Positions 1 to 64,000 of a stretch of DNA of 64,000 nucleotides are shown in pieces (the first letter of the stretch is position 1; the number at the start of each line of letters is the position of its first letter). A program made the translations under genes and the position numbers. Origin of the DNA: Lutjanus erythropterus (taxonomy: Eukaryota; Chordata; Actinopteri; Lutjaniformes; Lutjanidae); assembly GCA_020091685.1 (NCBI GenBank), contig CM034600.1, forward strand, positions 12,814,438-12,878,437. Reading direction: 5' to 3'. The notes below the pieces were generated by a model. The model ran no database searches. It saw only the letters and a list, made by a program, of their open reading frames with translations, and was not told the origin of the DNA.

Positions 1-29
1 AAACATCAGTATTTGTGCTTTTCTTGCAG

Positions 30-3000
30 TGGGCATCTACAGTATTTGGTTCTATGACAAGAGGGACTGTCAACGCATTGCTCAGCTGATGGTCAAGTAA
101 GTAGTTGGACATAGAGTAGGAGTAGAGTAAACATTATTAACCCTGAGGTAGGGCTGGATATTGATATTCAATACTTTTAAGGTATCAGTTGAAATAACCC
201 AGTACCAGGTAGCACTGAAACGTCTCCAGACAGATCATACCAGTATAACAATTTAAGGGTACCGATATTGGTACTGGTATTGTTGTATATCCAGCCCTAC
301 CCTGAAGGGAAATTCGTCTCAGGCCCAGTGCTACAGCTGCTACATCATCACATCACAACTTAAGAAGCATTTGACACAATTCTAGGCAGCCATATCGCAT
401 GAAAGCTTTCATAAAAAGTGTATACTGTATCTGTGTTTGGATGAGACAGTACAGCACTTCACTGTTACCTCTTCTCTGTTTTTTTTGTTGTTGTTCCTTT
501 GCTGTTAGCTTTAGAAGCAGCGCCACTTTTATCGTGAGGAGTATTTGAAAAATATTTTCTAAAGCAAATAACAGTTATGTGTGTTGTCTCCGTGTTGTGC
601 TTCATCTCTCCCCCAGGATTGTGAAACAAGAAGCAGACCATGCTCAGAGAGAGTCACCAGAGAGGGCAGAGCCACGGAGGACCAATGGTGTCGCAGAACC
701 ACGGCCCATCGACATCCTGGAGCTGCTCAGCAAAGCCAAGGAGGAATACCAGAGAGTGAGGATGGAAAACACACACGCACATACAAACACAACATGTTAC
801 TTAGGTTCTTATATGAGCGCATTTATTCGTTTTTTGTGTATTTTTGATCTTTGCACTCGCTACTTCTTACTTATACAAGTCTGTTATATTGCAGATTAAA
901 TGTACAAAAACATGAATTTAGATCACGGACTGTACATAAAAAATGCAGCACTTGTAGCTCCAGCGAAATCAGAAGCAACCAGAATCTGAGGAATAAATCA
1001 GTTTTGTTCCATCCCTACCTCAAACACTGACTGAAACACTTTCACAGGTGTGACTCAGCAGGAACGCATTCATGAGTCACACACATGCAGATTACAGTGG
1101 TACTAAATCCAGGATTATTTCAGGTGTGGGGGCGTCTGTCTAAGCATGTAGAGATGCCTGCTTTTAGGCTATATATTTATCCTCTTTTTGGAAAATTGAA
1201 AATACCATGTCATGTCTGTGGGTTTGTGTTTGTGACGCAGGCTCAGACAGGTGAAACAGATGTGTCGGCAGAGCCTAATATGAAAGCAGCAATAAGCGCC
1301 ACAGAGCATGTGCACAGTACACCGCAACCTGAAAAGGTATGTATATGTTATTTAAACATCCCATCCAGACATGTATTGAGGCATACAATTTATACAAATG
1401 TCTTTTTGTAACAATAATGTGTCTGATATATTTTTTCCACAAACAGTATAATTTCGATATTTAAAATGTGTCTAATCCTCCTACTTCACTAAAAATTCCA
1501 GAATCTTCAAAAAAGCAAATTTTGTTCACCTCTTAAGTTTTTCTGCTGGACTCAAGATGTCTCCTACTTCACTATTAAGTCCATTCTCAGTGAATGTGCG
1601 CTGGCAGCTTAAAGTTTCTACATCACACTTCAGAACTGACCAGACTAGTTGTGATGTCTCGTAGGCTCGTAGGCCCCTTACAATCGGATTTTCAGCAAGC
1701 ACATAGAAACTTTCCACTTTCAGTAAATTAATGTGAAAATGTCAAACTCTGCACATGCGTCATTCTACACAGTGAAACATCCAACTGAAGAAGTAGAGGA
1801 AGAACACTGGTTTTTGAGTGGTGGGGGGCTTTAAGTTTTTATTATTTATTAATTTATCTGTATCATTATATTTTGAGAGCATTGTCATCCTGAAACTCCT
1901 ACATTCGAGACTGTGGAGGAGGACAAAGAGCTGTCAGCTGTCACTGTCACCCTGTGTACGGTCGAGCATTTGGCAGCAGAGAGCTGCTGATATAATAATG
2001 TTGGTCATGTTGCAAACAGACAGACAGACAGACAGGCAGAGACACTCATCCAACCCAAGTACCTGCTGCTACTGCCAGCTAAGAAACATGTAAACTGTGC
2101 AGCCTGGTCAGAATTTATCTGAGCACACCCTGCTAGTGTGTCACAATGTGGTGTGTGGGCTAACGTGGTGTCTCCTCTCATGAAGCTACCTCTGGAAGTA
2201 ATAAGTTAAAATTATTAACACTAACATTACTAACATTACTACATTACTTACATTTAACTTGATGAAACCTGCAGAAACTTTGCATATATAAAATGTCAGA
2301 AAAAAGTGAATAGTGTTCAGCGTTGAATCATATTTTTTGCTTTGCCAAACCAACAGCCAAAAACTTGCTGGTGTTCTATCTACAGTAATATAAAAGAGAG
2401 AAGAGCATTAAATCACCTTGTTAAAGAAGTGCTTTAGCTCTGCTTTGTATGTGCTTGATTTCCACCAGCTCACAGATTTTTTTCTTTTCCCCCACCAGAG
2501 CTCTCATACGATGGTGAAGCAGATCACAGTTGAGGAACTCTTTGGCTCGTCGCTCCCTAAGGACCCTTCTCTACCCATCATGCCCACACAGAACACCACC
2601 ACTGCTCCCAGTGACCCCTCCACCGCGTACCTCCAGAACCAGTCATTTCCTGCTGCAGCCCACCAAAACCCACTCCTCCCTCCCCACCTGGCTGCCCAAG
2701 ACCCCGCGTCAAACCAGCGGCACCAGGCCCCTAGCCTGCTCCCAGCTCCATACGCACTACACCCCAGCCCCGTTTTCCAGTCAGTGGTTCCCAGGTCAGA
2801 CCCCCAACCTCTGTGCTCCGTCTCCCCTCTCATGATGCCCCCAGCTGCCTCAGAGCCCCGTGCTGCTCCACCCGGCCCCACAGCACCGTCAGCAGCTCCT
2901 CCAGCCTACTTGGGACAGGAGATACTCAGCACGCTCAAACCGGCAGTGCCATCTGCGAGTTCAGACATCCACAAACCCATCCTCGCACCCAGCTTCCTGC

Positions 3001-4127
3001 CCAGCACACTGTTCCCACCCCACAGCTTCCAAGAGCCCATGGGGAAACCGCTTCTGCAGCACAGCAAAGAGATGGATGTTTTCTCTCAGCCCCCAAACCT
3101 GATCAAACCACTGTCTGTGAGTTCATTACTTTTCTTAGCAGCTGTTTTTGTCTGTTTGCTGAAATTTGCATTCAAACCACAGCAGAGCAGATTGTAATCC
3201 AGCATGTTGGTTGTTTTTTCCTTTTTGTATTCTCAGGCGGTCCCTATGAGTCCAGGTCTTGGTGTTCCAGGGCCAGAGGTGTCTGTGCTCCTCTCCCCCA
3301 GTGCCTTTCAGCAGTCAATCAATAAAACAACAACAGCAGCAGCATCAGTGGTCCCTCCTGCCCCCTCTGAACCCTCCTCCACCTCTGTAGGAGCTGTAGA
3401 GCCTCCACAAGCCCCCTGCAGCAAAGCACAGCTGCAGGAGACTCTGATACACCTCATTAAGGTACAGCAACGGCATGAAATGACAAGTCTAAGCTAAATT
3501 TTTCTGCAGGCTCTAAGTTCAGCTAAAGGGTCTGTTCACCCAAATTACATAAAAGAAAAACTAGTAAGCAAGTAGTTTTGGTTAAATTACAGAGCACTTG
3601 GTCAAGCCCAAACCTGGCAGCACCCAGTGTGGTGGAGGGGCCTCTTCCACGGAGGCCGCCATGTTGAACCACCATGTTTCTACATTAGCCGAGAACAGAC
3701 TAACCAGACATTGGCTCTAGACAGGGCTTTTTGAGATTTTCACAAGTTTTGTAGCCACTATAGTTTTTCCTTCCTGCTTGGAAGGGAAGAGAGGGGAGCA
3801 TTAACATGGAAGTTGGTTACAATCTGCAAGTTCACTGCAAGATGCCACTAAGTCCTACACACTGGATATTTAAAAGTTCACCTTCTAAATAATTTAGTTG
3901 TAACAGTTTTCCAATTTTCATTTCCAATGAAAACGTTGAATTCTTGTCATTTTATTGTTTATACACACACGCACAAAGACAAACACACACACTCTTAAGT
4001 GTAGTTTGTCGTTCATTCTTGTCTCCTTTCCCTCCCCTCTGTCTAGAACGACCCGGACTTCCTCGGTGCCATTCATGATGCTTACCTGCAGAGTTTGTCC
4101 AAGGACTTGAGCAACATGAAGCTATAG
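30..4127 (+). CDS. dcp1a: mRNA-decapping enzyme 1A, 3' part (last six coding exons)
   Basis: Activator subunit of the DCP2 decapping complex, which removes the 5' cap in cytoplasmic P-bodies. Coding exons read as 30-96, 617-755, 1241-1336, 2499-3116, 3237-3461 and 4047-4127, all with AG/GT borders and compatible phases; the gene begins before the window. The first exon encodes the end of the EVH1 domain (IYSIWFYDK), the second contains PIDILELLSKAKEEY, the fourth starts with the short motif ITVEELFGSSLPK followed by a long Pro/Ser/Ala-rich disordered stretch, and the last two carry the C-terminal trimerisation domain (KAQLQETLIHLIKNDPDFL), ending at TAG 4125-4127. About 408 residues are in view; human DCP1A has 582. 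DCP1A rather than DCP1B is chosen from these motifs and from tkt lying next downstream in the same orientation, as in human. Confidence 0.93.
149..299. mobile_element. Short hairpin element, hAT-type MITE
   Basis: A 151-bp element in a dcp1a intron. It begins TAGGGCTGGATAT and ends with the exact complement ATATCCAGCCCTA. The flanks are CCCTGAGG on the left and CCCTGAAGG on the right, an approximately 8-bp target duplication with one added base, as expected for a hAT superfamily non-autonomous element. It has no coding capacity. Confidence 0.75.
3540..3876. repeat. Dispersed teleost repeat in the last dcp1a intron
   Basis: Non-coding block containing GGAGGCCGCCATGTTGAACC and the terminal stretch GATGCCACTAAGTCCTACAC, wording I recognise from a repeat common in percomorph fish genomes. 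The family name is not assigned and the borders are approximate. Confidence 0.45.
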
Positions 4128-7100
4128 TCCACGTCAGCCACCACCACTGTTACTTTCAGTGCTACGAGCCCTTCATGACCTGTGAAAAATCCAGACGTTA
4201 ATGGAAGTTAAAAGAAGTGCAGTGAACAGATTTTTGACACTCTTTGCACCACTACTCTTCAGAACTAATCTGTGTTCGGGGGGTTATTATTAGCATGCAA
4301 TGCACCATTTAACCCTCTGTTCCTGACTCAGAACTTTTTCGATCTTCACCTGAACACTGACGCTGTCCCGTCTACTCACGTTAACTTGGATCGACTTTTT
4401 GTCCACTTATGTCAAACCAGATCTTCTGTCGGAGAGATGGATGAAATACAACTTTAAGTGTGGCCTTGAATTTTCATTTTTACTTCATAAATACGATCAA
4501 ACTGTTGGTCACACGCTGGTTAAGTTTGGCTGTTGTTGATTTGGTTCACTTGAGGATGGATGGGACTACAGCTTGAAGCTTTTGTGACCTGAAATTATTT
4601 CCCTTTTGACCTCGGGACAGATGATTTTGCAGTTTGAACATTGTGGGAATCACAGACGCTGCTTTTCTGACTCATCTCACGTCTTTGGCGTTCTGGCAGT
4701 GCTAAAGTTACGGGAACAGTGACACCACACGTACACTCCAACTGCTTATTAAGAAAAAGACCACTGTGCAGGGGACCTCGGGACTGTTTCGGCAGACAAA
4801 CTGTTCCCCCTGTGTGACATTAAAAAGACCTATTCCTTTTACTTTCTTTACTTACTGAACTTTCTCCCTGAAAATAATGCTGAGGTCTGTATATTTTTGG
4901 TATTATCACAGAGACACCGACAGTTGTTAAAGTTTTTGTGGCATTTTTTGTTTGTCAGTGTCTCTTTAACAAGGAGGAAATTGTTGAGGGTTTTTTTTTC
5001 CCCAACCCTTGTCTGTTATTGTTTGGAGAAGCACTTGCAGCTTCGAGCTCAAATGAAGAACCAGTTCTTCGTGGCTGCTCTTTTAAATGTTATGTGAGAG
5101 ACCGACATGTTCTAAAAGACACACAGACGAACACACAAACCAGCTTCTTTGCTACCTTTCCGTTCTCCTTATCCTCGCTCTTTCTCCCTCTTTGTCTTTT
5201 TCCTCGTCTGTGTCGTTCATCTCTCCTCCACCGGCTGAGCTCGCAGTACTTGATGTGAACGTGCAATAGACGACAGTCGCAATGCCTTTAGGGATACCAG
5301 CATTTTGGGATATTTTAGGATGGTACAGTAGAGCTAAAATTTTCTGGTTCTGCAAATGAGCTAAAGAGCAAAAAAAAAAACACAAATTGCTATTAATTTT
5401 GGATTATTGTTTACATTCATTCCTTCAATATTAAATTGCTTATAAAATAGGGAGAACTGATGAGTGATATGCTTCTGATAGCTTTGTTGTTTCAATCCAG
5501 TAATCCAAACTAATGATAAAAAATATAAACTACCTCTGTTCCTGTTTCTAAATTTATTAAGGTCACAGTTAGTCTTGAGTTGCAAAGGCTTAAAAAGAAA
5601 ACAAATTGTGGTACTTTGGCTTTTTTGCAGTAAAAGGTTACTGCAGCACAGAATTGTAAACCCTGCAGGTCGCCATCTTGTGCAACACTTAGTGGCTGTT
5701 GATGCTGTTCATAAACAAAACTGAACTAATGTACATTGGAAAGTCAGCTTTCAATTATTAAAAAAGGTTTATTATTTGGAATGGGTGCATTTTTGAACAC
5801 TCACAACATATTACTAATAGGTTGGACTGGGTCTCGGTAAAAAAAATAGAATATGATACGAGTACCTATGCCAGTACCTTTGAAGTGATACAGATACACA
5901 TCATATGAATGGGAGAATTCTTGAAATAATCCCTTCCCCAGCTTATGCATTAATTTTTACCAGACATCGCAGGTGCGTAGTACACCTGTGCTATCGAATG
6001 TTTTAGTGGCAACTTGTCTGGCCTGCCACTTCTGTCAAATGCACCACACTCAACTTCACCACACCACAGACTGTAGGGGTTGTAGCTGCTGCAGTAGTCA
6101 CACACGTCACATTAAATTGAAGAATAGTTGCGATGACTGGCTGCAAGCAAAACACACAAATTGTCATTTATTTCTAGATCTGGGTACAAAAAGGATAGAA
6201 TACAGGTATTGTGTGATTGGAGAAATTTCAGTACTACTTTGTACTGGATTATTTTGGGTGATACTTAAAGGTATTGAGTACCGATGCCTAGCCCTACTAA
6301 CGGCCCTTCTCCACCAAATAACCTCTGGGTCTTCAACCAGTTCTGTTCAAGATTCTTGGAACCTTTTTTCTAGCGAACCAGTCTGAACCAGTGTAATCAA
6401 TTATGCGTGAACAACAGAGGGCGCTGCACAATGTAGATGTGTTATAAACGGTTCGAAATTAAGTGCATCAACCAGACCGAGGCCAGTTCCATGTTGATGG
6501 AAAAGGCTTGTAATATGTTTCATTTCCTCTGTCACAAAAGGTTCAACACATACAAGATCATTAAAACTGGATTTTTTTTAGTTGTGCAGTTTTCTAACAG
6601 ATGTTTGGTGTCAGTAGTCAGTTGATGGATGATCACGTTACTCTTCAGATGTCGATACTATAGTCTCAACATACAAAGTCATTCCAGATGGAAATAGATG
6701 TTGGAAGATGACAGTTTTCTTTAAATTTTGGGGGGAAAAAATTGCAGAGATTACAGGTCTTTTCCAAAATTTACATGTCACGCATAGAGCAGAAAATCAT
6801 GCAGTCAGCAATTGGAGATAATTTAATGAGTGATGACAATTTCTGCATAAATACCTGTCTTGATTGTGATACCACGACTTTGCATTCGGCTCTGCTATCT
6901 GAATGTATTTTTGATGTTTACTTGCTGTATGTGCCAGTCTTGTTTTCTTTCTGTGTCCCGCAGTTGAGCTCAGTACGAGCTGTTAACCATGTTTTTCTTT
7001 CCCCGTTTTTATTTTGCCCAAATTTAAATTTGTATTGAGCAAAGGACACATCTGCAGCCAGGGAGCAAATCAAGTCATTTGTAGGCATTGCCCTGTCATC

Positions 7101-7160
7101 GTTTTCCGTTTCACAGGTCATCCTCCCAACACTCCTGGCATGTGTTGGTTAAATAAAAAC
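4128..7160 (+). other. dcp1a 3' untranslated region and downstream DNA
   Basis: No coding exon follows the dcp1a stop. Candidate poly(A) signals are ATTAAA near 4819 and AATAAA at 7152-7157, so the UTR could be about 0.7 kb or about 3 kb; mammalian DCP1A also has a long UTR. A palindromic repeat (5818-6296) sits inside. Short open frames here have no recognisable protein. Confidence 0.5.
5818..6296. mobile_element. Degenerate inverted-repeat element
   Basis: Starts TAGGTTGGACTGGGTCTCGGTA and ends with an imperfect complement (TACCGATGCCTAGCCCTA); subterminal GAGTACCTATGCC and GTATTGAGTACCGATGCC are also related in inverted orientation. No coding sequence. Likely an old MITE; the superfamily is not resolved. 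Confidence 0.5.
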
Positions 7161-7487
7161 ACACAGGAAGAATGATGATTGAAATGTAGAGTTTTTTTAA
7201 ATTCCGGTCACATATTTAAGATTTTAAGGTTATTTTATGCTTTTGAATAATTTATCTTATTGGCCAGAGATATGATTTTGGGAAAGCCTTTGCAAATTCC
7301 GTTAAATTTTCTAAGATTGTTGTCACTGTGCATAATTTGGTTTATTATGACTATTTTGTGATATTAAAGATTTGAAAATAGGCTTGTCTGTTTTTGTTTG
7401 CTGCTGAGGAGCCACTGTGTTTCCGTCAGCTGTGAAGATGAGCTTTTAAGATTAAACAGGAGTGTAACTTTTAGTTTATTATGTTTT

Positions 7488-7926
7488 AAAGGGACGGTTC
7501 ACCCCTAAATCAAGAATACCAATTTTTCCTCTTACCTGTGATGCTATTTATCCATCTGGATTGTTTTGGTGTGAGTTGCTGAGTTTTGGAAATGACTTCT
7601 CTTGGTACTAGATGTAACTTGTCTTGTTGTGCTCAAAACTCAGTAGCAATGTCTTTTTCCAGAAATTATTACCTGTTTATTCAAGATAATCCGCAGACCT
7701 TGCTGAGAGCAGTTTCACGTAGGAGCCAGTTTCTTTGCACTGAATTACACCCACCAACAATATTGCCACGCAGAAAAATATGAATCTACTCATGGATGAG
7801 AGGTTACCGCTCATGTTTACATCCCAGCTTTCACAAAGGCCTCTCGTCCATGGGTACATGCACACTTCCCTCTACATGGTGATATGTACAGTAAATGTTT
7901 TTCATTTTGGGGTGAACTGTCCCTTT
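7488..7926. mobile_element. MITE with clear terminal inverted repeats
   Basis: Left end AAAGGGACGGTTCACCCC and right end GGGGTGAACTGTCCCTTT are complementary with one mismatch. The 439-bp interior is non-coding. This terminal sequence is widespread in teleost genomes. It lies between dcp1a and tkt. Confidence 0.75.
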
Positions 7927-8874
7927 GACTCAACATTATCATTTTCTAAAGAAGTTCTTCTGACAGTTTTGTAATAGACTGTACCATTATGTGTTTTGTT
8001 TTAATTTTTTACTCCATTTGGACAGATGGTTTATTTGAATGTGTGACATTTCCTTCATTTTCAGAGGTACAGCAGATGGTTGCAGTTTCTCAGTTTGACC
8101 ACCAGATGTCACCGTGTGCTTACTGTTGTACTCAGCAGTCTGGTGGCAAGTCTTGTCCAAGTTAAATTGAAATCAGTTGGTTTCAGGTCCATGAAAGGGT
8201 TTATTCCATCAGAGAACTTGATCTGGGAGTCGTTCTCAGTATAAATGACAAAACTCACTCTCACTCCTTCTCGGCAGGTAGATCTTGGTTAACTCAATTG
8301 TTCAGAAGAATGTTAAAACATCCTCCCCAGGTCTCTTGCTGACCCAGTGTGAAAGTTAGTGACAAGAGTCATCCAGCCTCTGGATTTCTCAAGCTTGAAG
8401 AGAAAAGTTTAGTCTCCTAAAATGGCAAAAAATAGCACTTTATCTGCTACTAACCTGACTGACATGTCGGTGCGTGTTGCAGGTGTAGCTGGTGTGTACT
8501 GCAGCTAATCAGGTCACCCTGAGAGGGAAATGTCATTAAGGTAAGATTACTGTCATTTCTTATCCTTCCTTCCTTCCTCTCTAAACACTGTGGCTTAGAA
8601 CAGGCATTCTGTATCATTTAAAGAGAAAACTGTTTATAGTACATTCAGTTGTATCCTGGTGATGTTTGTGTGTTCTTTGCTTTTCATTCATTTTAATGTC
8701 AGTCACACCCACAACACAAGCATTAGATCACTGATTAGGTCTGTTGAACATCCCTGCTTACACTTAAACGTCTACTATTATTTAATTTGCTGGCTGAGTA
8801 TACAGTCTTATTCTGTATTTAGCTAATTTTTAGTTTGGACACAGTGTTTATTTACATGGTACTTACTTTCAGCA

Positions 8875-9130
8875 GTGGAAAGTAACCACTCAAGAGATAC
8901 TCCACTACATTTTGTACTTTTTTATCTCACACCATTTATTTGATGTCTGTATTTACTGCTTACTCTGCAAGTTCAAACTATTAATACAAAATATATATCA
9001 ACAAGTAAAACTGGATGTATGACCACCTTTATAACTGTAACATAAGAGATTAACACATTAAAGCATCACTAATTATTAATCCAGTAATATAATACAGATG
9101 CTTCTGAGATGGGCCATTCTGCATGATGAA
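8875..9130. repeat. Fragment of a 'GTGGAAAGTAAC' teleost repeat
   Basis: AGTGGAAAGTAACCACTCAA and CTCCACTACATTTTGTACTT match the style of the abundant fish repeat whose ends read like TGGAAAGTAACTAAGTACATT. Partial copy with fuzzy borders. Confidence 0.45.
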
Positions 9131-9371
9131 TCCTTGTACTTTTGGCACTTTAGTATAATTAAATTATTATTTTTTTATCCTTACTGATCCTCTTTTTATA
9201 AATACAATTTAGTTCAAAAACCATATGCATTAAATGTAGAGGAGGTTTCTTGATATTGGTGCATAAATACAAGAACCTTGAGTTTCACATCTATACTGCC
9301 ACATGGTGTCAAGCAACTACAAGCAAAGTGCATTAGTAGGTAGGACATGAGTGCATCTGAAAGCATGTGAA

Positions 9372-9374
<3 letters not shown>

Positions 9375-9451
<77 letters not shown>

Positions 9452-9475
9452 ATATATATATATATATATGTATAT
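9375..9475. repeat. (GT)n-(TA)n compound microsatellite
   Basis: About 73 bp of uninterrupted GT dinucleotides run directly into about 25 bp of AT/TA repeats. Alternating purine/pyrimidine tracts of this kind can adopt Z-DNA or cruciform structure and are length-polymorphic. Confidence 0.95.
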
Positions 9476-9548
9476 GTTTAACATAGTTGCATAAGGTGGT
9501 AGAAGTAGAAGAATAAGCCCCTTTGTCATATTTTACATTTCTTGCTCA

Positions 9549-9770
9549 TAGAGCTGCAACAATAAGTTGATTAATCAATTAGTCAGTTGAAAATAAAGAA
9601 ATGTATTTTGTCTTCTGGATCCAGCAGACAAAAGAAGCAATTTGACGATGTTGCTTTGGGCTTTGTGATGAACATTTTTCACAATTTTTTGACATTCTAT
9701 CGACTAAATTAATTGATTGTGAAAATAGGTGGCATATTAATTGATAATAATAATCTTTACTTGCAGAGCT
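9549..9770. mobile_element. hAT-like MITE (TAGAGCTGCAAC family)
   Basis: Begins TAGAGCTGCAACAATAAGTT followed by TTAATCAATTAGTC; the right side carries TAAATTAATTGATTGTG and ends near TTGCAGAGCT. Same family as the better-preserved copy at 43611-43922. Non-coding. Confidence 0.6.
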
Positions 9771-9989
9771 GGACGGCAAGAAAGTCCCTTTATCGTTATA
9801 ATATTTACATTTCTAGTTGTTTCTAATTCATTCATTTGTAAATGGTCAAAACATTGTACACATTTGTTTGTGTTATATTTGTTTTTCTGTTTAGTTTCAC
9901 TCCTGAATTTGTTCCCTCATTAGATGTCATTAGATACATTGTGGATCAGTAGAGACTGAACCATGGTGTGTCTGACTGTGTGATCGTGG

Positions 9990-10304
9990 CCTTGGTCTCC
10001 AGCACAGTGCCCTCCTACCATTGGCTGTGCTCTTGCGTGTCACTTTGGAGTAACTGTAGGCTTCTTTTAGCCCGAGATTAGCCATATTCATAGGCTTTGC
10101 CTGCCACCACGCCCCCTCCCTCCCTCCTCTCTGTCTGTCTGTGTGTCTGTCAGGGTCAACAGCACCGACTCTCTTCTTTTTTAACCCCTACTGCCATCGG
10201 CCGCTACACACTTATTGCCTTCAGTCTCGGGACAGCGGACAGACCGGGGACTTTTAACTCTTCACTCCATTTTACCGGCTTCTTGTGTGTGCGTGTGTGG
10301 ACAG
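9990..10304 (+). promoter_or_regulatory. tkt promoter and 5' leader (inferred)
   Basis: Region just before the tkt start codon. It contains an inverted CCAAT box (ATTGGCTGTG, near 10020), pyrimidine-rich CTCCCTCCCTCC at about 10110, and no TATA box at a convincing position. The sequence runs without an obvious splice acceptor into the ATG at 10305, so exon 1 probably carries the 5' UTR. The transcription start cannot be fixed from sequence. Confidence 0.45.
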
Positions 10305-12380
10305 ATGGAGGACTACCATAAACCGGACCAGCAGACGGTGCAGGCGCTCAGGAACATCGCCACCCGGCTCCGGATCAACTCCATCAAGGCGACAACTGCA
10401 GCGGGCAGCGGGTAAGAGGAAGAATACTGAGAATAAACCAGGCTGGAGATTAAAAGTCTGACAAAACGAAACATGCTTTCTGTCTTAAACCAGTTGGGCT
10501 ACTATATGATTCATGCACTTGTCTGTTTGAAGAACAAATTGACAAGAAACGCAAGCTTGAATTTGTAGAGAACATTAAGTCCTGATGGACAGACGGTCCG
10601 CAACAGAGCAGCAGGATAAATCTACAGTTTATTATATTGCTGATGCGGAATATTTACACCCTGTATATCTTATAAAAAAAAACTGAGTGACTTTAAATTT
10701 CCTTATCTGATTCTGGGGCGTGAAACAGCTCTGTGCCAACATGCGTTGTGCGCAATTTACGCACTTCTCCAGATAGGAGACTTGTTAAGGGTCACAGTTC
10801 ATTTACTTCTCATTTTACGTATCTGGATTGCAATTAATTTTATTTAAGTGTTAAGTGTCCGAAAACAATTAAAGGTAATGCATGTATTTAAAAAAAATAT
10901 GCTTTTATGCTCAACCGCCCCTTTAATTCATAAAACATTTAATACATCGTGTTGCATTTGGAGGTTCGGCTGCAGGTGCACCAGCACGTTCCGCTCTTCC
11001 TTTAACCCTTTGTATGCTCTGTGGTCGGTTATGTAACAGAGGACGAGCACAGACCGGGTCGGTGCGTGGTCTTGTTAAGTACATGGGGCGACGTGGTGTG
11101 TGGCGGCGGCGGAATCGAACCGCGCAGGACGCATGGTCGACGCGCTCCTGCCGCCGCGCACAGCGACTGCGTACGCTTGAGCAGCTTGTCACATTCACAG
11201 ACGTCAAGCGGCTGTAATTAAACAGGAAACATGCATCCGGTCGGTGAGAGATTTTCAAAATAAAATCGAATTGACGAATGTACCGCAGTGTTTTTCTATT
11301 AATAGAAAAAAAAAAAAAATACAGTGAAAGTAAATCGTAGGGTGCGTTAAACTTTAATTTCTACGTACATTTTTCAACATCCAAAGATGGCCATTCCACG
11401 TGCCAAAGGCAGCACAAAGTATTACATTTAGCCGGATAGCCTAGTGACATACAAACCTGTTACGACTCTGCCACCCTGTTATTATTATTACAAATATTTG
11501 TTTATTTCTCTGACAGGGGTGGAAAAAGTCTGATTAGATTAGATTTTTCACAGTATAGAAATATTGTCACAAGTAAAATTCATGTGGTCTATTTCAGAAT
11601 TACATGTATTATATTACTGGCTTATAATTTGATGCATTAATATGTTCATTACTTTAGTTACAACTGGTAGAGGTGGAGCTAATTTCATCTATTTTATATG
11701 CTGCTTGGTAGAGTAATCTATAGTAATACGTACAGTGCATCATATTTTGGAAGCTAATTTATATTTTTTATTAATAAGCATAATTTGTAAAATACTGGTA
11801 ATTAAAGTTATCAAATAAATGTAGTGGAGTAAAAAGTAGAATATTTTCTATCAAAATGTATTAGAGTAGAAAGTGGAAATATGCAAGTAAAGTACAAGTA
11901 CCTCAAAAGTGTACTCAAGTGCAGTGCTTGAGTAAATGTGGTTAGTTACTGAGATGTAGTTACACTATACTTTTCTTTAAAGTCACTGAAGACACACTGC
12001 TAGTGAAAGTTGTATGAATAAGTGGACTTAAACCTGACGCACATTTGTCCCCATAGTAACCACAAGACTGAGTTCAGTCAAAAGCAATTATCAGTCAAAT
12101 TTGTCATCAATGAAATTAACCCACAAGACATTAGCACTGATTACAAGTGTATTGAGATATTTGACAGTTGGTAACTGGAAGTGAAACCTGCTCAGAATAA
12201 ACCAACTCTGTGACCTACATTTTTCTGCTCTTTCCAGGTTTCATTACATTATAACGGGTCTAAAGGGCAGAGGGTGTTGCACACTGTACATTTTGTAAAG
12301 CCCCCCCAAGGCTAATTGTGATTTGTGATAAATAAAATTTGACTATACTACTACTAGTAGTAGTAGTAGTAGTAGTAATG

Positions 12381-12418
<38 letters not shown>

Positions 12419-15400
12419 TTTAAAAAATCTGTCCAGCATCAGTCACCATTCACTGAGCATACTTTATCCCATATAACATCATCATGCTTATTGGGTTTTG
12501 ATTTTGTTCATTTTTGATTATTTGATCACATTTTCCATTTCAGGGGAGAAAAGAAAAAGGCCTTCAATGGAGGAGGTCTGTGTGAGGTATTATTGGCATG
12601 TGGTTTGAAAATTAAGAGAAAAATAACATTGAAAACATAAAACCTCACTGTAGCATATTTTGTGTTGAATTGTATTGACTTTAACAGTTTGGATGACACA
12701 TTGAATGATGTCTTTGTACTGTATGTATACTGTGTGTACTCTGTGTGTGTGTGTATGAGAGTGAAAGAAAGAGAGACATCCTCTAAACACATTTACACTT
12801 CTTTATGTGTGTATGTTTGACAGAGAAACTCTGTATATGTGCTTCCTGACTGTCTGGCCGTCATAAAGACAGACAGCCTGGTTACTGTCTCTCTTACATA
12901 ACTCTCTGAATACAGCTGCTCTGGCATGAATTAACCCAAAGAGTCAAACTCCACCTCTGTGTGTGAACAGTTTGCTCTGAAACATGCTTTTAGATTTGAG
13001 CTGAGGAATCCAAACGCACATAAAGTTTTAACTAGACTGCTGTGTTTAACTCCTCTCTGTTTTTTTGCAGTCATCCAACATCATGTTGCAGCGTGGCAGA
13101 GATCATGTCTGTGCTGTTCTTTCATACCATGAAGTACCGACCTGAAGACCCCCGTAACCCCAACAATGACCGCTTTATCCTCTCAAAGGTAACACACACA
13201 CACATACACACACAGGTGCATGCACAGGGATGACACACACAAGACACATCTAAAACAGCATCTTGTAAACTGTGATAGCAGTTCTAGCAAGAACATGAAA
13301 TACCGCGAGATACAATGAGATGCACAGCATCTGATATTACATTCTAACCATCTGATCTCTCACCTTCTCACCTCCTCAGGGTCATGCAGCTCCAGTGCTG
13401 TACGCCGTGTGGGCGGAGACAGGATACCTGAAGGAGAATGAGCTCCTCAACCTCCGCAAGGTCGACTCTATCCTGGAGGGACACCCTGTGCCGGTGAGGT
13501 GACATTCAGACCCTGCAGGGAGTTCTGTGTCTGAAAGTCATTTATTCCAACATCACAATACATACATTTAAAACTATTACATCACCAGTCTGTGTGTTAG
13601 TCTGTGTCAGTGTATTTCTATCTCTATAACACAAATAGTAGGTTTACGTTTTCCAAAATCTCTGTAATCTCTGTCTTTTTCTAATCTGGTATTTCTCAAA
13701 TGAGGGTTCTAGTACCCCTAGGGGCACCTTTAAGTACTGCTGGTGGTACTTGATTTAAAAGAAAAAAAAAAGTTAATTAAAAGAATATCAGTCATTCATA
13801 ATTATAATTTTAAACCACCTTTTATAGAATACCTTTTTCAGTGCAATCACTGAGGGACAAAAACTATCCGTTTCTGTATTGGATGACAGATGAAAATGAA
13901 CCACTCAGTAGTAGTTTCAGTTTTTAAAAAAAATACTTTATTAAATGTTTTGCAGAGAGGGAAAATTTCAAGCCATTAAGTTTGATAATGAGTACTTCAG
14001 AACGTAACGTGTATTTGAGACACGTAGCAGACAAACTGTATGCAGACAGAGACACAGTGACAAAGATGTTGTTGTGTGACAGAGATGCTCCGTCCTCGGC
14101 TCCTTTCTCTTCTGCTGCTGCAGACATTAATGAGACTCTGTGTTCACATAAACTCTCCCAGACACAGACTGTAGACACTGTCCTGACAACATGACCATTT
14201 CATGTTCTCTGTGTTTGCACACTTGAGTTCTCCTGCAGCTCTGTACAATAAGATGAATGCTTTGTGTGTGTGTGCTAACAGAAGCAGCAGTTTGTGGATG
14301 TGGCCACTGGATCTCTGGGTCAGGGGCTGGGAGCTGCCTGTGGGATGGCCTACACCGGAAAATACTTTGACAAGGCCAGGTAACATACACAGAAACACAC
14401 AAGCACACACACAGGAATTGTTCATGAAAAGTAAACGACCTCATGCAGAGACTCCCAACATGCGCATTATAACATACATGAAGGAGCACGGCGACTCAGC
14501 TTGCATCTGCACATATTAAGGTAGACGGTATGAAATTATGCAGGACATAATGCGTGCTGCAGCGAGCAGTGCTGACATGTGACATTTCAGCTTGCAGCTC
14601 TGGATCAAACCGTACCTGACAGGCCTGGTCTGGGCTGACATTTAGGCAGCCACTCACAGAGTCAGGAGAGCTGACCTCTGACAGGTTACCCTCAGATCTG
14701 GATGAATGAGGGCACCTGCTCGGTAATCTGAGATCAGAAAAGAAGAAATTAAATGGTGAAAGAAATCAGGAGCTGCATTTACCCTAATATTTCACTAAAT
14801 CAGAAGGAATTTTTAATCAGGGTGAGAGGGGTGGTATAAACCTTTAATACTCCAGTCAATTGGTTTCTCTTTGGTTGGAAGAAATCATTTCCTTCTACGC
14901 ATGTCTGCCCCGCAGGAGGGTAGGTGGTGTCTCATAAAAGAGTTTCCAGGAGGGACAGAAACATGGAGGTAGCAAAACAGACCTGCTCAGTAGCAGATAC
15001 AACTTTTCTGTTAGAAACATTAAAAGATCCTAATATTGTTTTAGGATTGACAGGCAGAACCAGCTTTTCTCCTTCCTCTGTTATATTTCTAGCAGATTAG
15101 ACACTTTACAGCAAGTAAGTCAATCTGTGGACTCAAATAAGCTGCATGACATGCCTACCACGTGATATACCCCCTCAAAATGAGAAGCTGTAAGCACCAA
15201 AACTGCCTGGGGATGGTTAGGAAAATATATCAGGGAGGTATGCTGTGCAATAAAGCAAAGTGAGTGTAGTTGGTCTGTAAGACTGCAGCTGGACTCTTCT
15301 CCTTCACAGTGAATGGAACCAGTTCAAAAAAGTGATATTCTGATTAATGCTTTTGAGTATACAATTTTTTTCAGGTCCTTTAATTTGCCAATGTAAACAA

Positions 15401-16511
15401 TTAAGCTAGAATTTCTAGTTTATATGGGGATTCATGTGTCTTTTCACAAAAGGTAGAATCCAAATTCAGATAAAGATAAATTTATTTTTTGTGCACACTT
15501 CTGTAGCTGCAGTGGTTTGAATAGATTTTTTTCGAGACAGCCATGTTAATATGAAACAGCAGGATAAACACAGACGTTACCAATGACACTAATTAAGGTC
15601 CTGTTCCATTTTGTGTAGCAGAGTCGCTTCAGGGAGCCAACATGCACAATAGCAGCAGTCTGACTCTGTTTTACCTGAAATGTGACAGATTTTTAATTGG
15701 TATCAATGGTAACGCCTGCGTTTACTATTTCATGTCAAGAAGGCTGCTGTGAAAAAGGTCGGCGAACAGGCCTGCAATGGACACTGGTCATCTACTAGTC
15801 AGCTGAATGTTAGCAGGGTTGCACATCAGTCCTCATGTGTCTCCTTTGTTCTAGAAAGAACCACGTGGATTTCAGTTCAACAATAGAGAGAGCGAGATCG
15901 TTTATCCTGCCATAAACACACAACACATTCCTGTTCACATTTTCACAGAGCATGGACATGATTCAAAAGCATCCGAGCTGAATTTCAGGAACACAGTTTG
16001 GCAGATTTCTATGTGGACAAAACGGAGGGAGACGACAGTCTCAAGTCTCAAAAGGCAATTTTGTTTTTAACACACAACGGACGCAGTGGCACAGGCGGTC
16101 CATGAATGCCGTACATGCAGTCTGAGTTTGGCCGCCCTTGATATCTCTCACTCTGCATTCTGTGTGCACTCGATTGTTTCTGCTCTAATAATCACACATG
16201 CAAGAGCACAGTTCCCCCTCATCTCTCTGCCTCACACTCATCATTTCTCCAAGAATTGGCAAAATCCTGGGCCTCTGCTGCACCTGCATGGTAGATTATA
16301 CCATATACACTATGCATGTGATTGTGTATACTGTGTGTGATAGTGCATGTATGGACAAGGGCGCATGAGTTTCCTGTGCGATGCTCGGAGCAGCTTGTCA
16401 AACTAATTCGCTGCAACATAACAGCTCACTTAGAGGGCTGCATCACTGGTTTCATAACATCATCTGAGGCAAGAACTGCTAAATGGAAACTATATCAAAC
16501 CTCTAGTAGAG

Positions 16512-16549
<38 letters not shown>

Positions 16550-17440
16550 GCAGGATCAACTGGAATGAACCAGCAAATATATATTCACAAACTTTAAAGT
16601 AATATGAAGGGCCCTGAACAATACTGGATTTTTGAGGCCGATACCAATATTAGGGAGTAAAATATTCCAATCAGTACATCGGCTGATATTCTTTATAAAG
16701 AATTATAATAGCACTTATACATAAACACCTACTTTTTGCAATAATACCTCAAATAATAATAATCCCTCAAAAATTGTTCACGCTTAATGACAAAGATATA
16801 TCATAGGGGCAGATTATTTTACAATTTAATGATAAACTTAATTGTCCAAAATGATATCAGGGCACTGAAACAGTGAACTACTCTGACTATAAATGAAAAA
16901 ACACAAATAGAGAAAGAAAAATGATTAAATACACACAATGCTGCCTATACAGTTAACAAATAAAACAATCTGCATTATGTTGTGTTAAAAAAAACTTACT
17001 CATATGAATCATTCAATTCATTTTCATATCGAACAACATATATGCTGATATGATATAGACCCACAGGCCAATATCGGTCAACCGATATATCAGTCAGGTT
17101 CTACTGGAAATGAATCCCACAAACAACCAAACACAGGCCTCATCCCCTCTGAGGGTGTGGTTTATTAAAATATGACACATGAATGAACCTGTCAGATGTG
17201 TTTATCACCAGTGTTGAGATGACACTGAATAACTGACTCTGTTCATGACTTCATGCTGATGTGACTCTGGTTCAATACTGTAAATATGGATCAAACGCAT
17301 GCAGGGTTCCCCCTCCCGCTCTTTCAGGCTCTGGATAATGCAGCTCATCATGTGTATTGAGCGTATTGACTGGAAGTTTCTTCTTCACTGGCTTTGTGCT
17401 GGCAGGGTGTAATGGTGTGAGTGGCCAAAAATGTGAGAGT

Positions 17441-17491
<51 letters not shown>

Positions 17492-19001
17492 CAGTTGGAC
17501 AAGTTTGGGCTGTTTTCAAGGAGAGGTATCACCTTGTCCTGATCCGTTATTCTCAGCTTGCAGAGAGGAGATGAAAGAAATACACACACACACACACTCC
17601 TCACACCTCCCGATGGATCACTTCACTCCTGTACATGAAGCACTGCTTCAACCTGCTTTAGTTATGTTGGATGCCCTTCAGATCACTCTGTGAGTGTGTC
17701 AGTACCATCATATTATTCTTAATCTTGCACACATGCACACATGCATGTGTTGTTGCCATCTGACAGAAACCTTGTAAGTTCAAAACCAGTACTTTTCAGG
17801 AAATTAAGCCTAATTAAGCCTAAACCCTGAAGACTGACCTTCAAGATGGAGGCGGGGTGGAGCGATGAGCTTCTGCTGGCAGTTTTAGGGTCCAATGGAG
17901 GTTTAGTCACAAGCTTCTCTTAATACTTTTCATTGGTTAAATACCCACAGACAGACATATAGGGTCACCAATATAGCATTGATTTATGGAAAAAAGACAA
18001 AATATGTAAATAAGAGGTTTCCCCTCAACAACACGTAAAAAATTAAATAGAAAAAAGCTTAAGGCCATTTTTCTATATATTATTAAATATGTGACACAAG
18101 AAATTTTAGTTTCTATATCTATTCTGTATATTTGGGAAAGGTTAAATGAACACAGCTAAAGATGATTGCAAAACATTATTGAGATTGGGTATTTATTCAT
18201 TGAATGCAAATTTGATGATTATTAGCAAATGAACAGAGATACACCTTACTTTGCTGACCCTGCTGTTTCAGACCAATGCAGGGTTAAAGCTGAGGTAGGC
18301 AGCATATTTTTGATGTCACTGGGCAAAAGTTCTGTGATAACCTTTCAGCATAATGTAAGTTAAGTGGCCTGAGATAAAACTCAACTTCCGCTCCTCCTCT
18401 TGGCTGTTTTCAGGCTTTAGAAACATCCCATGACGGGAGGCTTTGGCCAATCACTGGTTGGTGAGATGGTTGATTGTTGAGTCTCATTCCCAAAATGTAA
18501 GATTTGATGACCTGAGAATGAGACTCAACAGTCAACCGTCTTTCTTCAGATTCATCTGCTGCACCTTTAATTACTTTTGTAATGAGCCACCAGATTTGGT
18601 CCAGTGCATCTGTATATATCATTACTGATGGGTTCGGAGGAGGAGCGGACACATTTCACCTGCAGGATTTAGAGCACAGTGTAACTGGTACCACTCTTTT
18701 TTTTTTCTGTCTCCCCTCCAGTCTCAAATCTCTCCCTCTTTTCTCTCCCTCTCTTCATCTCCACCTCTGTGGAATTCCTCTCTTCCCTTTCTTCCTTTCC
18801 TCCTCTTTCTTTCTGTGCCGTGTGTTTTTTCTTTGCGCTCACTCAGGGTTGGAATGCGTGGTGTAATGCGGCGTGTCTCGGCCTATCTTCCAGCTTTAAT
18901 GAGAATGTGTCTATTTGACTGGAAAGCTGTCAGGAGTCGTTACGCCATGGGAGCAGTGAGTGAGGATGATCAGAGCATGGCGAGCGGGTGGAGTGTGTTT
19001 G

Positions 19002-19073
<72 letters not shown>

Positions 19074-21192
19074 AGGTGTGAGGGTCAGCTGTCACATTGA
19101 GCCTTACAGGAGGAATCAGAGGGTGGGAGGATGTGCCAGAGGGAAGCTGGAGCGGATGTGGAAAATTATGCTTGCCCGCTATTTATTCATCTCTTTGTCC
19201 GTATACATTTATTTAAAAACGTGAAATCTGTCTCTGTTTGCAGCTATCGAGTGTTCTGCCTGCTGGGTGATGGGGAGCTGTCGGAGGGCTCGGTGTGGGA
19301 GGCCATGGCCTTCGCCTCATATTACCAGCTAGACAACCTGGTGGCCATCTTGGACATCAACCGGCTGGGGCAGAGCGACCCGGCTCCGCTCCAGCACCAC
19401 GTGGAGAAGTACCAGCGACGCTGTGAGGCCTTTGGGTGAGCAAGGGAGGAGTCGGAGGGTGAGGGTGGTTTGAGGGAACATGAAAAGTATTTGTGCATCT
19501 GATGAGTCCATGTCCATTGTGCAGAAATTATCAGACAATTAGACAAGTAATTCATCTAAAGATTATGAGTCAACAACAGCTTTGATAATCAATGAATTTG
19601 AAATTTTATTGAGTAAAAATGTCAAATATTTGCTGGTTCTTTACTCATAAATTTTGACTTGTTTCTTTTGTTGCTCTGTTTTATGTAATTGAGTTTTTAA
19701 ATCTTGGTTGGACAAAACGAGCAATTTTATCACCTTAGGCTATTGGAGATTGAGGTGAACATTTCTTTCTACTCTGATATTTAAAGACTAAATTAAGAAT
19801 CATGTAATCAAACAGATACCATCAGATTTCTCAATAATTAATCACTAGCTCCTGCTTTTTTTTGTGTGTGTTTTTTGTCAGTGTGACAAATTAAATATAA
19901 TGTAAAAATCAAAGTGAAGATGTCTGTCCCTGATTGTATGATGGTAAAACCTGTATTCTCGAACAAGTGTCGAGTGGGTTTTCCCTGTTCCAAAAATGCA
20001 TTTTAATATCACCTCCTCTTCTTCAGTCACCATGAATTTAACTGTGGTCTTATGTTCCACAGATTATTTAACTTTTAAGAGACTGGTATGGATCCCTTAA
20101 AATTTTCTGAGGAAAATGAGGAATACTTGAGTAGCTAAGGCCAAACTCTTCCTGATGGTAATTTTCTGCATCCTTAGGGATACATGGATGAAAATTCAAG
20201 GGGAACCTTAGCCTAAGTGGTTTTGTTTACCAAAATGTGTTTGAAACAAAAAACTATGAGGTTTCACCTGCTGCATGTCATCCCTCCATCCAACACTTGC
20301 AGAGAACTGATATGAGCTAAAATGCGAATATGCTGCGACAGTAAAAAGATCTGCAGCACCATCACAAATGAGGTGAAAGGTTGTGTTGATTTTAGGAGCC
20401 TGTGGGCATTCCAATAGGATTATTCCCTTAAAAACATTACCCAGAGTTACATTCATCCGGGGGGCCAGAAGCCATAGCATCACACCTGTGGGACTGAGTT
20501 TAAAGTTTGATCTCTTCTGTTTTCCCAGCTGGCATGCCATCATTGTGGACGGCCACAGTGTGGAGGAGCTGTGTAAGGTGCTAAGTCAGCCCCGCCACCA
20601 GCCACTCGCCATCATTGCCAAGACTATCAAGGGCAAGGGCATCCCAGGTATAACAATCAGGCACGCACAGTGATCTGCAGTATGTAAGGTGCAGTTTTAA
20701 CCTGTCAGATATATAAGTAAAGTTCTTTCCTTGTTGATGCATGAAATGTGTTATTACCCACCAGCTTTTTTTTAGGAAGTTTTGAGTCAAAAATGCCATA
20801 TATCTATCATGTGTCTCTCTTTCAAACTGTGATATCAAACTGTCAGTGAATATAACATATTTCAAGCAGAACAATTCAAAGTAATCCTGACACCAAAAGC
20901 CTGTTTCTAAACGATGACTCGGTAAAACGGTGACAACTGACTGGGAACAATACTCCTGTCAGAAGTTGTCTTAACTGCAGAGGGGACCCACCGTCAGTGC
21001 AGAGGGGCCCTAACTCGCTATAATCCAGGCAGCGCTTTAGTGCTTTAGCTGCTGCATCTCTGTAATCCCTCAGAATGTGTAGGATACACTGCAGCAGCAG
21101 CCCATTGTGCTCGTGTTGTGATAACAAGAAGGGAAGTGTGTGTGACCACGTGTGTTTGTAAGAGGGAAGGGGACACAAAGAAAGGTAAAAAG

Positions 21193-21233
<41 letters not shown>

Positions 21234-24200
21234 GAGAGGAGTATGTCTTTATAAGACTGTCAGAAATGGTGAATGCTGTTATTATAAGCCTGTGCCCTCT
21301 TGATTCTGACCTTTTGACCTGTAAAGTTCCCTGTTGTGACCCACTGAAGTGGACATTTGTTATGAGACCAGCAGATGCCCATGGTTTATTTAAAGTTTAT
21401 TTGCAGTAGCATGTGCATACATGTAGGATATCAAGAGGACTTTATGCATAGAGTATATATACTTTATTGGTCCAGAGCTACAGGCATTATACACCACACA
21501 AATTGCTGCAGAAACTCTTTCAACTGTTCTTAAACATCAGAAGTCTTAAGAAATCCAAGAGAGGAAAATTATCGACAAATATTGAAATTAATGATGCCAC
21601 GATTTCACATTGTTGTCCATGTTAAAAAACTGATTTATGGATGTCGTCTTGTCTGATGAGGTTAAGTGCAGTTTACAATCAACCAGAAACTGTTTTACAT
21701 GAGATGTGAGACAGTTCTTGCAATGTCTTTGCAATCAAAAGTATTTACATTTGTTTTCCTCGAAAACCTTGAGAAGTTACAAATATTTTGAAAGTAATAT
21801 CAAAAGCACTATTTAAGTAAATAAAGCCAGGATTAGTGCCATTTATTTTTCCTTGTATATGCATATATACTAACACAGTGATATTGATTTTTATTATTAT
21901 TTTATATTTTGTGTTATAATTTTTGTGAGGTCACAAAATGCCTGTACTAAGAAAAGTAAATTTTGGTGCTTTTCATAACTTTCCCTTTATATGATTCCTT
22001 AAGACATTTTTCTCACATTCAGAATATATTGAGGACACAAAATCTGTTGAGTTTGTTCATGTTGCAGTTTGTGTGAAGCTGGTAAAATGTCTGGACTATA
22101 TTATCAGGTGGGCCCAAATTTTTGACTAATGTAAAATGTGAAAATGTCACACTTGCACAGCTTAAATAGCAACCTTAACCACATAAACAATAATGCTTTG
22201 TGTTTTGCACCACTTGTATTTTTTTTTTTTTCTATGAATAAAAAGGTTTTTTTTTTTATTATTTTCCTTCTCTAATAAATTGTTATTGTCAGGTATTACA
22301 TTGTACAGTAATAGTTGTACCTGTTTGCTCTGGCCCTCAGCTGTGTGTTTGTGTGTATATGTTTCAGCGGCTGAGGATAAGATGGGCTGGCATGGTAAAC
22401 CTCTGCCCAAAGACATGGCCGACAGCGTGATCAAAGAGCTGCAGAGCCGCATCATCAGCTGTAACAAGCGCATCTATCCTGCTCAGCCCAATGAGGACGC
22501 ACAACCTGTCAGCCTCCGCAACATCCGCATGCCAAGCGCACCCAGCTACAAACCTGGAGACAAGGTATGATCGGTGGTGGCAGAGAGCTCAGGTGTCTTC
22601 AGTCAGTACAACTTTCAGAAGGACTCCAAGGAAGCTTCAGCAAATAATCTGCCTGTATTGATTGCAGTTAGTTGATTGGTTGTCCGTTTTGTCCCCATGT
22701 AACCAGATTGCTACGAGGAAGGCTTACGGCATGGCTCTGGCCAAGCTGGGCCGTTACAATGAGCATGTGGTGGCTCTGGATGGAGACACCAAGAACTCCA
22801 CCTTCTCTGAACTCTTTAAGAACGAGCACCCGAACCGCTACGTGGAGTGCTACATCGCAGAGCAGAACATGGTAAGAAAGAGCTGTTAGCTGGAGAGGTT
22901 CTGGAGAGGAAGTGAGGTGAAACATTACAGTTACAAAAAACATCCTGACAGCAACATCTTACCTATTAACATCGGTCCAGTTATTACATTTCTTTAAGTA
23001 AGCTTTCCAAAAATAACAGGAAACCACAACCAACTTGCAAATTTCCGGTTTATCAATCTGAATGAAGCTTTGAGTTCATCACAGAGGCTATTAAAGTTTC
23101 TATTCAACAAATAAAATAAGGGCATTTGGTTTTGATTTTAAGCTGTCAATTTACTTTCAGTGTTACTGCAGCAAAAGCGTTTTTGCTGTTGCATCATCTC
23201 TTGAGTAGCATTAAATCAACCATCATCCGGCGTTCATGCTCTGGTTTTATTTATGAATGAATGAATGAATGAATTTACATCAACATCATTATGAATCCTT
23301 GCAGGGTCCTTTCATACAACAGCAGACCAATCAAAGTGGGTCAGCATGTGTCTGGAGTAAATAAAAATCTTCATCATCATGATTTAACATGAAATATAAG
23401 TATGATGTCATTGCTCTGTGGGCTTGGCAGAGGTTTTTAATGATAGTAAGTGCTCACTGGGTACTTATTACATCATTATTAACATGTAAAGATGAGGTCC
23501 TTTTCTTTTCATGCTGCCGTGGAAATAGCTTGAATGAATGAAATAGTCACTGTTTCACAGTCATGCCAGACTTCCTCACCTGGCTTCATAGGCTAATAGT
23601 CCTGATGGTGGCTGCACATAAAATAAATTCTGAAGATTTTTACAAAGCTGATGATCTCTAACACACGTCCGTAGCTCATGACTTCCCCGATCCCACCTTA
23701 CCCGCTTTGCCTGCATCTTTTATTTTTGTATTAAACACATTGTTTCTAAGCCATCCCTCTTGCTTCTCTTCTCTCCCACAGGTGAGCGTGGCGATTGGTT
23801 GTGCTGTGCGAGACCGTAATGTGGTGTTCGCCAGCACCTTTGCCACATTCTTTACCCGAGCCTTCGACCAGCTTCGCATGGCCGCCATCTCTGAGAGCAA
23901 CATCAACCTCTGTGGCTCCCACTGTGGTGTCTCTATTGGTCAGTTCCTGTCTCTCTTTACACCAATCGTGACATGAAATAGGTGACCTTTGACCTTTTAG
24001 TTGTTAATATTAAAGTCATTACCTCTTCTGACTTTTTCCCAACAACATCTCATTGGTATCACTGTTATCCAGTACATTTGTGCATTTATGACATCAGAAA
24101 GTGGCATTTTGTTGTAGTAGGAGAAAACTGATATGACAGAGAGAGACAAACATTCTGGTTGCAAATGAGGGTGAAGAACATTTTGTTAGCATATGACAGC

Positions 24201-27200
24201 TGTGACCGCTGTTTTTATTGTGGAGAGATCTTGTGTGTCAACCACTGTAACCAATGTTATAGCTAATTATTATTTCACACACTCATGTAACTATTCAAAT
24301 ATGATCAACTGGTTTTCTACATCAAATAAATCACAGCCTCAGTGATCTTTGACTCATAGTTTGAAGAAGCTGCACTCATTAGGACCTTCACTGTGACCCA
24401 CTTTTCCTCTTGCTACACCTTTTTCTTAAATCCAGTTTGGCACAGTTGACTCTTCCTAAGCCCCGTCCCTTTTAGCTCTGTGTTCCAATAGCAGTTTAGT
24501 AGATCCTTAGTCAAGTGTGTACTTCCCTGTTTCCTATACTTAGACATGTTGTGTGCTAGGCTTGTCTGTGTTGAAAAGAAAACCAAAGATGTTGTTACTT
24601 GTAAAAGCCGTATAATATAGTCCCATCTAAGGTTAGATAATGTTAGCAAAATGCTAGCAACTAGCTAACTAATGATTCATACATGCTGCATCCAAAATTA
24701 CATACCATGCACTATATACCCAAAATGTCTACAATCATTACACATATTTTTGTGTAAAAAAAAACCTGAAGCATTATTAACATTATCCCAGAGCTGCCTT
24801 AGGTGCTGTCTGCCTTTGTCTATTATGGTGTTGTTGACATCACTACTGCATTGCATTGTGGGTTAATATATGTCATTGTAGTGTCTAGTGTTTGCATACT
24901 GTAATATTTACCAAGAAATAGTACGCTCATGCTTGTGCTGTGGGTTTCAGACATACTTTGCTTAACTGGTATTGGAGCACAGAGCAGTAAGGGGCGGGAC
25001 TTAGGAAGGTTCCCTGTTTCGGACTGATTCAGCCCACTGCAGGATAAAAAATGTGCACAATGTATGTCAGATGAAAATCAACTCAGGCTAATTTCAAGCA
25101 TCTGTGGAAAATGTGTAATTCCTGTTTTATCACATCGCTGCTTCCTTAACTTCACATTAGTGGGTTGAACCTTTCCTCTGTATGTTTCAGTTTTAATTTT
25201 CCTGAATCCTAAACCTTTTTCCCCTCATCTTCTCGCCTCCTCCGTTATTCTGTTGTCCATCTTCCTCTCCTGGTATCAGCACTCCTCCTCCTACTCCTCC
25301 TCCTCTCTGTCTCTCTGTGTCATGGAGGTGATGACAGAGCGGCCTGATTCTCTTTCACCTCCTCCTCCCCTTTCTCCTTCTCCTCCACCTCCTCAGGTAC
25401 ATTGCATGCCCACCTCTCCACACTGAATGCATGCCAGACGTACCAGAATTTATTTTTGTACAGTCTACAGCAAACATATGCGTCTAACTGTACTAACTGA
25501 TATGTGTGTATGTTTAGGTGAAGATGGACCCTCTCAGATGGGTCTGGAGGATCTGGCCATGTTTAGAGCCATTCCCACGGCAACCATCTTCTACCCTAGC
25601 GATGGTGTCTCCACTGAGAAGGCTGTGGAGCTTTCCGCAAACACAAAGGTACACATAGTCCCCTGTAAGAAGAAATGAAAAGTTTAAATCCCGAAAAAGG
25701 TTTAAAGCAGAGTAAAAGCCAGATATCATATTTAGTTGTGTGGCATCCAATTTTCCAGTTTTTGTGTCCAAAAAGTACAGACTTGTTGGATTATTTCTGT
25801 TTTGTTTCAGGGTCTGTGTTTCATCCGAACAAGCCGCCCAGAGAACAACATCATCTACAACTCAAATGAGGAGTTCCATGTTGGTCAGGCTAAGGTTTGT
25901 AGCAGCGTTTTCCTTCCTCCATGCTTTGTCATAGTATGATCTGAGGATTCTCATCCAAGATTAGCCTGTCAGAGGCTGTAGAGCGAAGCTAGAGTGAAGA
26001 TACTGGAACTAGAAAACATGAAGAATCCTCTCTGAATGACCTGGGACATTCACACGATGTATAGATTTCCTAGCTATATTGAGCAATTTCCATAACAGAA
26101 CAGAAGTGCTTGCTTTCCACTGGCAGAAAATGCAATTCTTGCAGAAATCTCCATAATGTCAAAAGTTTTTGATAGCAAATCACAGAATCAGAAATAGAAG
26201 AATTGACATAGAATGCTGCAAATTGATCTTCAGGTTCCCAGCTTTCAGATGATGTAACTCACCTCTATATGGCTGTTCTATTGCCTACTCGTTTCCTCTG
26301 TTGCCCCCTAAAAATGACAAAAAAAACAAGTGTTTATTAAGGTGTGGGGAAATAGAGTAGGCTCTTCCACGATCCTAGGACTTTAAAGACCCCCTCCAGT
26401 GAAAATCACATTTTTAGCCTGTTTTTAAAATGTCCATGTGGTGTTTTTCATGTGTTACAAGACATATCAGGGGCGAGATAAACAGTAAACGCCATTATTG
26501 CTTTGAAACTGCAGTGAGCCAAGGCAGTGTCAAAAAAACAGATTCAGTCAGGCTGATTTTATGATGTCATAAACCTACAAAACCAATCTCATTAATCGAG
26601 GGGATGGCGCTCAACATATAATAAGCGCCAAAGCTGGATGTAGCTAGTTACTGTGATTAGCTAGCAAAACATAGGAGAAACCTCTGTAGTTCAGCCACTT
26701 AGGGGTAGGGGTTGAGGGTTGGGGGGTGCAGGGTGTGTGGAGATGGCAGGGTCTATTTGCATATTCATGAATCCTTGAATGATAAATGAAGGCAAGCCAT
26801 TTTAACAAGGTATTTGAATTTATTTTGCAAAAAAAAACATATCATACACACTTTATTATTTCTGCAGAGCATTTATACTGTTTAAAACACGACTGCAGGT
26901 GCACTTTGTCTTTTTAACCCTCTAGTCAGATTATCATAAATGACTAATCTGGCTAAACTGTGTGCACACTTCCTTACATACAAATATATCTTCTCTTCCA
27001 ACTCAGGTTGTGTACAAAACCAATGACGACCATGTAACTGTGATTGGAGCAGGAGTGACCCTCCACGAGGCTCTGGCTGCTGCTGAGCAACTGAAGAAAG
27101 GTAAAAAGACAGAAAGCAAGAAACATGAATCAAAACAAAAACTACGTCAGCATAAAAATGTACTGTTTTTCACATGAACTATCTGCTGGACTGAGTTGTA

Positions 27201-30200
27201 ACCTCCACCTCCCTCTCTCAGAAAGAATAAACATCCGCGTGATCGACCCGTTCACCATCAAACCCCTGGACTCCAAAACCATCATCGACAACGCCAGGGC
27301 CACCAGAGGACGCATCATCACAGTGGAGGACCATTACTATGAAGGTGAGAAGACAGTATTTATGTGTATGAGGCACCTTCAGTAGATGGTGGTCGACAAG
27401 CCCCCAGTTTGGAGAAGCAACGCAACGTACCGCTGTGGACGGGTTCAGCAGCAAAATGTATTTTAGCCACAAAAAGGCAGAACTAAAAAAAAAATTAATA
27501 TCAGTTTATGCTGTATTTCAATTTTTTTCACCACCTTACTTTGCTGTCAGACAGGCTTTTCGAACTGGAAACCACCGTTATACAAACCAAATAGCAGTTT
27601 CTCCACACCAACCAGACTCCATTGGCAAAACAGTAATTTTACCCTGAAGAACACGGGAGTTTCTGGTTTAACACTGTTTCAGTCAGTGAGTTTGTTTGTA
27701 TTATTTTGTGACTATGGTGTTTTGAAAGAAATGTTTGGATTCACCAAACTTTTAACAAAAGATAAAGTTACTGATTTCATCTGTGGAGTCTGGTTGGTTT
27801 GGAGGAAGTGATATTTGGCTTATATAAAGGTGGTTCCCCATCAAAAAAGACTGTGCTAGCAAGATAAAGTGGTGAAGGTATTCTAAATATAGTGTACACT
27901 TAAACTGATATTTTTTTTTTAAGTGGCTAAAATACTTGCCCACAGCAGTACATTGCTTAGCTTCAATGCTGGTGGTCCTCTCTCCTTCTCCAATCCGGGA
28001 GCGTGTCAACTGCCATCTACTGTAATTAATACAGTGACTATCGTCAAGTATGTCATACAACCCCACTTCAAATGATCCAAACTATCCCTCTAACCTGATC
28101 AAGCATGTTGCATTTCAGCCTGTAACATCCAGGGTTTAACTCTCACACATCCTTATACTCTGTGTGATCTATCCTGCCTCTTTCCAATAAATCAAATCAA
28201 ACAATCAAAAATTATATTGCAAAATAAAGTGTGATGCCACTGCATAATTTTACTGAATTTTATGATCATGTCCAAGTAGAATCAGGTCACATCTGTGTGG
28301 AGTCTGCAGCATTTGTAGGAGAGCTTTAACGAGCAGGCATAAGGATTATTATGCAGCTGCTTGCGTGTTTGTGTTGCCCGTGTATCGACTCATGAATAAA
28401 AATGCCCGGAGCAGCAAAGGACAAAGGTCTGACTGCAGATAGAGGAGCTCTGAGGAGGCTGGAGTCTGAGCTGAGGAGGAGGAGGGGAGGAAGAGGACAG
28501 GGATGCTGTATGTGGCAGGGCATTGGGATGGAGGTTGCGGGTGAGAGCAGAGAGATGGAAGATATAAAAAGGTGAAAAAGACAAAAACAGTATATGGAGG
28601 AGAGGAGGGAGGGTGGAGGAGGAGGAGGAGGAGGAGCTGGGAGAGCCTGTCAGTGTTTCTTAATTTCAGCTCCGGCCTTTGGGCTCTCGCTGACCTACAT
28701 ACAGTACCAGCATGACGAGAACGAGTGTCCACAATTTGCTATCTCTTTCTCTCTTGTTCCTCTTCTCCTCTTGTATTTGTATTTTTTTCCATCGCAGCCT
28801 TTGTCGTTCTACATGTTGCTGCTTTACACACAAACACACCTGAATTCAGATTCATGTGAGTGGTTGATTGCATGCAAGTGAAAATGTTGTGATATGTCTG
28901 TGTGTGTGTGGAAGCTGGAGATATTAAGAAAAACTACCCAAGAACATAACATTTTTGGTGGGTGGGTGTTTATGTGGTGTGCATTGGTGTGCAAGTGGTA
29001 TCCAGGGAACAGAGGGGACGTAGTGTCCAGATGGGCAAATGGTGTGCAGAATGCAAAGAGTAATATCCCCCTCAATAGAAAGGTTCTTTCCTCTCAGAAG
29101 ATTTTTTTTTGTTTTATTTCCTTTTATTGTGGAGACAGAGAAGTGGATGCTGAGTTTCATACATTTGTTTAGTAGAGACAGTTAATTTTTACGTGCAGTC
29201 AAACTGGTAAAGTTGCTGTACCAACCAATAGTAAAGACGTGTGTCTCCTTCCCCTCGGCAGGTGATGGCCACTCCTCTGCATTTGAGAATGTGTGACTGC
29301 GCCTTAACAGTTTTTACCTTTTGTCAAAGACATTCTTTTTTGCAGAGATAGCTACTGAAGTTAGCATGCTAACCAGCTTGCCCTGTGTTAGTTTGGAGAT
29401 TGAATTTAACAGGTGGCTAATTCTTACATATCGCAGCTTTAAACCTTCACAAATGGTTTCAAAATATGTTACTCCTTTTCCAAACTTTCTCAGGTCCCAT
29501 CACCTTTCACACTTTTTCTATTTTTATCAGCTGTGAGCAGCTCCTCAGTTTCAATTGTGTGTTGAATTTTCAGACTACAGTACAGCGCACACAAAAAATT
29601 GAGAACTGCTCATGTGCGCACAGACTTATAGATATAATTTTTCCAACATGATCACACAACAAATTTAAAGCATAGGTAGTATTTGCATATAATATGCAAC
29701 TGGGATACAGTGCGTGTTTCTCTGTGTCTCGTGTACACATCCACTGTCGTCTGCTGGGAAAATGTAGTAGTGAAGCAGTAAGAACGTGTAATTACTTTGT
29801 CATTCCTCAGGTTTCATGTTCACTCGATCAGAAATGTTTGAGTGACAGTTTAGAGTGAGAAGTATAATAAAAATGTGTGTGAGAGAAGGGGAGGAGGATT
29901 GAGTGAGAGGAGAGTCTGAGGGGGGTGAAAGTGGGATGGGAGGAGTGAGAAAGCGGAGGGAGGGCGGTGTCCGTCCTGTCGGTCCACATCATGTCACTGC
30001 AAAGCTCAATTGCCCGTGGAGGTGTGAGAGAATTAATATGACAGAAGGGAGGAAATAAAAAAAAATGGAAGATTAAAAACCAAATGAGAGACTTAAATCT
30101 TAATATTAGGAGAAATACTTTTTTTTATCATGCTAGTAGAGTATTTTTGGGGGCTTTATGCCTTAAATTCATAGGACAGCTGAAGATATGACAAGAAAGG

Positions 30201-30990
30201 GGGCGAGAGAGTGGGAGAATGACATGCAGCAAAAGGCTCAGACCCTCGGCTCCTGCAGAGGACTCACAGCCTCAGTACATGGAGCAAACACTCAGCCACC
30301 TTGGATTTGGTTAAATTCAGGGGTCAGTGATTAACATCAGATATGCCATGCGAATTTCAAAATAAAGGTGCACCTTGAACACGTCGATAAAGATCAGTAT
30401 TTTTACTTTGCATTGATCATGTAAGATTGTTGAACATTGAATCGATATATCGATCCACATTTTTGTTCACTTTATTATCTGCAAATAGTCACCACCAGTA
30501 ATGACTTATAATCTGCCTGTGATGTATACCTATACTTCAGAATTCTTTTAATTTACTTAAAGCATACAATGACCACTTAGAGTAACTTGTAATGCACTGT
30601 AACAGGGATTATAATCATTATAATCATATTAGTATATGTTTACAATGTATCATAGTGATGAGGGTTAGGGTTATAATTATAATGCACAATGATTCTTTTA
30701 AAATAAATGTCCATAAGTGACCAGCACTTATTTTTGTCTGTGATTCGGGTGGACTGGCCCTTTAATCAATAGTCCTGACTGCTCTTTATTCTGATCCCTC
30801 AGGTGGTCTAGGTGAGGCAGTGTGCTCGGCGGTAGTGAACGAGACCGGCTTCACCGTCCACCGCCTGGCGGTTTCCCAGGTGCCCCGGAGCGGCAAACCC
30901 CACGAGCTGCTCCGAATCTTTGGCATCGACCGTGACGCCATCACTCAGGCAGTCCGGAAGGTGCTCAGCAGCTCTGCCAACGCCAAGTAA
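10305..30990 (+). CDS. tkt: Transketolase, complete, 14 exons
   Basis: Thiamine-diphosphate enzyme of the non-oxidative pentose phosphate pathway; moves two-carbon ketol units between sugar phosphates in the cytosol. Exons: 10305-10411, 13071-13188, 13380-13493, 14282-14379, 19244-19435, 20529-20647, 22368-22564, 22707-22871, 23782-23938, 25518-25648, 25811-25894, 27007-27100, 27222-27344, 30803-30990. They sum to 1887 nt, 628 residues plus TAA (human 623). Visible active-site elements are His37 in GSGHP (split across exons 1-2), His77 in GHAAP, the cofactor motif GDGELSEG with Asp155, the catalytic Glu367 in YIAEQNM, and the [14 protein letters not shown] loop in exons 9-10. The start is supported by [10 protein letters not shown], equivalent to human MESYHKPDQQ; no earlier in-frame start fits the family. 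AATAAA at 31564 is a plausible poly(A) signal. All key residues are intact. Confidence 0.97.
10975..11175. promoter_or_regulatory. CpG-dense patch in tkt intron 1
   Basis: CpG-rich stretch (for example GACGCATGGTCGACGCGCTC and CTGCCGCCGCGCACAGCG) within otherwise AT-rich intron DNA, about 0.6-0.8 kb after exon 1. It could be an intronic enhancer or alternative promoter. No exon is evident in it. Confidence 0.4.
11516..11950. repeat. Teleost repeat with 'AAGTACAAGTACCTCAAAA' end
   Basis: Contains GGTGGAAAAAGTCTGATTAG at the left and GTAAAGTACAAGTACCTCAA then GTGCTTGAGTAAATG at the right, typical wording of an abundant fish interspersed repeat. Located in tkt intron 1; non-coding. Confidence 0.55.
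12225..12420 (+). repeat. LINE-like 3' tail followed by (TAG)n and (AAT)n microsatellites
   Basis: GCTAATTGTGATTTGTGATA followed by AATAAAATTTGACTATAC resembles the 3' end of fish L2-type LINEs or SINEs using that tail. It is followed by a TAG/AGT trinucleotide run and then an ATA/AAT run up to about 12418. A severely truncated insertion with a microsatellite tail. Confidence 0.5.
13680..13790. repeat. Repeat fragment ('AGTACCCCTAGGGGCACCTT')
   Basis: GGTATTTCTCAAATGAGGGT followed by TAGTACCCCTAGGGGCACCT is a recognisable end of a teleost interspersed repeat. Short fragment in tkt intron 3. Confidence 0.4.
15524..15760. mobile_element. Palindromic MITE, family B, copy 1
   Basis: Left arm (ACAGCCATGTTAATATGAAA, AAACACAGACGTTACCAATG) and right arm (GGTAACGCCTGCGTTTACTA, AAGGCTGCTGTGAAAAAGG) are inverted copies around a core with TAATTAAGGTCCTGTTCCAT. 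Lies in tkt intron 4. Related copies are at 33390 and 42551. Confidence 0.7.
16511..16548. repeat. (CA)n microsatellite
   Basis: Uninterrupted CA dinucleotides in tkt intron 4. Confidence 0.95.
16605..17105. mobile_element. Non-autonomous element with CGATATATCGG-type ends
   Basis: Left side CTGGATTTTTGAGGCCGATA and TCAGTACATCGGCTGATATT; right side GCCAATATCGGTCAACCGAT then ATATCAGTCAGGTTCTACT. These match an abundant fish repeat ending in ACCGATATATCGGTCAGGCT. The interior is AT-rich and non-coding; a fragment with the same wording occurs near 57715. Confidence 0.6.
17443..17490. repeat. (GT)n microsatellite
   Basis: Uninterrupted GT run in tkt intron 4, with a short CA run about 95 bp further on. 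Confidence 0.95.
19006..19070. repeat. (GT)n microsatellite
   Basis: About 65 bp of GT dinucleotides in tkt intron 4, about 170 bp before the exon 5 acceptor. Confidence 0.95.
21196..21231. repeat. (GT)n microsatellite
   Basis: Uninterrupted GT run in tkt intron 6. Confidence 0.95.
24430..25030. mobile_element. Inverted-repeat element of about 600 bp
   Basis: The left arm (CTTCCTAAGCCCCGTCCCTT, CTCTGTGTTCCAATAGCAGT) is repeated as its reverse complement at the right (ATTGGAGCACAGAGCAGTAA, GGGGCGGGACTTAGGAAGGT). Arms are about 60-70 bp and the interior is non-coding. Sits in tkt intron 9. Confidence 0.65.
26386..26820. repeat. Teleost repeat 'TTTAAAGACCCCCTCCAGTG'
   Basis: Starts TTTAAAGACCCCCTCCAGTG then AAAATCACATTTTTAGCCTG, a terminal sequence seen repeatedly in fish genomes. 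The right border is uncertain, near the ATGAATCCTTGAATGATAAA stretch. In tkt intron 11; non-coding. Confidence 0.5.
27498..27911. mobile_element. Long-armed palindromic MITE, family A, copy 1
   Basis: Arms of roughly 130-160 bp face each other. Left: ATATCAGTTTATGCTGTATT, TTCACCACCTTACTTTGCTG, CCAACCAGACTCC. Right, as complement: GGAGTCTGGTTGGTTTGGAG, AAGATAAAGTGGTGAAGGTA, TTAAACTGATAT. No coding capacity. It lies in tkt intron 13 and a second copy is in the aldo-keto reductase gene at 37536-37932. Confidence 0.75.
28430..28660. repeat. Purine-rich (GA/GGA) low-complexity tract
   Basis: Stretches such as GCTGAGGAGGAGGAGGGGAG and GGAGGAGGAGGAGGAGGAGC in tkt intron 13. Simple sequence, no codon structure. 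Confidence 0.8.
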
Positions 30991-31590
30991 GAACGCTGCA
31001 GCCGTGGAAGCAGCGGCAACAGTATGGTAAAGGACTCCGTGGTTAACCGGTGGTCACCATGGAGACAACAAACAAATAAACCAACACAAACGGAGGGGAA
31101 GCACTTCTGGCCCACATGCGCTCTCCTCCTCACAAAACAATCCAAAGCTTTAGTTTGAAAAGCTAAAAAAATAACATGGTTTTTCTCTATAACTGTCATC
31201 AATGTGGTTTTGAGACCCCAGATTTTTACCCCATCAGTTTGTGAGTTCAGTAAACACACCCCTCCCCTTCACACACACACACACACACACACACACCTCC
31301 ACTCTTCCACCCTCTAACCCCTACCTACCTCCCAGAGAAAGTTCTGGTACTGCAGTAGTGTTTCAGTAAAAGCAGTGAACGTGGTTTGGAGTAAAGTCTT
31401 TTTTATATTTTCTGTGGAACCCCTCACACTTCTTCGATGCAATGACTTTGTAAATCCCACCCCACTAGACCCAGCAGGGTGTGGACAACTCTGGTTTGGT
31501 CTGTTTGAGCACTGACTGTTTTTAACCATTTTGACCTTGACTTTGATTGGACTGCTTCACACCAATAAAGGGATGGTTTCTTCACAATAA
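30991..31590 (+). other. tkt 3' UTR with poly(A) signal
   Basis: Non-coding after the tkt stop; contains a (CA)n run at 31270-31296 and a canonical AATAAA at 31564-31569, followed by a T-rich/GT-rich stretch (TTTGTCTGAGCTC). A 3' UTR of about 0.6 kb is inferred. Confidence 0.7.
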
Positions 31591-33389
31591 CTTTGTCTGA
31601 GCTCTTTCTTCTCAGCTGTGGTTGCATGAAACAAAGGTGAACATTATGCAAAGTATATTTTTATATCATTGTATTAGCTCACATCCAGGAAAACAATTAT
31701 TGTTCACATTTATACTGCATGTGTGTGTACATAAAAATTAATTACACTAATGTTCTGCCTCCACCACATCCATTGTTTTCTTCCACTCGAGTATTATTGC
31801 TTCTGTATGCTGAAACTTTTGATAAAGAAACTTCAATTTGTTTTAAGTTAGCAGCATAGCTCTTGTGATGACAACAGCTGAACATAATTTCCGCTTAGTT
31901 TTCATCTAGTGCCACCAGCAGGTCAATATTCCCTCTTATTCAAAATTGAAATACACAGCAAGATATATCAAAACAAAAAGACCAAATTCCTGTCACCATG
32001 CTAACTGTAGCCCACTTTAGCATGTAACACAGCACAGCACAAATGTTAGCACTCTAGCAGGTAAAATGTTGATACTGTATGAATGCTAACACTTTAAGGC
32101 TAATTGCAGTATTTCGTATTAATTAATAATAGAGTTGGGAATTCAAATGAGCATATTAACATATGTATGCCCCTGTTTGCAAGTCAACATGCTAATATTC
32201 ACATAGCTGAACCTAGAGCCATGTTTCAGTCTTGGTGTACTCTTGATCCTCTCCCAAGATGGCGTGCACTGATGGTTTTGAATGAAAGATGAGCTAAAAA
32301 AGACATCTGGATATTAAAAGTACAGTAAAGCAATGAAAGAACCTGCATCCTCAGGTCAAAGGTAATGAAAACAAAACAACTCTTATTTTCAGATGATTAT
32401 AAAGCAATGAAAACAGACTTATGAATATTATATTTCATTTCACTGGACACTTAAAATACTTGGCCTAAAAATCAGCTTTGCAAACGTTTTATGAGGAAGA
32501 AAATGTACTCAACATAATTGTTTACTTTTGGGATACATATAAAGCTTTTACATGACTACTACTTAAAAGCATAACTTTACAGGGCTCTTTTAAAGTGTGC
32601 TTAGGTAACTTGAGCTGAACACTGGTCACTGTGACAGTAACAAGATAATGATGGATGCTAAAACAGTGTAACAGTAACAAAAATAGAGAAGAGTCATAAT
32701 CTTAGCAAACTGCAGAAGCTATATTATTCATGCACATGCTCACTTTCTGCAGAACAAATAATTGCTTTAAAGTAAGAATAATTAATCTTAAATATAACAC
32801 AGGTTTTACATTCAGGAACAGAAATCCTGAAGACTTTTATCTGTCTAATCTTTATGGACACTCTGTCAACAGACAATGGTTTGAGAGTCCTTTAGACTTT
32901 AATTCACTCTTAGTTCTGTGAACAGAGCTCAGCCCCACCATGTGCAGTCTATGTTTTGGTTAAGTTTAGGTTTAAGTGCCTGGCTGAAGTCTGTAGGATC
33001 ACATAAGCCCACGTCCGCCATGTGGTGTGCATATTTAATGTGTTTTAATAATTCAAAAGCCTATTGAAAGATTCACGCAGGCTGCAGCATGTGTACGTGA
33101 CAGTAAAATGTACTGAGTGTGTGTGTGTTCTACTGAACAGCTGTTTATATATCTGTCATTTAATTCAGATTTAGTTGGACTGGATAGTTGAGCAATAACT
33201 CATCATCAACATTTATGATTGTCAGTACAAGCATTTATGAATAACAGACACTGTAACTGACACCATATTCTGTTGTCTAAATGAATGATACAAATGCTTA
33301 AAATGCTCTTCACAATTAGATGGAAGACAAATTAGGAAAAGAATGTGAAAATGACGGTTTATCCTCTTTAGTTTTCCTATTTAATGGAG

Positions 33390-33475
33390 CTTTTTCACAG
33401 CAGCCATATTGGTATGAAACAGTAGGGTAAACACAGGTGTTACCATATTTATAACTTGAGTAATTGATCAGTTTT
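33390..33475. mobile_element. Family B MITE fragment
   Basis: TTTTTCACAGCAGCCATATT, GGTATGAAACAGTAGGGTAA and ACACAGGTGTTACCATATTT match one arm of the elements at 15524-15760 and 42551-42790. The opposite arm was not found. Confidence 0.6.
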
Positions 33476-33711
33476 ATTATAACTGATACTTGTATCTGAA
33501 TTTATGGATTTTGGACATTAGCCAGGGTTCATTCTCAGGTCAGGAGACCCCATCTCCTCATGGACCTGAGTAAAAGTGAATATAGACAGAAAACCCACTG
33601 ACACTACACACAAGTCTCAGCCTAAGACGTTGTTTGTAGTGTTTGTAAATGTGTGTACACTTAAGGTGGAGCAGCCATATGCAGAATAACAATAGTAGCT
33701 TCTTTGTCCCT

Positions 33712-34310
33712 CACTTTAAAAAAAAAAAGTCTAACTTAAAAAGAGTTAGTGTCCAGGCTGCCTCAAGATTTTAAATTGACTGAATTTGAAAAGACAAGTT
33801 GAGGTCATTTTGTAATGATTCAAAATGAATGAACTTTTTAGTCAAATAAACATGATAATAATTTAGTTGTGCTTGAGAAAACATGTTCAATAAGCTTAAG
33901 ATATTAAGTTGAACCAAAAGCTCTGCGGTCACACTGGCAAACACTATTAACAAATTTGATTTCTTTTTGCATTTTCTCAGTTCTTCATTTCTTATCTCAA
34001 AGTGTATTAAGAGACAAATAGCAAATTTTAATTATATGTTTCCTTCAAACTATAAAAAAGAAGGGTCTCTGGAGAGTTAACCATCAAACAATGCATGCTA
34101 GGGTGTCTGTTAATGTGCTGATTGTGTTTCTTTAGAAACCTAATTTAATGAGTTGTTTGAACTGTCTTTCCTGCAACTCATCAATTTCAAGTCAAAAGAC
34201 TTCAAGTTAGAGTTCTGAAGTGTTCTGAAAATAAATACTAGAAATTTAAAGTTGAATTAACAAATACAATTTGTATATTAACATTAAGTTGAATAACAAA
34301 AACTGAGCTG
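33712..34310. repeat. AT-rich repeat with recurring AAGTTGAA motifs
   Basis: Repeated wording such as GATATTAAGTTGAACCAAAA, TTTAAAGTTGAATTAACAAA and ACATTAAGTTGAATAACAAA, typical of a fish interspersed repeat. Borders approximate. Confidence 0.4.
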
Positions 34311-35002
34311 ATCCATTTAATTAGTGTATGATTTTTATTTTTTTTTTACTCCTGTCCTTCACAGTCTTTGTACAGTATACACTGACTGAACTGCAGCTGG
34401 TTAGAAGGACCACAAGAAGATTGGATGTGATATTCAGGATGACCTCTGAACTCGCTCCTATAGCGCAGCAGGAGTCTGTCTGCTCTTTGAGGTGGACTCA
34501 GTGTGTCAGCTGTGAGTGTGTGAGGGAGAAAAGTAAAATGGACTGACAGATTGTGTGTGTGCATGTACAGTTTGTGTGCTCACATACTGTAGGTGCTGAG
34601 GGTGCTGACAGGCGGGGCGTTTTTGTCTGACCCCCGTCTACGCATATGTCTGTATATCTGTCAATCTGTCGTATGGATTCTTCTCCACTAATGCATACAC
34701 ACACACAGAGTATACTACATATGAACACATGTGGAGAGGCTCACACACCTCCTGTCAAACTAAATTGCTGCTACTTCAGTAAACACACATACTGTACATG
34801 TAAATATGCAAAAACCTCCACACACATTAATACATGCTTCCAGCACACACACATGAATTAATTACATTCAGCATATATACATGACAAACACACTAATTAT
34901 GCACTCACCCACTGAAAGATACACAATCCAGTCTGTCACAGTCCTTTTGTCATTCATACATAGCTGCACATGTTCCTGGCATAAAAGTGAAACACATGCA
35001 AT

Positions 35003-35364
35003 CAGGGCTGGGAAATATATCAATATTACACCAATATAATGATATGATACTAGATTTTGTCTTACATTTTGGATATTGTTATATCATGATATGTTAGAAG
35101 TGTCTTTTTCTGGTTTGTAAATGCAGCATTAAAGTCATGTGATGTAGTTTTCTGAACTTACCAGATTGCTCTAGCTGTTCTATTCTTTGCCATTGCCTGC
35201 GTAGTCATTATATCCACATTACTGATGATTATTAATCAAAGATCTCATTGTGTTCATTTTGAGAAAGCACCAATAGTTATGGCTACAGTATGGTCGCATT
35301 ATCATTATCGAGAGATGTAATCACAAATGTTGTAATATTTGATTTTGTCCATATCACCCAGACC
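35003..35364. mobile_element. MITE with CAGGGCTGGG...CACCCAGACC ends
   Basis: The left end CAGGGCTGGGAAATATATCA and right end GATTTTGTCCATATCACCCA belong to a very common fish non-autonomous family; the subterminal motifs GATTTTGTC occur in both halves. Non-coding. Confidence 0.55.
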
Positions 35365-35541
35365 AGGAGTCTGCAACCTTTACTCTTAAAATAGCTTCTT
35401 TTTTTTAATAAAAAAAAAACCAACAGACTTTTCTTTTTTTCAATTCAGCATCAATAGCTAGCATACTAAGACTAAAGACAAGCCACTAGGAAAATTTTGA
35501 GGAAAAAGTACATACATTGATGGGAGCCTAACATTTCTATA

Positions 35542-35542
<1 letters not shown>

Positions 35543-35578
<36 letters not shown>
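35543..35578. repeat. (GT)n microsatellite
   Basis: Uninterrupted GT run in intergenic DNA. Confidence 0.95.
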
Positions 35579-35579
<1 letters not shown>

Positions 35580-36699
35580 ACTGACGCTTGTCATAAGTAG
35601 GGCCAGACAGTGCTACAGGGTTCCCCACTTTCTTCCACCTCACTGAGCCCCTGCCCCCCCCGACACAGACACACTAACAGTCTACCTCATGGCCAGTTTC
35701 TCAGACACAAAGGAATATCGATGTACAGTACATCATGCCATGATATCACTTGAAATGATCAGTAAATCTAAATTACACACAAAAAAACAAACATATATTT
35801 TGAGATATATCCTCTGCTGCGTCAATGACGTGAGAAAAACTCAGCAGCAATGTCTCTTTTCAGGAACGATGTCCCGATTAGTCAAAATAGTTACTTTTTT
35901 GGTTAATGGCAGGATACCACAAGAGTTTATGGCTGTTCCAATATCATGCAATTTATTAACCCAAAAACATTTTTTTTAAAGCACTGGTACTGGATTGGTA
36001 CTCTGTATGAAAAGTTCAGGTATCGGAATAGATATCAGGAAGGAAAAATTTATATCAGAACACTCTACAAGAGTTTAGTGAGAAAATATTTGGGATTTAG
36101 GTTAAATGATACTTCTGTAAATAACAGCTCAGAGAACAGCAAAAACTATGGAAATATTTTTTATTTACCTTTACAACTCTTCAAGGTGATTTTAACAATG
36201 AATTCAACAATGTGCACAATATAGAATTATACTACAGCAAACAAGATTAAAATGATTTATGTTTGTGCACCATAATTCAAGCCTGAATGAGAAGCTTCTC
36301 TCCCACGTTTAAAAGCAGTGTGAACACACGCTGCAGGAAAAACCTGTTTAACAGCATCAAATATTCAGAAGGTAAAATTAATGACAAGTAGTACGAGGCA
36401 AATACAGTCTAGAGGTTGTGTTAAAGGAAAAGCTAAGTTAAAACTTGGGATTCCCCAGTTATTGAATGCTCTTTATAATGTTTAACAGGACGGCTTCAGT
36501 GTTTGTGTGCAGAAACTAAAATGGATCTAAATCAGCTAAAGTGACAAAAATTTTAATGTTGAATTTATATGATTTTAATCGGCAGTTGCGTTTTATTCTT
36601 TTCCTCTACGAGGATGTTCTGTGTGAGATGTTTCTTCTCCTCCTCCACCTCATCTGTCACATCCAGTCAATCACTCATTCCCCACCACGCCCTCCCCAG

Positions 36700-39600
36700 C
36701 TAGCTCCTGTACTCATCCCCGCAGTCCCCGATGAGCGACATGAGGTCCCTGGAACGCCGTGTCACTGCTTCGATGGCGGCCAGGTCTTCCTCCATCAGCT
36801 TCAGGTCAGGGCTGCAGCTACGCAAACTGTCACTGATGTGTTGCCCTGCCCCTGCGATGCCTAGCCGACAGCCCACAATGACCCCGCCCACCGCGGGGCG
36901 ATCCAGCACGTAACGCGTTGCCACGCTGGCCACTGAGCAGTCGTGTCTCTTGGCAACGGTCTCCAAGGTGACAAGGAGGTCCTGGAAAAGGCTCCAGCCA
37001 CCCCAAGTGTCGATCATGTTCTTGTACTTAGAGAGGGAGGCGGTGTAGAGCTCCGCCCTGGAACTAGGCTCCACCTTGCCCAGATAACGCTCTGAGAGTA
37101 GACCGCCAGCTGAGAGAGGGATGGAGGAGAGAGGCAGATGAAGGAGTTAAAGGAGGCAGAGTGGATGGAGTGAGAGGAGAAGTGGGAGGAAGAGGAGGAG
37201 GAGGAGGAGGATGGAGCGAAGAGAATGGTGGAGACAGAGAAGGATGGAGAGGAGGAAGTGGATGAAGCGAGAAAAGGTAGAGAGAAAAAACAAGACAGGA
37301 GGAGAGAAACAATGGAGAAAAAAGAAGGTAGAGATGGAGACAGTTGAGGTCAGGAGGAGGGCGTGATGCAGAGAGGGATGGAGAGGAAAGAGTAAAGATG
37401 ATGGAGGGGGAGGGCAGAGGAGAGAGGATGTGTCGTCATGTCGACTGACTCCATTTTAGAAACCCTCCATTTTACATCTTTACATCATGATGATAAATGT
37501 GCCGCTGGACTGATATTCATTCACAAAAAAAATCTGTATCAGTTTAAGTGTACACTATATTTAGAATATTTCCATCACTTTACTTTGCTCTCAGACAGAC
37601 TTTTATGAAGGGAAACTGCGCTTATATGAGATAAATATCGCTCTCTTTAAACCAGCCACTAGAAAAAACTATAATTTTACCTCACAGAACACAGGAGTTG
37701 CTGGGTTACCGCTGTCACACAACAATACAAACAAAATTACAGATCAAGGAAGTGGGAGACCAACAACCTCCTGTGTTCTCTTGGTAAAACAACTGATTTC
37801 ACCCATGGAGTTTAGTGGGTTTGGAAAGAGAAATATTTGGCTTATATAAACAGCAGCTTCCCATCAGTGAAGACTGACTGATTGCAACGTAAAGTGGTAA
37901 AATATTCTAACTAAAGCACACACTTGAACTGTTTTTTTTTTAGGTAGGCATTTGCTAAAATACATTTTGTTGTTGACCCTGACTATAACAGTGTATTGTT
38001 TTGTTTTCTTGCTGGTACACCCTTCTGCTTCCCCACACTGGAGGCGTGCTGATCACCACTGATCTACTGTGGCTAGTACACTTACTACAAAGAACCTCAT
38101 CATTACAACCCCACCTCAATAAAAATGAATAAAAAAAAAAAAATTAATGAGTGGATTTAAAGAGATGTGTGATGTCTCACCAAGAGTGCCGTAAGTGAGC
38201 AGCTGAATGTTGTTCGCCAGACAGAACTGCTCCATCTTGGCTGCAGGTCGCTGGTCGATCACAGAGTACTGAACCTGTACAACACACACATTAAATACAC
38301 AGTTAAGAGATGCACTGACAGAGGCAAGGCAAGTTTATTTATATAACACTATTCAGACACAAGGCAATTAAAATGCTTTACAAGAACATAGACATACATT
38401 AAAATAAAACAAAAGATTAAATTATGGTTAAAAACATTACAGAAGGATGAGAGAAAAATGATGAGGGTCTGACAGTGTGTTGTACTGTACTAACATGCAG
38501 GTGGAGGCGTTACCTGGTTGCTCGAAATGCGAATGCCTCTGTTGGTGATCTCCTCCAGCCTCTGTGTGTCGAAGTTAGTGAGGGCAAGCTCTCCTGAGGG
38601 AAAACAGGTGGATGTCTTTTCAGAACAAAAATAAAAATCCTAGAAACCGGGAAACAGATCCACAAATTCTTTTTCAACACTTGAGGTGTACTGCCTTCAG
38701 AGAATACATGTAACTCCTTTATATACTCTCTATGATCCTTATAAGGTTCTCATCATCATGAGAACCTAAATGTAAGAAAAGTGTAAGTCTGCTGCTGATA
38801 TTGATATTCAAGAGTTAGACAGGATATATTAAAGGTTAAACATGCAAAATAATTCAAATCAGGTTGATCTTTGAGTTTATTTTTTGACTTTTGGAATGGC
38901 AGCTTGACAAAAAATAAATTCTCAGCACAAGGTTGATCAAGTTGTTGTTTCGGAGACTTTCAACCACACCTCATGGCCTTTCTCAGCAGTTGCTGTAGTT
39001 GAAATGTGGTTGAAAACATTAGAAACAAGTATCCAGATACTTGTTTCTAACCTTGTGTTAAGATTAATGTTGATCACAACAGCTGATGAAAATCATGAGA
39101 TGCTGTGGAAATCCCTTTAAAAATCCAGTAAGTGGACTCACCATTTCCAGGTCAAGAATGATCTCAACTCTCAGTTCAAAACTATGTAAAATATAGCCAT
39201 AAAATATTCATATGTTACAGTTTCTGAACGTACTTTATATACAAATACTGATACTGATATGTCTGTGGTGATAAGCCAGTATCAGCCTGTTCATATATTA
39301 GTCTGAGTCTAATATTTGTGTCTGTGAAGGTAGAGAAATTAAACATAAACTGGTCAGATAGTGTCCAGGTGTACTATGTTACTGTATGTTTATCTGTACA
39401 TGTTTATAGTATGGTATATTGTGTATACGTACGTATAAGACCCTCCTGCTGCAGGTCTGACAGGTGTCCCAGTGCGTCCAGGTATCTCTTGTCTCTATAG
39501 TCCCACCAGTGGAACTGAACACAGTCCAGACTGTCCACCTGCATGCGGGACATGGAGCGCTGAAGCGCCTTCTCCACCACCTGCACACAGAGACACACTT

Positions 39601-41032
39601 CAGCCTCAGTTTCTACGTTCAGGAGTAAAAATACACTGGCCCTTTAATTAACAACGTGAAACCCATTCAAGTTTCATTCAACCTAAATGTTCAAATACAG
39701 ACGTCTCTCTGTTTACTTCAACACTATCATACTTTCAATTTATTTCTGCCTTCTGATAGTAACTTTTTTAAAAGGGCAACTCCATCTACGTTCTTTTCTT
39801 TTTCACTCAGCCACAAGCAGTGATGTAGATTACTGCATTGATGCCCTCCCCTCCCTCAGCCTAGGGGGTTTATACGGAGCAGCATCATCATTTGAAAAAC
39901 TTCATAAAACATGGGCAGTTCAACAAAAAATTTATTGTTCAGATTTTAATACATAAGGAATAGTACTGGGAAGCTAGAGAAAGATCTAAAAAACTAAAAA
40001 AAAAAAAAAAACCCAAACAAACAAACAAACAAAATATGGACCCGTGCTTCAAAGTAAACAAACATAATATAAAACAAAATATTTTGAAAAGGATTCATTT
40101 GATTTGGGTTTTTAAGAGGACATTTTAGAGTAGAAAAATACTTGTCAGTAGTCTCTGGTGAGTTTCCACCTCATTTGACAATTCTGTACTGCAATTCCTA
40201 GTTACTTCTCACCCATATACCAATATATCTGCAAAAAGTTAATATTTGTCAATATATCAATCTAGCTCCAATACAGTGTGCGCATGTTTTCTGCGCTTAG
40301 CTGTGAATCTGACAATCTAAATATTTTAACATAAAGAGAAATATGATCCTGGGTTGCTTATCTTTGTATGAATACTATGTTTTCAGAAAATCTCATAAAA
40401 AGGACACAGAGAAAATTATTTAACAAAGAACTGTAGCTTCACATTTCTAAAGTAAAGCAGTGAGGTGATGTCCTAATTGGTTATAAAGACACACACTGCT
40501 CTCTAGTGGATAAAACCGTTCTCACTGTAAAGCACAGCAGACCAAGTGTGAGTCACTCTTTCTTGTCCTCACCCATCTGTCAGTGTCTCACCTTGCGGTC
40601 CATTGGTCCTGTTCTTGGCACGTATTTGGTCAGACCCTGCAGAGCTGGGCAGTCTTTCCCAGAGGACCTGCACTTCAGCTACAGATCAGATAAAGAGTCA
40701 TAAAAACTTGCTTACTTATTACAACGCTAATATCTTGCAAATTCTTAATTACTGCACATTAGCTTTTGACCATTTACTGATGCTAAAACTACTGTAAAGC
40801 AAAATATTTAAAAGAATGCAGGAGTTCAAAAGTATCTGTTGATTGGCTGATTGTACCAGTGACAAAGAGCCTGAAAAACACCATGTGAATAGTGAGAAAA
40901 GCTGGTTGGACAAGAGGAGCCCTCTGTGTCTCTCTGCACATTTTTCCAGGTGGATGGCTGAGACGACGGTCGATACCATTAGACTGTCACAACACATTAA
41001 CCACAAAACTCTGATCTGAGCCACACTGGGAC

Positions 41033-41111
<79 letters not shown>

Positions 41112-42135
41112 AGGCAGAAAAAGCATTACCTAGTTCTCATACTTCTGTGAATGCTTGTGTGTGTGTGAGTGTGGTGTGAGAGCATTTCTTAATGTGTGTG
41201 TTGAATGTCTGCAGCTCTGTGGAAAACACACACACCAATTTCCTGATGTAAAATCAATAACCAGGCAAGGCAGAGCTACAGGAATACACTACGATATGAA
41301 TGACAAACTGTGTCCATCATACATTTTTACTTTGACAAAATAATTTCCTGGAATTCAGGAAGTTTTTTTCTACCTTACATACAAGAAAAAATTTGAACTA
41401 TTTAAAGGATTTTCTCCATCTTGGCTTCAGCATTATTACCAAACCTAAAATGTCAAACACACACCTGCACACACAGGCCTCTGAAGCATTACGTTCAGCC
41501 TACAACATTACATTAGCTCCCTCTTGTGTTTGAAATCTTAAATGTCTCTCCAGATAATTCCAGTTATAAGTTAAACTTAAACCTCCATTAATTATTATTA
41601 TCTCCAGTGTTATATCATGTAAATGTTGGTCACAGAATGGCTACCCCATTACAATCTGAGATAATGGCACAATAATTGTCAAGGACCTTTGCTGCATGCC
41701 TTCATTCATTCTGAAATCATCACAACCAAACTAAACGACATGATTCAAGTATCACAGTTCATAATGGTGGTAGGAAGCACTGCACGGCTCTGATGGCTGG
41801 TCCGACAGGTGCTGTTTGGTGAGGCAGGTGAAAGAACAAAACCACAAAATCCAGTAGGTTTAATATTAAGTGATGCAGACAACAGTAGGGAAAAAACAAG
41901 GCACTCTATTCTTCAAGCACAGGGAAACAGTCGGACCAACACATATTGACTGCAGGTCTTCATCAAGGACATGGAGTGGCTTTTTAGATCTGACTGTTTT
42001 TAAACAATTACCATCTTTGCCACATTATCAACCCTTATAATGATGTCATGTACTGAAACAATGCAAACTGCCAGTAAGTCTGTGTGCATGGGTGAGCAAA
42101 GTGAGTTCTTATTTAATCACACTTGCTCATTGAAA

Positions 42136-42188
<53 letters not shown>

Positions 42189-43037
42189 CTGGCTGTTGAA
42201 GTGTCCAAATATTTCCTCTGCAGGCCCATAGATGTCTGCCATGTCAAATGTGGTCAGACCTGCATCAACATAGGCCTGCATGGCCTCAACTGGAGAGACA
42301 ATGGGGAAACATTTATTGATGAAATGTATTATTATTGTTGTTAAAAATCACAATTTTAAGATATGCACCAGGCAGTCAGAGAGAATGTAGTTTGCAAAAT
42401 GATAATGTTGTACTACTAACATGCAAATAACTTAGTGTCTGTAGTAAATCTACCTTTGACCGCTGTTTAAAATGCTTTCATGATATTGTTCAAACCTTTC
42501 CAGCCTGTTTTACACTGTAAGACACAGCTTTGCTACACAACTGGAAAAACTTTTTGCAGCTTGTCTCCTTTGACTGAAGGGAAACTGAACTAATAACGGG
42601 TGTAAATAATGATACTAATTAAGATTCAGCTACATTCAGGTCAGAGTCAGGGTGCTGCTTTTGTGCATGTTGGTTCGCTGGAAAGGCTCTGATACACTAA
42701 ATGGAACAGGACCTTAATTAGTATCATTAGTAACACCTGTGTTTATAAGACTATTTTATATCAATTTCTCTGTTGTGAAAAAAAAAAAAGTTTATTATCC
42801 ATAGCCACATTTGAGTGCAGTCCAGAAGCCACTCGTGTTTACTTCGTGTGTGTTTTACAACTGCTTTTCTGAACTGGCACGCTCGTTTTTATCCCCACGA
42901 TATTCTGGGTGGGTTAATCTTTTACCAGCTTTGTTTTTCTCCACCGCTCCGTGAGCCCCGGACACCTGCCACATCCCGTTCAGCACCCGGCAGACCTCCA
43001 GGCCTCCGGACAGTCTCACTTTGGGCACCGGGGACAT
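36700..43037 (-). CDS. Aldo-keto reductase, complete, 7 exons
   Basis: NADPH-type aldo-keto reductase fold protein, 343 residues, probably cytosolic. Exons in transcription order: 42926-43037, 42189-42289, 40592-40678, 39433-39580, 38514-38593, 38181-38274, 36700-37109 (1032 nt with TAG). All donors are GT and acceptors AG, and phases join. The four AKR catalytic residues are visible: Asp53 and Tyr58 in FDMADIYG, Lys89 in LTKYVPR, His124 in VQFHWWDY. Further features are [17 protein letters not shown] and the [14 protein letters not shown] loop, then VIVGCRLG near the nucleotide-binding end. The start [12 protein letters not shown] is the first in-frame ATG of the exon. It resembles fungal, bacterial and fish AKR homologues of unknown substrate more than the classical AKR1 enzymes; I cannot name the paralogue. 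Introns hold several MITEs and a CA repeat against one splice donor. Confidence 0.9.
37110..37430 (-). repeat. Homopurine/homopyrimidine tract before the last reductase exon
   Basis: On the plus strand almost pure A/G (GAAGAGGAGGAGGAGGAGGA and neighbours); on the transcribed minus strand this is a C/T-rich tract of about 300 nt running into the acceptor of the final exon at 37109. Low-complexity, non-coding. Confidence 0.8.
37536..37932. mobile_element. Long-armed palindromic MITE, family A, copy 2
   Basis: TATCAGTTTAAGTGTACACT and ATCACTTTACTTTGCTCTCA at the left; CATCAGTGAAGACTGACTGA, GCAACGTAAAGTGGTAAAAT and CACTTGAACTG at the right, in inverted orientation. Same family as 27498-27911. 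In the last intron of the aldo-keto reductase gene. Confidence 0.75.
38321..38440. repeat. Teleost repeat 'GGCAAGTTTATTTATATA'
   Basis: AGGCAAGTTTATTTATATAA then ACACAAGGCAATTAAAATGC and TTTACAAGAACATAGA follow the consensus of a ubiquitous fish SINE/LINE-tail repeat. In reductase intron 5. Confidence 0.6.
41034..41105. repeat. (GT)n microsatellite
   Basis: About 70 bp of GT (CA on the transcribed strand) in reductase intron 2. Confidence 0.95.
42138..42188. repeat. (GT)n microsatellite abutting a splice donor
   Basis: On the transcribed minus strand this is a CA run that starts inside the 5' splice site of reductase exon 2 (exon ends at 42189; the intron reads GTACACACACAC). Confidence 0.95.
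42551..42790. mobile_element. Palindromic MITE, family B, copy 3
   Basis: The right arm CTTAATTAGTATCATTAGTA, ACACCTGTGTTTATAAGACT and CTCTGTTGTGAAAAAA faces a more degraded left arm (ACGGGTGTAAATAATGATAC, TAATTAAGA). Matches the 15524-15760 element. In reductase intron 1. Confidence 0.65.
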
Positions 43038-44419
43038 CCTGCTGCCAGAGCCGGGAAGAAGCTACGAGAGGCGGCCTGTGGTTTGGACACAGCTCCCTTC
43101 TTCAGTGGTAGATAAAGTACAAAAACATAGTTTTTCCTCGTCACATCATTCTACTCAGTTGTCAGTAAAACGTCATACTGGAGCCTGTTTGATACTGCAG
43201 ACTATAAACAATAAATCAGCTGCGTCGATATAAAATACTTACTCTGTTTCCTACAGACCGAAACACCGCCTGCAAACTTAATTGCAACTCACTGCAACAC
43301 AGACACTGTTATAAAACATTTTGCCTAAGTCAGCGTTATAAAAGCCATGAGTGTTTCAACCAATAGCCGTCTTTGTTTAGCCGGATATTAACTTCTTCTT
43401 CTTCATCTACTGCAGGTTGGCTGCTGCTCTGCTGCCCCCTACTGGATAAAAACCATCACTGCTCTGAGAACTCCTGAACCTCACTTTATAATTTTGGCAG
43501 GAATGGAAAATGTCACACCATTTAACACAAACCAATTCTAATATATAAAGATAACCTCTCTAGAAACAGCTGATAGTATTAATGTCATCATATGTATGGG
43601 TGAATAAATATAGAGCTGCAATGATTAGGTGATTAATTGATTAGTCGATCAAAAGAAAAATAATCACTGGCTATTTTATCTTTTCAGCCATTTTAAAGCA
43701 ACATTGTCAAACATTTGGCTGGTTTCAGATTTTAACTGCTGCTCTTCTTTGTAATTCATGATGGTACTCCAAGAGTCTTTCTGTTTGGGACTTTTTTTTT
43801 TGGACAAAAGAAGCAATTTGAGACATCACCTCGTGGTGAGCACTTTCCACATTAAATGATTAATCATAAAAATAATCGGCAGATTAAAGTAATGATGAGA
43901 ATAATTGATAGATGCAACCCTAAATAAATCAAATTTTTCCATGGAAATGGATATAAGAAACCCTCACTAACTGTAAGAGTGTAGTAAAGAATTTTTCTTC
44001 TCTACTAATATTAGCCAACACAAACCAGCAAATACAATTTGTCATACTATGACACAATTTCTGGTGCTTTGACATAGACAGAATGTTTTTGTTGCATTTT
44101 TTTCTTGTCAGTTGTCTCTGCTATCAGCTTGTTGATAGGGTCTCAAAATACAAATGCTTGGTGATACAGTGGACTGATCCAACTGCTGGAATGTGAAGAT
44201 GCCTGAACCAGTTTCTGATTTAAAACAAAAAAGCCTCTTACATGTCTAAGAGATAAACCAATAGACTTGAAATAACGAGGCAGAGATGTTATACAGTAAA
44301 AAATAATCTTTACTTTTCACTTGCATTCCCCACATGTCTACTAGCATTTAATAAAGCCCCTTACATGAAGCATTCTCTCCAGATAACATGCTGTAAGCAG
44401 TCCCAGTTCAAATTTCTCA
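43038..44419. other. Upstream of the reductase and downstream of nsun5
   Basis: No coding exon. The first few hundred bases should hold the reductase 5' UTR and promoter; a CCAAT sequence lies near 43360 (TTCAACCAATAGCCG). A MITE occupies 43611-43922. ATTAAA on the minus strand (44347-44352) is a candidate poly(A) signal for nsun5. Confidence 0.5.
43611..43922. mobile_element. hAT-like MITE with 8-bp target duplication
   Basis: Starts TAGAGCTGCAATGATTAGGT and ends GATAGATGCAACCCTA. Flanks are AATAAATA on the left and AATAAATC on the right, an 8-bp direct repeat with one mismatch, as made by hAT transposases. Subterminal ATTAATTGATTAGTCGATCA has its counterpart in ATTAATCATAAAAATAATCG. Confidence 0.7.
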
Positions 44420-49042
<4,623 letters not shown>

Positions 49043-49169
49043 GACTAAAACTAACCTCTTCACTCGTTTCTCAGCTCCTCTGTGGTGTTTCACTTGTAAC
49101 AGCGGTCTGGACTCATTCCTCGTCCTGCTGAAGCTTCCTCTCCTCTGAGTCTGCACAGGGAACAACAAG

Positions 49170-49340
49170 TCGGTTATTTATTCTCCTCATACATGCTTTA
49201 TCAAAACTGTTCCGTGAACACCTCTCCACTCTGCACATGGTAGAGGAGGGGTCGTGACTCCGGAAGAACTAGCAGACGCACTCTTTGCGTCTGACGTATG
49301 AGGTCCGACCAGCCAATCATTGACGACAAATCAAAGGTAA
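49170..49340 (-). promoter_or_regulatory. nsun5 promoter region (inferred)
   Basis: Upstream of the nsun5 start are a CCAAT sequence (AGCCAATCATTG, near 49312), an ETS-type CCGGAAG near 49260 and a CRE-like TGACGTAT near 49291, with no TATA box. The combination is usual for a housekeeping gene; the start site is not resolved. Confidence 0.45.
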
Positions 49341-51388
49341 TAATATCGTGGGACCGCTTAACTAAAATTCTCCACAATACACATCTATTTTTAAAATAAA
49401 CATTTTTACCATCAAACTTTTCAGCTTCTCTCTCGGAGACTCAATAGACTGGCCTTTGGACTTATTTTACCCCGGTCAAGAGCTATAAACCATAAGTTAT
49501 GAATAAATATATGACTTGCATTTTAACACAATTATTTATAGACCCATTTTCAGCATTATGTATGCTGTTGTTATACATAATATTATACATACTTTTTTAC
49601 TCTATATTTCTTATTTTCTATATATTATGGTATAATGCACATTTTTTTCATCCTGTATTTCCCTATGCTCATTACTTCCCTTCTTAGTTGGAGCGACTGT
49701 AACGTAACCCAATTTCCCCCCGTGATCGATAAACTATTTCTGATTCTGATAACAGAAATGCCAATCATTTTCTAACCATCAGTATAAGAAATATTCGAAT
49801 TCGCATTTTAGTGTAATATTTACAATTATGAGTCTGCTCGATTTAGGTCCTAAAGCCATCTAGGTATTAAAAAAGTTCTTTCATTTTTTTGACTGGTTGC
49901 AGTTTTTTGTCTTCCTCATCTTTTCCATCTGGGGTGCTCGGGACAAACTACTCTTAATGCTAAATGGACCAGTCTTTTACCCTTTAAAGAGTCAGCTCCC
50001 GAATGAATACAGTATTAGTTACATTCCCAACCAAAAATAGACTTAAACGCATGAAAACTGTGTGGACCACAAATACAGGAATCTGTAATGAAAAATAATT
50101 TTATTCTTAAATCCAAGTACATTTCTTCAATATTTCAATGTAGAGACACAAGATGTCAAATGACTCAAGTTCAGATTGGTGTTTGTTACCATAATATGAA
50201 GAATCATCACTGCAATAAAATCAGTTAGCTGTCATTCAACATGAACATTAGTTTCTTTAAAAGCCTACCTGTCAAGTAATGTCTAGCGAGCTACAATGAA
50301 CTTTCATATTGTGTTGATTTTAGAGGCTCTTGTAGACAAAAAGCGATAGTGTTTGCACAACCATAACCACAAATAAATTTATCTAAAGAACAATCTCATC
50401 CTGCTTTGTTTTTTTTTTTGACTAACTCACTATCCGCTGTAACTTTGCTTCGGAAAAAGGTATGCAACTATAAACTGATCTTCCTGCTGATTGTGCCTTT
50501 CAGTTATGTGGGTCATATAAAGGCATCAGTACAAAACACTTTGATAAGCAATTAAAAACTCCTTGCAGCAGGTTCAAGAGCAAATCATATGGGGAAACAA
50601 GGGTCTTTAGATTCACTGCAGCATCTTTAAAGCTTCACTGAGCAATAAAAATGAGAAATATTAACACAATGTAAAAAGACTAACAAACATGGCGTTTACA
50701 AAAAGCTGAAAAGGTGCAGTTACATTCAATTCACTGACAGGTGACCTAACACAGTCCATCTGCACTTAGTGTACAACATAAAAATAAAATAAATTACATG
50801 AAAAAATTGCTTACAAAAATGTACAGTGCATTTTCAGTCATTTGACCTTCTTTGCTTTAGGCACCGAGTATCCATGCACTCACATAACGACATGCCTGCC
50901 AAAGACTGCAATAAATATCAAATTTTTTGCATCAAGAGAAAACACATCCTTCATTGCTGATTCATACAGATTACATTTTACAGCACTGAATTATGCTCAA
51001 ATACAAGTCTTTATTATATGTTGTTTTTGGAATGCAGTTCAGATACTTTGTGTGAAGGGCAAACAGGAGCTGCCTTTCACTAAATAAATGCAGTCATCTG
51101 AACTCACATCCACAGAGAAGTCACAACAGAGCTCTATTCTAGAGTTTGCTCTATTATTCTGAGCAGACTACTCATTTTCAATATACATTTGATATATTCT
51201 GTTGCTGCTGAATACCACTGCAAGGTAAATTCAGCCTAATATTTGAAAAATGTCAAGTCAGGTCATGAGTTGTGTTTCTAGTAAGCAAGGATGCTGAGTT
51301 TCTGTTTAATGAAATGTGACAAGTATGAACAAGCAAGAGTTTTTTGGGTGGAGGACAACATAGTCAGACCAAATTGTTACTTGACTTA
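49340..51388. other. Intergenic DNA and 3' UTR of the MYB-hAT gene
   Basis: No coding exon between the nsun5 promoter and the stop of the MYB-hAT gene. On the minus strand AATAAA occurs at 51010-51015 and 50100-50105, so the MYB-hAT 3' UTR could be about 0.4 or 1.3 kb. The rest is AT-rich with no recognised repeat. Confidence 0.5.
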
Positions 51389-54300
51389 TCAGTGTTTGGC
51401 AGCCCCACTGGGCTTTTTAGCAGTCTTTGGCTTTAAAGAGTTTTTGTATAGAAGCAGTCTCTCTGTGGTGTGAGGTGGCAGGCGGTTCCTCTTGGCTTTT
51501 ACAATGCATGCTGCCATTGGACACAGCCGGTCAAAGCCCCCTGAGGTGGCCGGTACTGCCAGCAGCTTCTTGGCGATGTTCTGGAGCTGGGGGAACCGAG
51601 TAGCAGATTTCCAGTACAACACAGTGGAGGTGTTTTCCAGGAGTGGTTCGGACAGGTACACATCGAGCTCAGACATTTTCATGGTCTTTGCTGGCGGCTG
51701 GAGGAGGTTAAAGGTGGACTTGCGTTTGAGGTCATTTCCACCATCATAGTTGTCATCTAAGTTGTCACCTGATGCCTCCAACACTGTGTTGGTATGGTTC
51801 TCTTCTTCACCAGTCTGCTTCTTTATCAACTCTGTGGTTGTCTGGTCTTTATCTGCCTCTACAGAGGGAGATGCTGAGGCCTCCGTGCTTCCTAACGTGG
51901 CTTCCACAATGGCACGAGCCTGATCCTTTGATGGAGGCATTAGGAAACCTGTCTGGTCCTCAGGTTTGGCATCAGAAAATGGCTGGAAAGAAATGTTCAA
52001 GTTAGGGTGAGAGTTTGGATATGACATACTGTTTTCCTTAATGTAATGTCTCACAGAAATGTTACACAGAGCTCAGTATAAACACAGAGCACTACAGAAA
52101 TTAATATAAAGTGGGAAAAGATACCACTTGATTCAACAGACAAAACAAAACTGCCATGCTTTTGGCCTAATTCAGCACCTTGAGTTTGATCCTGGGGTCG
52201 AGCACAGCAGCTAGTATCATGTCCTTCTGGTGAATCAGGGACTGGAAGTGTGTGTGGAGGCCGGTACGAAGAGCCTTGTTGAAGTGGGTGTAGTTGTTGT
52301 CAAGGCTTTCCAAAGTCTTATCAAGGCTGACAAGGGAAGGTATGATGAAAGATATGGTCACTCCATTACCTTGCAGGACCTGGGTTAGAAGAGGCAAAAG
52401 GAAATTATCTCACAAAATCTTCTACCAACAACACCACCATATAATATGGTTTTTCCCTAGATGTATACAATACTTTTAAGCAGCAAAACAAGAAAAAGCT
52501 CTAATTCTTGAATCTAGGTTCAATAGAAAAATGACAAAATACAACAATGTTCTGCAAGATTAATGGATTTATTATGTTTTTTGTAACAGAACAAATATCT
52601 GTTACCAAATAAGCCAATATTGCTACAGATTTTTTTTTTGAAGAAGAAGAACATGTACCACAATACTATTTTAGGACTGTGTTGCTTAAAGTGCATAAGT
52701 ATTAAGGACGATGGTTAAGTGATGACAACCCTCTATATTTTTTTCTCAAGATGACAAATTGATTAATTGCCATAATAACTGACAGGGGAAAAAACTGTTA
52801 AAAAAATACTATATATACTCCACTGCATTCATAATACATGAAATTCTCATTAATGTTGTCTTTTACCTGCAAGGCCTCCCCAAAGGGCTCAAGGACAGCC
52901 AGGATGTCAATCACTTGCTCTCTCTTGACCATGACCAGAGGGGGGACGCTGGCTGTGTCACTGGCCTCTATTCGAGCCTGGGCTAGAAGAGTCATGATGG
53001 GGCTCCAGGCAGACTCCTGCACCATACGGCGTAAGGATACCATCATGGAGTTCCAGCGACAGTTAATGGAGGAAGGGCACAGGGATATGTTGCACTCCTT
53101 CATTAAAACCTAAACGATAAATAATACAGAATGGTCATGTTAAAACAATTCAGGATGGAAAAATCTGATCTCTGTCAATCTGTTAAAAATCATATAAAAA
53201 TTGTAATGTCAGACCTCACTTTAACAATTTATGAATGTATTACTGATGTTAATTAGCTGTGACTTTGTGGTTTCGCATAAATGTTCAGCTCAGAAGCAAA
53301 ACTTTCTAATCAATACAGCTGATGTCAGTTAATCAAATGAAGGTTGAGAAAACATCTGATTGTCTATTTCGTCTACCTCACTCCAGTAGGCGCTGTTCCT
53401 AAAGAAAGCCACCACATTATGGACCTGTGAAAGCAGGTTTTCCACAACCCGGGAGTTCTTCAGTGCCTCCTTAATCACAAGCTGTAAGGTGTTTGCCACA
53501 CAGCTGGTCCTCATCCCAATCTGCAGCTCTGAAAAGGGGGACTCTGTTTCAGACATCTGGTCTGACAGAAATGTCACCATCTCGTCTCCATCAGGTTCTC
53601 CCCTGTTAGATGAGCACATGATCTTGAAGTCGCAGAACAGGTTGTTTCCAGCCAGGATTTCTTTGGCCTGGTTGGTGAGGATGTAACCAATGCTGTGAGG
53701 AAAAATGCCATAGCTCAGCAGCACGCCTTCAAGCTCCCTGGCCACAGCGGCACTAAGGTCTTTGTGGCTGAGGTGACGGAAGGCCACAATGGGACGGCGG
53801 ATCTGCCAGGAATCACTGACAAAGTGGAGCTGCACAACGACAATGGGCTCCTCTACTGGATGGGACTGATCCCCTGCCCAGAGGTCAAAGGTGACATGTA
53901 TTGCTCTCTCACCATCTTTGGTTTTGGAAAGGCAGGCTTTAAGGTCACGGATGAGCTGAGGTTTGATGGTTCTCTCCACATCATCATAGAGCTGCAGGCC
54001 CAAAACCCGCTGGGATAGTTTGTTGTATTCAGGGCTGATGGTGCTCATGAATGACCTGAAGCCTACACCTTCAACAAAACTGTGGGGAACAAAGTGGAAA
54101 ATATATTGGCACTGTGCATTTTCAAATGATACGCATGATCTAGAGACTGGTGATTGTCCATTTGGTAGACATGTAGAATTAAAAACTTGCTTACTGCTGG
54201 AGTAATTCAACAAATACACAAAAATAATAGGGAGGATTAACAAACTTGGTTATTTTGGCAGCACTGGACAGTTACCAAACAAAGACACAGAAACAGCCAC

Positions 54301-56880
54301 TGGCATTACAAGTTACCTGAGTGGCAGCATGTCTTCAGCGATCATTCTCAGTGCTGCATCAACCAACTTCTTCTGGTCTACTGGTGCAGCTACTGGTGCA
54401 GTGCCTGAGCTGGAGCTGGGACTGGAGTTCGAACTGGGGGGCAAGGAGGGACTAGGGGAGGAGAGCTCTCTCTTGGGTGCTAAAGTCTGTGGAGGCGGAA
54501 CGATCGTCTTATGCTTGAATTTCTGAGGCTCCATCTGTGGCTCCTTCTGCTTCCTCTCTTCCTCTTGCCTGATCTGCAGCAAAATAAGAGAGTGAAACCA
54601 AACTAGCCAGCTGGAAACATCATGTAAAAAAATATAAAAAGATTTTGAAATTTTTCTGTGGCAGTCATGTATCCAAGCCCTCTTCTAACAGTCAACACTT
54701 ATCACTTTATTGCATTGGCTTTGTTTGGGGGAGTATTTGTTGCTAATTTATCTGATGCAGCTATGTTTAAAATGCTAAAAGTAAAAGCAACTGAGTCATA
54801 AAACAAAATAATCTATAGCAAACTTACCACTTTAGGAATTACTGGTTCAGTGTCTAATACAACATCACACTTGAAGTCTACCTGTAACAGAACATATGTC
54901 AATGCACAATAGTGTTTTTGCTTCGAAATATTAGAAAAACACCAAAACTTTTCATTTTCTTTTACAGTGTGACCAGCAGACTACACAATAATTAGATAGT
55001 ATAGTATAGTATTGATTTCATAATATGTAACATCTTTTTTAAACTGTAACCAACATTTTACCTGCTACATCCCTACAATCATTTATCAACTATCAAAATC
55101 TAATTAGTTTATTATTCATTCCAATCTGTTCATTAAGAAATCACTGAGAAGACAAAATGTTTATTAAAATGGCAGAAATTTATAAAAGCTGAAAACAAGG
55201 AGCCTTATACAGTATGTGCTAAACTCAGTAAGTACTCTACCTCTCCTTCCACAAAGTGCTGAATATCAAGGGAAATGCTGTCAGCTTTGTCTTTGAACAA
55301 TCCCAACTCTGCTCTACGTTTGATGCTGCTGTTCCAGTGATTTTTTACAGCATTGTCCGTCCTGAAAGAGCAATTGAAACTGTACATTAAAATCTCTGCA
55401 TCATCTCTGGTTAAGACAAGCTGATGCGTTGCTACATTCACCCACTTATTTCAAGAATAACAACCAAATAATTCATCTGGCTGCCCGTCATCCGCCTTGT
55501 TAAATTTAATCAAATTAATCACCAACCCACCTTCCAGGGAGCAACCTGGCAATTTCAGCCCACCGGTTTCCCAGAAGGCAGTGGGCTTTGTATATGATGA
55601 GATCTTCTTCATTGGTCCACGAGCTCTTTTTGACCAGTGGATTAAGGTGGTTGTGCCAGCGCTCACGGCACTGTTTGCCCATCCGCCCCTGCAAGTGCTT
55701 GGCTATCAAAGACCAGTGTCTGGTGCCGTACCTTCCCACCAGGTCTATTATCTGTTTGTGCAAATACATTTAAAAACACAGGAATATAGAGTGAGATAGA
55801 ACAATATTAACTACAAACTGTGTTTAAGCCATGTCTGTATCAGATGTTCTGTGCATTTTTTTCACCTTTTGATCTTCCTCTTTAGACCAGAAGCCTTTGA
55901 TTAATTCAGGATCCAGGTGCTTCTTCCAACGGTGCATACACTGTGATTCTGTCCGCCCCTGTCAAGGCAACAGGAAATGTCTTCATAATGCATTTTATAA
56001 GTTCAGTGACCTGAAAGACATAATAAACATACTTACTGGTAAAAAACTGGCAATGGTTTTCCAATCTTTTTTTCCAAAGTTGTTGATCAAGATTTTGAGG
56101 TTTTCATCCTGCACATGAGAACATATGAGTTCAGATACAGTGTAGTTAATTGTGAGCTTTAAGGTAAACTTTCAGGTACAGGTTAACATGTATACAGTTT
56201 GTTACTTTATGACAAAATGTCTGAAACAATACATTACATGCAGCATTACACTTTAGTCCCTGACACCAATGTAATACACTATGTAAAATAAAGGCCACAT
56301 GATGTGGTAAAACAAAAGATTATATGTGGTCATTTTGATAAAGATTGCAATATGATTCATGATTAGTGGGAATGATCATTTTTGCATTCCAATTTTCATT
56401 TTCACTGAAAAAAAACAAAACAAAAAAAAACAAAAAACAAACAAACAATTAAAATCATGATTATGTGATATTTGTTGAGTGTCTGTGCCAGTCAAACGTG
56501 TTTTCTTACATCTGGATAACAACATTTGTAGCCCAGGGCATCTCTGCATCACTACAGTACTTCCTTATAATGATATTTTATCAGACATTTTTCCTTTATC
56601 AAAAAATTTCACCGATATTTGGATATTGCATGATTTTGTGAATATTTCAATTAATTGTGCAAACCTGCTTGAAATTAGAGTGTGTTGCTCAAGATAATAT
56701 CAACACATGAATGTCTGAAATATACTTGTGGGTGTTGTGAGGACAACAGCTGCTGAATGTCTTCTTGTCACTCACCTCTTCCAGAGTCCATTTGATTTGA
56801 CACTTAGCACCATCCTTCTTCTCTGCTGAATCCGATTCGTCAGTGTCCATGCATGGATTACTATCTCCCTCTTCTTCCAT
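51389..56880 (-). CDS. MYB three-repeat DNA-binding domain fused to hAT transposase body (domesticated fusion gene)
   Basis: Probable nuclear DNA-binding protein, 887 residues. Exons in order: 56776-56880, 56037-56108, 55866-55958, 55531-55751, 55241-55361, 54828-54881, 54317-54573, 53377-54079, 52867-53109, 52179-52379, 51389-51982 (2664 nt, TGA). Residues 30-180 form MYB R1R2R3: Trp31/51/70, Trp83/103/122, Trp135/154/173, with Cys118 in KQCRERW. Residues 205-285 are a charged and Pro/Ser-rich linker. From about 292 ([14 protein letters not shown]) the sequence is hAT/ZBED-like: TFDLWAGD (Asp373), ILTNQA where the family has [13 protein letters not shown] where the family has a His, CRWNS (Arg560-Trp561), [19 protein letters not shown], and a dimerisation region at about 795-873 ([22 protein letters not shown]). 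There is no BED finger. The MYB half is most like MYBL2. A catalytically inactive, host-used protein is inferred; expression is not shown. The exon 10 donor (GTGCTG) is weak. I know no established name. Confidence 0.85.
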
Positions 56881-58300
56881 GCTGCAACAATACAGATATC
56901 TAATAATTAAAATAACATTTCAACATACAGGGATTGTTAGGAGTGAAAAGACATCTTAGCATATAAAGTGTACATTGATATAAACATATGATATGGTTGA
57001 TGTGGACTTTACAATGATACTGTTGAGTCGTGTAGAATTTGTGTATCGTCACAAGTTTCAGTTACAGGTGTAAAAACTTGTCTGAACCTGTTTGTCTAAA
57101 TGCTACATTCAAAGAGACCCCCAGCTTGAAACACTATTAGAGCACCACAACTGATTCAGTGATAGACTGCAGCAAAGATTTAACACAAATATATACCACA
57201 ACATCAAAGTCTACAGTGAAGTCAACAATGCATGCAGATAACAGACAGGAGGTATCCAGTAGTGATTTATGAATTTAACAGTTGGACAATTACTTGGGCA
57301 AAGGAAAAGTTCATATTAACCCTGTTATCTCTCATGCATCCTGCTGTAAACACTTGTCCTATATTTCCTCTGTCACCATCATCTCTTTTGAATGTTAACA
57401 CGTTTCTCCCATCCAGAATGACAGCAACTCTAATCTAAAATCATTACTGGCTAGTGTTAAACATACTGTATGTTATGTTATAATGTGAAAAATAATCCAG
57501 GTGAATGATGTCTTTTCTTACATACTGTAGCCTGCTCACATACTGAAGCAGCATAACCCAAGGTATTTCTCTCTTATATTAATTAATAAAAAACTCCGAC
57601 TAATACCATGCAAGATGACCATGTATAGTTGATTGTAATGTGTATGGAATAATGGAATTATAATGGTTTATACTATATGTTTTGGTGTTGGCATTATATA
57701 TCTTTTAAATAGCCATCGGCCGCCCACCCCTCTAAATATAAACTTTATTCATTGAAAAACCTATATCGGTCGACCACTAGTACTCAGAAGGAATCACACA
57801 AGTATAGGAAGACACATTCAGTGGCCACTTCATTATGACACCTGTAAAATGTAATGGAATCAAACACAATAGCTCTGCCATAAATCTCATGAGGATAACA
57901 CTGTTCAGTTTTGTTAGATGCTGCTATAGAGGTATTAATTTAACTGTATGTTTGTTAAAGAGGTTGCCGTTTGCAGTGGTGTAAACTGGGCTGCACGATA
58001 TTGTAAAGTGTTTTTAACGTTTTGCTATTAATACTGCTACATGTAGAATCCAATTTTATTCACCTATCTTTTTAGCTGTTAGCTTACAAACAAAACGCGT
58101 TACATCGAACTGATTAACAGTGCGCGGGGAAGCTCTTAAGATAAAATTATTGCAATTAATTAAGCAAAAAAAATGACTGAAAAGTTAATTAATTTACATT
58201 CCAACTTGGCTGTAACTTAAAGCTAGCAAACTTGACTAGCTTGGCTGGTTTCTCACGAACACGCTCGAGGGAAACGTTAAGCGTTAGCTCAGAGGGTCGG
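56500..58300. other. First introns of the MYB-hAT gene; AT-rich DNA and repeat fragment
   Basis: Between coding exons 1-2 and upstream of the ATG-containing exon there is AT-rich intronic sequence. The fragment at 57715-57780 (CATCGGCCGCCCACCCCTCT, CCTATATCGGTCGACCACTA) belongs to the repeat family seen at 16605-17105. No further exon is recognised. Confidence 0.4.
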
Positions 58301-58450
58301 TCGCCTCTAGCGGCAAATGAGTGCTACTGCAACACCCCTGCCCGCCGTGGAGCAACATTTATATAGCGTTAGTCGAAAATGAGGTGTTTGTGACCACTTC
58401 GATGACAAAGTTAGCTGGCATGACGGTAGGGAGAACACAGAAATGCCTAC

Positions 58451-58600
58451 CTAAACCGCAGACTGTGTAACTGCTTCTGGAATACAGCCGGGTCCAGCTT
58501 TTCCAGCTCACTACCGTGACACAACAGAACAACAGAAACCTTCTCACTCACAACAAAACAAGGCACCCACTTGATTCACAACCCCAACGATGGTTGTATT
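58451..58600 (-). promoter_or_regulatory. Probable non-coding first exon and promoter of the MYB-hAT gene
   Basis: The coding exon at 56880 is preceded by an acceptor (TTGTTGCAG then C-ATG), so a 5' non-coding exon must lie upstream. On the minus strand a good donor occurs at 58451 (GTCTGCGGTTTAG followed by GTAGGC), close to a locally CpG-containing stretch, making 58451 to about 58560 a candidate exon 1. The start site is inferred only. Confidence 0.45.
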
Positions 58601-59020
58601 TAAATTACCGGCGGCTGTGAGGCATCTTTACAGCCACATGCATTTCTTTGATAATAAGGCAACATTAACATCCACGAACGCTAGGTTATTGTTTTCCACA
58701 CTTACCCGCGCGACATCCCTCTTCTGTCTATCCACTCTGGGGCTTTCAACTGCTAAGCTAGAGTTAGCTGGAATAGTTTGACTAACAACTACTGAAACAA
58801 ACTGTCTTTTAAGGAATACACAAAAGCGCGAATAACATATGCTGAATTAAATGTGTGTTACTTATTGAAGTAGGCCAGCTACAGAAGCAGTTACGGAACT
58901 CGTGGTGCTGTATCAACAGAAATTTACCCGGGAGTGGAAATCGGAGGTCTGTTCAAGAGCAGCACAGCATCAGAGCTACAACACACATACACACACACCC
59001 GGAAACAAACCATCCATGTG

Positions 59021-59056
59021 ATCAACGGTTCCAACCGACGCTAACGGCTAACGGTT
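59021..59056. promoter_or_regulatory. Cluster of MYB-type binding sites
   Basis: Within 36 bp: CAACGG (59023), CAACCG (59032), TAACGG (59042) and TAACGG (59049), the last two in tandem. These fit the MYB consensus YAACNG. The cluster lies about 0.45-0.6 kb upstream of the inferred start of the MYB-hAT gene. The equivalent stretches in repeat copies 2 and 3 have largely lost it. Confidence 0.45.
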
Positions 59057-61818
59057 GCTGTTGCACAGGTACAAGGGTTCCCTTCAAGCATCAAACTTAA
59101 CAAATCTGTTTAAAAATAATCTTTCTGGATAAAACATCCGTAAACACTGCTTTGACTCTTGTGCAAGGACACTAGTGAAGCATTAGAAAACATTTAACCT
59201 TCTTGTATAATCACTGGTGGGTCACTTATTTATGCTAGGCTACATTTCAAGCAGCTAAGCTAAGCTGTATAATCAAGTCAAATCTTAAAATAAGACCACA
59301 TAATCCTATCTTATTTTGTTCAATCAATACTAGGAAATACCTAAACATGAATCTACGATAGGATATTACAAAATACCTGGCTATTTCATTTATATCGATG
59401 TAACAGTTTCCTCAATGCTCAGTAACACTCACAAAATATTATTACACATTGTTCAAAAATAATAACAAAGGCAAGTTTGTTTAAATCTGATCTATATAAG
59501 TATTTATTTATTCATGGTTTGTCATCCCCAATATTCTGTCAAAGGACACATATTTTTTCACAGGTAGAGATCAAAATTAGCAACAGCCACGTAGTCAAAT
59601 ACTAGTAAAACAGTGGCTGGTGGATTTGTTTCACTTAGTAACCAAAAAAAGACAGTAGTCTATTTGAACAATCACTTGCCAGTTAGCCAGGGGGCAAAAA
59701 AAAAGTTGGGACTGGGACTGGGCATGTTTTGTGTCAGAATTCATAGCTTGTTAATTGTCCCTGCCTTGTATGTGTATACATTTAGGATGACAAAGATGAG
59801 TTACCATGTTACACTTGAACATAGCAAACCATTCCTGCTCTCTTTAACACTGTTACAAAGCAACTGTTGGTCCGTCACAGTTTGTACAGAAACTGTGTTT
59901 TCAACACTACAGGTCTTTCCAAGTTACAGAAAAAAACATATTATGAATGTTTATTTCTGACACAGCATCTGTACTGTACATCTGTACTCTGCACCTTAAT
60001 GCAGGGCAGCAAATTAGCACCAGCCAAATACTGATAAAATAACCAAGTATCTCTCCTGCTTCTGTTGCAAACTGGGGCTCTCAAATGCTAAGCTAGCTGG
60101 AATAGTTCATGCTAACTAACATCTACTAAAACAAGAGGCATTTTCAGATCAGCACAAAAGCTTGAATGACAAATGTTGAATTAAATGTGTGATTAATTGT
60201 TGAACTAAAGAAAATCAGAAGTCTGTCCAAGAGAACCACAGCCATACAGATACAAACACTCCCCGGAAACAAACCATCCATGTGACAGACTGTTTCACAA
60301 ACAGTGAGTGGCTGCTGTTGCACAGATATTAACTGGCCTTCAGGGGTTTCTATTCAGTACAATAACCAGTCTTAATCAAAGTTTTGTAGCATTATATTGA
60401 CTTTTGTAAGGGGACTAGTTCTGCATTAGAAACATTTATTAACCTCTTAACAAAATCACTGGTTGGTCACTTCTTTATGCTAGGCTAACAGCTAAAAGCA
60501 GCTAAAAACTGTTCAAACCCATAACTAGAGTGGAATCTTAAAATACGACCACAGAATAGCATCTAGCTGAATTAATACCAGAAAATACCAATAATAGCCC
60601 ATAATAAGCTTTACAAAATGCCAGTCTATCCCATTTTATATCAACACAATAATATTAATATATTTTCATAATAATAACAATAAAATTCTTTTCAAAACAT
60701 TTTGTCAAAATAACAACAAAGTCATGGTAGTTTTGATCTGATCCATGTAAGCATTCTATGTCCATGTATTTCAGGTTTATTTCTGGTTTGTCCTCCCCAG
60801 TATTCTTTCAAAGGACACAGTTACTTTGTCACATGTGGGTACACGTAGCCTGTGCTATGTTTTGTGTCAGAATTCAGAGCATGTTGATTTTTCCCTGCCC
60901 TGTGCTGTTATGAGGTCAAAGATGGATGGCAAGTTCAGTCCTGTTCACTTTGCCTGTTTGTACGTCATCCCTGCTCTCTTCAACAGTGTTGCTAAGCAAC
61001 TGTAGGTCTGTCACACTTTGTACAGTCACTCAAATCACTATTTTTCTCACATGCTATATGAGAGACAGAAACATATGAGTGTTTATCTGTCGCAGCTTCT
61101 GTATCTTAATGCAGGGCCCAAAGTTAGCACCAGCCAAATACTTGTAAACTACCTAAGTGTCCCTCCAGTCTTTGCACCAGATGCAAACCAGGGCTTTCAA
61201 ATATTTAGCTAGATGGAATAGTTTATGGTAACAACTGTTTCAACCAGTGCTAACAGTGGCGGTTGCACAGGCGAAAACTGATATCAAAACTTAAATAATT
61301 TGCTAAAGAGGCATTTCTTTTTAATATTCTCTGTTTGCTGTGGAGATAGGTCTGGCATGGTGGGACTGATTTTATTTATTTAATTTGCATGTTTAAGCAC
61401 AAGATAGTTTTTGATGCTAAATTTAAAAAAATGGTCATTATGCACATGCACATAACAGGAGCAGAGATCCAAACATTTCCACATGAGAAGAACGTTCACG
61501 TGTCTCAGATGTCATCTAACGCAATAGATCCGATTTTGGTATTGATCCGACTGACTCCAGTATCGATACTTCTTATTGGTAGTATTGATACTTTGGTGAA
61601 CAACCCTTATTTTATATCAGCCTCATAATATTTTACCATATTTTCATCAATGGTAAATTGATGAACATGCTTAATCTGATCTATCAAAGCATTTTATTTA
61701 TTTCAGCTTAATTTCTAGTTTGTCTTCCCCTGTATTTTGATATAGGACACTGTTATTTTGTCACATGTTGACCTGGATATGTTTTGTGTCAGAATTCATA
61801 GCATGTTATTTTCTCTGC

Positions 61819-61821
<3 letters not shown>

Positions 61822-61888
<67 letters not shown>

Positions 61889-61900
61889 CGCATGCGCACC
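61822..61900. repeat. (GT)n microsatellite ending in GCGTGCGCATGCGCAC
   Basis: About 60 bp of GT dinucleotides within repeat copy 3, running into a short palindromic purine/pyrimidine-alternating stretch (TGCGCATGCGCA). Confidence 0.95.
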
Positions 61901-62109
61901 TTAGAGGTCACAGATGGATTGTAAGTTCAGTCTTGTTCACTTTGCCTGTTTCAACGTCATCCCTGCTCTCGTCAACAGTGTTGCTAGGCAACTGTTGGTC
62001 TTTCACTGTTAGTTTTACTTTAATCACGGTTTCCAGCACACTATGGCTCGTTCCATGTGAGAGAAAAGAACATATTATGAATGCTCGTTTCTGGCACAGC
62101 ATTTGTATC

Positions 62110-64000
62110 TCAGTATCACATTAAAGCTGTTGTCTTCATGCAAAAACAACTAAAATTCTGTTGCATACGTAATCGCCATGACAATGTGGTAAACTATATT
62201 TTTTACACATAATTCTGCATGTCTCTATTACACAGCCTTGACTTGTGTTTGTATTTTTATACATTAAATTCCATCAGTGAGTCGATCTTTCTGATCACAT
62301 CTAATGTTTCCCTTTTTGACCACTAAGTGGGGCAGTTGTAGAGTAATGCAAATGGAAAGCTGTTAATACAGTCAGATCACACCTACCTGTCTAATTCCTT
62401 CCTACAGGTGAACAGGTTTTCTTGTTAGGATTAATAATTTGCCCACTGATCATCTTGGAAGTTTTAAATTAATCAGTTTCTGCAGGTTAAGGTGACTACT
62501 GCTTTGATTAGGTGAGTTTGTGTAGAGATAAAACATTGAAGAGAAGTGAAAAAACTGATAAGGTACAGCAATGACAAAGAGACAAAAAGAAGGGGACAAA
62601 CCGCACATTATCATGCTTTAAAGACTTTATGAGATTTTTATATGAAAGAATTATACCTTTGTCTCAACTATTATCACTGTATCACCAGTGCTTTTATTGT
62701 TTTATTTTGTTTTACTTTCATCTGTCTCTTTTCTGATTATGACCATGCTTTGTTGATGTCATTGATGTATTTTATATTTTCTAACCTTTTGTTCTAGTTT
62801 TCTTGGGAAAAACTATTATGTTTATTTATAAACAAACTATCTGGATTTTATTGCACAATTTTAAATACAAACAACTTAATGGAGAATAACAATAGAAAAA
62901 ATATGATTATAACCTAGTACGTATTCCCTATGTATGTTCCAGCATACAGAATGTTGTCAGTCTGCCCTTACATCCACGTGTCTGAAAGAGGAGCATTACA
63001 GCACTAAGATGTTATTTTTTCATTATCTCTTGCAATCCTCTTCTCTCTCACGATTTATCTGTCTTTTATTGTCCAGTATGTGCTACTGATGTACAAGTTT
63101 AGAGTGGATGAGTGCATTGATCATATAATTGAATATTGAAAAGATATATCCATCCAGATCTATGTATTGTTATACTCCTATTTACTACAAACATATTCAC
63201 AGTATTCTTATGTATGGCACAATGCCACAGCTCATTGGCCACAGTTCATTTTATGACGATCACCTGCTATTTGAATAAAATCACCTGTGGTTCCAACCAA
63301 GATGTGTGATCCATTACTATGAATTTCCTTCAAAATGTATAATTCTCCTGATTCCACCTCAATAATTATTCAGTACCCACTCGCTAAAACATATCCTCAG
63401 GCTGTGTAAGTAAGGACTGGCCTGTCCTGGTCCCTAAACCAAACACACCTAAACTTTACTCAGTTCAGTGGTACCTCTGTCTAACAATATGAGATTAGAC
63501 TCATATTGTGAGCATTTCCCATAATGTAATTTGGATGGAGCAAACTACTTTTTGAAAGTAGTTTTAGTTTGACAAACTAATTGATTGTTAGAGCATTAAA
63601 TGTAGTTTAAGTATGTTTCACTGTGCAGCTATCAGTTGGCTGCTATGGCACTATGATATATCATGTGTCAAATAAATGTATAACAATTTGCTTATTGTCA
63701 CTTGTGGAAGTGTTTTAGCTGTCATAAATACTGTATGTGTGGGCGAGCATTAATCAGGCATCAGTAACATGTGAAGAACTGAAGTGTGTAAAGTCAGTTT
63801 GTGTTTGTGTCATGAAACAAGTTTGGTGCCAAACGGACTTTGAGCAATGGTGTGCTTGCCTCCTTCCCTCAAGTTGCACAATATCCCCTGTCAGATCTGC
63901 ATGAATCTGTCACTTTCCTGTTTTGGCTGTTATGTAATTATATTTAAATCTCTCAAAAATGAATATTGTATGTTGTAGTACCCGCTCCACCAGAGGAAAA
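62110..64000. other. AT-rich DNA, nothing coding recognised
   Basis: Both strands lack any long or recognisable open frame, and no tRNA or rRNA is seen. The only notable wording is a possible repeat fragment near 63530 (GGATGGAGCAAACTACTTTT). It may be upstream or intronic sequence of a gene beyond the window. Confidence 0.5.

What the first reader, a model, noticed from the sequence alone, without database searches (positions are those of the whole stretch)
51389..56880. Intact MYB R1R2R3 - hAT transposase fusion gene
Eleven exons join in frame to give 887 residues that start as a MYBL2-like DNA-binding domain and end as a hAT transposase with its dimerisation region. The usual BED zinc finger of hAT/ZBED proteins is absent and the MYB repeats occupy its place. 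Host DNA-binding domains joined to transposase bodies are a known route to new transcription factors (for example KRAB and BED-type fusions in tetrapods), but I do not recognise a MYB version. If real, it would combine MYB site recognition with a transposase multimerisation platform.
Basis: partly seen in the sequence, partly recalled or inferred. Interest (0 to 1): 0.92.

Follow-up and report, generated by a model that had tools for sequence, protein, structure and literature searches.

The report
MYB–transposase fusion gene in fish
In what looks like a bony-fish genome, a duplicate of the cell-cycle regulator gene MYBL2 appears to have lost its own control region and gained the body of a dead jumping-gene enzyme, giving one intact gene that should read MYB sites but use a borrowed protein platform; no RNA or other fish genome could be checked here.

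Summary
Eleven minus-strand exons (56880 to 51389), all GT-AG and phase-compatible, give an unbroken 887-residue frame: three MYB repeats, a linker and a hAT transposase body ending in Dimer_Tnp_hAT. An upstream exon (58716-58706) probably adds MSRG.

The MYB half is not a retrocopy: it shares intron positions with four other MYB loci in this genome and groups, with moderate support, with the mybl2-like one. No MYB C-terminal family (LMSTEN, Cmyb_C) was found at this locus, and no BED finger.

"Intact" needs correcting: the frame is intact, the enzyme is not. Against Hermes, D180 is kept, D248 is N, E572 is D and H268 is N; most hAT pieces compared from the same genome keep these residues. The hAT body was found once by DNA search and its long relatives here are 19-32% identical: probably an old, domesticated captive.

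Best explanation: a host-transposase fusion in reverse of the prevalent kind. The host supplies the DNA-binding domain; the transposase supplies an inactive, probably self-associating body. It probably binds MYB sites without MYB's activation region. Transcripts and orthologues could not be tested.

The parts
58706..58716 (-). probable first coding exon (ATGTCGCGCGG|GTAAGT, giving MSR + split Gly); extends the protein to MSRG-MEEEGD...
   Evidence: inferred: consensus donor, phase 2 matching the acceptor that leaves one base before the ATG at 56880; one of 12 candidates listed, picked for the donor and the MSR start; the mybl2-like locus (L045) has a like candidate, MSWWAR+Gly
56776..56880 (-). 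exon 1 of the 887-aa model (acidic N-terminus, start of R1)
   Evidence: mybl2-like counterpart in L045
56037..56108 (-). exon 2, R1
   Evidence: counterparts in the other MYB loci
55866..55958 (-). exon 3, R1/R2
   Evidence: acceptor uncertain in the C13 locus only
55531..55751 (-). exon 4, R2/R3
55241..55361 (-). exon 5, end of R3 plus about 24 residues
54828..54881 (-). exon 6, 18-residue bridge (least supported exon; frame is kept if skipped)
54317..54573 (-). exon 7, Pro/Ser-rich linker and start of hAT body; no in-frame ATG between the upstream stop and the acceptor
53377..54079 (-). exon 8, hAT RNase-H-like part: D373 kept, N444 at Hermes D248, C501, N504 at H268
   Evidence: only itself found by DNA search
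52867..53109 (-). exon 9, hAT helical part with RWNS (W561)
52179..52379 (-). exon 10, hAT body
51389..51982 (-). exon 11, acidic spacer, hAT dimerisation region, D841 at Hermes E572, stop codon
51010..51310 (-). candidate poly(A) signals after the stop: ATTAAA (first base 51310), AATAAA (first base 51015)
   Evidence: motif match only
46800..48267 (-). neighbour: nsun5 coding stretches downstream on the same strand
   Evidence: 47434-48267: NSUN5_fdxn-like E 1.8e-34, NSUN5_N E 3.3e-19; 46800-47045: Methyltr_RsmB-F E 4.7e-6, just under its cut-off

Best explanation
A duplicate of mybl2 captured a hAT transposase. Its first exons (R1R2R3) are spliced in frame to the body of the transposase in place of the MYB C-terminal half; the transposase's own BED finger is gone and its active site has decayed. 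The product is a domesticated host protein that most likely goes to MYB recognition elements through R2R3, self-associates through the hAT body, and, lacking MYB's activation, LMSTEN and C-terminal regions, competes with or modifies MYB/MYBL2 at shared targets rather than activating them. Shown by sequence: the frame, domains, shared intron positions, loss of catalytic residues, no MYB C-terminal family match at this locus, one DNA copy of exon 8. Inferred: one transcript, DNA binding, self-association, net repression.
For: Frame, splice sites and phases. Domains. DBD: fusion groups with the C2 mybl2-like gene (FastTree 0.90; IQ-TREE 85 for that split) with B-MYB next; 7 residues shared by fusion and C2 where C14 and C21 agree on another. 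The stretches [13 protein letters not shown] (R2) and KNHWNS (R3) are identical to c-MYB. NG86 dN/dS fusion:C2 0.221/3.446, dS saturated. LMSTEN found at C14 and C21 only, Cmyb_C at C2, C14 and C21 only. hAT half: exon 8 finds only itself by DNA; best-scoring other protein match 32%; over 343 columns 19-25% identical to 10 long relatives, longest branch in the tree (2.45), 28 of 51 near-invariant columns kept. Triad changed where relatives keep it: 13 of 14, 15 of 16 and 21 of 22 aligned rows have D, D, E, and 16 of 18 the CxxH H (my reading). No stop in 597 hAT-half codons, where a neutral simulation leaves 35.5%, 8.7% and 0.8% of replicas open at 0.02, 0.05 and 0.1 substitutions per site.
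Against: No RNA evidence for the exon 5-6-7 junction. MYB exon 5 read into intron 5 stops after 11 codons, followed by two AATAAA (0.56 expected by composition), so a MYB-only short isoform is possible. No orthologue could be examined, so selection on the fusion as a unit is not shown. The DBD tree is short (147 columns), support is moderate, and raw R2R3 identities barely separate C2 (85 of 107) from C21 (81) and C14 (80). The C13 MYB locus also has no LMSTEN or Cmyb_C match, so that absence alone does not mark the fusion. Short stretches of other hATs reach 43% identity. The last hAT intron may be the transposon's own. Structure prediction was never run. Nothing here shows the hAT body still self-associates.
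Confidence: 0.72

Rival explanations
1. Two adjacent genes on one strand: a truncated mybl2 duplicate ending in intron 5, and a separate domesticated hAT gene starting in exon 7 or in an unseen exon. The joined frame is chance.
For: MYB exon 5 runs into a stop after 11 codons with two AATAAA behind; exon 7 holds an in-frame ATG (QMEPQ); only one small bridge exon lies between.
Against: Exon 7 has no in-frame ATG between the upstream stop and its acceptor; no BED finger found upstream; a CpG-richer stretch lies before the MYB exons (only 57001-59600 was scanned for CpG, so one inside the gene was not excluded); junction phases fit on both sides.
Confidence: 0.13
2. A recent or decaying chimera: a degenerating mybl2 duplicate with a hAT insertion whose frame happens to be open, with no function.
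For: Longer DBD branch (0.27-0.38 against 0.17-0.23 for C2); catalytic residues lost; only one copy seen.
Against: No stop or frameshift in 887 codons; coding-type GC3; recognition helices untouched; the best-scoring hAT relative in this genome is 32% identical, so no recent source copy was seen; three introns inside the hAT body lie where 11, 15 and 20 of 26 relative loci read across in one frame.
Confidence: 0.09
3. The gene is expressed as a fusion but works as an activator or scaffold: the acidic spacer of exon 11 or a partner of the hAT body recruits coactivators at MYB sites.
For: Exon 11 carries an acidic, probably disordered stretch before the dimerisation region; ZBED6, a domesticated hAT gene, affects development and growth (PMC10027918 passage).
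Against: LMSTEN and Cmyb_C not found at C10. No dedicated search for activation motifs was made.
Confidence: 0.06

Closest known systems
Host-transposase fusion (HTF) genes of tetrapods, e.g. KRABINER (Cosby 2021, known here only through passages of PMC8616336)
   Same: Host exons joined by splicing to a DNA-transposase coding sequence; a likely new regulator
   Different: In the prevalent HTFs the transposase gives the DNA-binding domain to a host effector. Here the host gives the DNA-binding domain and the transposase has lost its own
ZBED genes (domesticated hAT; PMC3606216 passages)
   Same: hAT RNase-H-like body and dimerisation region kept as a host gene
   Different: ZBEDs carry BED fingers and, per that paper, keep the DDE residues; no BED was found here and two of three DDE residues differ
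MYBL2 (B-Myb)
   Same: R1R2R3, intron positions of the mybl2-like locus, closest DBD
   Different: No MYB C-terminal half found; a hAT body instead
DAYSLEEPER (plant domesticated hAT; PMC8616336 passage)
   Same: hAT dimerisation region, DDE lost
   Different: Has its own BED-type finger; plant; independent

Membership tests
Host-transposase fusion genes | host-gene exons and transposase exons in one open frame with splice sites | tested here: met
Host-transposase fusion genes | one transcript carries both halves | not testable with these tools
   no RNA data available
Host-transposase fusion genes | fusion conserved among related species | not testable with these tools
   G000 has no relatives here; a viral-contig scan for stray fish sequence found none
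MYB (vertebrate MYB/MYBL1/MYBL2) | three MYB repeats with the family's exon boundaries | tested here: met
MYB (vertebrate MYB/MYBL1/MYBL2) | C-terminal regulatory half (Cmyb_C; LMSTEN in MYB/MYBL1) | tested here: not met
   no match at C10 (nor at C13); matches at C2, C14, C21
Active hAT transposase | D-D-E triad and CxxH | tested here: not met
   D, N, D and CxxN at the Hermes positions
Active hAT transposase | terminal inverted repeats and target-site duplications around the gene | tested here: inconclusive
   15 inverted pairs in 50200-57000; several span the hAT exons (e.g. I11, 14 nt at 93%; I13, 13 nt at 92%) but I see none with a hAT-type end and take them for chance; ungapped search, no target-site duplications sought
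ZBED | BED zinc finger(s) | tested here: not met
   no Pfam BED match in the protein; regex scan
ZBED / domesticated hAT | hAT C-terminal dimerisation region | tested here: met
   PF05699 9.4e-8, profile 1-82 of 84

The most novel reading that the evidence does not exclude
A lineage of fishes carries a conserved 'reverse' host-transposase fusion: a MYBL2 duplicate whose activation half was replaced by a dead hAT body, turning a cell-cycle activator into a multimeric, non-activating reader of MYB sites that antagonises MYB/MYBL2. It would show that transposase bodies can be captured for their assembly surfaces alone, with DNA recognition supplied by the host.
Probability: 0.35. Interest if true: 0.78.

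Novelty: new variant of a known kind. Interest (0 to 1): 0.6.

Why it matters
According to the review passage seen, known captures mostly give host proteins a new DNA-binding domain from a transposase. Here the transposase seems to have been kept for its body only, with MYB recognition on the host side and a natural loss of the MYB C-terminal half. If confirmed it is a natural counterpart of a dominant-negative MYB, in a pathway central to cell proliferation, and it can be tested directly.

Tried and rejected
Viral contigs were scanned with hAT exon 8 for stray fish sequence: 19 pattern hits, none a relative. NCBIfam, made for prokaryotes, gave no family. Structure prediction of exons 8 and 11 was tried five times and never accepted because the machine was busy, so no fold search was made. 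YN00 dN/dS failed (math domain error) and NG86 dS is saturated or undefined for several pairs; I use it only as a rough sign of constraint. The first assembly of the C13 MYB locus was out of frame and was redone; its exon 3 acceptor was placed by alignment and is uncertain. I first took all four introns inside the hAT body as absent from relatives; a re-check shows this for three, while the last lies within a few residues of where the frames of L016, L017, L018, L023 and L027 end or turn into non-hAT sequence, with donor-like sequence in at least L017, L023 and L027, so it may be inherited from the transposon; 13 of 26 loci read across it. Synteny with other fish could not be tested. Paper searches: 10 of 10 used; listings were capped (for example 20 of 57,436, 15 of 140, 12 of 23), and none of the listed titles or abstract openings describes a MYB-hAT fusion in an animal. 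Cosby 2021 is not held. PMC12062965, PMC10027918, PMC3606216, PMC8616336, PMC8290160 and PMC11099167 were searched for terms (passages only); 'Myb' is absent from the main text of the first and third, appears in the second only for MADF and in the fourth only for Harbinger and a plant gene; the last two were not searched for it.
Full report
What was checked. The window lies in a 937.6 Mb genome of 444 contigs, G000:C10:12814438-12878437. I take it for a teleost from its gene content and size; no call names the species. On the minus strand, eleven exons between 56880 and 51389 join through ten GT-AG introns with matching phases into 887 codons and a stop.

Domains. Pfam finds three Myb repeats and the hAT C-terminal dimerisation region. 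phmmer against PDB matches residues 28-180 to c-MYB R1R2R3 and 76-182 to B-MYB R2R3, and the second half to Hermes in three consecutive stretches, of which only the last is strong alone. Pfam's hAT-like_RNase-H is below its cut-off (E 0.12), so the catalytic part rests on the Hermes alignment and on hAT relatives in the same genome.

The MYB half. A search of the own genome with the MYB half finds four further loci with MYB repeats of this kind, on C2, C14, C21 and C13. LMSTEN is found at C14 and C21 (2 matches) and Cmyb_C in 6 matches at C21, C2 and C14; neither is found at C10 or C13. The exon boundaries of the repeats at C10 have counterparts in the other four, with the exon 3 acceptor of C13 uncertain, so the MYB half came by DNA duplication, not by retrocopy. 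In a 147-column tree with two PDB chains the fusion groups with C2 (FastTree 0.90, IQ-TREE 85 on the split), with B-MYB next. R2R3 identity is 85 of 107 to C2, 82 of 107 to B-MYB, 81 of 107 to C21, 80 of 107 to C14, 79 of 105 to c-MYB and 72 of 107 to C13: close values, so the mybl2 assignment rests on the tree and on 7 residues shared with C2 against C14 and C21. At sites where C14 and C21 agree the fusion has 11 changes of its own against 6 in C2. The recognition stretches of R2 and R3 read as in c-MYB; that these are the base-contacting helices is recalled. C2 has a candidate first exon MSWWAR+Gly and the fusion has MSR+Gly at 58716-58706, both in the needed phase. I think this is the true start, though it is one of 12 listed candidates.

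The hAT half. A DNA search with exon 8 finds only itself. A protein search lists 42 matches (75 of 139 candidates scored); after the four exons of the gene itself the best by E-value is 32% identical over about 160 residues, and short stretches of the dimerisation region reach 43%. In a 343-column comparison with 10 long ORFs the fusion is 19-25% identical to each and has the longest branch (2.45). It keeps 28 of 51 near-invariant columns (55%); in a leave-one-out control two probable domesticated genes keep 41 of 68 and 42 of 68, and the other eight 49 of 58 to 51 of 52. Counting along the Hermes alignment (8edg), D180 falls on D373, D248 on N444, E572 on D841 and H268 on N504; that these Hermes residues are catalytic is recalled. 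Reading the motif table by eye, and leaving out rows out of register, 13 of 14 rows have the first D, 15 of 16 the second D, 21 of 22 the E and 16 of 18 the H; the exceptions to the triad are L011 (first D) and L031 (second D and E), both long frames that look domesticated. Some rows are copies of one another or the same place, so these are not independent counts. Of the four introns inside the hAT body, the first three lie where 11, 15 and 20 of the 26 relative loci have a single-frame alignment running across. The fourth, after LDPRIKLK, lies where 13 loci read across but the frames of L016, L017, L018, L023 and L027 end or turn into non-hAT sequence within a few residues, so it may be a transposon intron that was kept. 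The relatives are distant, so this is a weak argument for age.

Is it one gene? For: phases fit; no start codon before exon 7 in its frame and no BED finger for a separate hAT gene; no MYB ending before the hAT exons. Against: no transcript; the MYB exons can read 11 codons into intron 5 to a stop, with two AATAAA behind it where 0.56 are expected from composition. A MYB-only isoform is therefore possible beside the fusion. I give the two-gene reading 0.13.

How it works. Inferred from the anatomy: R2R3 places the protein on MYB sites; the hAT body, probably catalytically dead, is kept for folding and self-association; the MYB activation and C-terminal regions were not found, so it should not activate as MYB does and probably does not join the MuvB complex (the tether lies in the B-Myb C-terminus; recalled). 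Competition with mybl2 or myb at shared sites is the simplest outcome.

Place among known things. It fits host-transposase fusions by its structure, with the roles reversed: a review passage reports 106 tetrapod cases from 94 fusion events and calls host gene/transposase-DBD fusions prevalent (PMC8616336). ZBED genes carry BED fingers and, according to PMC3606216 passages, keep the DDE residues; this gene differs in both. My ten paper searches, in one open-access library and with capped listings, showed no MYB-hAT fusion in animals. Subscription papers and databases of predicted fish proteins, where it may already be listed as a model, were not searchable.

Noticed in passing
L051 (G000:C13:38778000-38787900), MYB exons about 8478 to 6597, minus strand: A further divergent MYB R1R2R3 locus with the family's exon pattern but no LMSTEN or Cmyb_C match on C13; it has the longest FastTree branch of the five.
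   Followed up: partly
L011 (G000:C22:17748493-17749092) and L031 (G000:C24:18182341-18183459): Long open hAT frames with BED-like finger sequence (read by eye) and altered catalytic residues: probable domesticated hAT (ZBED-type) genes of the same genome.
   Followed up: partly
window 55113-55205, minus strand: Stop codon 11 codons into intron 5 followed by two AATAAA: a possible MYB-only short isoform by intronic polyadenylation.
   Followed up: partly
L016, L017, L018, L023, L027, just after the LDPR motif: hAT frames that end or lose hAT sequence close to the fusion's exon 10/11 junction, some at donor-like sequence: a possible shared old hAT intron.
   Followed up: partly
window 36703-42347 minus; 19101-19436 plus: Other genes in the window: an aldo/keto reductase (three stretches matched) and a transketolase stretch.
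   Followed up: partly
window 44423-44968, minus strand: An open frame made of imperfect repeats of about 55 residues with [12 protein letters not shown] blocks, downstream of the nsun5 stretches; perhaps its last exon.
   Followed up: no
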